In this document: in pieces, positions 1-64,000 of the stretch | Layout: each line of letters begins with the position of its first letter | How positions within the stretch are numbered: the stretch's first letter is position 1 | DNA from: Spiroplasma syrphidicola EA-1 | GTDB lineage: Bacteria; Bacillota_I; Bacilli_A; Mycoplasmatales; Mycoplasmataceae | NCBI RefSeq assembly: GCF_000400955.1 | Contig: NC_021284.1 | Coordinates: 372,001-436,000 of the forward strand | Length of the DNA stretch: 64,000 bases | Direction of reading: 5' to 3' | Program-made: the position numbers and the translations under genes | Notes under the pieces: generated by a model | Told to the model about the DNA's origin: nothing | What the model saw: only the letters and a program-made list of their open reading frames with translations | The model's database searches: none

Positions 1-1
1 C

Positions 2-847
2 TTAGTTCAAATTTCAGGGTTGTCACATGGAACCGATGTTTGATTAGGGAATGCCCAAGAGTTAATTCGGAACCAAGGTGTTAAAATTTCTGAGGTAATT
101 GGTTGTCGTGATGACATTATGGTTAATTTAATTTATAAAGGACTACCAGCAAAAACAGCTTTTAAAATTATGGAAGATGTCCGAAAAGGAAAAGGCTTGC
201 TACCAGAATATCAAGCCTTAATGTTAGAACACAATGTTGAACAATGATATATTGATTCATGTAATAAAATTAAATACATGTTTCCTAAGGCCCATGCAAC
301 AGCTTATGTTTTAATGGCTTGACGGGTAGCATGATTTAAAATCAATTATCCAGCGGAATATTATGCAACATATTTTTCAACGCGAACAGATGTTTTTGAT
401 ATTAAAACAATCTTAAAAGGCCCTGAAACAATTAAACAAGTTGTTCAGGATATCCAACAACGGATGGATGTTAAAGATTTTAATTTTCAAAATAAACCAT
501 CGCAAAAAGAAAAAGATTTAATTCCAGTTTATGAAGTGGCCTTGGAAATGTATGGGCGGGGAATTAAAATGTTAAATATTAGTTTAGAAGATAGTGATAA
601 TAAAAATTTTAAAGTTGTAAAAGATGAAAATAATAATAAAATGATTTTACCACCATTTTCAGCGATTGATGGTTTAGGAGAAGCTGTTGGGGAAAGTATT
701 ATCCGCGCGCGATTAGAAAAACCTTTTATCTCAATTGCTGATTTACAAAAACGAACTAATATTACCAAAGCACATATGCAATCTTTTGAAGATTTAGGAA
801 CTTTAAATCATTTATCATTAGATGATCAAATTTCATTTAATTTTTAA
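2..847 (+). CDS. polC: DNA polymerase III PolC-type alpha subunit, C-terminal part
   Basis: This is the 3' end of the replicative DNA polymerase of low-GC Gram-positive bacteria and Mollicutes; its 5' part lies outside the window. The first readable residues [16 protein letters not shown] and the later [12 protein letters not shown] and [13 protein letters not shown] blocks are typical of the end of the PolC polymerase region. The last part, INGLG-like [15 protein letters not shown] followed by a helix-hairpin-helix type segment, matches the family's C terminus. TGA is read as Trp several times, for example at 55-57. The stop is TAA at 845-847, followed by about 70 bases before era. The identification is confident; only the fragment length is limited. 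Confidence 0.95.
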
Positions 848-919
848 GGAACGAACTATTCTTTCGGACTTTGTTTTATAATTAAAATAGTAGTAATACT
901 CAGAAAAGGAGACATAATT

Positions 920-1813
920 ATGGAAACTAAATCAGGATTTGTGGCAATTGTTGGGCGACCAAATGTTGGAAAATCAACGTTATTAAATAGTCTATTAGCC
1001 CAAAAGGTGGCAATTGTTTCGCCAAAAGCGCAAACAACTCGTAATCGGATTCAAGGAATTTATAATGATGATGAAGCGCAAATTGTTTTTATGGATACCC
1101 CTGGAATTCATAGTGCTCATCATGCAATGGGGAAATTTATGAACAAAGTGGCATTATCGTCAACAAAAGCCGCGGAGGTAATTTTGTTTTTAGTCCCAGC
1201 GAATGAATATATTGGTCAAAATGATCATTTTATTTTAAAGGCCTTAAAAGAGCGTAATGTTCCGGTAATTTTGGTAATTACTAAAATTGACTTGGTAACT
1301 AATGACCAGTTACTAGAAAAAATTGCTGCTTGAAAAGAACTTTATCAGTTTACTGAAATTATTCCAATTTCAGCTTTAAAAAATAATAATACTGACCGCT
1401 TATTAACGATTTTAAAAAGTCATTTAGAAGTTGGGCCAAAATATTATCCTGATGAAATGATTAGTGATCAACCAGAATTATTTTTAATTCGCGAAATTAT
1501 TCGTGAGAAAATTCTTTTTTTAACGGAAGAAGAAGTCCCTCATAGTGTCGCAATTTTAATTGATAAATTAGAAGAAAAACCAACCCTATTAAAAATTATT
1601 GCCTCAATTTGTGTTGAACGTGATTCCCAAAAAAAAATTATTATTGGTAAAGGGGGGCAATTAATTAAAAAGATTGGAACGCAAGCTCGCGAAGAGCTAG
1701 AACAAATTTTAAATACAAAAATATATTTAGAATTATTTGTTAAAGTAGTTGATAAATGACGTGATAAACCATCAATGATTGCTCGCTTAGGATATAACAA
1801 AGAGAGTTACTAA
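920..1813 (+). CDS. era: GTPase Era
   Basis: Era is a membrane-associated GTPase that binds the 3' end of 16S rRNA and helps mature the 30S ribosomal subunit. The 297-residue protein has a G1 loop GRPNVGKST near residue 12, a switch DTPGIHSAHH, a G4-type TKID motif, and a C-terminal KH domain with the IIGKGGQLIKKIG loop. That is the full Era architecture at normal length. In-frame TGA codons at 1331 and 1757 encode Trp. A GAGA-type ribosome site precedes the ATG. The stop is two bases before the recO start, so the two are probably cotranscribed, as in Firmicutes. Confidence 0.97.
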
Positions 1814-1815
1814 GA

Positions 1816-2574
1816 ATGGCTAATACTTTACAGGGACTTGTGATTAGTAAAATTAATTATAATGATTATGACCAAATTATCACAATTTTTTCGCGTGAAG
1901 AAGGGAAACTAAGTTTTTATGCCCCTGGGGTTCGAAAGGCAATTTCAAAAAACCAGTTTTCATTACAGTTATTTGCCACGAGTGAGTTTGAACTCTTTTT
2001 GTCCTACCATAAGAATAAAGTTAGTAAATTAAAAACTGGTGTTTTAATTAAAGATCGTAATTTATTAGCAAAAGATTATGATGATTATTTAGTTGCAACC
2101 TTAATGGTGGAAGTGCTTGACCAGGTAATTGAAGAGCGAACTGGTGATGATGAACTATATAATTTAATTACCAATAGTTTAGACCGGTTATTAAATAACA
2201 GTGATAATTTAATTATTGTAATTTTCTACTTATTTAAAATGCTGAAATGATATGGTTTACGTTGAGATTTTAGTAAATGTCAACGTTGTCACAAAAAAGA
2301 GGGAATTAAGACAATTTCTTTTATTGATCAAGGCTTGCTTTGTAGGGGTTGCATTACTGAAAAAGATTATCTTTTTTCAATTGGATTAATAAAAGAAATT
2401 ATTTTATGACAAGACCACCAATTTACCGTCACAGCTTTTGATAATAAAACATTTGTGACAAATCAGGAATTAATGCTTTTATTTAAAATGCTATGTGAGT
2501 ATTATTTAAATGTTGTTGGTATTTTTTCATATAGTATTAAAGAAATGGCTGACAAATCAATTTATTTTAAATAA
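1816..2574 (+). CDS. recO: DNA repair protein RecO
   Basis: RecO helps load RecA onto single-stranded DNA during RecFOR-dependent gap repair. The 252-residue protein starts MANTLQGLVISKINYNDYDQ, a typical OB-fold N terminus. It then has the helical middle and a four-cysteine zinc-binding site of the form CxxC, about 23 residues, CxxC (CQRC and CRGC). Length and the zinc site agree with the family. It begins two bases after era and precedes glyS by 54 bases. TGA is used as Trp from position 2248 on, so an ordinary code would cut it short. Confidence 0.93.
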
Positions 2575-2628
2575 CAGCGCATAACATAGTATAATAAATC
2601 AGAAGGAATAGAATGGAGTTATTTTTAA

Positions 2629-3996
2629 ATGAAATATTCGTTAGAAGAAGTTGTTAATCATCTTAAGACCCAAGGGTTTGTTTTTCCAGGAAGTGAGATT
2701 TATGGTGGTTTAGCTAATGCCTGGGATTTTGGTCCGTTAGGAATTGAAATTATTCGTAAATTGAAAAATTTATGATGAAAGTTTTTTGTCACAAAATCAA
2801 AATATAATGTTGGTTTAGATAGTGCAATTTTAATGAACAATAATGTTTGAAAAGCATCAGGGCATCTTGGCAATTTTTCTGACCCATTGTTAGATTGTAA
2901 AAAATGTCAAACAAGAATGCGCGCTGATAAGTTAATTGAAGAAAAATATCCTAACATTAATTGTGGGGGTTGAGATAATAAACAATTAACTGATTTTATT
3001 AACAACGAACAAATTGCTTGCCCACACTGTGGCGCGCATGATTTTACTGATATTCGTCAATTTCAATTAATGTTTCAAACAAACCAAGGGGTTTTGCAAG
3101 ATGAAAAATCAATTGTCTATTTAAGACCAGAAACAGCCCAAGGAATTTTTGTTAACTTTAAAAATATTCAACGTTCATTGCGAAAAAAATTGCCATTTGG
3201 AGTTGGCCAAATTGGGAAGTCATTTCGAAATGAAATTACCCCTGGAAACTTCATTTTTCGTACGCGTGAATTTGAACAAATGGAATTAGAATTTTTCTAT
3301 GATCCCGCTGATCAAACTGACTGATTTAGTTACTGAGTTCAACAAGTTAAAATTTTTTTAACAACAATCGGTTTAAAATCAGAGAATTATGTATTACGTG
3401 AGCATGACCCGAAAGAATTAGCCCATTATGCGAAAAGAACAATTGACATTGAATATAAATTTTCGTTTGGACAAGGGGAGTTATGAGGAATTGCTGACCG
3501 TGGCGATTTTGATTTAAAAAGTCATAGTGATTATAGTCATCAAAATTTAAGTTATCTAAATCCAGAAACAAACGAAAAAATTATTCCACATGTCATTGAA
3601 CCTTCAGTGGGGGTTGGTCGTTTATTGTTAGCTTTATTAGCTGATAGTTATGAAGTTGAAAAAATTGGTGAAAATGATAGTCGGGTAGTTTTAAAATTAT
3701 CACCATTATTAACACCATATCAAATTGCTGTTATTCCGTTAAGTAAACAATTGAATGAACAAGCATATCAATTGTATGAAACATTATTAAACGATTTTGA
3801 TTGTACCTATGATGAAACAGGAAACATTGGTAAGCGTTATCGTCGTCAAGATGCAATTGGAACGCCATATTGTATTACCTATGATTTTGATAGTTTAACA
3901 GACAACGCAGTTACAATTCGTGATCGTGATACAATGGAACAAATTCGTCTGGCAATTAGCGAATTACCAGCTTATTTAAAAGAACATTTAAAATAA
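2629..3996 (+). CDS. glyS: glycine--tRNA ligase (homodimeric class II type)
   Basis: Charges tRNA-Gly with glycine. The 455-residue product is the single-chain class II glycyl-tRNA synthetase used by Mollicutes and Gram-positive bacteria other than the alpha-beta type users. It begins [28 protein letters not shown] cysteine-rich insertion (CKKC, then CPHC) follows. Class II motif 2 is seen in [22 protein letters not shown], split here by description, and motif 3 in the glycine-rich [10 protein letters not shown] region. The start is set by GGAG at 2615 upstream of the ATG; an earlier ATG at 2613 is in another frame. It lies between recO and dnaG, the usual Firmicute order. Confidence 0.96.
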
Positions 3997-4017
3997 CCAA
4001 AAAGAGGTGAGAACGTA

Positions 4018-5931
4018 ATGGCCTTAATTAGTAATGAAAAAATTGAATCAATTCGTTCAAAAGTAAGTATTGTTGAAGTTTTATCAGAATATTTACAGTT
4101 AGAAAAACGGGGGCGAAATTTTTGGGCAGTTTGTCCATTTCACCAAGATTCCCATCCATCAATGAGTATTTCACCAGAAAAACAAATTTATCGGTGCTTT
4201 GCTTGTTCAGCGGGGGGGAATGTTTTTACTTTTCTGCAAGAATATAAAAATATTTCTTTTATTGAAGCTTTGAAAATTGTGGCGGAAAAAGCCAATGTTT
4301 CATTAACCGAACTCCAAAATTACCAAGAAGTTTCTCGTTATAGTGAGGAAGATAAAAAGATTTTTGCCATTAATGAATTGGCAAAAACCTTTTTTATGAA
4401 TAATTTACAAACAAAAAAGGGACTCCTTGCTAAACAATATTTAGAAGAGCGTGATATTACCAATGAGGATATTTTGGCTTTTGACTTAGGTTATGCTGAT
4501 AGTAACAGTCAAAGTTTATATAATTTTTTACTAAAAAAAGGTTATACAATTAATGAAATTGAACAAGCGGGGTTAGTGAATATTAATGGAAAAGGACAAA
4601 TCTATGATTATTTTAATGATCGTGTAATGTTTCCAATCCATGATGATGAAAATAATATTATTGGTTTTTCTGGTCGTTTAGTGCAGGAAAAACCTAATTT
4701 ACCAAAGTATTTAAATACTTTAGAAACAAAAGTCTTTAAAAAAGAACAAGTAATGTATAATTTCTACCGGGCAAAACCATTTATTAAAAAAAGTGGTAAT
4801 TTGATTTTGCTTGAAGGTTATATGGATATTATTAGTTTAAACCGCATTGGAATTAAAAACACGGTTGCGTTAATGGGGACTAATTTAAGTGATTATCATA
4901 TTAACGCAATGAAGAAAGTAACGCCAGAGTGTATTATTTTCTTAGATGGAGATTTACCAGGGGTTAAAGCAAGCTTAAAAGCAGCTGGGAAATTACTGGT
5001 CAATAATTTTAAAGTAAAAGTTGTTTATAATGAAACTGGTAAAGACCCTGATGAATTAGTTAAAGCCGGGGAAGAAGAATTTATTACTAAGATTATTACT
5101 GGCGCTAATTATCCAGTTAATTTTGCTATTAATTATTTTAGGGACAAATATAATTTGGAAGATGCCAACGAACTTGCTGAGTTTTTAACAATAGTTGGGA
5201 ACTTAGTTAAAGTAATCCCTGATCCAATTGAAAAGGAACTCTCAATTAATAATTTAGCAAAAGTAACAAAATTATCGCCAACAGCAATTGCGGCAAAAAT
5301 TGACAATTTAAAGAGTAATTTAAAACCAGTTAGTACAAAAGGGTCAAGCAAACCACCTGTGGTGGGGACAAAAACCTCTGCGCCAAGGGAGAAGGCAAAT
5401 TATTTTATTCCCGATGAGCCTTCATCTGTGGAACCAATTAACCCACCAACTTCAAATGAAATTATCTTGTCTTGAAAGCCTTATCGGATTAAAAACTTAA
5501 AACGTTACACCTTAGCGGAAGAGAAAATGATTCTTCAACTATTATTTTCCCGGCAAGCAATGAATTTTTATCAGCTGAAAATTGGGGCATTAAATAATAA
5601 TAATTATCGTTTAATTGCAAATGATATAATTGATTATTATAATAGACATTTAGCCGAAGAAAGTGTTAATATTAATATGTTGTGTGATGAGATTAATGAC
5701 GGGCAGCTGAATGCAATTTTAATGACAATTCTTAATAAATCAACACTGAAAACTAAATATAATAAAAAAGCATTAGAGGATTATGCAATTCTAATTAATG
5801 ATTATGCAAATGAAAAAGAAATTGAAATATTGCGGAAAAAAATGACTGAAGCAAGTACACTTGAGGAAAAACAAGTGATTTCCAATGAAGTTGATAATTT
5901 GAATCAACGATTAAAATTTAAGAAGGGGTAG
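4018..5931 (+). CDS. dnaG: DNA primase
   Basis: DnaG makes the RNA primers for replication. The 637-residue protein has an N-terminal CHC2 zinc finger ([10 protein letters not shown] with CFAC about 20 residues later), then the primase core and a Toprim domain with LLEGYMD and FLDGDLPG metal-binding acidic motifs. The C-terminal helical part is the region that contacts the replicative helicase in the family. A low-complexity Ser/Pro/Thr/Lys-rich linker near residues 440-480 separates the core from the C-terminal domain. TGA at 5473 is Trp and links the two halves. GAGGTGAGAA supplies the ribosome site. rpoD follows after five bases. Confidence 0.97.
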
Positions 5932-5936
5932 ATAAA

Positions 5937-7265
5937 ATGGAATTAACAAAAAAAGAAGTTAAGGATATGCAAACATTTGAGGAATTCAAAGAATATGTTA
6001 GCAAATATCTGGAAGAAAATAATAATGAAATTGAACAAGAAAAATTATTAAGTTTAATTAATGATCATTTTGAAATTGATGATAACGATGTTGACGAATA
6101 TTTTGAGGAATTACTAAGCAACGGAGTTGATTTTAGCGATGTGACAGGAATCGAAGAAGTTGAAGAACAACCAGAAAAACCAGTAAAAAAAGCGGCAGAG
6201 GAAAAAATTAAATATAAAGTTGGGGGAATATCAAACGAAACTAAAATTCAAGATATTATTAAAGCTTATTTTAATGTCCTAGGAACAAGTAAGATTTTAA
6301 CGCGTGAAGAAGAGATTAAATATGCTAAAATGCTTGAATCAAAAGATGATGAAGAACGCAAATATGGTCGTGACAAATTAATTACTTCAAACTTAAAATT
6401 AGTTGTTTCGGTGGCCAGAAAACATTTAAACCGGGGATTAGATTTTTCGGATTTAATTGAAGAAGGTAATATTGGTTTAATGAAAGCCGTTGATAAATTT
6501 GACTATAAACGTGGGTTTAAGTTTTCAACTTATGCAACATGATGGATTCGTCAGGCAATTACCCGCGCAATTGCTGACCAAGCCCGAACAATTAGAATTC
6601 CTGTTCATATGGTCGAAACAATTAATAAATTAACAAGAATTGAGCGTCAGTTAACCCAAGAGTTAGGTCGTGAACCAAGTTTTGATGAAATTGCTGAAAG
6701 AATGGGGCAAGGAATGACTGGGGAAAAGGTTCGGGAAATTAAAAGATTATCAATTGAACCAGTATCATTAGAAAAACCAATTGGCGATGAAGATGATACC
6801 CATTTTGGTGATTTTGTTGATGACAAAGATATTTTTACCCCTGATGAATATGCGGAAAAAGAATCATTACGGGAAGTAATTGACGAAGTTTTTCATGAAA
6901 TTTTATCAGCACGAGAAGAAAAAGTTATTCGTATGCGTTTTGGGATTTTACCAACAAAATTACGAACAGTGTTACGCCTAGCAAAAGAATGTGAAGATGA
7001 AACCTTCCCAGAGTTAGTTCAAACAATTAAAACGCTTGATATTCACTATGATACTCCAATTGAAAAAGTTCAGAGTCGTAAAAACAAATTAATTGATAAA
7101 CATTTATCAAAATATGATTCACCAAAAACTTTAGAAGAAGTAGGGCGGGAATTTAAAGTTACAAGAGAACGAATTCGTCAAATTGAAGCTAAAACAATTC
7201 GCAAATTTAAACCAAATCAAGCAACATCAAAAGCAAAAGTATTAAAAGATTTCTTTAAAGGATAA
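5937..7265 (+). CDS. rpoD: primary RNA polymerase sigma factor (SigA/RpoD)
   Basis: This is the housekeeping sigma factor that directs RNA polymerase to -10/-35 promoters. The 442-residue protein has an acidic N terminus, region 2 ([50 protein letters not shown]), region 3 and a region 4.2 helix-turn-helix ([20 protein letters not shown]). Unusually, about 55 residues (roughly 339-397, starting [14 protein letters not shown]) lie between the RMRFGI of region 4.1 and the TLEEVG of 4.2, where typical proteins have only a few residues. Two TGA Trp codons lie in the recognition part of region 2. AAGGGG precedes the ATG. It forms the familiar dnaG-rpoD pair. Confidence 0.97.
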
Positions 7266-7278
7266 GGTGGGGAACACT

Positions 7279-7941
7279 ATGACTAAATTATCAGAGCGTT
7301 TATTGTTAATCGCCAAGCAAGTTAATAATAAAGATATTATTTGTGATATTGGGACAGACCATGGTTTAGTACCAATTTATTTAGCGAAAGGTAATTTAAT
7401 CACAAAAGCATATGCTTGCGATATCGCACCAAAGCCGCTTCAACAAGCAATTGACAATATTAAAAAATATGACGTTGAAGAAGTTATCACTCCAATTTTA
7501 GCTGATGGCTTAAATGGGGTTAAAGGGATAAAAATTGATTCATGTATTATTGCCGGGATGGGAAGTAGTACTATTTTTGATATTCTTCAAGAAGATCAAA
7601 CAACAATTGGTCGTTATATTTTTTGTCCAAATGATGATCCTTATTTATTACGTCAATGGGTTAAAGACCAAAAATATTTTATTGAAAAAGAACTATTAAT
7701 TAAAGAAAATAATTATATTTACGAAATTATTGTTGTTAATAAAGTGGCCGGTCACAAAGTCAAATCACAAAAAGATATTGCCTTTGGTGTTTTATTACAC
7801 AAAGAGCAAAGCGCTTTATTTAATGAAAAGTGATTATTAAAAAGTGATTATTATCAAACCTTATTGGGGCAATTACCAGAAAAAAGTCAGCGTTATAAAG
7901 AATTAAAAAAGAAATTAAAATTAATTAATAAGATGATTTAA
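7279..7941 (+). CDS. trmK: tRNA (adenine(22)-N(1))-methyltransferase TrmK
   Basis: TrmK methylates N1 of adenine 22 in the tRNA D-loop using S-adenosylmethionine. The 220-residue product shows a class I SAM-binding motif DIGTDHGLVPIYLA near the N terminus, then ACDIAPKPLQQA and IAGMGSSTIFDIL, all characteristic of the family. The start is placed at the ATG at 7279 because AAGGTGGGG (7264-7272) is correctly spaced for it; the in-frame GTG at 7267 lies inside that ribosome site. TGA at 7831 is Trp. It follows rpoD, as in Bacillus, and ends one base before the Nif3-like gene. Confidence 0.93.
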
Positions 7942-7942
7942 C

Positions 7943-8692
7943 ATGCAAGCGAAAGAAATTTTTAAAATAATTGAAGCTGACTTCCCCTTGCGATGAGCAG
8001 AAAAATGAGATCATTGTGGGCATCAATATGGTAAGCAAACAATTGCTGTTAATAAAATCATGGTGGCCCTTGATTTGACAACAGCAGTTATTAACGAGGC
8101 AATTAAAACAAAGGCTAATTTAATAATTACGCATCATCCTTTTGTTTTTGAAAAATTAAAAAAAGAACAAAAGGTACCCTATAAAAATAAAATTTTTAAG
8201 TTATTAGATGAAAATAATATTATCGTCTATGCAACGCATACTAATTTTGACGGTAAAATGAATGAAGCGATTTTAGCAACCCTAGCGGGAGAAGAGATTC
8301 ATAGCTTTACAAAAAATGATCATATCTTAAAAGTGGCGACAATTAACACAACCGCTAACCTAATTAGTGATAATTTAAAAAACCTTTTTGAAATTGATGT
8401 TGTTCAACATAATCTGCCAGATTTTAATCAGAAAATTTCAACAGTAGCCATTTGTGCTGGGGCGGGAGGTAGTTATCTTAATAGCCTACCTGCGGAAATT
8501 GATTTATTTATTACTGGCGAAGTAAAATGAACTGAGTGAGTAATAGCTAATGAAAAAAACTTAAATGTTATTTGTTTCAATCATTATATGGAAAATTACT
8601 ACACAAAAATTTTTACCCAATATTTAATCGAAAAATTTCCGGACTTAACAATTAGCTCCTATAAAATAAAAAACATTATTAACTACCGATAA
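7943..8692 (+). CDS. Nif3-like dinuclear metal center protein
   Basis: A 249-residue member of the Nif3/YqfO family (DUF34), whose members bind two metal ions; the exact cellular role in bacteria is not settled. The IITHHPFVFE motif near residue 60 and the later FNHYMENYY-type C-terminal His segment are the recognised metal ligands. TGA codons at 7996, 8005 and 8528 encode Trp. The gene begins one base after the trmK stop, so the two are surely translated from one transcript; the trmK-nif3 pairing is conserved in Gram-positive bacteria. It ends at the bidirectional terminator shared with ispH. Confidence 0.92.
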
Positions 8693-8706
8693 TAATGTTT
8701 TTTTTA
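8671..8706. terminator. intrinsic terminator between convergent Nif3-like and ispH genes
   Basis: An inverted repeat with AACATTATT on the left and AATAATGTT on the right, followed by a run of T on the plus strand, overlaps the end of the Nif3-like gene. It reaches the ispH stop codon. It can serve the plus-strand operon; the complementary A-run upstream is weaker for the other direction. Confidence 0.8.
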
Positions 8707-9588
8707 TTGCTCTTCTAAATATTTAATTACTTCTAATTGGATATTACTTGGTGTTGATGCTCCAGCTGTTACAGCAACAGTATTAATATTTTCTAATCAT
8801 TGCGCTTTAATATCATTTTTATCATTAATCCGGTAAGAAGGAATATTTTTGCGTTCTCCCATTTCCACTAACTTTAAAGTATTATTACTACGTTTATCAC
8901 CAACAACAAGTAGTAAATCAATTTGATCTGAATCTAATGCCAAAACCGCGTTTTGTCGTTCGAGAGTAGCATTACATAAATCATTTTTAAATTCAATCAT
9001 TTGTTGTGGTAAACGGTTTTTAATATTAAGAACAATATCTTCAATATCAATTTTTGATAAAGTTGTTTGGTTAGTGATGAGGATTTTCTTGGTGTGATCA
9101 AGTTTTGGAATAATTGGTTCAATTTCAGCAACGGTTGTTACTAAATGAATTAGGGGGCTAATTGATAAAATCGCATTTGTTTCAGGATGGTGAGTTTTAC
9201 CAATAAAAATAATTTCATAGTCTTTTTTTGCTAAATATTCGCGAATTAAATCTTTTGTTGCTGTAACTCATTCACATTCGGTATCTACTATAATAATATT
9301 TTTTTGCGCAGCTAAAGTTTTAATCCGTTCATCACTACCATGCGCTGAGAGGATAACTACACTATTATTTGGTAAGTTTGCTAATAAGTCCAAGCGGTTT
9401 TGTTTATAATCATTAATTGGAATAATTCCTAAATCAATGATTTCTTTAACTACATGTTGATTATGGACTAAATAGCCCAGCATAAAAATCTCTTTATCTT
9501 GATATTGCTTAGCCGCATCTTTTGCTCATTTAATTGACTTAACAACTCCCAAGCAATAACCGCGAGGGGTAACTTTAATAACATTCAT
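8704..9588 (-). CDS. ispH: 4-hydroxy-3-methylbut-2-enyl diphosphate reductase
   Basis: IspH carries out the last step of the methylerythritol phosphate (MEP) route, forming IPP and DMAPP with a 4Fe-4S cluster. The 294-residue protein begins MNVIKVTPRGYCLGVVKSI, with the first cluster cysteine. It continues FMLGYLVHNQHVVKE and VILSAHGSDERIK, the family's substrate-binding histidine motifs. A second cysteine appears in DTECEW and a third in the ASTPSN-preceding region (NATLERQ, LLLVVGDKRSNNT). TGA Trp codons interrupt it in a standard-code reading. No other MEP gene is visible in this window; some spiroplasmas are known to keep the pathway. Confidence 0.93.
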
Positions 9589-9677
9589 TTTTCACCATTT
9601 ATTTCTTAATTTTATTTAATCATAGCATATTTTTTAGGGGAAAAATAAATCTCTTTTAATTATTTTTTTAAAATAAT

Positions 9678-9706
9678 TTGCTCTTTTTATAATGCTTTGG
9701 TATAAT
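9678..9706 (+). promoter_or_regulatory. promoter of the 701-residue surface-protein candidate
   Basis: TTGCTC (9678-9683) and TATAAT (9701-9706) are separated by 17 bases. A second TATAAT at 9688-9693 lies inside the spacer. The downstream ATG is at 9739, after TAGGAGAAC. Confidence 0.65.
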
Positions 9707-9738
9707 CTTTACCACTAATATTATTTTAGGAGAACAAA

Positions 9739-11844
<2,106 letters not shown>

Positions 11845-11871
11845 TTCTTATAAATCAAAATAAAATTTAAG

Positions 11872-11915
11872 AAAAATTAATTAATTTATTATTTTAAAAC
11901 TTTTAATTAATTTTT
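11872..11915 (+). terminator. AT-only hairpin after the 701-residue gene
   Basis: A perfect 13-base inverted repeat, AAAAATTAATTAA at 11872-11884 and its complement at 11903-11915, ends in five T. The stem has no GC pair, so it is a weak candidate terminator. Confidence 0.45.
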
Positions 11916-11980
11916 AAAATAATTGCTAAAAAAATTATATAATTATATTATATAGATTAAGATATAAAGGGGATTTAAGA

Positions 11981-12340
11981 ATGGCAGCTATCAAAGAAAA
12001 GCAAAAAATGACAAAAGAAATGTTTGATAAAATTCAAAGAGCAAAATGATTGGAAATTAAAAATGATGCAATTGCTAAGGCAACACCAGCAATGTTAATT
12101 TCAATTAATCGTAAAACAGGGGTAGTTGAAAGTAAAAATTTTAAAGATTATCGTGAAAAAGATGGTTCAGCAGCTTCAGGGATTTTTCGAGCAGAAGATT
12201 TAATTGCCGATCGTTTAGGAAAAAAACCAAGTAGTGTAAAAAAAACTAGTACGGTAAAAAAATCAAATACTATTCCAGCGCAAGTAGTTTCAAAGGCTAA
12301 ACCAGCCAAAAAAGTAACTGCTAAAAAACAAAAAAACTAA
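11981..12340 (+). CDS. small basic protein with a histone H1-like tail
   Basis: A 119-residue hypothetical protein starting MAAIKEKQKMTKEMFDKIQRAK. The first 85 residues look globular (PAMLISINRKTGVVESKNFK). The last 40 are rich in Lys, Ala, Ser, Pro and Val (KKPSSVKKTSTVKKS, KAKPAKKVTAKKQ), resembling histone H1 or other nucleic-acid-binding tails. AAGGGG supplies the ribosome site. TGA at 12047 is Trp. It precedes the membrane protein at 12388 by 47 bases and is probably in one transcript with it. DNA or RNA binding is an inference from composition only. Confidence 0.7.
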
Positions 12341-12387
12341 GTAATTAGCAAAAAACTTAATTTCTAAAATTAGAGAGAAGGAAAAAA

Positions 12388-13101
12388 ATGAAATCATTTG
12401 GTAAATGAGGGATTTCAATTATTTGGACAATTCCAATTATAATTTTAATTTTATGTTTAACCTTTTTAGCACTCCCATATTCGGGATACTATTGAGATAA
12501 TAATAGTGATTTACCAACTAATATTAATCAAATTCATACTTTTAGTGGTAATGGTTTTCAATTAATTCAACAGTTAGGCTTTCCAACTGTTTTAAAATTA
12601 GCAAATACTGGAACTTTTGCTTGAGGATATAATGCAACATTTATTTTTGAAGGTAAAACTTATAATATTTTAGAATGAGCACAAAGTTATTCAAATGAAG
12701 CTGGTGTAATTGACTGATTAAACATGGAATTAACAACAGGGTTAAACTTTGCCGCTTTAGTTGGGGGATTATTAACAGGAATTATTGTTGCTGTCCCAGT
12801 TTTATCTCTGATTGCGAGTTGAGTAACAGTTAAGTTATATCGGGCAATGATTTGTCAGTATTCAATTGAGTATATTGATGCAAAGAATAGTTTACAAAAA
12901 GCCAATAAAGGAAGCAAAAAAGAAATTAGGAAAGCTAAAAAAGCCTTTAAAAAAGGAATTAGTAATAAAGACAAATTACTAGATGTTGAAAAATATTGGG
13001 CAGAAATAATTATTGAACGAAATAATGTTTTTATTAAAGAAAAAGCCTTTTATGAAGAACAATATAAAGCTAGTAAACTTTTATTGAAAAGAAAAAAATA
13101 A
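12388..13101 (+). CDS. hypothetical membrane protein with a basic cytoplasmic tail
   Basis: A 237-residue protein not recognised as a named family. An N-terminal hydrophobic helix (about residues 9-30, IIWTIPIIILILCLTFLALP) is followed by a predicted external loop of about 95 residues rich in Asn, Gly and aromatic residues. A second helix follows near 131-152 (ALVGGLLTGIIVAVPVLSLI). The last 80 residues are highly charged and probably coiled (KANKGSKKEIRKAKKAFKKG). Both ends are thus likely inside the cell. Seven TGA Trp codons lie in the first half, which hides the start in a standard-code reading. AGAAGGAA precedes the ATG. Confidence 0.75.
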
Positions 13102-13130
13102 AAAATGAAATTAACCTAATTTCATTTTTT
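13101..13130 (+). terminator. intrinsic terminator
   Basis: A perfect 13-base stem, AAAAATGAAATTA with its complement TAATTTCATTTTT and a three-base loop, ends in T residues directly after the 237-residue gene. Confidence 0.85.
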
Positions 13131-13174
13131 ATTTGCTATAATTTTTAATATATCAGAAATTGAGGAAGAAAATA

Positions 13175-14554
13175 ATGGGGCAATTTAGTAGTTTCGGATT
13201 AAAAAAATTTTTAAATGATGGATTAGTTGATCTAAAATTTTCAGAACCAACTTTAGTGCAAGAACAAGTAATCCCATTATTACAGAAACATCAAAATGTT
13301 ATTTGTTTAGCTAATACTGGTACTGGAAAAAGTCATGCTTTTATTTTGCCAATATTAAATAATTTAGATTATCAGCTAAATCGGATTCAAAGTGTTATTG
13401 TAACGCCAACTCGAGAATTAGCTAAACAAATTTATGAAAATATTCGTTTTTTTAAAACATACCAACCAGAATTACAAGTTGGTTGTTTTATTGGAGGGGA
13501 AGATATTAAGCGGCAAGTTGAGCAGTTACAAAAATCTCAACCACAAATTATTGTGGTAACCCCAACACGGTTAAAAGATCTTTTTCTAGCAGATGCGTTA
13601 AACTTTGGAAAACTATCATCATTTATTATTGATGAATGTGACATGATTTTTGATTTAGGGTTTATTGATGATGTTGATTATATTTTAAGTAAAGTAAATA
13701 ATGATGTTAAAGTTTCTGTTTTTTCCGCAACAATTGCTGAAGCATTAAAACCATTTTTATTAAAATATTTAAAAAATCCCCATTTTATTGATGTAAATAA
13801 ATCAACGGTAACTAACCAAAATATTGAACATGTTTTAATTCCGACAAAACATCAAGATCGTGGGAAGGTCTTGTTAAAAGTTTTAGCCACAATTAATCCA
13901 TATTTATGTATAATTTTTGTTAATCGCCGTGAAGAAATTCCTGGTTATTTTGATTTACTCCGTGAAAATGGTTATTCAGTTTGTCAATTACATGCTGGGT
14001 TAGAACCACGCTTACGAACACAAATGGTTAAACGAATTAAAAATCTGGAATTTAAATATGTTATTGCAACCGATGTTGCAGCACGGGGAATTGATTTAGA
14101 TGGGGTTAGCCATGTTATTTCAATTGATTTACCAAATAATCTAGAATACTATATTCACCGTAGTGGTCGAACTGGACGGGGGCAGTATACTGGTAAAAGT
14201 TATGTCTTATACGATACGAAAAACTTAAATTTAGTTAAACAATTAGAACAGTGAGGGATCACTTTTGAATATCAAAAATGAAATAGTAGTAATGAATTAG
14301 TAACTATTAACCTTGAACCAGTTCGGAAAAAATATCAACCACAAACAACAACAAATGAAGTTAATAAAATTATTAATCGCTATAAAACAAAAAATAATAA
14401 CAAAAAAGTTAAACCAGGTTATAAGAAAAAACGTAAAGAAGAAATTGATAATTTAACTAAACAAATCCGCCGGGAACATATTAAAAACTCAATTAAAAAA
14501 ATAAAAAAAGAAAAGGCCAAAGAACGGGGCAAAAAATTATTTGATAAAGATTAG
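13175..14554 (+). CDS. DEAD-box ATP-dependent RNA helicase
   Basis: A 459-residue RNA helicase of superfamily 2. Motifs in order: Q motif (FSEPTLVQEQVIP), Walker A ANTGTGKSH, PTRELAKQ (motif Ia), IIDECDM (the DEAD motif, here DECD), SAT, and in the second RecA fold ATDVAARGIDLDGV and HRSGRTGR. After the core there is a basic C-terminal tail of about 100 residues rich in Lys and Arg, probably an RNA-binding extension. The start is the ATG at 13175, with GAGGAAG at the right distance; the TTG at 13160 is part of a longer reading. The DECD variant is a small departure from the usual DEAD. Confidence 0.93.
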
Positions 14555-14677
14555 AAAAACAGATACAATCATTTTGAGTGTTAATAAAATTAGCACATAG
14601 TAAAACTATTTTTAAACTATTTTATGAAATATTATTAATTATTAATAATTAATAATTAAAAAAGAGAGGAAATCAAA

Positions 14678-16546
14678 ATGAATCATTCAGTTTTAAAGAA
14701 CAAAAATCAAAAAACATCGAAGTTCCAAGAAAAACTTAAGAATGCTTTTTCATTAAAAATTTTTCGTTATAGTTTAATTAAAATGTTAAAGTCACCGTCA
14801 ACCTATGTCCTTTTAGCAATTACAATGGTTACAAATGCCATTTTAGTTTTAGCCTTTACGGGTTTTTCAAATTCTGGTAGTAATTTAAATAATGCTATAA
14901 ACGAACAATTAACATTTTATTTGTGGATTTTCTTTATTTTTTATTTTTCTTTTACAGCAATGTATATAGGTTTTAAATCGGTCCAAATTATTCGGGACGA
15001 ATTAGATGATGGAACATTATTAATTATGGCGTCTTTACCAATTACTCGCTTTAAAATGATTTTTGAAAAATGATTATCATTACAATTAATTTGTTTAGGT
15101 TATGCAATTATTGTATTATTTATTCCACCTTTATTTGGTTATGTTACTGGTGAATTAGGGCAGTTATTAACTAATGCGATATATAGTGCTTTACCATATA
15201 TGTTTTTAACAGCAATTATTATCCAATTTTTATTATCAAGTGTTGCTATTTTATTATCGTTAATAATTGGTAGCAAAGGGGTAATTGGAATTCTTTTTAT
15301 CCTAGGATTTTTATCATTAATTGGTGCCTTGGGGCCTTTTATTTATAATGTTTCAAATAACAGTAATCCAAGTTCAATTTTTTTATCATTTACATCTGAT
15401 TCTGCTAAAAAGAAAATTTCATTAAATAGCACAAACAAAAATGTCTTTAAAAATATGACAGATATTCGGGGTTGAGATATTTGAAACCTTAACAGTGACG
15501 GTTTAACACTTAAAAATTCTAGTAATTGAGGAAACTTTTCCTTAAAATATGATTTAACCAATATTAATAAGGAAGCTCAGAAAATTATTGCTGAAAAACC
15601 TAATGTTTCATCGGAAGGATATCGAACATATATTTTAACTAATGCTAGTACTTATCCTTTAATGAATAATCTTGTTAGCGATCATGAATTAACAATAGAT
15701 AACGTTAGTTTACCAAAATACAGTGGGGGTCAAAATTTTACAATATTAGAAAATGATAATTTGGGAATCAATTTATTATCTAATTTTTATGAAAATGTTA
15801 AAACTAAAAAACCAGTTACTTTATCATGAAAAAATAATGTTGTTGGTGATTTAGGAATTAAAAATTTTGATACAACTAATATTACAACCCCAGAAGACAA
15901 AGCAATTCTACAACTAATGAATGAGTGATATCAAAAGGAACTTTTTACTCCAAACTCAAAAAATTATTCTGTCAAAAGATTAATTGACTTATATGATATA
16001 TCAAAACAAATTACAGGGACAACTTTCGGTAATTTATTTGACTTAGTATCTAGTTCTTTAAACCCACCATATGAAAGTAACAATTCAAAAGGATTATATT
16101 TTAATGATTTATCATTAAATACAATTCATTATTTTACTAATAATCTAATATCAGAAATTTTAAGACCAATCCAAAGTTTTGGTAAAACCAATAATGATAT
16201 TGACAATGTTAATAAGGCAATTGACAAAATCAAAAAACAAGAATTAAGTTATCGTTTAATGGGATACTTAAACATTTGGCAACAATGAATGGTAATGTGA
16301 ACAGGAAACAAAGGAACTAATGGGTTTTTGCCAATGTTACCATTAAATAATTTTTTAACTTCACAATTATACCCAGTAAAATATCAATCTGGTAGTGATA
16401 TTTTTACAACTTATTCTATTGGTGCTAATTTTGCTGCTCCAGTTGAAATTGTCAATTTACCAGTAATGATTTCCGTTTATACCATTTTTAGTCTTGGTAT
16501 AGCTGCCTTATCAGTATGATCAATTACTAGAAAGGATTTTGTTTAA
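14678..16546 (+). CDS. ABC-2 type transporter permease with a large external domain
   Basis: A 622-residue membrane subunit. The N-terminal part has about six hydrophobic segments between residues 40 and 225 and the cytoplasmic coupling region RDELDDGTLLIMASLPITRFK, split here by description, seen in ABC-2 permeases. From about 225 to 590 there is a hydrophilic region of some 360 residues (NNSNPSSIFL, NSTNKNVFKNM), probably external. One last hydrophobic helix (MISVYTIFSLGIAALSV) ends in WSITRKDFV. The stop overlaps the ATPase start (TAATG), so the pair is translationally coupled. The substrate cannot be told; an exporter of peptide, lipid or protein is plausible. Confidence 0.85.
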
Positions 16547-17541
16547 TGATGAAAGCGCTATTTAAAAAAAAGGTTAATAATATTAACCCTAATCCAGAAT
16601 TAGCAATTGAAATTAAAAATTTTACCAAAAAATTTAAAAAATTTACCGCAGTTGATAACATTAATATTAGCGTTAAAAAAGGTAAAATTCATGGGTTTAT
16701 TGGTCCTAATGGTAGTGGTAAAACAACCACAATTAAATCTTTAATTGGAGCGATTATTGCGACAAATGGCGAATTTTATATCAATGGTTTAGAAGCAACT
16801 TCTGTTGATGCCAAGAAAACAATTGGTTATATTCCTGAAAATGCTCGTTTTCCGAAGCATTTAAAATCTTTAGAGTATTTAGCTGAAATGGGATATTTAC
16901 GGGGAATTCCTTATAAAGAAGCAAAAGCAAAAGCCCGCAAAATTTTAGTTAGTTTAAATTTAATTAAGTTTAAATCAAAAAATCCTAATACGTTTTCATC
17001 AGGGATGAAAAAGAAAATTCTGTTAGCACAAGCTTTAATGGCCGATCCAGAAGTTTTGATTTTAGATGAGCCAGCTGCTAATTTAGATCCAACAGCGCGC
17101 CAAGAATTATTTAATGATTTAATCAAATTACGTGATCAGGGTAAAACAATCTTAATTTGTTCGCATATTTTATCGGAGTTACAAGATATTGCCGATGAAA
17201 TTACGATTTTAAATTATGGAAAAGTTGTCTATTATGGCGAAGTTATTAATGCTTCACATAATTACTTTCAATTCACGGTAATGGAACCAGAAATGCTAGA
17301 AAAATTGGGTCAAGAAATTAAAAAATTGGGCTATGAAATTATTCACCAATTTGCTGATTCTTATGTTATTAAATTAAATGATACAAAAAATGAAATTAAA
17401 CGGATTGCCTTTGCCGCTTTTGAACAAAAAATTATTTTAATTGGGATTCAACCATACTTTACTAATATTACAAAAATTTATGATGATGTTGTTTTCTCAA
17501 ATAATAAGAACTTTGGTCAGGCATCAGCCTTAGTTTCATAA
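16546..17541 (+). CDS. ABC transporter ATP-binding protein
   Basis: A 331-residue ATPase partner of the permease just upstream. Walker A is GPNGSGKTT, the ABC signature is FSSGMKKKILLAQAL, Walker B is VLILDEPAANLD and the H-loop is ICSHIL. The C-terminal 110 residues (DR-like extension, FQFTVMEPEMLEKL) are typical of ABC-2 export ATPases of the drug or multicopper type. There are two consecutive ATG codons at 16546 and 16549; either could start. The gene overlaps the permease stop by one base. Confidence 0.94.
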   Translation: MMKALFKKKVNNINPNPELAIEIKNFTKKFKKFTAVDNINISVKKGKIHGFIGPNGSGKTTTIKSLIGAIIATNGEFYINGLEATSVDAKKTIGYIPENARFPKHLKSLEYLAEMGYLRGIPYKEAKAKARKILVSLNLIKFKSKNPNTFSSGMKKKILLAQALMADPEVLILDEPAANLDPTARQELFNDLIKLRDQGKTILICSHILSELQDIADEITILNYGKVVYYGEVINASHNYFQFTVMEPEMLEKLGQEIKKLGYEIIHQFADSYVIKLNDTKNEIKRIAFAAFEQKIILIGIQPYFTNITKIYDDVVFSNNKNFGQASALVS

Positions 17542-17571
17542 TACAAAATATTTTAAAAAATCTTTAAATAA

Positions 17572-17590
17572 TGATTTTTTCCGATATAAT
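17572..17590 (+). promoter_or_regulatory. promoter -10 region of the first MATE gene
   Basis: TATAAT at 17585-17590 sits in a 19-base string TTTTTCCGATATAATAATG that recurs upstream of the membrane-protein gene at 55042. No good -35 box is visible. A 110-base leader with the small hairpin ATGGT-ATAA-ACCAT and a following T-run lies between it and the start codon. Confidence 0.6.
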
Positions 17591-17707
17591 AATGGTTGGA
17601 AGATATAAATCAATTTAAAGATTTTTTTATTGATGGTATAAACCATTTTTCAGCATTTATGAAGAAAATGCAAACAGATATTTACAACAAAAAGGAGGAA
17701 CAAAATT

Positions 17708-19306
17708 GTGACAACAGTTTTAACAAAACGTGAACAAACGCTACGTTATGAAAAACCTTGAAAAACCATTTTAATTTTTTGTTTGCCAACCGTTTTTTTA
17801 ATGATTGTGCAAGGGCTATACAATATTTTAGATAAAAGTTTAGCCCAAGTCTTTGCGGCACCAGATGCAATTCATAATCAATACTATATTGATATGTATA
17901 ATCAAATGAAGGGGACATTGGTAAATGAAATTCCCTTAGCTGATATGCGCTCATTTATTAATGTTGCAACACAATATGCTTCACAAACATATAATTTATT
18001 GTGAGCTTTTAGTGTTATGTTTGGGATGGGTTGTGCAATGAATTTCTCAATTGCTTTTGGGAAACGTGATACTCATAAAATGCAAGAGTTATCAGGAAAT
18101 GCTTTTGCGGTAACAACATTATTCTCAATTTTAATTTCTTTTATTATTTTTAGTCTCGTTTATCCTGGATGAGGAGCAGTTTTTATTACTTCTCAAATGG
18201 GGTCACATTTTAATCCAATTACCCAAGCATTATGTTGAAATTATACAATTCCAATGTTATTAGCAACACCAATGATGTTTTTAAGTTATTACTTTATTTC
18301 ATTAATTCGTAGTGAAGGACGAATGAAATGAGTAATGGCAATGGTTGTTAGTTCATTAGCAATTAATGCCGGGGTCGCAATTTTCTTTATGCGCGTTGTT
18401 CATTTAGAAATGGCTGGAGCCATGTTAGGAACAGTTTTTTCATGAATTGTCCAAGTAATTTGAGGATTTTTCATTGTCTTTAAAACAAAAGATAGTTATG
18501 CCAAATTTACCTGAGCTAATTTAGTTAATATTAAATTAAACAATATTTGGCAGTTTATGCGGGCAGGATTCCCAAACTTTATTATTAATGGGGCAATTGT
18601 GATTACTTCATATGTTTCAACAATGTTAGTTGTTCAATTACCAAATCAAGATTTTAATGATGGGGTTTCGGTCTTACAAGAATTGTACTCTTCAATGGTA
18701 CCGTGAATGACCTTGATTTTATCGGCGGGAATTGGGATGACGCAAGGATCAAGAACAATTTTAGCTTATAATTTTGGCGCCGAAAAATACCAACGGATTT
18801 GACAAATTTTAAAACGAGTTAGCATCATTATCATTGCCTGATTTGTTTTAATGTTAATTGTTATCATTTCATTTGGACAGCAAATGATGGAATTATTTGC
18901 CTTTCCCCATGAATATGCTGTGCAATATCGTTGATGAATTGTTATTAACTTTGCAACGTATCCATTTTGTGGGTTTACCTATATTGCTTTAACATTATTC
19001 CAAGGAATTAATCGTTCATTCTTAGCAACACTTACAAGTAGTTTACGAACAGTGATTGTTATTTTACCATTAATTGGGATTGGTTATGCTGTTAGTGTTA
19101 AAACTGGGAACCCAATCTTCTTCTATATTTTTATTGGTCTAACCGATCTTTGTTCGGCGGCGATTATTATTCCAATTTTAGCCTACTTTTGGTTTAAATA
19201 TCGGACAAAACTGATTGATAAACCAGATGATTATGAACATGATCAAATTAGCGAAACACATCATCTTAGAAAAACAAAGAAAAACTTGGTTAACCCGAAA
19301 GAATAG
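17708..19306 (+). CDS. MATE family efflux transporter
   Basis: A 532-residue membrane transporter of the multidrug and toxic-compound extrusion family, which exchange Na+ or H+ for organic cations. About twelve hydrophobic segments can be followed, with family-like motifs such as GMGCAMNFSIAFGKRD, AGFPNFIINGAIV and GAEKYQRIW in the second half. It starts with GTG at 17708; the strong AAAGGAGG site at 17692-17699 decides this. Many TGA Trp codons break it in a standard reading. It is paralogous to the gene at 28654 (shared TLRYEKPWKTILIF-like N terminus). The substrate is unknown. Confidence 0.9.
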
Positions 19307-19321
19307 GGACCAAGTTTTTTA
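19281..19321. terminator. terminator between the MATE gene and the convergent acetyltransferase gene
   Basis: AAAACTTGGT (19281-19290, inside the MATE coding end) pairs with ACCAAGTTTT (19309-19318), followed by T residues. It overlaps the stop codon of the minus-strand gene. Confidence 0.8.
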
Positions 19322-20425
19322 TTGTTCACTAATAACAACTCAACGTTCTTTGGCTGAAAAGTGATAACATTTTTTATGATAGTTATTAATACTAAAGTTT
19401 GGTAAGTTTGTTAAAGTAGTAATGTACTGCGGATCTTCAATTTTTTCCTGACATTTTTCACAGACAATATTATTAACCATTGCCAATAAACTATCTTTTT
19501 TAACAACTTGTAGTTTTTTCAGTTTTCCTTTACTAATTTTTGTGGCAATTTGTTCAAGGTTACTTTTACTAGTTTTTGTTACATATTCGGTTAAATAAAG
19601 CTTAATCGGGCGAAAACCCATTTTTCGGTAAAGATTATAACCTTGTGGAGTCGCAATTAAACCGACTAAGTCATAACCATGGGAAACGGCACGATGTAAG
19701 AGATGATTAATCATTTTCTTTGCCAACCCTTGGTGACGAAAATCAGGGTGCGTAGCGATATCATCGATAATAACAAGGTCTTTTTCAAAATAAATGTTTC
19801 CTGTTACTGCTGGTTGGTCATTTTTATATAATAAATCAATTTCCGCAACATCATCATCTTTATTTAATTTTAATAATGTTTTATAAAATAAATAATCTCA
19901 ACTTTTTGGTCCCATTGCTGCTTTAAGAATGTTACTAAAGTCATTTAATCTTTTTTTATTATTAACTCGTCGGAATTTAATCGTTTGATCATCAACATTT
20001 TTCTGTTGTTTTTTCAATTTTTTAACATCCATAATCATCCCAATTAAGTTATCATTTTGAACTAACCCAATTGATTCAAAAAACTGGTTTTCTTGGATAT
20101 CAATTTTATCCCGAATTGTATATCAAATAAAATCAAGGTCATTATCAACATAATCTTGGACTAATTCTTTTACCCGTTCAGCATCTTCTTGATAATCTAA
20201 CTGGGTACTAATGGCAATCGTATATTTTGACCCTTCATCACTAATAATATCGGACATATAGATTTCATTTTCATGGTCAATTAGCTCATTTTTTAAAGTT
20301 TGATCAATAAAAGGGTTAGTCATATAACGCACAAAATTTTGGGCTAATTGGGTTGCTTCAACCGCCCCTTTGAACTTGAACATTCGTTTTACTTTATAAT
20401 TTAACCGGTATTTTTTCCGCCTCAT
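19319..20425 (-). CDS. GNAT-family N-acetyltransferase with a C-terminal cysteine-rich tail
   Basis: A 368-residue protein. The N-terminal half (MRRKKYRLNYKVKRMFKFKG onward) is not recognised. Residues about 230-320 form a GNAT fold: motif A reads DDIATHPDFRHQGLAKKMINH, split here by description, with the acetyl-CoA loop HQGLAKK, followed by YNLYRKMGFRP. The last 45 residues carry CEKC and, 25 residues on, HKKC, a possible zinc site. The start at 20425 is fixed by GGGAGAAAC; an ATG just upstream is out of frame. TGA Trp codons split it otherwise. It is divergent from rplU. The substrate is unknown. Confidence 0.85.
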
Positions 20426-20516
20426 ACTTGTTTGTTTCTCCCATGCTAGTTTATATGTTTTATTATAGCCCAATCTAATCTGATTTGGTGAAAAAATAAA
20501 AAAAATAAATATCTTA

Positions 20517-20650
20517 TTGTATTTTAACGAGATATCGTTATAATTAATTATGGTTGTTTCAGTTTCAACCGCTCTTTGACTTTTAAGTACCAAAAGGATT
20601 TGAAACACGAATCTACTTACTAGGCGAGTATAAACTGGAGGTGTAAATAA
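20517..20650 (+). promoter_or_regulatory. promoter and leader of the rplU-prp-rpmA operon
   Basis: TTGTAT (20517-20522) and TATAAT (20539-20544) are 16 bases apart. About 100 bases of leader follow, ending in CTGGAGGTG before rplU. Gram-positive rplU operons often carry an autoregulatory L21 leader RNA here; I cannot confirm that structure by eye. Confidence 0.6.
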
Positions 20651-21220
20651 ATGTTTGCAATTATTAAAACTGGTGGAAAACAAATTAAAGTATCACAAGG
20701 TGATGAAATTTTTGTAGAAATGTTAACAGGTGTTGAAGGAGATAAAGTTCGTTTTGACGAAGTCCTAATGATTGATGGGAAAATTGGTTCACCAACAATT
20801 AAAGGGGCTGCTGTAACGGGGGTTATTATGAAGCAAGGAAAACAAAAGAAAATTGTTGTCTTTCATTATAAACCAAAGAAAAATGTTCATAAAAAATATG
20901 GGCATCGTCAACCGTATACAAAAGTTAAAATTGAAGAAATTTCTTTAACAGGAGCTAGTGCAAGTAAAACAGCACCAGCAGCAAGTTCTGCCCCAGCAGC
21001 CCCAAAAGCTGCGCCGGCTGTTAAACCTGCTGCTGAGGTAAAACCGGTAGGGGAAAAAGTCGCAGAAGCTAAACCAGCAACTGTGTCAAAACCCGCAACC
21101 GCTAAACCAGCAGCGCCAAAAACAACAACTACAACAGCAAAACCAAAATCACCAAGTACGACAGCTGCCAAAACAACAGCTGCTAAAAAACCAGCAGAAG
21201 ACAAAAACACAGATAAATAA
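20651..21220 (+). CDS. rplU: 50S ribosomal protein L21 with a long Ala/Pro/Lys-rich extension
   Basis: L21 is a large-subunit protein that binds 23S rRNA. Residues 1-100 are canonical ([41 protein letters not shown]). The protein is 189 residues, almost twice the usual length. The extra 85 residues are a low-complexity tail of Ala, Pro, Lys, Thr and Val ([29 protein letters not shown]). The tail's DNA is visibly richer in GC than the surroundings. There is no stop or frameshift, and the reading frame runs smoothly into it. The operon order rplU-prp-rpmA is the standard Firmicute one. Confidence 0.96.
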
Positions 21221-21222
21221 AG

Positions 21223-21537
21223 ATGATAAAGATTAATTTTATAAAAACTGAAAATAAAATTAAAAAAGTTGAAATTACCGGGCATGCCTTACAAGCCGAA
21301 TCAGGAAAAGATCTTGTTTGTGCCGCTGTTACAGCAATTTCAACAGGAACTTTAAATGCAATTGATCAAATCAAAGAACATAGTTGTAATTTTACAATTG
21401 ATGATGGGTTAATTGTCATTGAAGTATTAAATGATGATGATATCTTGCAGATAATCTTACAAACAATGTATTATCAATTGTTAACGATATATCAACAATA
21501 TCAAACGTATATCCAACTAAAGGAGGTCGAACAATAA
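21223..21537 (+). CDS. prp: ribosomal-processing cysteine protease Prp
   Basis: Prp removes the N-terminal extension of L27 in Firmicutes and relatives. The 104-residue protein has the catalytic pair in [17 protein letters not shown]: His21 and Cys33, at the family spacing. It lies between rplU and rpmA, as expected, and its stop overlaps the rpmA start (TAATG). Its substrate is directly downstream: L27 here begins with a matching cleavable peptide. Confidence 0.95.
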
Positions 21538-21824
21538 TGATGAAATTTTTATTAGGATTGCAATTATTTGCTTCTAAAAAAGGAGTTGGGTCAACTAAAA
21601 ATGGTCGTGACTCACATTCAAAACGTTTAGGAGCAAAAAGAGCAGATGGTCAAGCAATTCATGCTGGCTCAATTATTTACCGTCAACGTGGAACAAAAGT
21701 TCACCCAGGGGTAAATGTTGGACGTGGTGGAGATGACACATTATTTGCTTTAATTGATGGTGTTGTTAAATTTGAAAAATTTGGAAAAAATAAAACAAAA
21801 GCATCAGTATATCCAAAAAATTAA
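21537..21824 (+). CDS. rpmA: 50S ribosomal protein L27 precursor
   Basis: L27 reaches toward the peptidyl-transferase centre. The 95-residue protein carries the N-terminal extension [12 protein letters not shown] ahead of [14 protein letters not shown]; the family cleavage by Prp falls after the FA. The rest ([40 protein letters not shown]) is canonical. AAAGGAGG at 21520-21527 is a strong ribosome site inside prp. A clear terminator follows the gene. Confidence 0.97.
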
Positions 21825-21835
21825 GATAATTATTT

Positions 21836-21872
21836 AAAAACAATAACTTTAAAAGTTATTGTTTTTGTTTTT
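21836..21872 (+). terminator. terminator of the rplU-prp-rpmA operon
   Basis: AAAAACAATAACTTT (21836-21850) pairs with AAAGTTATTGTTTTT (21852-21866), followed by more T residues. Confidence 0.88.
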
Positions 21873-21953
21873 TTTTCATTAAAAAATCAAAGGAAAAAAT
21901 GAATTTCAAATTAGTAATATAGATAATAATAGTATTAATTCTTTATGGTATAG

Positions 21954-21981
21954 TTGTTTTTATTCAAATATTTATTATAAT
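21954..21981 (+). promoter_or_regulatory. promoter of the valS leader
   Basis: TTGTTT (21954-21959) and TATAAT (21976-21981) are 16 bases apart, just before the T-box leader. Confidence 0.7.
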
Positions 21982-21987
21982 TATTAT

Positions 21988-22195
21988 GACAAGATTAGAG
22001 GAGTAATTACGATAAATAGTTACAGAGAGTTAATGATTGCTGAAAAATTAACCTATTAATGTAATGAAGGTTGCTAATCTGATAATTTAATATCTTAAAT
22101 TAAGATAATAAAATTTTTATTTTATTAAAATCAGGATGGTACCGTAGTTATGCAAATAATTGCTCCTATTATTTTTTAATAGGAGTTTTTTATTT
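21988..22195 (+). promoter_or_regulatory. T-box riboswitch (tRNA-Val sensing) upstream of valS
   Basis: T-box leaders bind uncharged tRNA and let transcription continue when charging is low. The conserved T-box core is AGGATGGTACCGTAG at 22133-22147. The base of stem I is GATTAG (21993-21998) with CTAATC (22074-22079). Directly before the 3' strand is GTT followed by G (22070-22073), the place of a specifier codon, here Val. The TGGT of the T-box can pair with ACCA of a tRNA whose discriminator base is A, which is what the tRNA-Val gene at 56165 has. A terminator hairpin CTCCTATT (22163-22170) with AATAGGAG (22178-22185) and a T-run ends the leader. Confidence 0.9.
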
Positions 22196-22214
22196 AGAAA
22201 GGAAAAACATTAAA

Positions 22215-24860
22215 ATGAAAAAAGAATTAGCTAAAAAATATGATCCCCAAAATGTTGAACAAGATAAATACCAAGGATGAGTTGAGAAAGGTTATTTCAC
22301 CGCAAAAATAACAAAAGATAACCCATCTTTTAGTATTGTTATCCCACCTCCAAATGTAACAGGAAAATTACATTTAGGCCATGCGTGAGATACCAGTTTA
22401 CAAGACTTAATTATTCGTTATAAAAAATTAAATGGTTATGATACCTTATATTTACCAGGAATGGATCATGCGGGAATTGCAACCCAAGCAAAAGTTGAAG
22501 AACGCTTAAGAACGACAAAAAATCAATTGCGCCATGATTTAGGTCGGGAAAAATTTATTGATCAAGTTTGAGAATGAAAAGAAGAATATGCGCAAATTAT
22601 TCGTGACCAGTGAGCAAAATTAGGGTTAGCATTAGATTATTCAAAAGAACAATTTACCTTAAATGATAACCTATCGTCAGCAGTCCAAAAAGTTTTTATT
22701 GACCTTTACGAAAAAGGATTAATTTACCAAGGAAAAAGAATCATTTCATGAGATCCAAAACAAAAAACAGCGTTATCAAATATTGAAGTAATTTACCAAG
22801 AACAAGTTGGTAAAATGTATTATTTTAAATACTTTTTAGCGAATAGTACAACCGAATTTCTAACAATTGCCACAACTCGTCCCGAAACAATGTTTGCCGA
22901 TCAATGTGTTGTTGTTAATTCAACCGATGAACGTTATCAACAATATTGGCATCAACAAGTTATTAATCCCGCCAATGGGGAATTAATCCCAGTTATTTGT
23001 GATGATTATGTTGAAAAAGATTTTGGAACGGGAGCAATGAAATGTACCCCCGCCCATGATGCAAATGATTTTGAAATTGGGAAACGTCATAATTTAGCGA
23101 TGCCAATTTGTATGAATTTAGACGGTACATTAAATGAAATGGCGGGTAAATACCAAGGTCAAGATCGTTTTACGGCTCGTACTAATTTAGTTAATGATTT
23201 AACGGCCCAAGATTTAGTTGTTAAAATTGAAGACCATGTTCACCAAGTTGGTTTCTCTGAACGTAGTGGGGTTGTTGTTGAACCTTATTTATCAAAACAA
23301 TGATTTGTTAAAATGGATTATTTTGCTGACAAAATTTTAAAATTCCAAAGTTCAAAAGATAAAATAAATTTCTTTCCACACCGTTTTGATAAAACATTAC
23401 AAACATGAATGGAAAATATCCAAGACTGATGTATTTCTCGTCAATTATGATGAGGTCATCAAATCCCAGCGTGATATCATCGCGATGATGAAAGTAAAGT
23501 TTTTGTTGGAACAGAACCACCTAACGAAACTGATTGATATCAAGATGAAGATGTTTTAGATACTTGATTTTCTTCAGCGTTATGACCATTTACAACATTA
23601 GGATGAAACTGAAATGAAGAATTATTTAACCATTATTTCCCAACTAATGTTTTAGTTACCGGTTATGATATTATTTTCTTCTGAGTTTCACGAATGATGT
23701 TCCAATCATTAGAGTTCACTAATAATAAACCATTTAATGATGTTTTAATTCATGGTTTAATTCGTGATGAAAAAGGTCAAAAAATGAGTAAATCATTAGG
23801 GAACGGAATTGATCCAATGGATGTTATTAGTGAATATGGGGCTGATACTTTACGTTATTTTTTAGTAACGAATAGTGCCCCTGGTCAAGATTTACGTTAT
23901 TCGGAAGAAAAAATTAAAGCTGCTTGAAACTTTTTAAATAAATTATGAAATGCGGCGCGATTTGTCGAAATGAATCGTCCAACAGATTTTAAACCATTCA
24001 CTAACTATCAAAATGAAATTAAACCACTTATCGAACAACACCAAGAATCAATTATTGATTGTTGAATTTTATCAGAGTTGACTTTAACAGTTAAAGCGGT
24101 AAAAGCTAATATGGAAAAATATGAGTTTGTGCTAGTAGCAAAAGACTTATATGATTTTATTTGAAACAAATTTTGTTCATGATACATTGAGTTAGCAAAA
24201 GTTAATTTAGGAAGTGATAACCAAGAAGTTGTCAATGGAACACAGCAAACTTTATTCTTTGTTTTAAAACAAATTATTATTATGCTCCATCCGTTTGTTC
24301 CTTTTATTACTGAGGAAATTTATCAAACCCTAAATTTAAAACCATCAATTATGCTTGAAGAGTATCCGGCTTTTGCCTTTACTTATCAAACTAACTTCTT
24401 AAATGAAGTGGTAAAGATTACGGGTTTAATCCGGGAATTAAGAACGCAATATCAAATTCCAAAAACACAAGCCTTAAGTTTAATTATTAAAACAACTGGT
24501 GAACAAGAACAAGAATTAGCAACAGCTCTTGATAGTATTAATAAGTTTATTATTCGGTTAGTAAATAGTGATATTAGTAACGTTGTAACATCATTTGGAG
24601 AAAGTAAAGAATACATTGCGGTACCATTAGAACATTATACAGTTTATTTAAAAGCCGAAGGGGTTATTAATAATGAACTGGAAACATCAAAAAGAACGGA
24701 GGAATTAGCCCGTTTAGAAAAAGAAATTGCTCGTAGTAAAAGTATTTTAGAAAATGCTAATTTTTTAGCCAAAGCAAGTCCAGAAAAAATTAAAGTTGAA
24801 CAAGATAAATATGATGACTATTTAAAACAATATGCTAATTTAACAGCGGAGCAAGAATAA
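22215..24860 (+). CDS. valS: valine--tRNA ligase
   Basis: Charges tRNA-Val. The 881-residue class I synthetase has [14 protein letters not shown] (HIGH-type motif) near residue 50. It also has the editing domain ([28 protein letters not shown]), the [14 protein letters not shown] (KMSKS) motif near residue 517, the anticodon-binding part and a C-terminal coiled-coil arm ([19 protein letters not shown]). Length is normal for the family. There are about twenty TGA Trp codons. Expression is controlled by the T-box immediately upstream. trmFO follows after two bases. Confidence 0.97.
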
Positions 24861-24862
24861 GG

Positions 24863-26185
24863 ATGAAAAAAACAGAAATTAATATTATTGGTGCTGGCTT
24901 AGCTGGGACGGAAGCCGCTTATCAATTAGCAAAGCGCGGTTATTTTGTTAATTTATATGAAGTAAAAACAAAACAAAAAAATCCTGTTCAAAAACAAGAT
25001 ACTTTTGCTGAGTTAGTTTGTTCAAATTCTTTACGCAGTAATAGCGTTACAACCGGGGTCGGATTATTAAAAGCCGAAATGGCGCAGTTAGATTCTTTAA
25101 TAATTAAAAATGCTTTAGCTAACCAAGTACCAGCTGGTGATGCTTTAGCGGTTGACCGTGATCTCTTTTCTAATGCTATTACAACTTATTTACGTAATCA
25201 TCCTAATATTAAAGTCATTGATGAAGAAGTTGATGCGATTGATTTAACAAAAATAACAATTGTGGCAACAGGACCATTAACAACCCCAAAAATGCAAACA
25301 GCCTTACAAGAGTTAATTGGGGCCAATTATTTTTATTTCTTTGATGCTGCGGCCCCAATTGTTACCAAAGATAGCATTGATTTATCAAAGGCTTATTTTA
25401 AATCTCGTTATGATAAGGGCGATAGTGCCGATTATCTTAATTGCCCAATGACCAAAGAACAATATGATCATTGAGTTAATGAACTTATTAACGCTGAAAC
25501 TGTTGAACTTAAATCGTTTGAAAAAGAAATCTATTTTGAAGGTTGCATGCCAATCGAAGTAATGGCAAAGCGCAGTATTCAAGCGCCATTATTTGGGCCC
25601 TTAAAACCAGTGGGATTAGGGCAAAACAAGGATGAACGACCTTATGCCGTTGTTCAATTACGCCAAGATAATGCCGTGGGAACATTATATAATCTCGTTG
25701 GCTTTCAAACCAACCTCAAGTTTCCCGAACAAAAACGACTTATCCAATTAATTCCCGGATTAGAACAAGCAAATATTGTTCGTTATGGGGTGATTCATAA
25801 AAATAATTATATAAATACCCCGTTATTATTAAATGAGCGCTTACAGTTAAAAGAACATCCTAATGTCTTTTTTGCTGGACAAATTACTGGGGTGGAAGGG
25901 TATGTTGAATCTAGTGCTTGTGGAATTGTAACGGCCTTAAATGTTGTTAATTATTTGGAAAAGCAACCAGCTGTTATTTTTCCTAAAGAAACAATGCTAG
26001 GGGCTTTGATTAATTATATTCTGCATGCTGATCAAAATAACTTTCAACCAATGAAAGCTAATTTTGGGATTATTCCCCCGTTAATTGACCAAAAATTTAC
26101 TTCAAAGTTAGAAAAATATCATGCTTATGTTAAAAGAGCCCAAGATATTTTAGCTGATTTTTTAGGAAGAAATAAAATTAATTAA
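24863..26185 (+). CDS. trmFO: methylenetetrahydrofolate--tRNA-(uracil-5-)-methyltransferase TrmFO
   Basis: TrmFO makes 5-methyluridine at position 54 of tRNA using methylene-tetrahydrofolate and FAD; some Mollicute members modify 23S rRNA instead. The 440-residue protein has the FAD-binding [19 protein letters not shown], the [15 protein letters not shown] motif with its cysteine, a second conserved segment [15 protein letters not shown], and [19 protein letters not shown]. Length is normal. It starts two bases after valS with a GGATG start context and is probably cotranscribed under the T-box. A single short TGA Trp site lies at 25472. Confidence 0.95.
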
Positions 26186-26254
26186 GTTGAAAAAGCTCTT
26201 TTATTATTACTAAAAAAATAATAAAATGTATCCAGAAGCAAGGAGAAGAGAAAA

Positions 26255-27673
26255 ATGAATTTAGAATTGAACGCCTTAATAAATGGCGAAATGATTAATA
26301 ATAATGAATGACTTGAAATTATTTCCCCAATTGATTTAAAACCATGTGGAAGAGTACCAGCTTTAAAAGCGAACGAAATTAATCAAGCTTTTAGCGCTGC
26401 TCGTCAATCATTTGCAACATGAAAAAAAACAACTTTATTTGAAAGAATTAAACTACTAAAACATTGAAGCCAATTACTATTGGAACATAAAAATGAATTA
26501 GCAAAAATTATGGCTTATGAAGTTGGAAAGGGAATTAAAGATGCGGAAGTTGAAATTGAACGAAGCATTGAATATATTGACTATACAATTGAAGAAGCAA
26601 AACGTGTTCATCCAGAAACAATGACAGGAGATGGGTGAAATATTAAAAATAAATTAGGAATATTTTCCCGAATTCCAAAAGGAGTTATTCTAGCAATTTC
26701 ACCGTTTAATTATCCAGTAAACTTAAGTATTTCTAAAATTGCTCCAAGTTTAGTAATGGGAAATACCGTTGTTTTTAAACCAGCAACAAATGGTAGTTTA
26801 ACAGGGTTATTTTTAGCAAAATTATTTCATGAAGCAAAATTTCCAGCTGGCGTAATTAATGTTGTGACTGGTCGTGGTCGTGATATTGGGGATTTATTAA
26901 TTACAAACCCCGAAATTGATTTAATTTCATTTACTGGTTCAGTTAATGTTGGAAATCAAATTAAACAAAAATGTAATGGAAAAGAATTAGTCTTAGAATT
27001 AGGGGGAAAAGATCCAGCCTTAGTTTTAGGGGATGCTAATTTAGCTAAAACAGTTAAAGAAATAATGGCCGGGGCCTTTTCATACTCAGGACAACGTTGT
27101 ACCGCAATTAAACGAGTTTTAGTCGCAGAAGAAGTAGCTGATGATTTAGTTGCAATGTTAAAAACAGAAGTTGAAAAATTAACAGTTGGTTCACCGTTAG
27201 ATAATGCAACAGTGATTCCAATTATTGATGATAAATCAGCTGATTTTGTTCAAGGGTTAATTGATGATGCTTTAGCCCATCAAGCAAAATTAGTAACAGG
27301 TAATACGCGCCAAGGAAATTTATTAGCTCCAACATTACTTGACCATGTTACAACAGCGATGAAATTAGCATGAGAAGAACCATTTGGCCCTGTTTTACCA
27401 GTTATTCGTTGTAAATCACTTGCTGAAATGGTTAAAATTGCTAATGATTCTAATTTTGCGTTACAAGCAAGTATTTTTACAAACAATTTAGATCATGCCT
27501 TTTTAATCGCTGAGCAATTAGAAACAGGAACAGTAAACATTAATAGTAAATCACAACGTGGCCCAGACTCATTCCCATTTTTAGGAATCAAAGATTCAGG
27601 GCAAGGGGTGCAAGGAATTCGCGAAACGATTAATTCAGTAACCCGCTTAAAAGGATTAGTAATTAATTACTAA
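26255..27673 (+). CDS. gapN: non-phosphorylating NADP-dependent glyceraldehyde-3-phosphate dehydrogenase
   Basis: GapN oxidises glyceraldehyde-3-phosphate directly to 3-phosphoglycerate, producing NADPH and bypassing one ATP-forming step of glycolysis. The 472-residue aldehyde dehydrogenase has the general base in ELGGK (Glu248) and the catalytic cysteine in YSGQRCTAIK (Cys282). The spacing matches the streptococcal enzyme. The C-terminal GTVNINSKSQRGPDSFPFLG block is diagnostic of GapN over other aldehyde dehydrogenases. AGGAGAAG is the ribosome site. It stands alone between trmFO and a terminator. Confidence 0.95.
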
Positions 27674-27679
27674 ATAGAA

Positions 27680-27707
27680 AAAAACTGATTTGTTATCAGT
27701 TTTTTTA
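27680..27707 (+). terminator. terminator after gapN
   Basis: AAAAACTGAT and ATCAGTTTTT form a stem followed by a T-run directly after the gapN stop. Confidence 0.85.
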
Positions 27708-27802
27708 TTTTTAAGGAAAAAGCCTAAGATAATTTAGTTTTTTGCTAGATACTTTCTTTTTTAAATATTTATGATATATTATATTCATAAGTAGGTGAGA
27801 AT

Positions 27803-28135
27803 ATGGAACATAAAGATAGTAATATGACATTACGCGAAGAAAAAATTGAACAACGTTTAAATGAGCTAATGCAAACAGTTAGTGATATTAATTTAGATAT
27901 TAGTGATTTACAAGAAAGAGCTAGTTTAAAAAATAGCGCTGTCAAAGATGATTATGATAGCATTTCAGAAGAAGTTCAGGCTGTGGAAACAGAAATTTCC
28001 GAACTTGAATATAAGTTTACAATTTCAGAAATTTCATTGTACTTAATATTCTTAAACTTAAAATTATCATTTAATATTTTAAAAAATAAACTAGAAGTAA
28101 CGAATTATTTAATTAAACTATTTTACAATAATTAG
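27803..28135 (+). CDS. hypothetical coiled-coil protein
   Basis: A 110-residue protein, unrecognised. The first 75 residues are charged with heptad-like spacing of Leu, Ile and Val (EKIEQRLNELMQTVSDINL, EEVQAVETEISELEYKF), suggesting a coiled coil. The last 35 are hydrophobic (LYLIFLNLKLSFNILKNKLE) and may contact the membrane or another protein. GTAGGTGAG gives the ribosome site and TATAAT-like sequence lies just upstream. No TGA codon is used. It precedes the peroxiredoxin gene by 37 bases. Confidence 0.65.
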   Translation: MEHKDSNMTLREEKIEQRLNELMQTVSDINLDISDLQERASLKNSAVKDDYDSISEEVQAVETEISELEYKFTISEISLYLIFLNLKLSFNILKNKLEVTNYLIKLFYNN

Positions 28136-28172
28136 TTTATTTTTTTTATGGCAAAAGAAAGTAGAGGTTACC

Positions 28173-28616
28173 ATGATTAATTTAAAAACAACAAAATTAT
28201 TATTTTCTGATAATACTGAGCATTTATTAAGTGAGTTTCAACAAGAAAAAGGATATATTATTTACTTTTTCCCAAAAGCAAATACTAGTGCTTGTACCTT
28301 AGAAACAGTTGAATATAATAAACTTTATGACCAATTCAAACAAGCCGGTTATAGTGTCATTGGGGTTAGTCGCGATGTTCCAAAAAAACAACAACAATTT
28401 AAATTATCAAATAATATTGAATTTCCTTTAGTATGTGATGTTGATTCACAATTATGTAATACTTTTAATGTTTTAAAAGAAAAGAAAATGTTTAATAATA
28501 CTTTTATGGGAATTGAACGTAGTACTTTTATGCTTGATAATGAATTTAACATTCTACATGAATGACGAAATGTTAAAGCCGTTGAGCATATTAGTGATGT
28601 TTTAAAATTAATTTAG
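28173..28616 (+). CDS. thiol peroxidase of the Bcp/AhpC-TSA peroxiredoxin family
   Basis: Peroxiredoxins reduce hydroperoxides with an active-site cysteine. The 147-residue protein has FFPKANTSACTLETVEYN with the presumed peroxidatic Cys41, where the family's PxxxTxxC is present as PKANTSAC. A second cysteine pair lies at CDVDSQLC. The protein continues VIGVSRDVPKKQQQF and RSTFMLDNEFNILHEW, as in Bcp-type enzymes. Length is typical. The stop is TAG at 28614; a TGA at 28563 is Trp. Confidence 0.88.
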
Positions 28617-28653
28617 ATCGACAATTATTAAAAATTTATCAATGGGAGTTTAA

Positions 28654-30222
28654 ATGAAAATACTATCACAAAATGAATTAAAATTACGCTATGAAAATCT
28701 ATGAAAAGCAGTTTTCATCTATTCTTTGCCAACAATTTTTGTTATGACAATTTCAGCATCTTATCCATTAATTGATAAGTTGATTTCATTGTCGTTTGTA
28801 ACCCAAAATGTCCTTGATTATCAGCCGTATCTCGAATGATATAAAAATAATATTAGTGTTAATAATGGGATTTTATCCCCTCAAATTGCGAAAGAATTTG
28901 TTAATATTGCCACCCAAATATCTTCTCAAATTTATAACTTGTTATTTTCTTTTGCTGTTTTAACTGCTTTAGGAAGCTCTATTTCGTTTTCTTATCGTTA
29001 TGGGCAAGTTAACCGCGAAGAGGCAAAAATTATCTCTGGTAATTCCGTAACAATTACCTTTCTTTTTTCGCTTTTTGCTGGACTTTTTGTTTTTACGTTA
29101 GTTTTTCCAAAATGAGATAATATCATTATTTTTATCCAATTATCAAAAAAAGGAGCTTGAATTATTCAAGATTTGACTTGACGTTATATTTGACCAATGT
29201 TAATTGCTAGTCCCTTAATGTTTATTAACTTTTTATTATTAACATTATTAGGAGCCGATGGGAAAGGGAAATGAGCTGCTTTAATTACGGTTTTATCAAT
29301 TGTCACTAATGCTGTATTTGCCATTATTTTTGTTAAGGCCGGGAATTTATTATTAGAAGGGGCAATTTTAGGAACAATTGTTTCGTGAGGTATTTCAATC
29401 ACAATTAGTATGATTATTATTTATAAAAGTCAGGATTCATACTTACGTTTTCGTTGACATGATCTTTATACTTTGAAAAAAAATAATCTTAAAAAAATCT
29501 TTCAGTTAGGTTTACCATCATTTTTAAATAACTTAGCAATTGTTTCTGTCGCAATTCTTTCAGCAACGATGATTGCGTATTTACCTGGCCAAGTAGAACA
29601 ACGTAATCAGTATGGTTCTTCTATTTTACAGCTATATAATAGTGCGATAAGTCCCTGAATTATGCTATTTACTTCGGTTGCGTTAGGGATCAGTCAGGGT
29701 AGCAAATCTTTAATCAGTTATAGTTATGGAGCAAAGCAATATCATAAAATTTATCAAATTACCTGACGGAGCTTTATTTTAGTAACAGGATGATTAGTGA
29801 TTGTCTTTTTTGTCTGTCTTTTGTTTGCTCCTAGTTTAATGCGAGTTTTTGCCTTTCCCCCGGAAAGTGTTAATGAAGTTCGTTGATGGGTTATTTTGAT
29901 GACAATGAGCTTCCCTTTAGCAGGAATTTCTTTTACGGCAACAACGTTATTTCAAGGGATCAATAAAACAAGACTAGCAACAATTGTTTCATCATTACGT
30001 GCGATTATTGTTTTACCAATTCTAGTTATTATTGGCTATATCATTGCCCATGCTTTTGATGATGGAACAACTTATAGTAACTGGTATTATTTTTTAGTAA
30101 TTGGTCTTAATGACTTAATTTCAGGCTTAATTGTCGGGATTATTTTAGCTGTTTTCTTATCAAAACGTAAGAATTCGTTTTTAAAAAAACCAACCGAAAA
30201 AACGGAACAGCCTTTAATTTAA
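28654..30222 (+). CDS. MATE family efflux transporter, second copy
   Basis: A 522-residue paralogue of the MATE transporter at 17708. The two share the N terminus (LRYENLWKAVFIYSLPTIFV here), the LAxQISSQIYNLL-like stretch NIATQISSQIYNLLFSFAV, split here by description, and the later GASKSLISYSYGAKQYHKIY-type second-half signature (SQGSKSLISYSYGAKQYHKI). About twelve hydrophobic segments are seen. GGGAGTT is the ribosome site. Numerous TGA Trp codons interrupt it in standard reading. The substrate is unknown; the divergence between the two copies suggests different cargo. Confidence 0.88.
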
Positions 30223-30367
30223 AGGGTTTTTACCACCTGTCACCTTGGAATTTAGTATAATATTATATACTGTGGATATAATAAAAGCAAGAAAATTTAG
30301 AAATTTTTTGATTTTTGTAGTATAATATTAATGTACGGGTAAAAAATTAATACAGGGGGTTAAAACT

Positions 30368-31882
30368 ATGAACAATCAAAGCAAAGGTAACGAAAATGTA
30401 GGTGAAACAAATAATGGACCACTAATCAATAATAAGTTAGCTGATAATGCAAACATGGCCAATAATAAAGTAATGAGCCAAAATAATTCACAAACAGTTA
30501 CAAATATTGCGAATACAAGTACAGGGGTAAATAAAAATCAGGTGATTAATAATCAAGGGCCAAAGCCAGCACCAGGGCAAGTAATTGGTTCTATTAAGCC
30601 AGTAAGACCGGGTGAACCAATTAAAACAACAGTTGATAATAAAGCTAGTAACCAGCCAAGTGGCCAACCAGTAAAACCAATTGGGCCATCAAATCAACCA
30701 GGTCAGCCAATTAAGTCAAATCAGCCTAATCAACCAGCACAACCAGGTCAAACTAATAACAATGATTTAATTAAACAACTAATGCAAGAAAATCAAATGT
30801 TAAAAAATCAACAACAAAACAATATTGGTCCTGGTTTTAATAATGGTTTTTTAACACCATTATCTAATCCAATGCAATACCCAGGTCCAAGAATGCCAAT
30901 GATGGGTGATCAATATAATCAATTTATGGGTCAACAAATGTTTTCACCATTTGCCCAACAAGGTCATGGTCCAGGTTTTAACCAAATGGGTATGGCTGGT
31001 GGTCCTGAGCAATCAATTCACTTTAATAAACCAATTTATCAAGCTATTGTTTATCAACCTTATGTTTTACCACCAATTAATAATGGTCAACAGCAAAACA
31101 TGCAGGGGATGAATATGTATGATGTAAATCCTCAAAGTTTATCAATTAATCCATTAAATCTTGCTTATGGTCAACAACAAAATAATCCATATTATTTAAA
31201 TGCCCCATCAGCTAACCAATTCCAAACTGCTCCTGGATATCAACAACAACAGTATCCACAACAAAACTATTATCAACCTAACCAACCACCTGTAATTGGT
31301 CAAGATTCAATGAATATGGGATATAATTCACAACAATTTGTTCCAGAAAACCAAGGATATGATTTTGACAACTATAATAATGACAATTTAGCAACAGATA
31401 ATCATTTTGCAATTATGAATCCAGAATTATCAAGTAAAGAAGATTATATTGATCAATGAGATGATGTTAATAACATGGATAATGAATTTATTAATGATGA
31501 AGATCAATATTATTCAGATAATTATGAAAATGATGATAATTATCCAGCTGATTACAATGATGGTTATGATGAAGATTTAAATTCAGACAATTATGATGAT
31601 TTAGGGGCTGATAATTATGACGATTTAAGTCCAGAAAATGATGCTTTATTAACTAAAAAAGAATTAAAAGCGAGTGCTAAAGCAAAAAAAGTATGAGAAA
31701 GAGATCAAAAACGTGCCAATAAGAAGAAATTACCTTTATGAGCTAAAATTATCATTAGTTTATTAGTAATCTTAGTGGTTGCCGTTGGAGTCTTAACAAT
31801 TGTTTACTTTAATGTTCCGGCTTTCCAAGAAATTGTTAATGGGTGATTTGGTATTACAAAAACCTTTAACCCATGGTTCTAA
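30368..31882 (+). CDS. disordered Asn/Gln/Pro-rich tail-anchored protein
   Basis: A 504-residue protein of unknown family. Residues 1-150 are Asn, Pro, Gly, Gln and Lys-rich (QPSGQPVKPIGPSNQPGQPI). Residues 150-330 are Met, Gln, Pro, Gly and Tyr-rich (NPMQYPGPRMPMMGDQYNQF). Residues 330-440 are acidic with many Asn, Asp and Tyr (NDEDQYYSDNYENDDNYPAD). A Lys-rich stretch precedes one membrane helix at about 459-479 (IIISLLVILVVAVGVLTIVY), leaving about 24 residues outside ending NPWF. There is no signal peptide, so nearly all of the protein should face the cytoplasm. The composition recalls proline-rich cytoskeletal proteins of mycoplasma attachment organelles, but no homology is claimed. Confidence 0.85.
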
Positions 31883-31907
31883 AGATATTAGCAATAATAT
31901 CTTTTTT
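31881..31907 (+). terminator. terminator after the disordered tail-anchored protein
   Basis: AAAGATATTA, loop GCAA, TAATATCTTT and then T residues form an intrinsic terminator that begins within the stop codon. Confidence 0.88.
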
Positions 31908-31921
31908 ATGCATTAAAATAA

Positions 31922-31951
31922 TAAAAAAACTAGACAGGAGTATGTCTAGTT
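31922..31951 (-). terminator. terminator for the minus-strand 113-residue gene
   Basis: AACTAGACA and TGTCTAGTT form a nine-pair stem. On the minus strand the stem is followed by seven T residues (plus-strand A-run 31923-31929), so it ends transcripts coming from the right. Confidence 0.8.
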
Positions 31952-32052
31952 CATTTCTATTATATATAATTAATTTTATTTTATAAAGGGTTTAAAAATA
32001 TGAAAAATTTATATTAATTTTAGGGTTTAGTTGTTGTATTTTTTTAATTTAT

Positions 32053-32394
32053 CTATTTTACTGGTGGTAGTTGCACTACTTTAATTAAGAAAAATCATAA
32101 GACAAATCCCAAAATTACTAATAATGGACTTGTGAAGAAATTATTTTGTTGTTGAGAACTAATTTTTTTAGCAACAGGGGCCAAAGATAATTCTTGTTCT
32201 TCTTTTTCAATTACAACTGTTTCGCTATTATTGGTAATAGCATTATTTTCATTAATTTCATTATTAATAATAAAGGCTTGTTCATAATCATTATTATTAA
32301 AAATATTTCATAAAACTTGTGAAGTTGATTTTGGGGCAAACAGACCAAAAGATAGTTTAATTTTATATAAAATTTGGAAAAACTTTTTTTTCAC
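32053..32394 (-). CDS. small tail-anchored hypothetical protein
   Basis: A 113-residue protein visible only when TGA is read as Trp. It starts with GTG at 32394, preceded by AAAGGGGTG at the right distance. The N terminus is basic (VKKKFFQILYKIKLSFGLFA). The middle is Asn and Glu-rich (NNNDYEQAFIINNEINENN). Near the C terminus is one hydrophobic helix (PLLVILGFVLWFFLIKVV), ending QLPPVK. There is no signal peptide, so it would be C-terminally anchored, like its convergent neighbour at 30368. No family is recognised. A matching minus-strand terminator at 31922 supports it as a real gene. Confidence 0.75.
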
Positions 32395-32530
32395 TGTTGT
32401 CACCCCTTTGATAAGTTGATATTAACATAGACAAGATAAAAATAGCAATAGTTTTTTAATCATTTTAAGTGATTTTATTTACCAAATAGGGTAATATTGA
32501 ATAGTAAATTAACACTAAGAGGAGAGTATT

Positions 32531-33400
32531 ATGAAACAATATTTGAAAATGGTCGAATTTGTTTTAGCAAATGGCCAAGAAAAAGCAGATCGAACTGCAA
32601 CAGGAACAATTTCATATTTTGGTTATCAGATGCGTTTTAACTTGAATGAGGGGTTTCCGTTATTAACAACAAAGAAAATTCACTTTAAGTCAGTCGTTCA
32701 CGAATTATTATGGTTTATTGCTGGGGATACTAACATTAAATATTTAGTTGATAATGATGTTCGGATTTGAAATGAATGACCATATGAAAAATTTAAAAAA
32801 TCACAAGAATATAATAATGAAACATTAGCTGAATTTGTTGAAAAAATTAAAACTGATGGTGAATTTGCGAAACGCCATGGTGATTTAGGGCCAGTTTATG
32901 GTAAGCAATGACGTAATTTTAATGGTGTTGATCAATTAGCACAATTAATTGAAAATCTTAAAACGAATCCGTTTTCTCGCCGCCATATTATTAGCGCCTG
33001 GAATCCGGCGGAAATTAATGAGATGGCTTTACCACCATGTCATACATTAATGCAATTTTATGTGTCAGAAGATAAAAAACTAAGTTGTCAATTATATCAA
33101 CGTAGTGCTGATGTTTTTTTAGGAGTTCCATTTAATATTGCCAGTTATGCTTTATTAACATATTTAATTGCGCAAGTAACAGGCTTAGAACCTGGTGATT
33201 TTGTCCACAGTATTGGTGATTGTCACATTTATCAAAATCATTTAGACCAAGTAAATGAACAATTAACCCGAACACCGCGCTCCTTACCAACCTTAAAATT
33301 AAATCAGAACATTACTTCGTTGTTTGATTTTAAATATGAGGATATTAGTTTAGAAAACTATGATCCAGCCCCTTTAATTAAAGGAGCTGTTGCTGTCTAA
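32531..33400 (+). CDS. thyA: thymidylate synthase
   Basis: ThyA methylates dUMP to dTMP using methylene-tetrahydrofolate. The 289-residue protein contains [16 protein letters not shown]-like [13 protein letters not shown], the folate- and dUMP-binding [10 protein letters not shown], the catalytic cysteine in [12 protein letters not shown] (Cys170), and [18 protein letters not shown]. Length is normal. TGA Trp codons occur at 32768 and elsewhere. AAGAGGAGAG is the ribosome site. The stop overlaps the folA start (TAATG), so the dihydrofolate produced is handled by the next gene's product. Confidence 0.97.
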
Positions 33401-33882
33401 TGATTAAACTATTATGAGCAATGGATGAAAATCGTTTAATTGGGGCGGGTAATAAATTACCATGACATTTAAAAGAAGAGTTAGCCCATTTTAAAGCAAC
33501 AACTTTGGGAAAAACAATTTTGTTTGGTCGTAAAACCTATGAGGGGATCGGTAAAAAACTACCTGATCGTAAGATCTTTTTATTAACCCATCAAGAAGAT
33601 TATAAAATTGATGACGTTGATGTTGAAGTTATCAATAATTTTGATAATATTATAGAGAAATATAGTAAAAATCCAACAAATGAAATTTTAATTTGTGGGG
33701 GCAAAAAAGTCTATGAAGATTTTTTACCCTATGCAGATATGCTAATTATCTCAGAAATTAAAGGGCATTATGTTGGAGATACCTATTTTCCTGGCTTTGA
33801 TATAACCGCTTTTCAACAAATAAGTGAAGTTGTTAAACCCGGTTTTATTATAAAAGAATATATTAGGAAGGAAGAAAATTAG
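33400..33882 (+). CDS. folA: dihydrofolate reductase
   Basis: FolA regenerates tetrahydrofolate from the dihydrofolate left by ThyA. The 160-residue enzyme has MIKLLWAMDENRLIGAGNKLPWHLKEEL, described in parts: the nicotinamide-binding IGAGNKLPWHL loop, LFGRKTYEGIG, and ILICGGKKVYEDFL. It overlaps the thyA stop by one base and its own TAG directly abuts the ATG of plsC, so translation is coupled along the operon. Trp in the conserved LPW is coded by TGA at 33463. Confidence 0.95.
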
Positions 33883-34671
33883 ATGATTAATGGCTGAAAA
33901 GTCTTTCTAACTTTACCGCGCTTTTTAAGAACTTTGACAAAATCAAAAAGTATGGCGAAAAAAGTAAAGCGAGACCCCAATTTAGTAACAGAAGAATATC
34001 GCTATCATTGATTACAAAAAAGATGTCGTTATTTTTTATGACTTTTTGATATTAAATTAATTGTTCACAATCGTGATAATTGAATTGATAAAGGATGTTT
34101 AATGGTTGCAAACCACCAATCAAACATTGACCCGGGAATTTTATTTAGTTTAAATGATTTTAGTAAAACAGCACCATGTGCTTTTATTGCCAAATTGGAA
34201 TTACAAAATGATAAAACTTTTAAACGTTTTTTAACATTAATTGATGTTTTATTTTTAGATCGTAAAAATCCTCGTCAAGCATTAGAAGTTATGCAAGAAG
34301 CAAATGAATTAATTCGCATTCCCCGCACAATGGTGATTTTTCCTGAGGGGACTCGTAGTCACTCAGAAGAAATGGGGGAATTTCAAGCGGGAAGTTTTAA
34401 AATTGCCCAAAAAGCTCATGTTCCAATTATTCCTGTATCAATCGTAAATTCATATCGTGTTTTAAATAAAAAGGCAAAAAAAAGAGGTCGCAAATATGTT
34501 CATATTGTTTTCCACAAACCAATTAAACCAGATACGTTTATGACAAAACCAACTGACTTAATTGCTAATAATGTTAAACAAATCATTCAAAAAGGCCTTG
34601 ATCAATTTGCTAATGTGGATGATAAAAAAGCATACCATGAATATAAAAAAGAATTAAAGAAAAAAAGTTAG
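33883..34671 (+). CDS. plsC: 1-acylglycerol-3-phosphate O-acyltransferase
   Basis: PlsC adds the second acyl chain to make phosphatidic acid at the membrane. The 262-residue protein has the acyltransferase motifs NHQSNIDPG (catalytic HX4D), DRKNPRQALE, and FPEGTRSHSEEMGEFQAGSF. An N-terminal amphipathic or hydrophobic region (KVFLTLPRFLRTL) probably sits at the membrane. It follows folA with no gap. Several TGA Trp codons in the first 70 residues hide the true start in a standard reading. Confidence 0.93.
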
Positions 34672-34681
34672 GATAGATAAT

Positions 34682-35992
34682 ATGGATATTTTAAATTTCA
34701 TTGAAAAAAAGAAAAATGGTCAAGAATTAACAAAAGAAGAAATTCATTACTTAATTTCTGAATATACGAATGGGATTATTCCCGACTATCAAATGGCGGC
34801 TTTTTTAATGGCAGTTTATTTTCAGTCAATGTCAGCGAAAGAAATTTTTTATTTAACGGAGGCAATGGTTAATTCAGGAGAAACTTATGATTTATCACAA
34901 ATTCCTGGTTTTAAAGTTGATAAACACTCTTCTGGGGGTGTTGGTGATAAAGTTTCATTGATTTATGGCCCACTTGTCGCTTCTTTTGGCTTAAAAGTTG
35001 CGAAAATTTCTGGTCGTGGTTTTGGTCATACGGGGGGCACAATTGATAAATTAGAAAGTTTCCCAGGCTTTAAAACTAATTTTACTTTCGATGAATTTGT
35101 TAAAATTATTGAAAAAACTAATATGTCAATTATTTCCCAATCACAAGAAATTGTCCCAGCGGATAAAAAGATTTATCAATTACGCGATGTAACCGGAACT
35201 TCTGATTCATTACCGTTAATTGCTTCAAGTGTAATGTGTAAAAAAATTGCAACGGGAAGTGATGGGATTGTGTTAGATGTTAAAAGTGGTAGTGGGGCGT
35301 TATTAAAAAGTAATTCAGAAGCACGTGAATTAGCCCAAATTATGATTGAATTAGGGTTGGACTTTAATAAAAAAGTAGCAGTTATTATAACTAATATGTC
35401 ACAACCATTAGGGCATGCAATTGGTAATTTAATTGAAATTTTTGAGGTTTTAGAAGTATTACAAGGGCGCGGACCACAAGATTTAATTTATATTAGTTGT
35501 AAAGTTGCTGCGTTAAGTCTTTGCCAAGGGGGGATTTTTGATAACCTGGATGAAGCCTTTGCTGCTTGTGAAGCACGCTTAAAAACCCCAGAACCATTAA
35601 ATTATTTTAAAGCTTTTATTAAAGAACAAGGGGGCGATTTAGCAATTATTGAAAATCTAACCACAATTGAGAATTTATTAAAAGTAACTAATAGAATTGA
35701 AATTAAAGCAAAACAAGATGGTTATTTAGAAATCTTTAATACGAGTGAACTTGGGTTCTTAGCATCACGCTTAGGGGCTGGGCGCAGTGAAATGACCGAT
35801 GAAATTGATCATAAAGCTGGAATTTATTTAAATAAAAAACATGGCGATGTTGTGAAAAAAGATGAAGTTATTATGACATTATATACAAATCGTTACCCAA
35901 CCCAAGCAATTTATGAATGACCAGATAAAATTTATCGTGTTGTTGAAAAAGCCCCAAAAGAACAAGAACTAATTTATGACATTATTCAATAA
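34682..35992 (+). CDS. pdp: pyrimidine-nucleoside (thymidine) phosphorylase
   Basis: Splits thymidine, deoxyuridine or uridine into base and sugar phosphate. The 436-residue protein shows the signature SGRGFGHTGGTIDKLES and the phosphate-binding DKHSSGGVGDKVSL, plus VCKKIATGSDGIVLDVKSG, in short pieces typical of the family. Length is normal. It closes a nucleotide-focused operon thyA-folA-plsC-pdp and is followed by a clear terminator. Whether it prefers thymidine or all pyrimidine nucleosides cannot be seen; the Gram-positive type usually accepts both. Confidence 0.94.
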
Positions 35993-36008
35993 TTAATAAC
36001 AGGCTTTG

Positions 36009-36040
36009 AGTATATCAAATAAAATGATATACTTTTTTTT
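36009..36040 (+). terminator. terminator of the thyA-folA-plsC-pdp operon
   Basis: AGTATATCA (36009-36017) and TGATATACT (36025-36033) form a stem followed by seven T residues. Confidence 0.87.
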
Positions 36041-36134
36041 GGCAGTTATTATTTTTAATCAAAATATTTCATTATTGCAAAAATATCGTTATTATTAATT
36101 AAAGAGATTATTAACAAAGAAAGGAAAATTGGCA

Positions 36135-36872
36135 ATGGAGCGCTATGAAGTTAATTTAGAACAATTTACGGGCCCGTTAGATTTATTATTACATCTAATT
36201 AAGGGCAAAGAACTTGATATTTTTACAATTAGTTTAGCGCAATTAACCGACCAATTTACTAGTTATTTAGCCGATGTTAATAACCTTAATATCGAAGTGG
36301 CAGCAGAATATTTATTGATGGCCAGTTACTTAGTGGAAATTAAGACGAAATTATTAATCCCAAAACAAGAAGTCGAAATTGAAGATAACTACGAAACTGA
36401 TTTACGCAATGAATTAATTGCCCGCTTATTAGAATACAAAAAAATTAAAGAAGTGACAAAATACTTTAAAGAACAACATGAACAAGGGCGCCAGTACTTA
36501 TCAAAACCAAAAACAATTATTAAGGGAAACAAAGTGCCTGATGAACAATTACCATTATCGCCAAAAATTAATGTTGATAAATTAGCTAATACCTTTTTAA
36601 AAATGCTGGAACGAATTAATTTACAGCGCCCCTTACAATCAAATATTGTTATTAGCGAAGTATCCCCAGAAGATATGGCGGTTAAAATTGTCCAGTTAAT
36701 GGGTGAAACATCAAAAACATGATTATTAGAAGAATTATTAAGCCATTTTGAACCAACGTTACAAGTTTTTGTGGCTAGTTTTATTGCTTTACTTGATTTA
36801 GCACGAAGTCAAAAAATTGTGATTGAACAATCCGATCACTTAGAACAAATTTATCTTACTTTTCAGAAGTAA
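36135..36872 (+). CDS. scpA: segregation and condensation protein A
   Basis: ScpA is the kleisin that joins with ScpB and SMC to organise and separate chromosomes. The 245-residue protein begins MERYEVNLEQFTGPLDLLLHLI, the conserved SMC-head binding N terminus. It has a helical middle and a C-terminal winged-helix segment (VFVASFIALLDLARSQKI). The ATG at 36135 is chosen over the TTG at 36129 because of family alignment. AAAGGAAAA lies upstream. TGA at 36720 encodes Trp. scpB follows at 15 bases. Confidence 0.93.
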
Positions 36873-36887
36873 TAAGGAGGAAAACAA

Positions 36888-37436
36888 ATGAATAATGCAG
36901 AAAAAATCGCTTTATTAGAAGGATTATTATTTTTAGTCGGCGATGAAGGAATTATGTTGGATGAAATTTGTGAAGTTTTAGAGTTAGAACCCCAGGAAGT
37001 AACATTATTATTAACTGAGTTAGAAGAAGAATATCAAAATAATACTCGCCGCGGTTTTATTATTACCAAATTTGCAAAAAAATACCGGTTAACAACCAAA
37101 AAAGAATATTATAGTTTTTACTTAAAATTAGCCAATAATAAATTTGAAAGTAAACTATCCCAAGCAGCTTTAGAAACCTTGGCGATAATTGCCTATCGAG
37201 GACCAATTTCGAAACCAGAAATTGAAGATTTACGAGGAGTTAATTCCGATAATGTTATTCATAAATTAAAAGCCCGGGAATTAATTAAAGAAGTTGGTAA
37301 AAGTGAAATTGCTGGAAAACCAATGAACTATCAAGTAACGGAAGAATTTTTAAAGGTCTTTAAATTATCATCGTTATCAGAGTTACCAGAATTGCAAGAA
37401 GCAAAATTAGAAGATGATGAGGAGTTATTTAAATAA
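36888..37436 (+). CDS. scpB: segregation and condensation protein B
   Basis: ScpB binds ScpA as a dimer of winged helices. The 182-residue protein has ALLEGLLFLVGDEGI-like KIALLEGLLFLVGDEGIML and the core LSQAALETLAIIAYRGPISK with the conserved EIEDLRGVNSDNVIHKL, described in pieces. AAGGAGG gives a strong ribosome site. The stop is followed by the rluB start after one base. Its order after scpA is the standard one in Firmicutes and Mollicutes. Confidence 0.95.
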   Translation: MNNAEKIALLEGLLFLVGDEGIMLDEICEVLELEPQEVTLLLTELEEEYQNNTRRGFIITKFAKKYRLTTKKEYYSFYLKLANNKFESKLSQAALETLAIIAYRGPISKPEIEDLRGVNSDNVIHKLKARELIKEVGKSEIAGKPMNYQVTEEFLKVFKLSSLSELPELQEAKLEDDEELFK

Positions 37437-37437
37437 G

Positions 37438-38187
37438 ATGGAACGTTTACAAAAAGTTATTGCCAATTCCGGTTATTGTTCGCGCCGAAAAGCGGAAGAG
37501 TTAATTGCCGCTGGAAAAGTAACAGTTAATGGGGTTGTGATTAGTGAGTTAGGAACAAAAGTTGGACCCCACGATAAAATTGCAATTAATAATAAACCAT
37601 TGCAAAATATTAATCGCGAAAAAGTTTATATTATGTTAAATAAACCCCGAAATTGTGTGTCAACAATGTCTGACCCCCAACATCGCCGAACAGTATTAAG
37701 CTATATTCAAGGAATTCCCCAACGAATTTATCCTGTTGGGCGATTAGACTATGATACTAGTGGGTTATTATTATTAACAAATGATGGGGAATTTGCAAAT
37801 ATTATTACTCATCCTAGTCATGTTGTTAATAAAACATACCATGTTTTAATTAATGGGGCCATTAGTAAAACAGAGTTACAACAATTAGCCCGAGGAGTTG
37901 AAATTGAACCAGGGATTATTTCTAGTCCGGCAACAGCAAAATTACTAAATTATGCTGACAAAACAAATAATGCTGTGATTAGTTTAACAATTCATGAAGG
38001 AAAAAAACACCAAGTTAAAAGGATGATTGCAGCGGTTGGTAAAGAAGTTTTAAAATTAAAACGTGTCGCAATTTCCTTTTTAGAATTAGATGAAACACTT
38101 CGTCCGGGGGAATGAAGACATTTAAAACCAAAAGAAGTTAAACGCTTTTTTGGTGTAGGTGTGATAGCAAAACAGAAAAACAATTAA
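37438..38187 (+). CDS. rluB: 23S rRNA pseudouridine synthase of the RluB/RsuA family
   Basis: Converts uridine to pseudouridine in rRNA. The 249-residue protein starts MERLQKVIANSGYCSRRKAEELI (S4-like RNA-binding domain). It then has the catalytic segment PVGRLDYDTSGLLLLTNDG with the aspartate in RLDYDTSG, and EGKKHQVKRMIAAVG. The start at 37438 matches the family; longer in-frame readings extend back into scpB without support. The gene follows scpB by one base. The precise target (RluB versus RsuA site) is inferred from neighbourhood. Confidence 0.93.
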
Positions 38188-38202
38188 TGGAGGATTAAAT
38201 AA

Positions 38203-38802
38203 ATGAAAATTACGTTAGCCGGAGTTGTTGGAGTAGGGAAATCAACAATTAGCCAAATGCTAGGAGCAAAACATAATTATCTTGTGATGGATGAACCAGT
38301 TGAAGAAAATCCTTATCTAGATGCATATTATCAAGACCCGAAAGCAATGGCCTTTAAAATGCAAGTATATATGGTAATGGCTCGTAGTAAGCAATTAAAA
38401 CAAGCCAAAATTACCCCTAATATTATTTTTGACCGTAGTATTTTAGAGGATGCAATTTTTGTCGATGTCCTTTATGAACTAGGTTATATGGACGAAGTTG
38501 ATTATAAAGTCTATATGGAATTTTATAATATTGTTGTATTAGAAAGTTTATATTTAGATGACCAAATTAAACCAGATTTAGTTGTTTATTTACAAGTTGA
38601 TCCGAGCATTGCGATTGAACGGATTAAAAAAAGAGGACGTGCCAGTGAACAAACTGTTGATGAGGCATACTGAATTTTATTAAACAAAAAATATGAAGAA
38701 TGATATCAAAAAATTAAAGATAAATTTAATGTTTTAGTTATTAATGCAAATACAAAAACTCCCGCCGAAATTGTTAGTTTAATTGAAAAAGAAATAAAAT
38801 AA
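38203..38802 (+). CDS. deoxynucleoside kinase (dGK/dCK type)
   Basis: Phosphorylates salvaged deoxynucleosides, important in an organism lacking de novo synthesis. The 199-residue protein has a P-loop AGVVGVGKSTIS, then MDEPVEENPYLDAYYQD, the DRS-like FDRSILEDAIF motif and the lid KKRGRASEQ. These mark the deoxyadenosine/deoxyguanosine/deoxycytidine kinase family; the exact base cannot be told by eye. TGGAGGATT precedes the ATG. It is the last gene of the scp operon and ends at a terminator. Confidence 0.9.
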
Positions 38803-38835
38803 AAGGATTTATTTCGTAATAAATCCTTTTATTTT
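38801..38835. terminator. bidirectional terminator between the kinase gene and ppa
   Basis: AAAAGGATTTAT and ATAAATCCTTTT form a 12-pair stem with a TCG-containing loop. T follows on one strand and A precedes on the other, so it can serve both convergent genes. Confidence 0.87.
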
Positions 38836-38841
38836 ATTAAA

Positions 38842-39405
38842 TTAAGCTTGGCCAAGTCCTTTTTCTTTTCAAATTGCCATTACTTTTTCTTTGCCTTCTG
38901 TTTCTAAAATTGTTTTATATTCTAAATAACGTTCTTGACATTCCTTAATTTCTTTTAAAGCTTGGTCTAAACCACTTCAACCATTGATACGAACTTCTTT
39001 TTTTTGTAAAGCTTTATATTGTAAAAAGAAGTTTTCAATTTCATCTTTTAAGTGTTGCGGAATATCATCTAGTGTTTCAATATGATTAAAACGGGGATCA
39101 TCATTAACAACCCCAATTAACTTAGTATCAATTTCACCATTATCAATCATATTAATTGTTCCTAACACACGAATATTAATTTGACAACCTGGGACAGTTG
39201 GATAAGTAATTAATGAAATGACATCTAATGGGTCCCCATCTCAGTCTAAGGTATTTTCAATAAATCCATACTCACCTGGATAAAAATTAGCCCCATATAA
39301 GACACGATCTAAGATGATACGACCAGTTTTACTATCATATTCATATTTGTTGGCACTACCCTTGGGAATTTCAATAATAACGGGTACGATGTTATCTTTT
39401 TTCAT
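38842..39405 (-). CDS. ppa: inorganic pyrophosphatase
   Basis: Hydrolyses pyrophosphate and so drives biosynthetic reactions. The 187-residue soluble enzyme begins [29 protein letters not shown], described in parts, and has [21 protein letters not shown], the metal-binding DxDPxD motif (here DGDPLDV), and VVNDDPRF. Length is normal for family I. AAAGGAAAA precedes the start. It faces the kinase gene across a shared terminator. Confidence 0.95.
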
Positions 39406-39536
39406 TTTTTTCCTTCTTTCTTTTTAATTCTAAATATTAATATAACATATATAATTAAATTATATTACGAAATTGCCATTTATCTTCTGAAAAAAATCAG
39501 TTATAATTAATATAAATCACAAAAGGAGCGAAAATA

Positions 39537-40238
39537 ATGCGCCAAAAATATCAGCAAATTTTTAAACTTAATAGCAAAAAAATTGTTAGTTTAGCCGTTA
39601 TTGTTGCGCTATATGTTTTATTATCATGAATCAGTAAACTAATTAATTTGTCAATTTTTCCATCAGCGCCATTTTTAAAAATTGAATTAACAGATTTTAT
39701 TTTTTTAATGGCTCTAAAAATTATTGGTTTATTTTATACCTTATTTATTACTGTTGTTGTTTCGTGATTGCGAATCCTATATTTGGGGGATTCACCAATT
39801 GATGTTTTTGCCCTAATGCTAGCGGATCTGGTTTTTATTATTTTATTTTGAGGATTAATATTTTTATTTAATAAAATAATTAAGAATCAAAAAAATAGCA
39901 AAAAAATCGAGTATTTAACATTAAGTTGTGCTTTAGTTTTAGCAACAGTTGCAGTTAGTTTTGTAATGGCCTTTTTTAACTGATTATTTATCTTACCAAT
40001 GTATGGAGCCTTTATGAATTATCCTCCCGAAGTAATTACTTGGTTCAAAGGCATCTTGATTCCGATTTTAGTACCATTTAATTTAATTAAATTTGGAATC
40101 AATGGCATCTTTTTTGTAATGATTTATCGTGCAGTTGTTATTATTGCTGAACAATATCACCATCGCCAATTTAACCGAACAGGAAAAACGTTTCCCGTTT
40201 ATTCAATTCCTGACTTTTCCGAAGAGTTATACTGCTAA
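39537..40238 (+). CDS. ECF transporter S component, riboflavin-uptake (RibU)-like
   Basis: A 233-residue membrane protein, the substrate-binding part of an ECF vitamin importer. About six hydrophobic segments are seen. APFLKIELTDFIFLM corresponds to the YLKIDFSD motif of RibU, and the C-terminal ILPMYGAFMNYPP with PFNLIKFGINGIFF matches its ILPAYTWFLHSP and PFNMIKG segments as I recall them. Riboflavin is therefore the favoured substrate, but this is a memory-based comparison. The energising EcfA/EcfT proteins are not in this window. AAAGGAGCG is the ribosome site. Confidence 0.8.
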
Positions 40239-40265
40239 AATTCTCGGAAATAAAAGGAAATGATA

Positions 40266-40293
40266 TTGAAAATTATTTGGGATATGTTATGAT
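40266..40293 (+). promoter_or_regulatory. promoter of tRNA-Arg
   Basis: TTGAAA (40266-40271) and TATGAT (40288-40293) are 16 bases apart; the tRNA starts 12 bases downstream. Confidence 0.75.
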
Positions 40294-40304
40294 ATTTAAG
40301 ATAT

Positions 40305-40381
40305 GCCCACGTAGCTCAGTAGGATAGAGCATGCGCCTTCTAAGCGTAGGGTCGTGAGTTCGAATCTCTCCGTGGGCGCCA
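40305..40381 (+). tRNA. tRNA-Arg (anticodon TCT)
   Basis: The acceptor stem GCCCACG pairs with CGTGGGC; discriminator G and CCA are encoded. The anticodon loop reads CTTCTAA, giving TCT for AGA/AGG codons. The T-loop GTTCGAATC is canonical. Confidence 0.96.
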
Positions 40382-40398
40382 TTAAATTGAAAAAAAGC

Positions 40399-40433
40399 AA
40401 AACCTTATTTAGAAAAATAAATAAGGTTTTATT
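40399..40433 (+). terminator. terminator after tRNA-Arg
   Basis: AAAACCTTATTTA and TAAATAAGGTTTT form a 13-pair stem followed by T residues. Confidence 0.88.
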
Positions 40434-40483
40434 TTGGCAAAATATTAATTATAATAATAACAATAAAGAAAAGGGGAAAAGGG

Positions 40484-41239
40484 ATGGAACAAGATAATTA
40501 CTATGATGAATTATTATCAACAATTAAAACGTTAATTGCGCAGGGAGAATATCATAGGGCCCAAGAGAAAATTAATGATGAATTAAGAATGCCCTATGTT
40601 CCCGCTTTCGTTGAAAAAGAATTAAAAACGTTAGGAAAAATAATTACGGTTCAAATAAACGATGGTAAGAGAATTGATAACGTTTGAACACCAGCTAAGA
40701 TTACGGCAGTTTTGACCCAACCTTTATTATCAGTTGATGAATTTTTAATGGTTGTGCCAGTTTTACAAGCTCAAAATTTACGCAATTTCTTACCAATAAT
40801 TAGCGAGCTATTGGTTAATCCAACTGTTGGAGATCCAATTAAAGTTCGGTTATTATTTTTGTTACAAGAACAAGAAATCACAACCCCAATAAAAGTTATC
40901 AAAAAAAAGCAAACCTTTACAATTACTCCAGATACCTTAAAATGACCTTACGATGATGATAATCATCAAAAATTCCTAAAATTATTTGATGAAATAGTTT
41001 ACAATGATAATCCTAGTTTATACCACTTGTGTTTAAACCTATTAGAAGCCTATTATTTATATCGTTTCCCTGATTCATTAGCCCCAAGTGAGATTCCGGT
41101 TTTAACAACGGCGATTATTACCCAAGCTAATAAAATGCTAGGGGTTGATTATGATCATCACAAATTAGTTAATCGCTTTGCTATTAATCCCCAGTTAGTT
41201 ATTGACCAGGTTAAAGTTCTTAACGAAATTGATTTTTAG
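40484..41239 (+). CDS. hypothetical protein upstream of trigger factor
   Basis: A 251-residue soluble protein of unknown function, probably a Mollicute-specific family (perhaps DUF3196, unverified). The N terminus MEQDNYYDELLSTIKTLI with QGEYHRAQEKINDELRMPYVP looks like a helical repeat of the TPR kind. The rest is mostly helical with LLFLLQEQEI and SLYHLCLNLLEAYYLYRF. No membrane segment or catalytic motif is visible. TGA Trp codons occur at 40685 and 40943. AAGGGGAAAAGGG precedes the start. It may share a transcript with the downstream tig gene, although tig has its own TATAAT at 41299. Confidence 0.75.
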
Positions 41240-41334
41240 GGTTATCACTAAATGTTTTAAAAAAACGAAAATTAATGTATATAAATTAGACTTTTTGTTA
41301 TAATTGTAAATGTGTAAAGAAGGTAGGTAGTGAT

Positions 41335-42624
41335 ATGAAATTTAAAGCAGAAAAAATCCTGGCAAAAGGGATTGGAAAATGAACTGTAACAATTGATGGA
41401 AAAGAATGAACAGACTATGTTAAAAAAGCTGAACAGAAAGCCGCTAATGAATTAGAAATTCCTGGTTTTCGAAAAGGAAAAGTGCCAGCTGATTTAATTA
41501 AAAAGCATTTAACAGAAGCAAAAATTTTAAACAGTGCGCACCGCTTAGTTGTAAATAAAGCTTATGAATTTGCCTTTGACCAAAAATCAGATGTTCAACC
41601 ATTTTCTTCACCAGTTCCAACTGTTAAAAAATTAAGTAAAGAAGAATATATTTTAGAATTAGACTTTGATTTAAAACCAGAAATTACAATTAATCGTTAT
41701 ACAGGGTTTGATGATATTAAAAAAGAAAAAGTTGTTGCTAAAAAAGAAGATATTGATCGTAGTATTGACCAATTACGTGATCGCTTTGCGATTCATAAAC
41801 CAAAAGATAGCGGAATTGAAAAAGGTGATACTGTAATCTTTGATTTTGAAGGTTTTGTTAATAATGTCCCATTTAAAGGTGGTAAAGCAACAGATTTTAC
41901 CTTAGAAATTGGTAGTGGTCAATTTATTCCTGGTTTTGAAGATGGCATGATTGGTTTTAAAAGTGGTGAAGAACAGGAAGTTAACGTAACATTCCCTGCC
42001 GATTACCATGTTGAAGAATTAAAAGGCCAACCAGCAGTATTTAAATTAAAAATTAAAGAAGTGAAATCAAAAGAATTGCCAGAATTAAATGATGATTTAG
42101 CAAAAGATATTAATCTAAAAGGAATTGATACTTTAGCAAAATTACGTGAACATGTGGAAAATAACATTAAAGAACAATTACAAAAACAAGAATATGACCG
42201 TTTTATTGGTTTACTATTCCGTGAAATTGTTAAAGATTCAAATATTTTAATTCCTGAATCAATTATTAAAAAAGAAGCTAACCAGTTAAAAAATGAATTT
42301 AAACAAAAATTAACAGCGCAACAAATGGATATGAAAACATACAAAGAACGTTCAGGATTAACAGAAGACGATATTTATGAAGAATTATTCAAAGATGCGA
42401 AAAATCGTTTAGAAAATGGGGTTATTGTTGATGCGGTTTTAAATAAGGAAAAATTTGATATTAATCCTGCTGAAATTGATGAACAATATGAAAAATTAGG
42501 AAAACAATTTGGAATTGATGGAAAAACTTTAAAAGAAGCGAAATTAATTTCCGAAGAACAAGTAAAAGAACAATTAATTCATGATAAAGTGTTTGCCTTT
42601 TTATACGAAAAAAATGGGAAATAA
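41335..42624 (+). CDS. tig: trigger factor, ribosome-associated chaperone
   Basis: Trigger factor binds the ribosome exit tunnel through L23 and folds nascent chains. The 429-residue protein has the ribosome-binding GFRKGKVP loop near residue 45, a peptidyl-prolyl isomerase domain (EKGDTVIFDFEGFVNNVPFKGG, IGSGQFIPGFEDGMIGFK) and a helical C-terminal domain. Length is normal. TAGGTAG lies before the ATG. TATAAT at 41299-41304 is a likely -10 box with a poor -35. Confidence 0.96.
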
Positions 42625-42630
42625 CTTTAA

Positions 42631-42665
42631 AAAAACTATTAAAAGCCTATTTTAATAGTTTTTTT
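42631..42665 (+). terminator. terminator after tig
   Basis: AACTATTAAAA and TTTTAATAGTT form an 11-pair stem followed by T residues. Confidence 0.87.
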
Positions 42666-42754
42666 ACCTATTTTCTTCGCTTTAAAAATAAATTAATTGC
42701 AAAATAATAATATTTTGATACAATTGAAAAACAACCAAAAAAATATTTAAAAAA

Positions 42755-42781
42755 TTAGCACTTTAATATTGCAAGTGCTAA
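42755..42781 (+). promoter_or_regulatory. CIRCE operator (HrcA site) upstream of lon
   Basis: TTAGCACTT, nine bases, AAGTGCTAA: an exact inverted repeat of the CIRCE form, the operator of the heat-shock repressor HrcA. It overlaps the probable -35 of the lon promoter. Confidence 0.95.
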
Positions 42782-42796
42782 TTTTTTTGTTATAAT
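42769..42796 (+). promoter_or_regulatory. promoter of lon
   Basis: TTGCAA (42769-42774) and TATAAT (42791-42796) are 16 bases apart. The -35 lies within CIRCE, so HrcA binding would block RNA polymerase directly. Confidence 0.75.
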
Positions 42797-42888
42797 TCAA
42801 GTGTAGTTCAGAAAGTGTTAAACTAATTTAAAATAAGATAAAATTAGCTTAATATTAATGAATATTTAACAAGAGGAGGTATTTTGAA

Positions 42889-45210
42889 ATGGAATCAAAA
42901 ACAACACAATTAAAGGATGTACCAGTATTAATTACAAGGGGAAGTTATATTTTTCCAGGGTTTGAACAAGTCCTAGAAGTTGGCCGTGATAAGTCAGTTT
43001 TGGCTGTTAATAAGGCAAATAAAGAATTTGATAACCATATTGTTTTAGTTAGCCAAAAAAAACCATTAGAAGATGATCCAAAATTATCAGAAATTTATCG
43101 CATTGGGGTTTTAGCCGAATTAAAAATTCGTAAGGTTTGAGAAGACGGTAGTTTAACTGTTAATTTTAAAGCAGTTGATCGTGTTAAAATTTTAGAATTG
43201 CGTGAAGACGAATATTATGCGGCTGATATTGATATTTTAAAATCTTTTGTTAAATCAGATGATAAAATTGCGGAAAAAATCACAGCAAACATTAAAGAAT
43301 TAATGGAATTACAAGATATCTTACCAGAAGATTTATTAGATCAAATTGGGGATTCAGTTGATGGTAATGAAGTTGTTGATACAATTGCTCAGTTTTTACC
43401 ATTTATTCCGGTTGCTAAAAAACAAGAAATTTTAGAACAATTAGATGTCGAAAAACGTTTACAAATTATTTTTGATCATTTAGTAAACAAGCAACAAGTT
43501 AATGATATTGATAATAAAATTACCAAAAAAATTAAAGAACGTGTTGATGAACAACAACGTGAGTATTATTTACGAGAAAAATTAAAAGCAATTAAAGATG
43601 AACTTGGTGAATTTGATGATGCCGCTGATGACATGAAAATTTACAAAGAACGTTTGGAAAAAGAACCGTTCCCAAAAAATATTAAGGAACGAATTGAACA
43701 AGAAATTGCCCGTTATGAATCTTTACCACAAGCATCAAGTGAGTCAAATATTATTCGAACATATATTGATTGAATGATGCAAGTACCATGATGAGAAAAA
43801 ACGGATGAAAAAAATGATTTAAAATTTGCCAAAGAAGTTTTAGATAAATACCACTTTGGTCTAGAAAAAGTTAAAGAAAGAATTGTTGAATATTTAGCTG
43901 TTAAATCAATGACTAATTCATTAAAAGGACAAATTATTTGTTTAGTTGGGCCTCCAGGGGTTGGGAAAACTAGTTTAGCGAAATCAATCGCGGAAGCAAC
44001 TGGTCGTAATTTTGTTAAAGTTGCTTTAGGTGGTGTAAAAGATGAATCAGAAATTCGTGGACACCGTAAAACATATATTGGCGCAATGCCTGGTCGAATT
44101 ATTCAATCAATGAAACGAGCAAAATCAACAAACCCATTATTTTTATTAGATGAAATTGATAAAATGTCATCAGATTATCGTGGTGATCCGGCTAGTGCAA
44201 TGTTAGAAGTATTAGACCCAGAACAAAATGCTGCCTTTTCTGATCACTATTTAGAAGAAAGTTATGATTTAAGCAATGTAATGTTTATTGCAACAGCAAA
44301 CTATTATGATAATATTCCAGAAGCATTAATTGACCGAATGGAAATTATTCAATTATCTTCATATACTGAATTAGAAAAATCACATATTGCAAAAGATTAT
44401 TTAGTACCAAAAGTATTAAGCAATAATGGTTTAGCTGATGGTCAGTTAACAATAACTGATGAAGCAATTAACGAAGTAATTAAACACTATACACGTGAAG
44501 CTGGAGTTAGACAATTAGAGCGTGACTTAAACGCAATTGCTCGTAAATTTATTGTTAAATTCTTAAATAAAGAAATGACAAATCTAACAGTAACAGCTCA
44601 AACAGTTAATGAATTATTAGGTAAACGTCGTTTTGAACATACCGAAAAAGAACAAGAATCACAAGTTGGAGTTGTAACTGGTTTAGCTTATACCCAATTT
44701 GGTGGGGATATTTTACCAATTGAGGTTAATAGCTTTAATGGGAAAGGAAACTTTGTTTTAACCGGAAAACTAGGAGATGTGATGAAAGAATCTGCTTCAA
44801 TTGCCCTTGACTATGTTAAAGCCAATGCTGATAAGTTTGGGTTAGATACAAAATTCTTTGAAAACCATGATATCCATATTCACGTTCCCGAAGGGGCGGT
44901 ACCAAAAGATGGTCCATCAGCTGGAATTACTTTAACAACAGCTATCATTAGTGCGTTAAGTAATCGTCCGGTTTCCCAAGATATTGGAATGACAGGAGAA
45001 ATTACGTTACGTGGTCAAGTCTTACCAATTGGGGGCTTACGTGAAAAATCAATTTCTGCTAACCGTAGTGGGTTAAAAACAATTTTAATTCCAAGTAAAA
45101 ATGTCAAAGATATTGATGACATCCCAAAAGAAGTTCAGGAATCTTTAAAAATTATTCCCGTTTCAACATATGATGAAGTCTTTAAAAATGTCTTTGGTAA
45201 ATTAGAATAA
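42889..45210 (+). CDS. lon: ATP-dependent protease Lon
   Basis: Lon degrades misfolded and selected regulatory proteins. The 773-residue protein has the N-terminal substrate domain ([13 protein letters not shown]), a coiled middle, an AAA+ module with Walker [10 protein letters not shown] and Walker [11 protein letters not shown], and the serine-lysine protease domain: Ser677 in DGPSAGIT and Lys720 in [10 protein letters not shown]. Length and residue spacing are normal. It stands alone under a CIRCE-controlled promoter, so heat induction through HrcA is expected. AAGAGGAGG precedes the start. Confidence 0.97.
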
Positions 45211-45216
45211 GATAAA

Positions 45217-45246
45217 AAAACATTGCTAGCTAGCAATGTTTTTTTA
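45217..45246. terminator. terminator between lon and the convergent Abi gene
   Basis: AAACATTGCTAG and its complement CTAGCAATGTTT form a 12-pair palindrome with almost no loop, followed by T residues on the plus strand and A residues on the other. Confidence 0.85.
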
Positions 45247-46242
45247 TGAAACATATTTTTTATGAGTAGTAATGTATTTTAGAATTTCTAATCAATTGGC
45301 TGGTCAATTCATTGCATCTTCGCTAGTTAACATATCAGTGACAAAATTGAAATTGGGAATCTTTTTTTCAACGCCTTTTGTTAATAACTGATTTAACTGG
45401 TTGATAAAATGTTTGGCTTGACTACGACTTAATAAATAAACAAGAAAGATTGTTAAAATAAAAGTATTATAGTTGTTATCAACAACATGGTTCATAACCG
45501 TTTGATAGTGGTTTGGGTCTTTAATAATCCCCAATAAAATGTTATTTAATTGTTGAGCATCCTCATCATCAAGGTTGATAAAGAAGCGATACATTCGATC
45601 ATAGTGGGCTGTTGCATTACGGAATAAGCGCATAATATTGTTGCAAATAAATAAAAAATCTTTTTCATTATCAAAGTAAAAGTTTTTTAAAATTGCCGTG
45701 TTATCCTTAAAGGTATGCATCATTTTTATTGCTTCATTCAAATCAATAAAATTAATAATAATAAAAAGTGGGTATAGTTTTACTTGATGGTAAGGTTTTA
45801 AGTAGGTTGCCCCTAAATAAATATGTTTTTCAATAATTCTAATAATATTATCTTGGGCATTTGGATTAGGGTAAAAATAATCAAATTGTTTTAAAATATT
45901 TGGACATTCAATGTTCCCTTGAATAATAATATTTGAACGTAGTTTGTGTTCAAAATAACCAAAAAATTGGTAGTATAAAGTTGCTAAATTACGATCAAAA
46001 TAATAAATTGCTAAAATATCTTTTTCGGTTAAGGGGGCAATTAAGTGGTTATGGGCATCTAAAAATTGCGGAATAAAAGTATGGAATAATCGGAAGTAAC
46101 CATAATTAGTAATAATATGGGCTAATTCATTTTTATTTTCAATTGTAAATCCTCGTTGTTCTAAAAAAGTAATTTGTTGATTAATATCGATAAATTCTTC
46201 ACCATTAATGGCATGGTTATTAATTAAATGCTTCTTGCTCAT
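45244..46242 (-). CDS. Abi-like (Abi_2/AbiD/AbiF family) HEPN protein
   Basis: A 332-residue protein of the abortive-infection Abi_2 family, known from lactococcal phage-defence genes. The N-terminal block ITFLEQRGFTIENKNEL with INYGYFRLF-like TNYGYFRLFHTF, the LAIYYFDRNLATLYYQFFGYFEHKLR core and LRFRNATAHYDR-type segment are family-like. RNATAH (Arg208 to His213) fits the HEPN ribonuclease motif R-x4-H. The ATG at 46242 is chosen because GGAG is eight bases upstream; the ATG at 46248 is too close. It stands alone, without toxin, antitoxin or restriction partner. TGA Trp codons lengthen it past 45304. Defence function is inferred from family. Confidence 0.85.
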
Positions 46243-46327
46243 TGACATTACTCCTTGTTCACATTTATTATAACTGATAATTCTTTGCTTACCAGAACAA
46301 TAACTTAATAATTTCTTTATTTTAATA

Positions 46328-46355
46328 TTGTTTTAACCTTGAAAAGCGATATAAT
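46328..46355 (+). promoter_or_regulatory. promoter of mreB
   Basis: TTGTTT (46328-46333) and TATAAT (46350-46355) are 16 bases apart; AAGGAGG lies before the mreB ATG. Confidence 0.75.
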
Positions 46356-46378
46356 AAAACTTAAGGAGGAATTGGCGC

Positions 46379-47419
46379 ATGGCAGTATTTAATACAAAAA
46401 AACCTAATTTCATTTCGATGGACTTAGGGACATCATATACCTTAGTTTATGTCGCAGGAACTGGTGTTGTTTATAATGAACCATCAATTGTTGCATACCG
46501 AATTAAAGATAACCATATTATTGCAGTCGGGAACGAGGCTTATAAAATGATTGGAAAGGGTAATAAAGCAATTAGAATTATTCGTCCAATGGAAGATGGA
46601 GTTATTACTGATATTCGTGCTACAGAAGCACAATTAAGATATATTTTTAATCGTTTACGTATTGCAAAACAATTAAAAGGTTCAGTTATGTTATTAGCAT
46701 GTCCATCAACAGTTACCGAGTTAGAAAAAAATGCTTTAAAGAAAATTGCAACTAATTTAGGGGCAGAAAAAGTATTTGTCGAAGAAGAAGTTAAAATGGC
46801 TGCCCTTGGTGGGGGAGTTGATATTTATAAACCAGTTGGTAATTTAGTAATTGATAGTGGGGGAGGAACCACTGACGTTGCTGTTTTATCATCAGGAGAC
46901 CTAGTTTTATCAAAATCAGTTAAAGTAGCTGGGAATTTATTTAATGAAGAAATTTTAAAATATATTCGTAGCCAATATGGTTTAGAAATTGGAATCAAAA
47001 CCGCTGAAATGATCAAAATGGAAATTGGATCATTAGCAAAATACTCTGATGAACGAAAAATGAAAATTTATGGTCGTGATATTGTTTCTGGGTTACCCCG
47101 TGAAATTGAAATCGGACCAGAAGAAATTCGTGAAGTTCTAAAAGTTCCTGTTTCAAGAATTATTGATTTAGTTGTGCAGGTGTTAGAAGAAACACCACCA
47201 GAATTAGCGGGAGACATTTTCCGTAATGGAATGACAATTTGTGGTGGGGGAGCCTTAATTCGCGGAATTGATAAGTATTTTGAAGATACATTACAATTAC
47301 CAGCCAAAATTGGGGAACAACCATTATTAGCCGTAATTAACGGAACAATTAAATTTGAATCAGATATTTTTGAATTGTTACGCCGTGAACAAACAAAACA
47401 ACAAGAATTAAATTATTAA
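46379..47419 (+). CDS. mreB: MreB-family actin-like protein
   Basis: MreB is a bacterial actin. Spiroplasmas have several paralogues that shape and move the helical cell without a cell wall. The 346-residue protein has the phosphate-1 loop MDLGTSYTLVYVAGTG, EEEVKMAALGGGVD, the phosphate-2 loop VIDSGGGTTDVAVLSSG, and the adenosine loop CGGGALIRGIDKYF. It begins MAVFNTKKPNFIS. No second mreB lies next to it here, so I cannot say which numbered paralogue it is. AAGGAGG is the ribosome site. It is monocistronic, with mreC, mreD and wall genes absent from the window. Confidence 0.95.
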   Translation: MAVFNTKKPNFISMDLGTSYTLVYVAGTGVVYNEPSIVAYRIKDNHIIAVGNEAYKMIGKGNKAIRIIRPMEDGVITDIRATEAQLRYIFNRLRIAKQLKGSVMLLACPSTVTELEKNALKKIATNLGAEKVFVEEEVKMAALGGGVDIYKPVGNLVIDSGGGTTDVAVLSSGDLVLSKSVKVAGNLFNEEILKYIRSQYGLEIGIKTAEMIKMEIGSLAKYSDERKMKIYGRDIVSGLPREIEIGPEEIREVLKVPVSRIIDLVVQVLEETPPELAGDIFRNGMTICGGGALIRGIDKYFEDTLQLPAKIGEQPLLAVINGTIKFESDIFELLRREQTKQQELNY

Positions 47420-47517
47420 AATAAGAATCTTTCTTGTTTTAATTTTTATTTTTATGATATTTAGTGTAAAATAAAAACGGAAAAAAAGTAAAGAGATAGT
47501 AATGGAGAGAGATAAGT

Positions 47518-48468
47518 ATGAAAAATCGTAAAGTAGTTTTAGTTGGGACTGGAGCCGTTGGAACATCATTTTTGTATTCAGCGATTAACCAAGGAATTGC
47601 CCAAGAATATATTTTAATTGACGTTAATGTTGATGCCGCTGAAGGGCAAGCATTAGATTTAGCAGATGGGAATGCTTTTTTACCACATTCATTTGCAAGT
47701 ATTCGTGTTGGGACATATAGTGACTGTCATGATGCGGATGTAATTGTGATTACAGCTGGTCGCCCACAAAAACCAGGGGAAACAAGAATTGATATGGTGG
47801 CTGATAATGCCAAAATTATGAAAAGTATTGCCTTAGAAATTAAAAAATCAGGATTTAGTGGAATTACCGTTGTTGCATCTAATCCAGTTGATATTTTAAC
47901 AACAGTTTATTATGAAGTAACTGGTTTTGATAAACATAGTATTATTGGGTCAGGAACAAGTTTAGACTCAGCGCGTTTACGTCGCTTAGTAGCGGAAAAA
48001 TTAAATGTTGGAGCAAAAGAAGTTTCAGCCGTTTTAATGGGAGAACATGGTGATTCATCAACTCCAATTTGAAGTACAGCTTCAGTAATGGGAAAACCAA
48101 TTGCCCAATATGTGGCAGAAGGAAAACTTACTGATGCACAGTTAGATGAAATTACGCAAGAAGCAATTCACATGGCTTATAAAATTATTGAGAAAAAAAG
48201 AGCAACATTCTATGGAATTGGAATTGTCTTAACTGATATTGTTCGTGCCGTGCTTTGTGATGAAAACAAAGCAATGATGGTTGGGGCCTATTTAGATGGA
48301 AACTTTGGACACCAAGGAATCTATACTGGAGTTCCAGCAATTGTTAATAATAAAGGATGATCACGTATTATTAATTGAAACTTAACAGCAAAAGAACAAG
48401 CTGGTTTTGATGCTTCATGTCAACAGTTAACAGAAGTTGTTAACCATGCCCGAGCAGCAATTAAATAA
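47518..48468 (+). CDS. ldh: L-lactate dehydrogenase
   Basis: Reduces pyruvate to lactate and regenerates NAD+ in fermentation. The 316-residue enzyme has the NAD-binding VLVGTGAVGTSFLYS, a substrate loop AGRPQKPGETR, VASNPVDILTTVYYEVTGF, and the catalytic histidine in MGEHGDSSTPIW (His177). Length is normal. The loop GRPQKPGETR fits lactate rather than malate dehydrogenase, but that distinction is not tested. It has its own terminator. GGAGAGAG is the ribosome site. Confidence 0.95.
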
Positions 48469-48473
48469 AGCAT

Positions 48474-48501
48474 AAACATATACATTAGTATATGTTTTTT
48501 T
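48474..48501 (+). terminator. terminator after ldh
   Basis: AAACATATAC, loop ATTA, GTATATGTTT and then T residues. Confidence 0.87.
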
Positions 48502-48573
48502 ATTTCTTCATAATTAAATGGTAGGAGAATTAGGGCTGTTATGATATGCTATTATTACAAAAGAGGTGAAAAA

Positions 48574-49821
48574 ATGCAACAGCCTTTGGCATATTTATTA
48601 AAACCAACAACAATTGAAGATATTATTGGCCAAGAACATTTGTTACATGAAAATGGCTTAATTCGTCGAATGGTTGCGAAAAACTATGCCTCTTCTTTAA
48701 TTTTTTATGGGGAACCAGGAATTGGTAAGAGTAGTTTAGCGCTAGCGTTGGCAAATGACTTAAAGATCCCTTATGCCGTTTTTAATGCGGAAATTGATAA
48801 AAAACAAGATTTAGAAAAGATTTTAACAACAGCAAGTAATAATGATCGCTTTATTGTTATTCTAGAGGAAATCCATCGGATGAACCGCGATAAACAAGAT
48901 ATTTTATTAAAATATCTAGAACAAGGTAATATTTTAATGTTTGCCTGCACAACGGAAAATCCTTTTTTTGTCATTAATCCGGCGATTCGTTCTCGTGCTA
49001 ATATTATTAAATTAGAACGAATTAGTGCCGAAGAAATGGCAACAGGTTTGCAACGATTAATCACTAAAAATCCACTCTTACAAAATTTAAAAATTGGTTC
49101 TGATAGTATTAATATTATTGCCAAAGCAACAAGTGGAGATTTACGTTTAGCATTAAATATTTTAGAATTATGTTTAAACTTATATGATGGTGTTGAAATT
49201 ACCCCTAAAATTTTAAAAAACATTATTCCAAATGCAAACTTATTAAATAATGCTGATGGTGATGAACATCATGATTTGAAATCAGCTTTACAAAAATCGA
49301 TTCGAGGTAGTGATGTTGATGCGGCGCTCTATTATTTTGCCCGTTTATTAGCGAGTGGTGATCATGAAGCATTAATGCGACGAATGTTAATTATCGCTTA
49401 TGAAGATATTGGCTTAGCCAATCCGGCGATTGCGATTCATGTTAAAGCGGCAATTGATGCTTTTCGTCAAATTGGTTTACCTGAAGGGCGAATTCCTTTA
49501 GGATTGGCAATTGTTGAAATGGCTTTAAGTGAAAAATCAAATAGTGCTTATTTAGCCACTGATCAAGCTTATGAAGATGTTCTAAGCGGGAAAGAATTTA
49601 AAATTCCATTGCATTTAAAAGATACCAGCTATAAATCCGCCAAAAAACTAGGGGCAGGGAAGGGTTATAAATATCCCCATGATTTTCCCAACGATTATGT
49701 TGAACAAACATATTTACCACCAGAAATGGCAGGGGTTAAATATTATGTGCCAAAGAAACATAGTATGTACGAAAAACGGATTAATGACCTTTATGAAATT
49801 TTTACCAAAACGAAAAAATAA
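48574..49821 (+). CDS. rarA: replication-associated recombination protein RarA (MgsA)
   Basis: RarA is an AAA+ ATPase related to clamp loaders that acts at stalled forks. The 415-residue protein has MQQPLAYLLKPTTIEDIIGQEHLL, Walker A GEPGIGKSSLA, the sensor TTENPFFVINPAIRSR, and the C-terminal oligomerisation part with IRGSDVDAALYYFARLLASG and MLIIAYEDIGLANP. Walker B reads VILEEIHRMN, with Glu where the family usually has Asp. The start at 48574 is set by AGAGGTG; the longer in-frame reading from 48541 runs through the ribosome site. Confidence 0.94.
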   Translation: MQQPLAYLLKPTTIEDIIGQEHLLHENGLIRRMVAKNYASSLIFYGEPGIGKSSLALALANDLKIPYAVFNAEIDKKQDLEKILTTASNNDRFIVILEEIHRMNRDKQDILLKYLEQGNILMFACTTENPFFVINPAIRSRANIIKLERISAEEMATGLQRLITKNPLLQNLKIGSDSINIIAKATSGDLRLALNILELCLNLYDGVEITPKILKNIIPNANLLNNADGDEHHDLKSALQKSIRGSDVDAALYYFARLLASGDHEALMRRMLIIAYEDIGLANPAIAIHVKAAIDAFRQIGLPEGRIPLGLAIVEMALSEKSNSAYLATDQAYEDVLSGKEFKIPLHLKDTSYKSAKKLGAGKGYKYPHDFPNDYVEQTYLPPEMAGVKYYVPKKHSMYEKRINDLYEIFTKTKK

Positions 49822-49919
49822 TTAATATTTAATAATAAAAATTAAAATAATTGGTTTTAAAAAAAATATATGATAATATTAAGTTGTTAAATTTAAAAAT
49901 AGATTTTAGGAGTGAAAAG

Positions 49920-50084
49920 ATGGCAACTGTTGTTGTAAAATCAGGCGAACCATTAGACAAAGCATTAAAACGCTTTAATAAAGTTTCTTCAGTTAAACGT
50001 AAAGAAGCACGTAAACGTGAACACTGAATGAGCAAGAAAGAAAAAAGACGCTACAAACAAGAACAATCACGTAGTTTTCGATAA
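49920..50084 (+). CDS. rpsU: 30S ribosomal protein S21
   Basis: S21 is a small basic protein of the 30S subunit near the anti-Shine-Dalgarno end of 16S rRNA. The 54-residue product reads MATVVVKSGEPLDKALKRFN, then KVSSVKRKEARKREHWMSKK and a basic end. One Trp is coded by TGA at 50025, which hides the gene in a standard-code reading. TTAGGAGTG is the ribosome site. It is followed by a terminator and stands between rarA and the convergent guaC. Confidence 0.95.
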
Positions 50085-50119
50085 AAAAAACCTTTTAAAA
50101 AGGTTTTTTTTTTTTTTTT
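50084..50119. terminator. terminator between rpsU and convergent guaC
   Basis: AAAAAACCTTTT and AAAAGGTTTTTT form a stem followed by a very long T-run (50104-50119) that reaches the guaC stop codon. Confidence 0.85.
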
Positions 50120-51080
50120 AAAAATTACTATCTTTTAAAACAACATAATCAACTTTTTTAATTGCTTCAACATCAGTTCCCCCAGCATAAGAAATTGATG
50201 ATTGTAAATCTTCGGTCATTTCTTGTAGTGTTTCAAAGATGCTACCACGAATTTCAATTAATTCTTTTTTTCCTTCAACATAGCGTTTTTCACTTTTATT
50301 GTATTCACTAGCTGAACCAAAATATTCTTTATACTGGATACCATTTTCTTCAACTTGGCTTCCTGGTGATTCTTGGTGTGCGGCAAATAAGCTTCCCACC
50401 ATACAGAAAGTTGCTCCCATTCTGATTGATTTAGCAATATCACCATTAACACGAATTCCGCCATCAGCAATAATTGGTTTTGAACTTCCTTTACTACATC
50501 ATTTAACAGCTGATAATTGCCATCCCCCAGTACCAAAACCAGTTTTTAGTTTTGTAATACATACTTTTCCCGGACCAATTCCAACTTTAGTGGCGTCAGC
50601 TCCTCATTGCTCTAAGTCGCGAACAGCTTTTGGTGTTCCAACGTTTCCGGCAATAATAAAGACGTCTTTTCCCATTTCTTTACGAATATGATGAATCATA
50701 TCACGAACGCTAAAAGCATGACCATGGGCAATATCAATTGTAATGTAGTCAGGAATTAAATTTTGTGCTTTTAGTGTTGAGACCAATTGGTAATCCTCTG
50801 GTTTAACCCCAACTGAAATGGAAGTAATTAGATTTTTTCCTTTCATTTCACGGACAAATTTAACTTGATCGACATTAAATCGATGCATAATATAAAAATA
50901 ATTTTTTTCTGCCAATTTTTGACATAATTCTTCATTAACAACAGTTGCCATATTAGAAGGAACAACAGGTAAATTAAAAGTATGTTTTCCTAATTTTACT
51001 TTTGTATTACATTCACTACGTGATTGGACAATACATAATTCTGGAATTAACTGAATATCTTCATAATCAAATGCTTTCAT
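50118..51080 (-). CDS. guaC: GMP reductase
   Basis: Converts GMP to IMP, letting the cell make adenine nucleotides from guanine salvage. The 320-residue TIM-barrel enzyme starts [20 protein letters not shown]. It has [37 protein letters not shown], the catalytic cysteine loop [39 protein letters not shown] and [14 protein letters not shown]. The Gram-positive GuaC2 type is indicated rather than IMP dehydrogenase because there is no CBS domain. Three TGA Trp codons interrupt it in standard reading. AGGTGAAAAA is upstream of the start. Confidence 0.95.
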
Positions 51081-51160
51081 TTTTTTTCACCTCACTATTT
51101 AACTTTATCATAAAATTAACAGACCCTAATTATTTTTAAATGAAAATAATTGCTTAATTT

Positions 51161-51886
51161 TTAGTGATATCTGTCAATGATGTGATAGATGTGTCAGAAG
51201 ATTGCTAAAAAAATAATTGTATTAATCGTATGGCGGATTAATTGATAACTAAAAGCAAAGGCAAAAATCCCGCCATGAAAGTTTTGAAATAAATGGTTAT
51301 TTTGATTAACATAACTACCAGGATCACTTGCTTTAATAACAAAAATACTTAAACCAAGCGATGTAATAATTCATGATAATAGCATGATGATAATAATATG
51401 ACTAAAATATTTGATTTTAATCCCAGCCGTTTTTTCAGTTAAATTATTTTGGCGAGTATAGGTTGAATATATAAGCGAGGGAAGCGCAAAAATAAAATTA
51501 AGAATAATTGTATTTAAGACAAAAGTTTCTCAGACTGCTAGATAAGGAGGTCATGTTAAGAACGATAACATTAAAAAAGCTAAAATAAAAAATAGTGTTT
51601 TTAAAAAACCAAAAAGATAGCCCACAAGAAAAAAGGGAATATAAACTAAAATAATATCAAAGGGATAGATTGTTAAAACCATAATATTACTTAAGTATTG
51701 AAATAAAATGTTAAGAGCTAATAAAAAAGCCATTATTATTATTTGGTTTAATTTAATTTTAAAAGTAAAGTGAAAACTAAGATATTTTCGGATTGTTTTT
51801 GTTTTACAAGGCGAAAAAGCATTAGAAGGATTTAGCGGTTGCTCAAGATCATAAGCCTGAGGTTTTAGGACCTGTCTATTTTTCAT
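51161..51886 (-). CDS. hypothetical membrane protein
   Basis: A 241-residue protein, unrecognised. A hydrophilic N terminus of about 45 residues (KNRQVLKPQAYDLEQPLNPS) is followed by about six hydrophobic segments (IIIMAFLLALNILFQYL, IILVYIPFFLVGYLFGFL, FILAFLMLSFLTW, ILNFIFALPSLIYS, IIIIMLLSWIITSLGL, and a last one near ATINTIIFLAIFWHI). Size and layout are compatible with an ECF-type substrate-binding membrane protein, but I see no diagnostic motif. AAAGGAAC precedes the start. TGA Trp codons from 51551 down extend it to the TAA at 51161. Confidence 0.75.
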
Positions 51887-51992
51887 ATTTAATTGTTCCT
51901 TTCACAAAATATTAATCTCTCAATATTGTATCATTTATTTTGCTTTAACAGACTCTTTTTATTAAAGAAAGGAAATTAAGAAGTTAATTATT

Positions 51993-53144
51993 TTACCTAA
52001 CAGGTACAATGGTTAAAATTAATGTTCATACAATAATGTAAGTTAAAATAATTAGGACGTTAATTGAAATATACCATTTTTTGTTGGTTTGTACCGCTTT
52101 CGTTGTTGTTGAAAAAGTAAAAAACATTAAGATAAATTGCAGGATTGTTAAAATACTGTATTGCAGATAATAGGGGTTATTGTAAATAATATGATTTAAA
52201 GAGCCGTTTTGTCGGAAAGCTAAATCGGCAAAGAAATTAATTACTAAATTAAAGTTAAGACTTCCAATTAGCCCACCAAAAGCAATCTTTTTTTTATTAT
52301 TTTTTAATAGCACAAAAGTAGATGTCAATTCTGGACAATTTGTGACAAAAGAAAGAATTATCCCGCCAACGGAAGTTTCGGGAATGCCATAGACATGGGG
52401 GAGGATATCAGCGGTTAATGATAATGAAAAAGCTAAAAAGACTAATAAAATAGTGAATAAAATAAATAGGCAAGTAATTTTTTTAATTGTTAAATGATTT
52501 TTATAATCTTTCTCACTAATTAGATCATCTGTTATTTCAAATTCAAGAGTTAAATTATTTTTAGTTTTATTTTTTTCTTTCACTATTGATATGGTAATTA
52601 CTGTAAAGTATATTATGGCAATAGAAATTAATAGTCAGGACATTTCAATTCCTGGAATTGTTAAAGATAAAAAGGGAATTAAGACTTTATTGTTTGGATA
52701 TAATAAATTTGGTAAAAAAGCAAGAAGGATAAGGGCGCTAAAAAAAGCAAATTCAAATAAAAGATTTGAATAAAATTTATTAATTTTATTAAATTTATGT
52801 TTTTTTAGAAAAATTAAACTCCCCAAGGCAAAAATAGTCATAAAAAATGAATTAGCTCCTAAAGTATTTCCAAAACTAAACTGTGGGGTATTACTAGCTC
52901 CCATTGTAAAAGCAATTGTTAATTCTGGTAAAGATGTAATAATTGCTAAAATAAGCCCCCCAGCTAATGATTGACCAATATTTTTTCTAGCTGTAAAGGC
53001 AACTAAAAAGCCTGCCATTTTAATCGCACTAAAAATAACCCCACCTGCTAAAAGTAAAAAGATTAATCAAACTAAACCTTGGGCGATAGGACCGTCGTAT
53101 AATCCCATTTTTTTAAATAAATCAACATTTCATGCATATATCAT
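51993..53144 (-). CDS. CaCA-family cation (sodium/calcium-type) antiporter
   Basis: A 383-residue membrane protein. Two copies of the Na/Ca-exchanger alpha repeat are visible: AGGLILAIITSLPELTIAF with FGNTLGANSFFMTIFALG in the N-terminal half, and VGGIILSFVTNCPELTSTF with FGGLIGSLNFNLVINFF in the C-terminal half. The PEL motif in each repeat is the conserved ion-binding acidic site. About ten hydrophobic segments and a polar loop between the halves (EKNKTKNNLTLEFEITDDLI) complete the fold. The start at 53144 is reached by reading through TGA codons; the two halves form a single frame. The ion pair exchanged cannot be told. Confidence 0.85.
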
Positions 53145-53333
53145 AATTAGAATTCTTTCTATATAAGTTTAAAATTATTATGCGTTTGTTAATTACTATT
53201 TTATTACTTATTAAAATTATATAATAAAAATTCTTTTTTTAACTACAATACAATTTATATTCAGAGTGAGAAATTGACTAATTATTTATTTAACATATAA
53301 TTAAACTATATATATAGAAGAGGTATAGATTCA

Positions 53334-54053
53334 ATGGAAACAATTGTGGAAATTAAGAATTTATCAAAAAATGTTCGGAAACGACAAATTTTAAAAAATA
53401 TTAACTTAACAATAAAACAAAATGATCGGATCGCGATTGTTGGTGCAAATGGGGCGGGGAAATCAACTTTAGTTGAAATAATTTCTGGTTCAACGCCAAA
53501 GTCACAAGGGGAAATTAAATATAATTTTAAAAGTCCTCAATTACGTCGGGCAATCGGAATTCAGTATCAACAAGGAGATTGGCCGCCAGGAATTTCAGCG
53601 AATGATGTATTAACATTTAATCGCATCTTAAAAAATAACATGTATAACTTAGAAGAATTAATTGATATTTTTGAAATTAAGGATTTTCTTAAGCAACCCT
53701 TAAGAAAATTATCAGGGGGGCAAAAACAGCGTTTTAATGCCCTATTAAGTATTATTGCGAACCCAGAGCTATTAATTTTAGATGAACTATCAACTGGGTT
53801 AGATATGAATATTCAATATAAAATTATTGCTTTTTTTAAACAGTTTTTTAGTGAGAAAGATAAAACCTTATTAATAATTTCACATAATTCAGAAGAAATT
53901 GAATTGTTAGCAAATCGATTAGTAATTATTGAAGCGGGAACAATTTTTTTAGATAAACCAATGGATTATATTATTAAGAAATGGGGATCAGTGCGAAACC
54001 TGATGATGACTTATTTTAAAGGAGAATTAGCGAATGAAAAAGATCGATTTTAA
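53334..54053 (+). CDS. ABC transporter ATP-binding protein
   Basis: A 239-residue ATPase. Walker A is GANGAGKST, the signature is LRKLSGGQKQRFNAL, Walker B is LLILDELSTGLD (a Glu-Leu variant of the usual DEP), and the H-loop is ISHNSEE. The short length without C-terminal extension fits an ABC-2 type exporter ATPase. It overlaps the permease gene by 20 bases, so the pair is coupled. A weak ribosome site (GAGG) precedes the ATG. Confidence 0.93.
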   Translation: METIVEIKNLSKNVRKRQILKNINLTIKQNDRIAIVGANGAGKSTLVEIISGSTPKSQGEIKYNFKSPQLRRAIGIQYQQGDWPPGISANDVLTFNRILKNNMYNLEELIDIFEIKDFLKQPLRKLSGGQKQRFNALLSIIANPELLILDELSTGLDMNIQYKIIAFFKQFFSEKDKTLLIISHNSEEIELLANRLVIIEAGTIFLDKPMDYIIKKWGSVRNLMMTYFKGELANEKDRF

Positions 54054-54897
54054 AGCAACAACTAATAGTTTCACCGCTGTTCTATATATTTTAAATAAGA
54101 GTTTTATTAAAACTCCAAAAGGATTTTTATTTACTTATATTTTACCAATCATTTTTTTAGTAATGTTTAAATTTATTTTTAATTCAATTGTCTTTGTTCC
54201 TGGTAATGATGAGATTAATTTGTTAATTAAACAAGTAAATCTTCTTAGTTATACCTTATTACCGCTAACTACAATGTTGATTTTGTTATCCTCTTCAATT
54301 GTTGAATGAAAGAATTCGGTCTTTTTAAAACGAATTGAAAATTCGGGAATTAGTAAGATTGCTTTTATTTTAAGCTTATGATTTTTCTATTTTATCATTT
54401 CCTTATCAGGGTTAATTTTATTATTTTTAATTTCGTTACCATTAGGGGGCCAAGATTATCTTTCTTCATTTAAATCAATGGGGTGAGGATACATTATTTT
54501 TGGTATTATTTTAATTTCATTAGTGGCAATTGCTTTATCTACTTTTATCGGAGGAATTACCTCAAGTGATGGTTTGGTCCAAGGGTTAGTGGTTGGAGTA
54601 TTCTTCATTTCAGTATTTATGGCCGGAATTTTATTATCCCCAGCAATGATTATTAAAAGTGATGTTACGCGTTATATTACTTATTTTATTCCCTTTAAAC
54701 ATCCGGTTTATGTTTTCTTATATGGTGCTTATGGTAATGCTCCAATGGATAGTTTTGAAGCAATTTATAATCATAGTAATTATACAAGAGGCTATGATTA
54801 TACCGCTGTTTGACAACCTATTTTAATTTCTTTAATTCTTATTTTTGCCTTATTGGGATTATCAACAAAAACATTTCGCTGAGCTGCCAAAAAATAA
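54034..54897 (+). CDS. ABC-2 type transporter permease
   Basis: A 287-residue membrane subunit with about six hydrophobic segments (FLFTYILPIIFLVMFKFIF, LLSYTLLPLTTMLILLSSSI, FYFIISLSGLILLFLIS, ALSTFIGGITSS, VGVFFISVFMAGILLSPAM and a C-terminal one). The cytoplasmic VEWKNSVFLKRIENSGIS segment between helices matches the coupling loop of ABC-2 permeases. It overlaps the ATPase gene. Substrate unknown. It is half the size of the permease at 14678 and has no large external domain. Confidence 0.85.
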
Positions 54898-54900
54898 TCA

Positions 54901-54927
54901 AAAGTGTAATTTAATTTCACTTTTTTT
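54901..54927 (+). terminator. terminator after the second ABC pair
   Basis: AAAGTG and CACTTT bracket an AT-rich loop and are followed by T residues. The stem is short, so confidence is moderate. Confidence 0.65.
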
Positions 54928-54991
54928 ATTTATTAGTTTTCGCCCTTTTTCCCTAAAACCCAATAAAGCAAAGGGTTGCTAAAAATTATTT

Positions 54992-55010
54992 TTCCGATAT
55001 AATAATGCTT
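54992..55010 (+). promoter_or_regulatory. promoter -10 region of the membrane gene at 55042
   Basis: Carries the same 19-base string TTTTTCCGATATAATAATG seen upstream of the MATE gene at 17708. Confidence 0.6.
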
Positions 55011-55041
55011 ATCATTTAAAAAAAAGGAAGTGATTAATTTA

Positions 55042-55986
55042 ATGAGAACGTTAGGATTTGGCTTTACAAGATTTTGAATAGTTTTATCAAGTTTATTTGG
55101 AATCATTGGAGTTTTATTTTTAGCCGGTTATTATTTTTATTTTTGAAGTAATTACACGAATGGTCAAATAACAGGGGATCTAAATACTTATCAAACATTA
55201 TTTATGAATTCATGAGAAGATTTAGGAACTTATCGAGTACTATTTTTAATTATTATTATGTTTACTTTAACAACAACATTAATTTGTAACATTGGGTTAA
55301 TTCGTTACGCAACAAGTGGAACGGATGCTGAATTATGTGCCAATAAATGAAGTTTAGCAGTATTATCATTGTCATTAGGAGGAGTAATTGCTCCCTTTGC
55401 CTTAACATGATTACCAAATACTGATGTTAAAGCAACAAAAAATGCACGGGTAACAATTGTTCGTTATTTAGGAACTGGATGAATGTTAGGAGCCATTGGA
55501 GCAATTATTGCAATTGGTTCATTTATGGGAGTAACAAATAATTCGGGGTTTGTAACAGCAAGTGCTAAAAATACTTTCATTACTGTAATGACAATTTTAG
55601 GAGTTGTGGCTGGCTTTAGTTTACTTTTTGTCCCATTCTTTTATAATCGTAAAACAGTTGATCATATGATTGCCCAAACAAGTTTAGGAAAATGATATCG
55701 TTTTGTTTCAACAGTTTATACTGTTTTTGCAACAATTTTATTAGTAATTCAAATCATTTCAGCAATTGTAAAATTAATTGAAGCATTTGGCCGTATTTTC
55801 TCAAACCGTCAAAACGGGTTCCAAATCTTCTTGAACATTTTAAACTTTAGTTTTATGTTAATTGGAACAATGTTTATGATTTACTTAATTACATCAGTCA
55901 TAAAAGGATTATGACGAAGTGAAGATGATTATCTAATTTCAATTCCACAGTACCAACGTGCTGCGCAAATGCAACAACATAACTAA
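55042..55986 (+). CDS. hypothetical polytopic membrane protein
   Basis: A 314-residue membrane protein, unrecognised, probably Spiroplasma-specific. About seven hydrophobic segments (FWIVLSSLFGIIGVLFLAGY, YRVLFLIIIMFTLTTTLICN, LAVLSLSLGGVIAPFALTW, GWMLGAIGAIIAIGSFMG, FITVMTILGVVAGFSLLF, VFATILLVIQIISAIVKLI, FLNILNFSFMLIGTMFMIYL). There is a short C-terminal cytoplasmic tail ending QRAAQMQQHN. AAAAGGAAG is the ribosome site. Nine or so TGA Trp codons. It lies alone between the second ABC pair and the tRNA cluster. Confidence 0.78.
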
Positions 55987-56095
55987 ACAAAGAACAAAGC
56001 AAAATAATTCATAGCATTACTAGATATGAAAGTTTGCTTTTTCTTTCCCTAAATTCAACATTTTTAAAATATTTTTGAAAAGAATTAGAAAATAA

Positions 56096-56124
56096 TTGAC
56101 AAAAATAATGGTTTTATATAAAAT
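56096..56124 (+). promoter_or_regulatory. promoter of the tRNA cluster
   Basis: TTGACA (56096-56101) and TAAAAT (56119-56124), 17 bases apart, 40 bases before tRNA-Val. Confidence 0.8.
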
Positions 56125-56164
56125 AATAAAGGTTTTAACACAATACAAAACAGCATTGTGTCAT

Positions 56165-56240
56165 CGGGTGTTAGCTCAGTTGGGAGAGCGCCTGCCTTAC
56201 AAGCAGGTGGTCAGCGGTTCAAGTCCGTTACACCCGACCA
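56165..56240 (+). tRNA. tRNA-Val (anticodon TAC)
   Basis: CGGGTGT pairs with ACACCCG; discriminator A and CCA are encoded. The anticodon loop CTTACAA gives TAC. The discriminator A fits the TGGT of the valS T-box. Confidence 0.97.
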
Positions 56241-56245
56241 TTATT

Positions 56246-56321
<76 letters not shown>

Positions 56322-56325
56322 TTTT

Positions 56326-56409
56326 GGAGGGGTAGTGAAGTGGCCAAACACATCTGACTGTAACTCAGCTCCTTCGGGTTCGGGGGTTCGAATCCCTCTC
56401 CCTCCACCA
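56326..56409 (+). tRNA. tRNA-Tyr (anticodon GTA)
   Basis: GGAGGGG pairs with TCCCTCC (one G-U); there is a long variable arm, as in bacterial tRNA-Tyr. The anticodon loop CTGTAAC gives GTA. CCA is encoded. Confidence 0.96.
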
Positions 56410-56418
56410 TTATTATGT

Positions 56419-56493
56419 TGGGCTATCGCCAAGCGGTAAGGCAAAGGACTTTGACTCCTTCATGCGCTGGTTCGAATCCAGCTAGCCCAGCCA
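56419..56493 (+). tRNA. tRNA-Gln (anticodon TTG)
   Basis: TGGGCTA pairs with TAGCCCA, discriminator G, CCA encoded. The anticodon loop CTTTGAC gives TTG. Confidence 0.96.
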
Positions 56494-56509
56494 TTATTTA
56501 AAACATTAT

Positions 56510-56585
56510 CTCCTGTTAGCTCAGTCGGTAGAGCTGCTGGCTTTTAACCAGTAGGTCGTAGGTTCAAGTCCTGCACAGGAGACCA
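56510..56585 (+). tRNA. tRNA-Lys (anticodon TTT)
   Basis: CTCCTGT pairs with ACAGGAG, discriminator A, CCA encoded. The anticodon loop CTTTTAA gives TTT. Confidence 0.96.
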
Positions 56586-56592
56586 TTTATAT

Positions 56593-56679
56593 GCCCGAGT
56601 GGCGGAATAGGTAGACGCAACGGACTTAAAATCCGTCGGTTGTTTGACTGTACCGGTTCAAGTCCGGTCTCGGGTACCA
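56593..56679 (+). tRNA. tRNA-Leu (anticodon TAA)
   Basis: GCCCGAG pairs with CTCGGGT (G-U first pair), discriminator A, CCA encoded. There is a long variable arm (GGTTGTTTGACTGTACC region). The anticodon loop CTTAAAA gives TAA. Confidence 0.95.
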
Positions 56680-56696
56680 TTTTTTTAAAAAAATGA

Positions 56697-56725
56697 TTGA
56701 CATCACTAATATCAAATGGTATATA
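56697..56725 (+). promoter_or_regulatory. separate promoter for tRNA-Gly
   Basis: TTGACA (56697-56702), 17 bases, TATATA (56720-56725), 24 bases before tRNA-Gly. A T-rich stretch just upstream may end transcription from the other six tRNAs. Confidence 0.75.
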
Positions 56726-56748
56726 TTTAGTTGGATATTAGTTTATAT

Positions 56749-56822
56749 GCGGGTGTAGTTTAATGGTAGAACTTCAGCCTTCCAAGCTGACTGTGAGGGT
56801 TCGATTCCCTTCACCCGCTCCA
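56749..56822 (+). tRNA. tRNA-Gly (anticodon TCC)
   Basis: GCGGGTG pairs with CACCCGC, discriminator T, CCA encoded. The anticodon loop CTTCCAA gives TCC. Confidence 0.96.
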
Positions 56823-56887
56823 TTATTTTAATTGTTGTAAGAACAATTTTTTTTATGTTAAAATTAACAAAACGTTGAGGTGAAGAA

Positions 56888-57403
56888 ATGAAAGTAATTG
56901 ATAATAAAAATAAGGTTGAAAATAGTGAAAATAGTCATATTTCTCCCGTTGTCCAACATGAATTAGATTTCCAAGCAACCCGAACAGTTTTCTGAAAAAG
57001 TGTCTTGTTTTTAATCATTGAAGGGGTTGCACCATTTTTAGTTTTATTTTTATTATCATCTCCTGATCTTAAATTTGCGCACCATTATGAAGTTGGCGTT
57101 GGCATTGGTTTTGGTTTAGCTTACATAATTGGTGTCTTCTTCTTAACATTGTTAGGATTTATTGTAAAAGGGCATCAAGCTGATCAGTTTATTTATACAA
57201 CAATTTTAGCGTGAACATTATATGGTTTATATTTAACTGGTTATTGATGAACTTGAGATGATATTTTATATCGTTGCTTAGTTGCTTTTGGTTTTTTACT
57301 AGTTTCGGCTTTTTTCGGAACGTTTTTATCGGTCTGAATTCGTAATATTAGTGGAGTTATTAATTTGAAAAAAATAGCAAAAAATAATAAACAAGAAGGT
57401 TAG
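56888..57403 (+). CDS. hypothetical four-helix membrane protein
   Basis: A 171-residue protein, unrecognised. A hydrophilic N terminus (KVIDNKNKVENSENSHISPV) is followed by about four hydrophobic segments (VLFLIIEGVAPFLVLFLLSS, VGIGFGLAYIIGVFFLTLLG, FIYTTILAWTLYGLYLTGYW, VAFGFLLVSAFFGTFLSVW) and a basic tail KKIAKNNKQEG. GAGGTGAAG is the ribosome site. The stop overlaps the end of the convergent gene by four bases, and a terminator stem spans both ends. Function unknown. Confidence 0.75.
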
Positions 57404-57424
57404 AACAGTTGACCTTCTTGTTTT
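57387..57424. terminator. bidirectional terminator between convergent genes
   Basis: ACAAGAAGGT (57391-57400) and ACCTTCTTGT (57412-57421) form a ten-pair stem flanked by A residues and T residues. It overlaps both stop codons. Confidence 0.85.
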
Positions 57425-58191
57425 AGTTTTTGGTATTTAGCGCGAACAATGTCATAAAAAACGCGATTTTGTCGTTCTTGGTACATGTAAGTAGCTCAGT
57501 AGATTCATAAGATATTTTGATAATTAATTCATGCAGCAAGTTTTTCTTTTTCTTGGCGATTAAGATCAAAAAAAGTTAATCAAAGGGTAATATCTTCTGG
57601 TTTTGTTAAGGTTTCAGAAATGAAAGAGCCGATATCAAATAACCGATCATTATACATCGCATATTCAAAATCAATTAAGTACATTTTATCGTGATGGATT
57701 AAAAAATTCCCAGGATTTAAATCGTTATGACAAAGAACAAGGTCTTTTGCTGGTGTTACTAATTTTTGATAGTCAATTGTTTTTTCATAGCTAGTTAAGT
57801 CAACTAATGGGGTTTTAATTTTACTTTTAAAGTTATTTAAAAATTGTTCGGGGTCAAAAATGACGGGGTTAGCAATTTTAACAGCTCAGAGGTTTTTTAT
57901 TAGATTACTTGCTTGCTTTAATAAATTAGGTGTTAGATTATTTGTGTTAATTGTTGTACTATTGGTTAAATAAGGACTAACAAGATAAAAATTATTTGCT
58001 TCAAAACCATAATCAACAATTGGAATTGTTCAAGAGACATTTTTTAGTGCTTCAAGAACTTTAATTTCATTATGGTGGTCTAAATAGAAAGTGGTATCAG
58101 GTAAACTATAGCGCACAAATAAATTATTAGCAGTTAAGTAATTTTGATTAGTAATTCCTAAAGCAAGTTTTTTTCAACATTTATATTTCAT
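57400..58191 (-). CDS. choline/ethanolamine kinase-like phosphotransferase
   Basis: A 263-residue protein of the choline kinase / aminoglycoside phosphotransferase superfamily. The catalytic Brenner motif is LCHNDLNPGNFLIH and the metal-binding segment is YLIDFEYAMYNDRLFDIG, both clear. The DFEYA form and size favour a LicA-type choline kinase over an antibiotic-resistance enzyme; the natural substrate is not proven. The ATG at 58191 is chosen over the in-frame ATG at 58200, which touches the AAAGGA ribosome site. Nine TGA Trp codons hide the gene from a standard-code search. Confidence 0.83.
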
Positions 58192-58257
58192 TTTTTTCAT
58201 TCCTTTATTTAAATTATTATACAATATATTTGTAAAAGAATTAAAAAGGGGATTACA

Positions 58258-58872
58258 ATGCACGAAATTTGAATTGCAACAAATAACAAAAATAAGGTTC
58301 GCGAATTTACCGCGATTTTTGCTGAAATGAATGTAACGGTTAAATCACTATTAGATTTACCAACCGTAATTGATATTCCAGAAGAAGGAACAACTTTTTT
58401 GGAAAATGCTTATCAAAAAGCTGCTTATTTAGCTCATAAAATTAATAAGCCGGTTTTAGCGGATGATTCAGGGTTAGAAATTATTGGTTTGAATAATTTT
58501 CCGGGGATTTTTACCAAACGTTGGGCTTTGCCAATCACGGATAATAATTTAATCAATCAAATGTTAATTGATAAATGCGCAAATTTAACAGATCGCTCAG
58601 CCCAGGCAGTTTGTACTTTGGTATATCTTAATCCGTTAAATGGCAAAGAAGGTAGTTTTACGGGCATTACAAAAGGGGAAATAACAACAACACCAATTGG
58701 GGACAATAATTTTGGTTATGATCCAATTTTTAAAGTTGAAGAATTAAATAAAACCTATGCTCAATTAACGTTAGCAGAAAAAAATCAGTATTCGCATCGG
58801 GCTAAAGCAGTTAACCAGTTTAAAGAATGATGAAAAAAGGAGGAAGCCGAATGACAACAACCAAAAGATTAA
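58258..58872 (+). CDS. rdgB: XTP/dITP diphosphatase (RdgB/HAM1 family)
   Basis: Removes non-canonical purine nucleoside triphosphates from the pool. The 204-residue protein has WIATNNKNKVREFT at its start (IATxNxxK motif), GTTFLENAYQKA, LADDSGLEI with the catalytic Asp, PGIFTKRWA, and FGYDPIF and SHRAKAV near the end. With TGA as Trp it continues past 58830 through two adjacent Trp codons to TAA at 58870, overlapping trmL by 22 bases. The tail EWWKKEEAEWQQPKD is encoded by the ribosome-binding region of trmL. Confidence 0.93.
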
Positions 58873-59372
58873 ATATTGTTTTATTTGAACCAGAAATTGC
58901 CCAGAATGTTGGGGCAATTATCCGAACTTGTGTGGCGGTAAACGCCAAATTACATATCATTGAACCGTTAGGCTTTATTTTTGACAACCGCTTTGTGACA
59001 CGTAGTAGTGCTAATTATATTGAGTACGCTGACTATCAATTATACAATGATTGAGAACATTTTGTTAGTTTGAACCCAACGGTAAAATTATATTGCGCGA
59101 CACGTTATGCAAAATTTCCGCATAGTAAAGTTGATTTCACCAGTGATTCTGATCCGATTTTTATTTTATTTGGTCGTGAATCAACTGGGATTCCAACAAC
59201 GATTTTAAAAGCCAATTTAGAACGTTGTTTCCGGATTCCAATGAGTGAGCATGTCCGTAGCTTAAATGTCGCTAATACCGTGGGCATAGTTGCTTATGAA
59301 GTAATGCGTCAACTAGACTATCCTGATTTGTCCCAAGTGGAAATTCAAAAGGGGATGGATTATTTAGAATAG
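58851..59372 (+). CDS. trmL: tRNA (cytidine/uridine(34)-2'-O)-methyltransferase TrmL
   Basis: TrmL is a SPOUT enzyme methylating the wobble ribose of certain tRNA-Leu. The 173-residue protein has LNIVLFEPEIAQNVGAIIRT, LHIIEPLGF, FGRESTGIP and the knotted RIPMSEHVRSLNVANTVGIV, described in short parts. AAAGGAGG at 58834-58841, inside rdgB, decides the ATG at 58851. One TGA Trp at 59052 breaks it otherwise. Translation is probably coupled to rdgB. Confidence 0.95.
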
Positions 59373-59465
59373 GGTTTATGTAATAGATAAATCTTTTTCC
59401 AACTTTAAATTTAGTTATTTTTATAATAAGAAAGTATTAAGGTGGGAAAGAGAAAGGATGATGAA

Positions 59466-59789
59466 ATGAACCAAGTAATGTTGGTTGGCCAAGTTGAGGG
59501 AAGTTATGAGATTGTTTATGACAAAAAAGAGTCAGAACGGAAATTAATGAAGTTTTTATTAAAGGTCCAACGACCATTTAAAAATCGCGATGGCCATTAT
59601 GATAACGATCTAGTTAATATTAAAGTATGGACTAATAATATTGATGATTTAGATATCAGTTTGCAAGATAAAGCCATGATTATTGTGAAAGGACGCGTGC
59701 AGTCTTATCGTTCCAATAATTATGAGGATGATATTTATTATAATGAAATAATTGCTGACAAGGTGACATATTTAAACAGTTTAAATTAA
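59466..59789 (+). CDS. SSB/PriB-like OB-fold single-stranded DNA-binding protein
   Basis: A 107-residue protein with an OB-fold pattern: MNQVMLVGQVEGSYEIVYD, then KLMKFLLKVQRPFKN, VNIKVWTNNIDDLD, KAMIIVKGRVQSYRS and YYNEIIADKVTYL. This follows the SSB strand order but lacks the acidic C-terminal tail of true SSB. It may be a second, shorter SSB-like or PriB-like protein. AAAGGATG at the right distance favours the ATG at 59466 over the GTG-type reading at 59442. It stands between trmL and the rRNA promoters. Confidence 0.75.
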   Translation: MNQVMLVGQVEGSYEIVYDKKESERKLMKFLLKVQRPFKNRDGHYDNDLVNIKVWTNNIDDLDISLQDKAMIIVKGRVQSYRSNNYEDDIYYNEIIADKVTYLNSLN

Positions 59790-59823
59790 AAGTTAATTTA
59801 TTAAAATTCCTAATCTTAGTACA

Positions 59824-59850
59824 AAAAACCATTATTTTAATGGTTTTTTC
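59824..59850 (+). terminator. terminator before the rRNA operon
   Basis: AAAAAACCATT and AATGGTTTTTT form an 11-pair stem ending in T residues. Confidence 0.87.
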
Positions 59851-59963
59851 TTATTTATTTTTTGATTTAACCGCTAAATATCACCGTTATTGTTAGATAA
59901 ATGGTTATTGTGGTTTTTTGCTAAAAATTTTGCAAAAAAAACGAAAAAAAATGATAAAAATGC

Positions 59964-59991
59964 TTGCAAAATAAATAAGATTTTATATACT
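59964..59991 (+). promoter_or_regulatory. rRNA promoter P1
   Basis: TTGCAA (59964-59969) and TATACT (59986-59991), 16 bases apart, about 255 bases before 16S rRNA. Confidence 0.65.
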
Positions 59992-60094
59992 TATAGATGT
60001 GCAAAGATAGAACAGAGTCGTAGGACCCTAATTTACACATTCAATTCATAATTTTAAAAAAACAATAAATATTTTAAAAAAATTACAATATTTG

Positions 60095-60123
60095 TTGACA
60101 TTAGGTTTAGAATTTTGTATGAT
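60095..60123 (+). promoter_or_regulatory. rRNA promoter P2
   Basis: TTGACA (60095-60100), 17 bases, TATGAT (60118-60123). This is the best promoter in the leader and close to the family consensus. Confidence 0.82.
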
Positions 60124-60245
60124 TTGTAAGGTGTTTTATTCGCACTAAAAATAAAACGATCTTTGAAAACTAAACATAACAACAAAAGATAATCATTTTA
60201 AATCAATGAGTATCCGTCATTATAGCTAGGACAAATATACAATTT
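60124..60245 (+). other. rRNA leader with antitermination-type box and 16S processing arm
   Basis: TCTTTGAAAACT at about 60161-60172 recurs in the 16S-23S spacer and resembles the conserved element of Gram-positive rRNA leaders. TCATTATAGC (60217-60226) is complementary to GCTATAATGA (61795-61804) just after 16S, so the two can form the stem cut during 16S maturation. Confidence 0.75.
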
Positions 60246-61767
<1,522 letters not shown>

Positions 61768-62071
61768 ATGGAGTTATACTTTATAGTAAATACGGCTATA
61801 ATGAAGTTATGTTTAGTTTTCAGAGATTAGTTTCTCTGAATTAATCGAAATTGAACAAGTAGTTAAATTTTGATTAAAAATTGTTCTTTGAAAACTGGAT
61901 AATAGACATCTAGTTATTTCATTTTTAATGAAATAACAAAATAATTCAAATTTTCTGTTATTAAAGTAATTTTTAAATTAATAACTAAAATTTCACAGTT
62001 ATATTTTGTAAATGATTCTCAAAAAAATTATAAAAACCTTGATTAATTTTATTAATTAAGCAATGATCAAA
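61768..62071 (+). other. 16S-23S internal transcribed spacer without tRNA
   Basis: About 304 AT-rich bases with no tRNA cloverleaf. It holds the 3' arm of the 16S processing stem (61795-61804) and a second TCTTTGAAAACT box near 61886. Nothing else is recognised. Confidence 0.85.

Positions 62072-64000
<1,929 letters not shown>

Follow-up and report, generated by a model that had tools for sequence, protein, structure and literature searches.

A predicted valine T-box riboswitch ahead of valS in Spiroplasma syrphidicola and its GUU specifier facing tRNA-Val(UAC)

The glyQS-type short T-box of Bacillus subtilis, which we take to share its layout with the leader described here, consists of stem I, a linker, stem III and the antiterminator and has no stem II. 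It differs in its specifier, which is GGC and faces G34, so that the C rule is obeyed. On the ribosome a tRNA with an unmodified U34 can decode an entire four-codon box, a behaviour known as superwobbling. For T-boxes a comparable situation has been described in Clostridium acetobutylicum, where the specifier GCU of the alaS leader and the sole tRNA-Ala (UGC), a single U34 isoacceptor, force a U-U contact at position 3, and antitermination across this contact was observed in vitro (PMC4695836). The same leader is described as having no stems II and IIA/B (PMC4695836), as we assume for the leader here. According to the T-box database, valine specifiers are distributed as GUA 0.61, GUC 0.29, GUU 0.08 and GUG 0.02, and for leaders with a U-ending specifier a tRNA with the Watson-Crick anticodon was found in 8.6% of the cases, the rest being ascribed to wobble or another frame (PMC7778990). 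A survey from 2008 gives two T-box elements for the Mollicutes (PMC2494555), and the literature that we searched, with most subscription papers outside its scope, held no account of valS T-boxes from Spiroplasma.

The leader analyzed here lies in a stretch of 64,000 nucleotides from S. syrphidicola EA-1 (the window) and shares the downstream gene, the motif GAA-N-GUN-R and UGGU with the valS T-boxes of Clostridium, Enterococcus and Izimaplasma. The valine leader is very probably an ordinary T-box in kind and mechanism; its specifier is unusual and well conserved.

The leader upstream of valS

Positions 21987-22195 very probably represent a transcriptional T-box riboswitch for valine, as judged from sequence comparison and folding. 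The covariance model RF00230 matched 21987-22170 on the + strand over its whole length (model positions 1-219) with 56.1 bits and an E-value of 1.1e-11, the latter referring to a search of 481 bases against 4227 families. The earlier note had proposed such a riboswitch before valS from the letters alone, and the full-length match, the competition between terminator and antiterminator and the position of valS agree with it. As RF00230 has a gathering score of 93, which the leader does not reach, an Rfam scan at the gathering threshold omits it, and the same holds for most T-boxes of the GTDB family: at E <= 1e-3 at least one T-box was found in 58 of 60 genomes, above the gathering cut-off in only 10 of them. 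The sparseness of T-boxes that the earlier note stated for Mollicutes is thus contradicted for this family. The genome (1,107,344 bases, one contig) has four conspicuous T-boxes, located before pheS, valS, hisS and thrS; a fifth, weak match (L005, 11.9 bits) was rejected as it is inside an open reading frame. The features of the locus, all on the + strand, are as follows.

21954-21959, +: weak -35 element TTGTTT, 16 bases ahead of TATAAT
21976-21981, +: -10 hexamer TATAAT, read from the sequence, directly 5' of stem I
21992-22080, +: stem I (Rfam alignment, fold, covariation of the base helix)
21992-21998 / 22074-22080, +: base helix of stem I, AGATTAG/CTAATCT (covariation in 25 distinct leaders)
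22002-22005, +: AGTA box on the 5' side of the specifier loop (opposite AGUA in the RF00230 alignment)
22024-22028, +: AG bulge AGAGA (Rfam alignment)
22029-22034 / 22047-22052, +: distal helix with apical loop (Rfam alignment; pairs covary)
22066-22073, +: 3' side of the specifier loop with GAA (22066-22068), one base, specifier GUU (22070-22072) and the purine G (22073) (Rfam alignment, relatives)
22106-22127, +: stem III (fold; aligned to stem III of RF00230)
22133-22167, +: antiterminator (Rfam alignment; -6.9 kcal/mol folded alone)
22133-22136 / 22164-22167, +: helix A1 of the antiterminator
22137-22143, +: T-box bulge UGGUACC of the antiterminator
22144-22150 / 22157-22163, +: helix A2 of the antiterminator
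22162-22186, +: intrinsic terminator, stem of 10 pairs and T run (terminator scan; -12.0 kcal/mol alone)
22215-24860, +: valS, valyl-tRNA synthetase, genetic code 4 (NF004349 1110 bits, TIGR00422 1046.5 bits)
24863-26185, +: trmFO-like gene (NF003739 654.5 bits), 2 bases past valS

T-box core (TGGTACC), stem I base, specifier GTT and terminator, which had all been pointed out before, are present, and stem I carries the AGTA/GAA specifier loop and the AG bulge typical of T-boxes. Stem I and stem III are separated by only 25 bases, a length that in our view leaves no room for stems II and IIA/B. Antiterminator and terminator have positions 22162-22167 in common and are mutually exclusive, and from their folding energies (-6.9 versus -12.0 kcal/mol) the off state should be the default. 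The terminator scan listed two sites, which are one palindrome counted per strand, with a shuffle expectation of 0.1. The fold of the whole leader is better than that of shuffled versions (z -2.16, equalled by 6 of 200), and for stem I alone the difference is weaker (z -1.54, 14 of 200). A sequence of the form TTGNNN-16-TATAAT precedes the leader in 14 of 14 genus members, in 10 of them as TTGCAA; the promoter scan did not list the TATAAT found here.

Both matches to the NCBIfam valS equivalogs are above cut-off, and valS starts 28 bases past the terminator and ends with the stop codon at 24858-24860. Cotranscription with the trmFO-like gene is plausible from the spacing of the two genes, and the scan listed no + strand terminator in 24700-26400. 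This second gene perhaps encodes no tRNA methyltransferase, the function of TrmFO in Mollicutes being termed unclear in one paper.

ValS was found in 59 of the 60 family genomes and the upstream stretch was fetched for all 59, showing a T-box leader by its core motif in 37 and no core in 22. Among 25 distinct leaders the base helix of stem I runs over 6.28 pairs on average compared with 3.23 after shuffling of the partners, a value reached in none of 5000 shuffles, which leave the relatedness among these leaders in place; in two of 36 aligned rows (G007 and G009) the helix is interrupted within 4 pairs. In the distal helix all six pairs have rows altered on both sides with pairing kept (RNAalifold, whole alignment). 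This RNAalifold run gave 13 pairs in total, 6 of them changed on both sides, and included one long-range pairing that we do not believe. Some leaders look damaged, namely those of valS in G008 (L179), where CGGT replaces TGGT, and in G004 (L175), where the antiterminator is altered, and that of pheS in G013 (L047) with TAGT instead of TGGT. In the valS leader of G045 (L215) the AGTA side of the specifier loop is missing and the GUU specifier is kept. Judging by the valS leaders of G008 and G004, some species may do without this control.

The damage in these two genomes, together with the low Rfam score and a G-C pair where the G-U pair used for sensing is expected (see below), could also mean that the leader is decaying, is kept by descent and acts as a mere attenuating terminator without responding to tRNA. 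We regard this as very improbable, because the stem I base covaries and because S. syrphidicola, like most aligned relatives, has retained an undamaged UGGU, specifier, AG bulge and terminator. The assignment as a valine T-box thus rests on the covariance match, the competing structures, valS directly behind the terminator and 36 valS leaders elsewhere with a covarying stem I base.

The specifier and the valine tRNAs

Two valine tRNA genes are found in the genome:

56165-56240, +: tRNA-Val with anticodon UAC and discriminator A, which the leader is expected to bind
G000:C1:916327-916402: second tRNA-Val, anticodon also UAC

The earlier note had left room for further valine tRNAs with AAC or GAC, but the 32 tRNA genes detected in S. 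syrphidicola include neither of them, UAC being the only valine anticodon. Thus a single U34 isoacceptor serves the four-codon box, as expected for superwobbling. UGGU in the bulge is complementary to A73 and CCA of tRNA-Val, its U pairing with A73, so the fit to the discriminator base noticed before holds as well. In the family a pattern for tRNA-Val(GAC) matched none of the 60 genomes, and with UAC in place of GAC it matched 58. That the GAC version can find such tRNAs was seen in 15 outside genomes used as a positive control, two of which gave a match; these two are Izimaplasma and have GUC leaders. The two genomes missed by the UAC pattern (G020 and G023) are without a valS T-box core. For both of them neither BLAST nor the pattern search gave any tRNA-Val, possibly due to an assembly gap or a withheld stretch.

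The specifier ahead of valS reads GUU, a valine codon, followed by the purine G. Of the two versions considered in the earlier note, GTT, which would face UAC through U-U, is confirmed and the alternative GTA is not. With both tRNA-Val being UAC, position 3 must be U-U in this genome. The same specifier was found in 36 of 37 family leaders, the exception being GUA in G048, and GUC or GUG did not occur. In the 36 aligned rows (35 GTT and one GTA; the 37th leader, from G005, is identical to that of G002) the loop has GAA, replaced by AAA in G006, and after one further base GUN and a purine, the purine being present in all 36.

Shifted by one base the specifier would be UUG or UUA and the leader would sense tRNA-Leu, which would allow pairing without mismatch to CAA or UAA; the genome has UAA, CAA and UAG, and tRNA-Leu(UAA) likewise has the discriminator A. 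We consider this frame highly improbable as the downstream gene is valS, as G048 and the 43 outside GUA leaders described below would then have a stop codon (UAG/UAA), and as in 34 of 36 rows the codon would be followed by C or T, contrary to the purine rule, with which the GUU frame complies in 36 of 36. The RF00230 alignment also sets GUU at the consensus uuc, followed by a, the identity of these consensus positions with the specifier being our reading.

Outside the family the picture is different. For comparison we used the best 80 of 584 ValS relatives. The closest named one among them is Spiroplasma phoeniceum P40 with 68% identity, records of the own genome possibly being excluded, and its leader (L091) also has GUU. 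Without it the outside set comprises 79 relatives, 61 with a T-box core and 18 without, some of which lack upstream sequence. The motif was scorable in 49 of these cores and not scorable in 11, and the scorable leaders show GUA in 43 cases, GUC in 4, GUU in one (L162) and an unclear specifier in one; a further leader from outside the family (L094) has GUU by a looser motif. Judging by these counts the family departs from the usual A at position 3 opposite U34, GUU being nevertheless known elsewhere.

Within the T-box reading, GUU may simply persist by inheritance and AT-rich drift, U at position 3 having no functional advantage over A. This explanation must be taken seriously, even if we would put it at somewhat less than an even chance: GUU is the top valine codon in six genes of the window (118 of 177) and the G048 leader does have GUA. 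In contrast, drift does not readily account for 36 of 37 GUU specifiers and no GUC or GUG in leaders that have diverged to a mean column identity of 56%, nor for pheS and hisS leaders of the same genus that keep C at position 3 (13 of 14 and 5 of 5).

Helix A2 and the other T-boxes of the genus

The basal pair of helix A2 (22144/22163) is G-C in this valS leader instead of the canonical G-U, which a review describes as conserved and as the main barrier to 3'-aminoacyl tRNA (PMC7583486). Within the genus G-C was found in 13 of 14 valS leaders (T-C in G004), in 14 of 14 pheS leaders and in 9 of the 10 thrS leaders fetched, the tenth having G-U; that is two exceptions among 38 leaders. The five hisS leaders fetched all have G-U. 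In valS leaders of the other family genera the pair is G-U in 22 of 23 and A-U in the remaining one, and the 61 outside valS leaders have G-U (52), A-U (7), G-C (1) and A-A (1). We therefore treat G-U as a common but not defining T-box feature. The idea that G-C is confined to the genus was dropped, as it also occurs in 14 of 27 scored loci among L064-L090. The gene behind these 14 leaders matches ValS at 22-29% identity and is another synthetase gene, and a simple motif search assigned none of their specifiers.

The other leaders of the genus can be compared at the specifier as well. For thrS it is ACU in 10 of 10 leaders fetched, with a less certain frame and a non-canonical specifier loop, and for pheS it is UUC in 13 of 14, the remaining leader having UUU. 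Both tRNA-Thr of this genome are UGU, and it has no tRNA-Thr(AGU), the partner that would fit ACU. A tRNA-Thr(GGU) pattern matched none of the 14 genus genomes; its matches in 3 of 60 family genomes, none in the genus, were rejected as strings unlike tRNA arms. The hisS leaders show GAC in 5 of 5 fetched and the bulge UGGC. These hisS T-boxes (L003, L049, L052, L062 and L063) thus carry an aspartate codon together with UGGC, as if tRNA-Asp were sensed. As S. syrphidicola has G34 in its tRNA-Phe and tRNA-Asp, position 3 of the specifier is C where the tRNA has G34 and U where it has U34, a pattern that covers only four kinds of leader.

The U-U contact and its possible meaning

Neither PF01136 nor PF17773, the latter taken by us as a marker of TrhO, was matched in any of the 60 family genomes at E <= 1e-5, and as positive controls B. 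subtilis and E. coli match both. TrhP, from the peptidase U32 family, and TrhO, from the rhodanese family, initiate the ho5U34-type modification, and the same paper names PF00581 and PF12368 for TrhO and reports trhO from a subset of Tenericutes (PMC6599085). As the Pfam families taken for the U34-hydroxylating enzymes were matched in 0 of 60 genomes, U34 of tRNA-Val is probably unmodified and superwobbling. Mycoplasma mycoides has been described to use one tRNA-Gly(UCC) for four codons, with the tRNA sequence and not modification alone setting superwobbling (PMC10853795), and among the references of PMC3711424 are studies of unmodified U34 in M. capricolum.

We propose that when valine is short, uncharged tRNA-Val(UAC) would bind the nascent leader by two contacts, one between its anticodon and GUU in stem I (G-C36, U-A35 and U-U34) and one between its 3' ACCA and the UGGU of the bulge. 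The antiterminator would thereby be held and RNA polymerase would continue into valS and perhaps trmFO. The 3' end of a charged tRNA would be unable to pair, so that the more stable terminator would form and transcription would stop. With a GUA specifier a U-A pair, stronger than U-U, would form; the U-U contact would be possible because the sole valine tRNAs have a U34 that is probably free of modification and superwobbling. In principle such a contact is nothing new, as alaS of C. acetobutylicum shows antitermination in vitro across U-U at position 3 of the specifier, and the family-wide valine case is the addition. Compared with alaS, valine is concerned here, the specifier is kept across a family without matches to the U34-hydroxylase Pfam families, and the helix A2 base is G-C in the genus.

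A further reading, which we put forward tentatively and regard as possible rather than probable, is that T-boxes in Spiroplasma have moved to superwobble reading off the ribosome. The U-ending valine and threonine specifiers would then have been selected for a single unmodified U34 via U-U and the leaders for G34 tRNAs would have kept C; with helix A2 changed from G-U to G-C in the genus (valS, pheS and nearly all thrS), charged tRNA would be rejected in another way.

With UAC as the only valine anticodon found, no match to the Pfam families taken for the U34 hydroxylases and GUU in 36 of 37 leaders, the family provides a clean natural case beyond G-U wobble. It makes testable whether U-U is a working T-box contact with an unmodified U34, and whether the G-U pair of helix A2 is needed in order to reject charged tRNA.

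Follow-up and report, generated by a model that had tools for sequence, protein, structure and literature searches.

A genus-specific disordered protein of Spiroplasma syrphidicola as a candidate membrane tether or scaffold

The tether ZipA consists of an N-terminal anchor, a P/Q-rich linker and, at the far end, a globular FtsZ-binding domain. Other systems place disorder itself at the membrane, such as Caulobacter SpmX, a membrane protein that forms condensates through its disordered region (PMC8849385). Among the Mollicutes, tip proteins of the P65 type are more than half disordered, and DPN(Q)AY, the acidic proline-rich (APR) repeat, marks the P65-type proteins of M. pneumoniae (PMC11940719). 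Wall-less and without flagella, Spiroplasma cells swim and maintain their polarity, and the way in which structures of the cytoplasm are connected to the membrane is an open question (PMC7609405, PMC9663586); the components of the Spiroplasma tip and dumbbell core are largely unknown (PMC5289999, PMC7609405).

The locus described here lies in a stretch of 64,000 nucleotides of the Spiroplasma syrphidicola EA-1 genome (G000), referred to below as the window. Read in code 4, in which UGA encodes Trp, an ORF on the forward strand begins with ATG at 30368 and closes with a stop codon at 31882, coordinates that proved exact, and encodes a protein of 504 aa containing four UGA-Trp codons. The gene, its surroundings and the parts of its product are as follows.

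30253..30265 (+): distal promoter-like TAGTATAATATTA with TATAAT inside, an exact match
30318..30330 (+): proximal promoter-like TAGTATAATATTA, an exact match
30354..30359 (+): ribosome-binding site AGGGGG, read directly and kept in the sister genome G001
30368..31882 (+): gene of the 504-aa tail-anchored disordered protein, a code 4 ORF
30368..31657 (+): low-complexity, predicted disordered cytoplasmic arm, residues 1-430 (composition, AlphaFold2 model)
30758..30820 (+): predicted helix, residues 131-151, missing in shorter orthologues (alignment A1, AlphaFold2 model)
31019..31066 (+): conserved linear motif HFNKPIYQAIVYQPYV, residues 218-233, with invariant or near-invariant columns in A1; 94% identical to G001 versus 79% for the whole protein
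31403..31429 (+): conserved linear motif HFAIMNPEL, residues 346-354 (A1)
31430..31657 (+): acidic D/N/Y stretch, residues 355-430, net charge -25 (composition)
31658..31735 (+): Lys-rich juxtamembrane stretch, residues 431-456, net +8, positive-inside (composition)
31736..31804 (+): single membrane helix, residues 457-479 (hydropathy; helix 457-481 in the model)
31805..31879 (+): C-terminal tail YFNVPAFQEIVNGWFGITKTFNPWF, residues 480-504, net charge 0, a short helix followed by an F-x-PWF end (alignment, model)
31928..31951 (no strand assigned): hairpin, terminator-like on both strands, between the 504-aa protein gene and a convergent small gene

The convergent gene (window 32053-32403, minus strand) encodes up to 116 aa with a basic start, a middle containing N/Q and E and a C-terminal membrane helix, and thus resembles a small tail-anchored protein; its counterpart is recognisable beside the orthologue of the 504-aa protein gene in at least eight other genomes of the genus. 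Elsewhere in the window (9739-11844, plus strand), a 701-aa protein combines an unbroken Asn run, followed by an internal membrane helix, with a long C-terminal part that is possibly built of repeats.

Computed per segment, the composition of the 504-aa protein changes along the chain in the bands that had been described for it, from residues 1-130 (N 20%, P 12%, Q 11%, G 9%, K 8%) through a Q/G/P/M band (residues 161-215) and residues 234-330 (Q 23%, N 16%, P 12%, Y 9%) to the acidic stretch (D 28%, N 16%, Y 12%). Among the 59 putative proteins of the window it ranks first both in peak N+Q content, 43% in 60 residues, and in low-entropy fraction, 65%. A low-confidence AlphaFold2 model, built from a shallow alignment of three rows, gives pLDDT below 50 over residues 1-130 and 150-428, or 410 of the 504 residues, and places helices at residues 131-151, 427-452, 457-481 (the membrane helix, modelled confidently) and 483-494 (the short tail helix), so that the disordered arm of the original prediction finds agreement in both low-entropy composition and predicted structure. 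The Lys-rich stretch, the one membrane helix and the short tail, here of 25 residues, also lie where they had been expected. A hydropathy scan found no hydrophobic 19-residue window outside the C-terminal helix, and the protein thus has no signal peptide, as had been stated. By sequence, hydropathy and model, a single C-terminal helix followed by no more than 30 residues, with no signal peptide, marks the protein as predicted to be tail-anchored, and its long low-complexity N/Q-rich region without predicted fold marks it as predicted to be disordered, or prion-like in composition. The arm would lie in the cytoplasm and the tail outside, given the Lys-rich inside flank in this species, the neutral tail and the missing signal peptide; this species and its sister show the positive flank strongly, but in most orthologues its net charge over 30 residues is close to zero.

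BLAST found an orthologue in each of the 14 genus genomes and none in 234 further genomes of the order. The search for homologues across Spiroplasma that had been proposed was repeated with a profile of the orthologues (A1), and 46 genomes of the family outside the genus yielded no orthologue. In a search of 395 genomes of the class, this profile picked up five outsiders, by a generic membrane helix only. Among the ORFs read behind such matches, those in the family outside the genus are the first helix of PstC, others are zinc-ribbon or Lys-rich membrane proteins, and both were rejected as having only a common generic helix. Searches of Pfam, NCBIfam, PHROG and PDB sequences with the 504-aa protein returned no meaningful relative, and no annotated homologue turned up; a homologue of assigned but unrelated function had been named beforehand as an argument against the proposal. 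No published description was found in a literature search that included the locus tag. The 504-aa protein represents a family, so far undescribed and confined to the genus, within the broadly known class of membrane-anchored disordered proteins. The orthologues in all genomes of the genus argue that its gene is a genuine, conserved one and not compositional noise, and its presence in every genus genome examined and in no other group tested suggests that it probably matters to the genus. A MATE transporter gene and thyA flank it in the loci whose flanks were read, and the order MATE, 504-aa protein gene, thyA is syntenic in most orthologue loci.

Identity to the sister genome is 79% for the 504-aa protein, 93% for the flanking MATE protein and 97% for ThyA. 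Against the same genome, dN/dS is about 0.34 overall and 0.06 for residues 431-504 (dN 0.02, dS 0.32), and the gene is, on these sequence comparisons, under purifying selection. Constraint falls on three islands while the bulk drifts fast: 'HxNKPIYQxIxYQP', 'HFAIMNPEL', which carries zero substitutions relative to the sister (dN 0, dS 0), and the membrane helix with the tail and its F-x-PWF end, to which one species adds an extension of three residues. Columns of A1 that are invariant throughout the genus cluster in the same places (NKP..YQP, H..IMNP, helix and tail). Repeat change is also seen in the disordered arm: the orthologue in G011 (L015:1042-2304, minus strand) contains near-perfect repeats of MPQYPGMMMGYPQ, and the units are different or more degenerate in its relatives G009 and G010.

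Two copies of TAGTATAATATTA had been noted upstream of the gene and taken to suggest two start sites. The copies are both there, exact, and the 13-mer occurs three times in the genome of 1,107,344 bp against 0.24 expected from the dinucleotides of the window, the third copy lying inside an ORF. The two sites differ in how widely they are kept. TATAAT is present at the proximal site, 45-81 bp 5' of the start codon, in all 14 orthologous genes, and the site in this species matches sigma-70 at 10 of 12 positions with a spacer of 17, so that a putative proximal promoter is well supported. Among the 14 genus genomes compared, no others than this species and its sister have an exact distal copy. The region 5' of the gene is nearly identical between the two, and a second promoter is plausible in this species pair only.

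A second disordered, tail-anchored protein with the same layout is encoded in this genome, by a 465-aa ORF (contig ~220100-221497; L032:1601-2998) that lies 5' of topA in the three loci read. Its C-terminus is the second match of the A1 profile in its own genome (E 4.9e-5), the search for paralogues there having been made with profiles only. The family of this protein (A2) is found in 13 of the 14 genus genomes, being absent from G012, and in none of the 46 others of the family, a distribution as confined to the genus as that of the 504-aa protein. The A2 profile in turn matches the C-terminus of the 504-aa protein in 14/14 genus genomes, weakly in some, and in a profile-profile comparison the helix and tail of the two families align (probability 95%, P 1.9e-8), the remainder staying unaligned. 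Like the 504-aa protein, the second protein has a Pro/Tyr/Gln-rich N-terminus, an acidic middle, a basic juxtamembrane stretch, a C-terminal helix and a short tail, YFTVPSVHDLFEGWF in the second protein versus YFNVPAFQEIVNGWF in the 504-aa protein. Unlike it, the second protein carries a conserved C-x3-C-x2-H near its start and an EEYNWAVHISDILDEF helix (L032:1601-2998, L033-L040), has a folded-looking helical domain before the anchor and is lower in N/Q; its aromatic residues are not evenly spaced. On these alignments a common origin of the two anchor modules is likely rather than proven, since generic membrane helices of unrelated proteins reach 19-23 bits against the A1 profile. A PIIxQP-like motif in both proteins (13/14 versus 4/9) is too short to be claimed as common, and no match could be established between the second protein and the S. 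mirum antigen SMM0239, the gene numbering not being fixed. Of 20 genomes from the other MreB-bearing genera (g3, g4, g8, g9, g10, g12), just three contain a clear relative of the topA that stands next to the second protein, at about 36% identity.

The long arm with its two near-invariant short motifs, together with the conserved anchor and tail, leads us to read the 504-aa protein as a genus-specific, single-pass, tail-anchored tether or scaffold at the cytoplasmic side of the plasma membrane, a reading that we hold to be evenly balanced between right and wrong. In such an arrangement, the C-terminal helix would insert post-translationally, so that about 450 residues stay in the cytoplasm and the 25-residue tail comes to lie outside. 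The disordered arm would display at least two short linear motifs (those of the first two islands), along with an acidic stretch and recurring aromatic residues. It would recruit cytoplasmic partners to the membrane, the motifs being what binds them. The conserved helix and tail may provide a further surface for interactions, within the membrane or outside it, and perhaps pair the protein in the membrane; the paralogue-like second protein would use a similar module. The scaffold role, the binding of partners and the orientation are all inferred. One S. phoeniceum assembly, where transposase-like ORFs stand in place of the usual neighbours and the orthologue is intact, counts for the tether or scaffold, the gene having been kept although its surroundings were replaced. 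Also in its favour are the orthologues throughout the genus, the dN/dS values, the conserved islands, the predicted disorder outside helix, anchor and tail, the positive-inside signal and the second protein. Against it, the tail may be conserved just for insertion or stability, the positive flank is weak in most orthologues, the relation to the second protein is likely and not certain, and the fast drift of the arm would fit a simple spacer as well.

In all orthologues 9-13% of the residues in the arm are aromatic, and in ten orthologues these aromatics are spaced more evenly than in shuffled sequences (z -2.5 to -3.7), as would suit a membrane-bound condensate in which evenly spaced aromatic stickers, anchored in two dimensions, concentrate clients in the manner of SpmX. 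These ten orthologues are related to each other, however, and for this species and the three relatives that stand closest to it in the alignment the spacing is no more even than chance (z -0.3 to -0.6). Sequence alone cannot reveal condensation, which is possible for this arm, and the condensate is an unlikely account of the protein as a whole.

The arm might instead be a passive entropic spacer or brush, with only the anchor and tail at work, for instance in binding another membrane protein. It diverges fastest between the sister species (60% identity over residues 1-130 versus 96% over residues 431-504), and its length ranges, depending on the species, from about 230 to 430 residues, but a passive spacer would not need the two arm islands that are nearly invariant across the genus, and this account seems improbable.

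From its composition the protein had been likened, in style only, to proline-rich cytadherence and cytoskeletal proteins of mycoplasma tip structures, and a place in the core of the polar tip, or as a link between ribbon and membrane, is a further rival reading. The layout of the 504-aa protein would fit a ribbon-membrane link. However, both proteins are absent from the genera g3, g4, g8, g9, g10 and g12, which have 4-9 matches to MreB, the swimming cytoskeleton genes, and no N/Q-rich tail-anchored ORF was found near thyA in the 20 genomes of these genera; neither protein therefore appears to be a general part of the swimming machinery. Nor do the 14 orthologues resemble the described tip proteins, no EAGR-box model being among their Pfam matches (E<=0.1) and no DP[NQ]xY in any of them, and the protein of the window has no DP at all. 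None of the 16 proteins in the Triton-insoluble list of S. eriocheiris (PMC5289999), which covers visible gel bands only and whose locus tags are unmapped, could be matched to it. A tip or cytoskeletal role is in sum not supported by these comparisons and quite unlikely; a clade-specific one is possible, as is a counterpart diverged beyond recognition elsewhere in the MreB-bearing genomes. The same list includes a PlsC-type acyltransferase (PMC5289999), and a gene of this type lies three genes downstream of the 504-aa protein gene on the plus strand, an observation to which no weight is attached. Spiralin was also considered, and its distribution did not track the 504-aa protein. It is similarly improbable that both proteins are the founding pair of a class of tail-anchored disordered scaffolds, co-assembling through the helix/tail module into a membrane-bound condensate that would organise the pole or surface of the cell in this one genus.

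The 504-aa protein and the second protein provide two concrete targets, with two defined short motifs, for the link between membrane and cytoplasm in Spiroplasma. The case also illustrates that, where a genome is reduced and AT-rich, low complexity in a protein need not be a by-product of base composition: its gene can belong to the selected core.

With ZipA-type tethers, the 504-aa protein has in common a membrane anchor and an unstructured P/Q-rich arm; it differs in being anchored C-terminally, without a globular FtsZ-binding domain or a Pfam match. Like Caulobacter SpmX, it is a membrane protein whose disordered arm is rich in Pro and acidic residues; in SpmX this arm recruits a client at the membrane. 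SpmX differs by its two membrane helices and a lysozyme-like domain (PMC8849385), the 504-aa protein having one helix and no folded domain, and no sequence relation between the two was found. The P65/APR-type tip proteins of M. pneumoniae are similar in having a long disordered, Pro-containing, acidic region in a Mollicute. The 504-aa protein lacks their DPN(Q)AY repeats, EAGR box and multimerising coiled-coil C-terminus, and has as its own feature the C-terminal membrane anchor.
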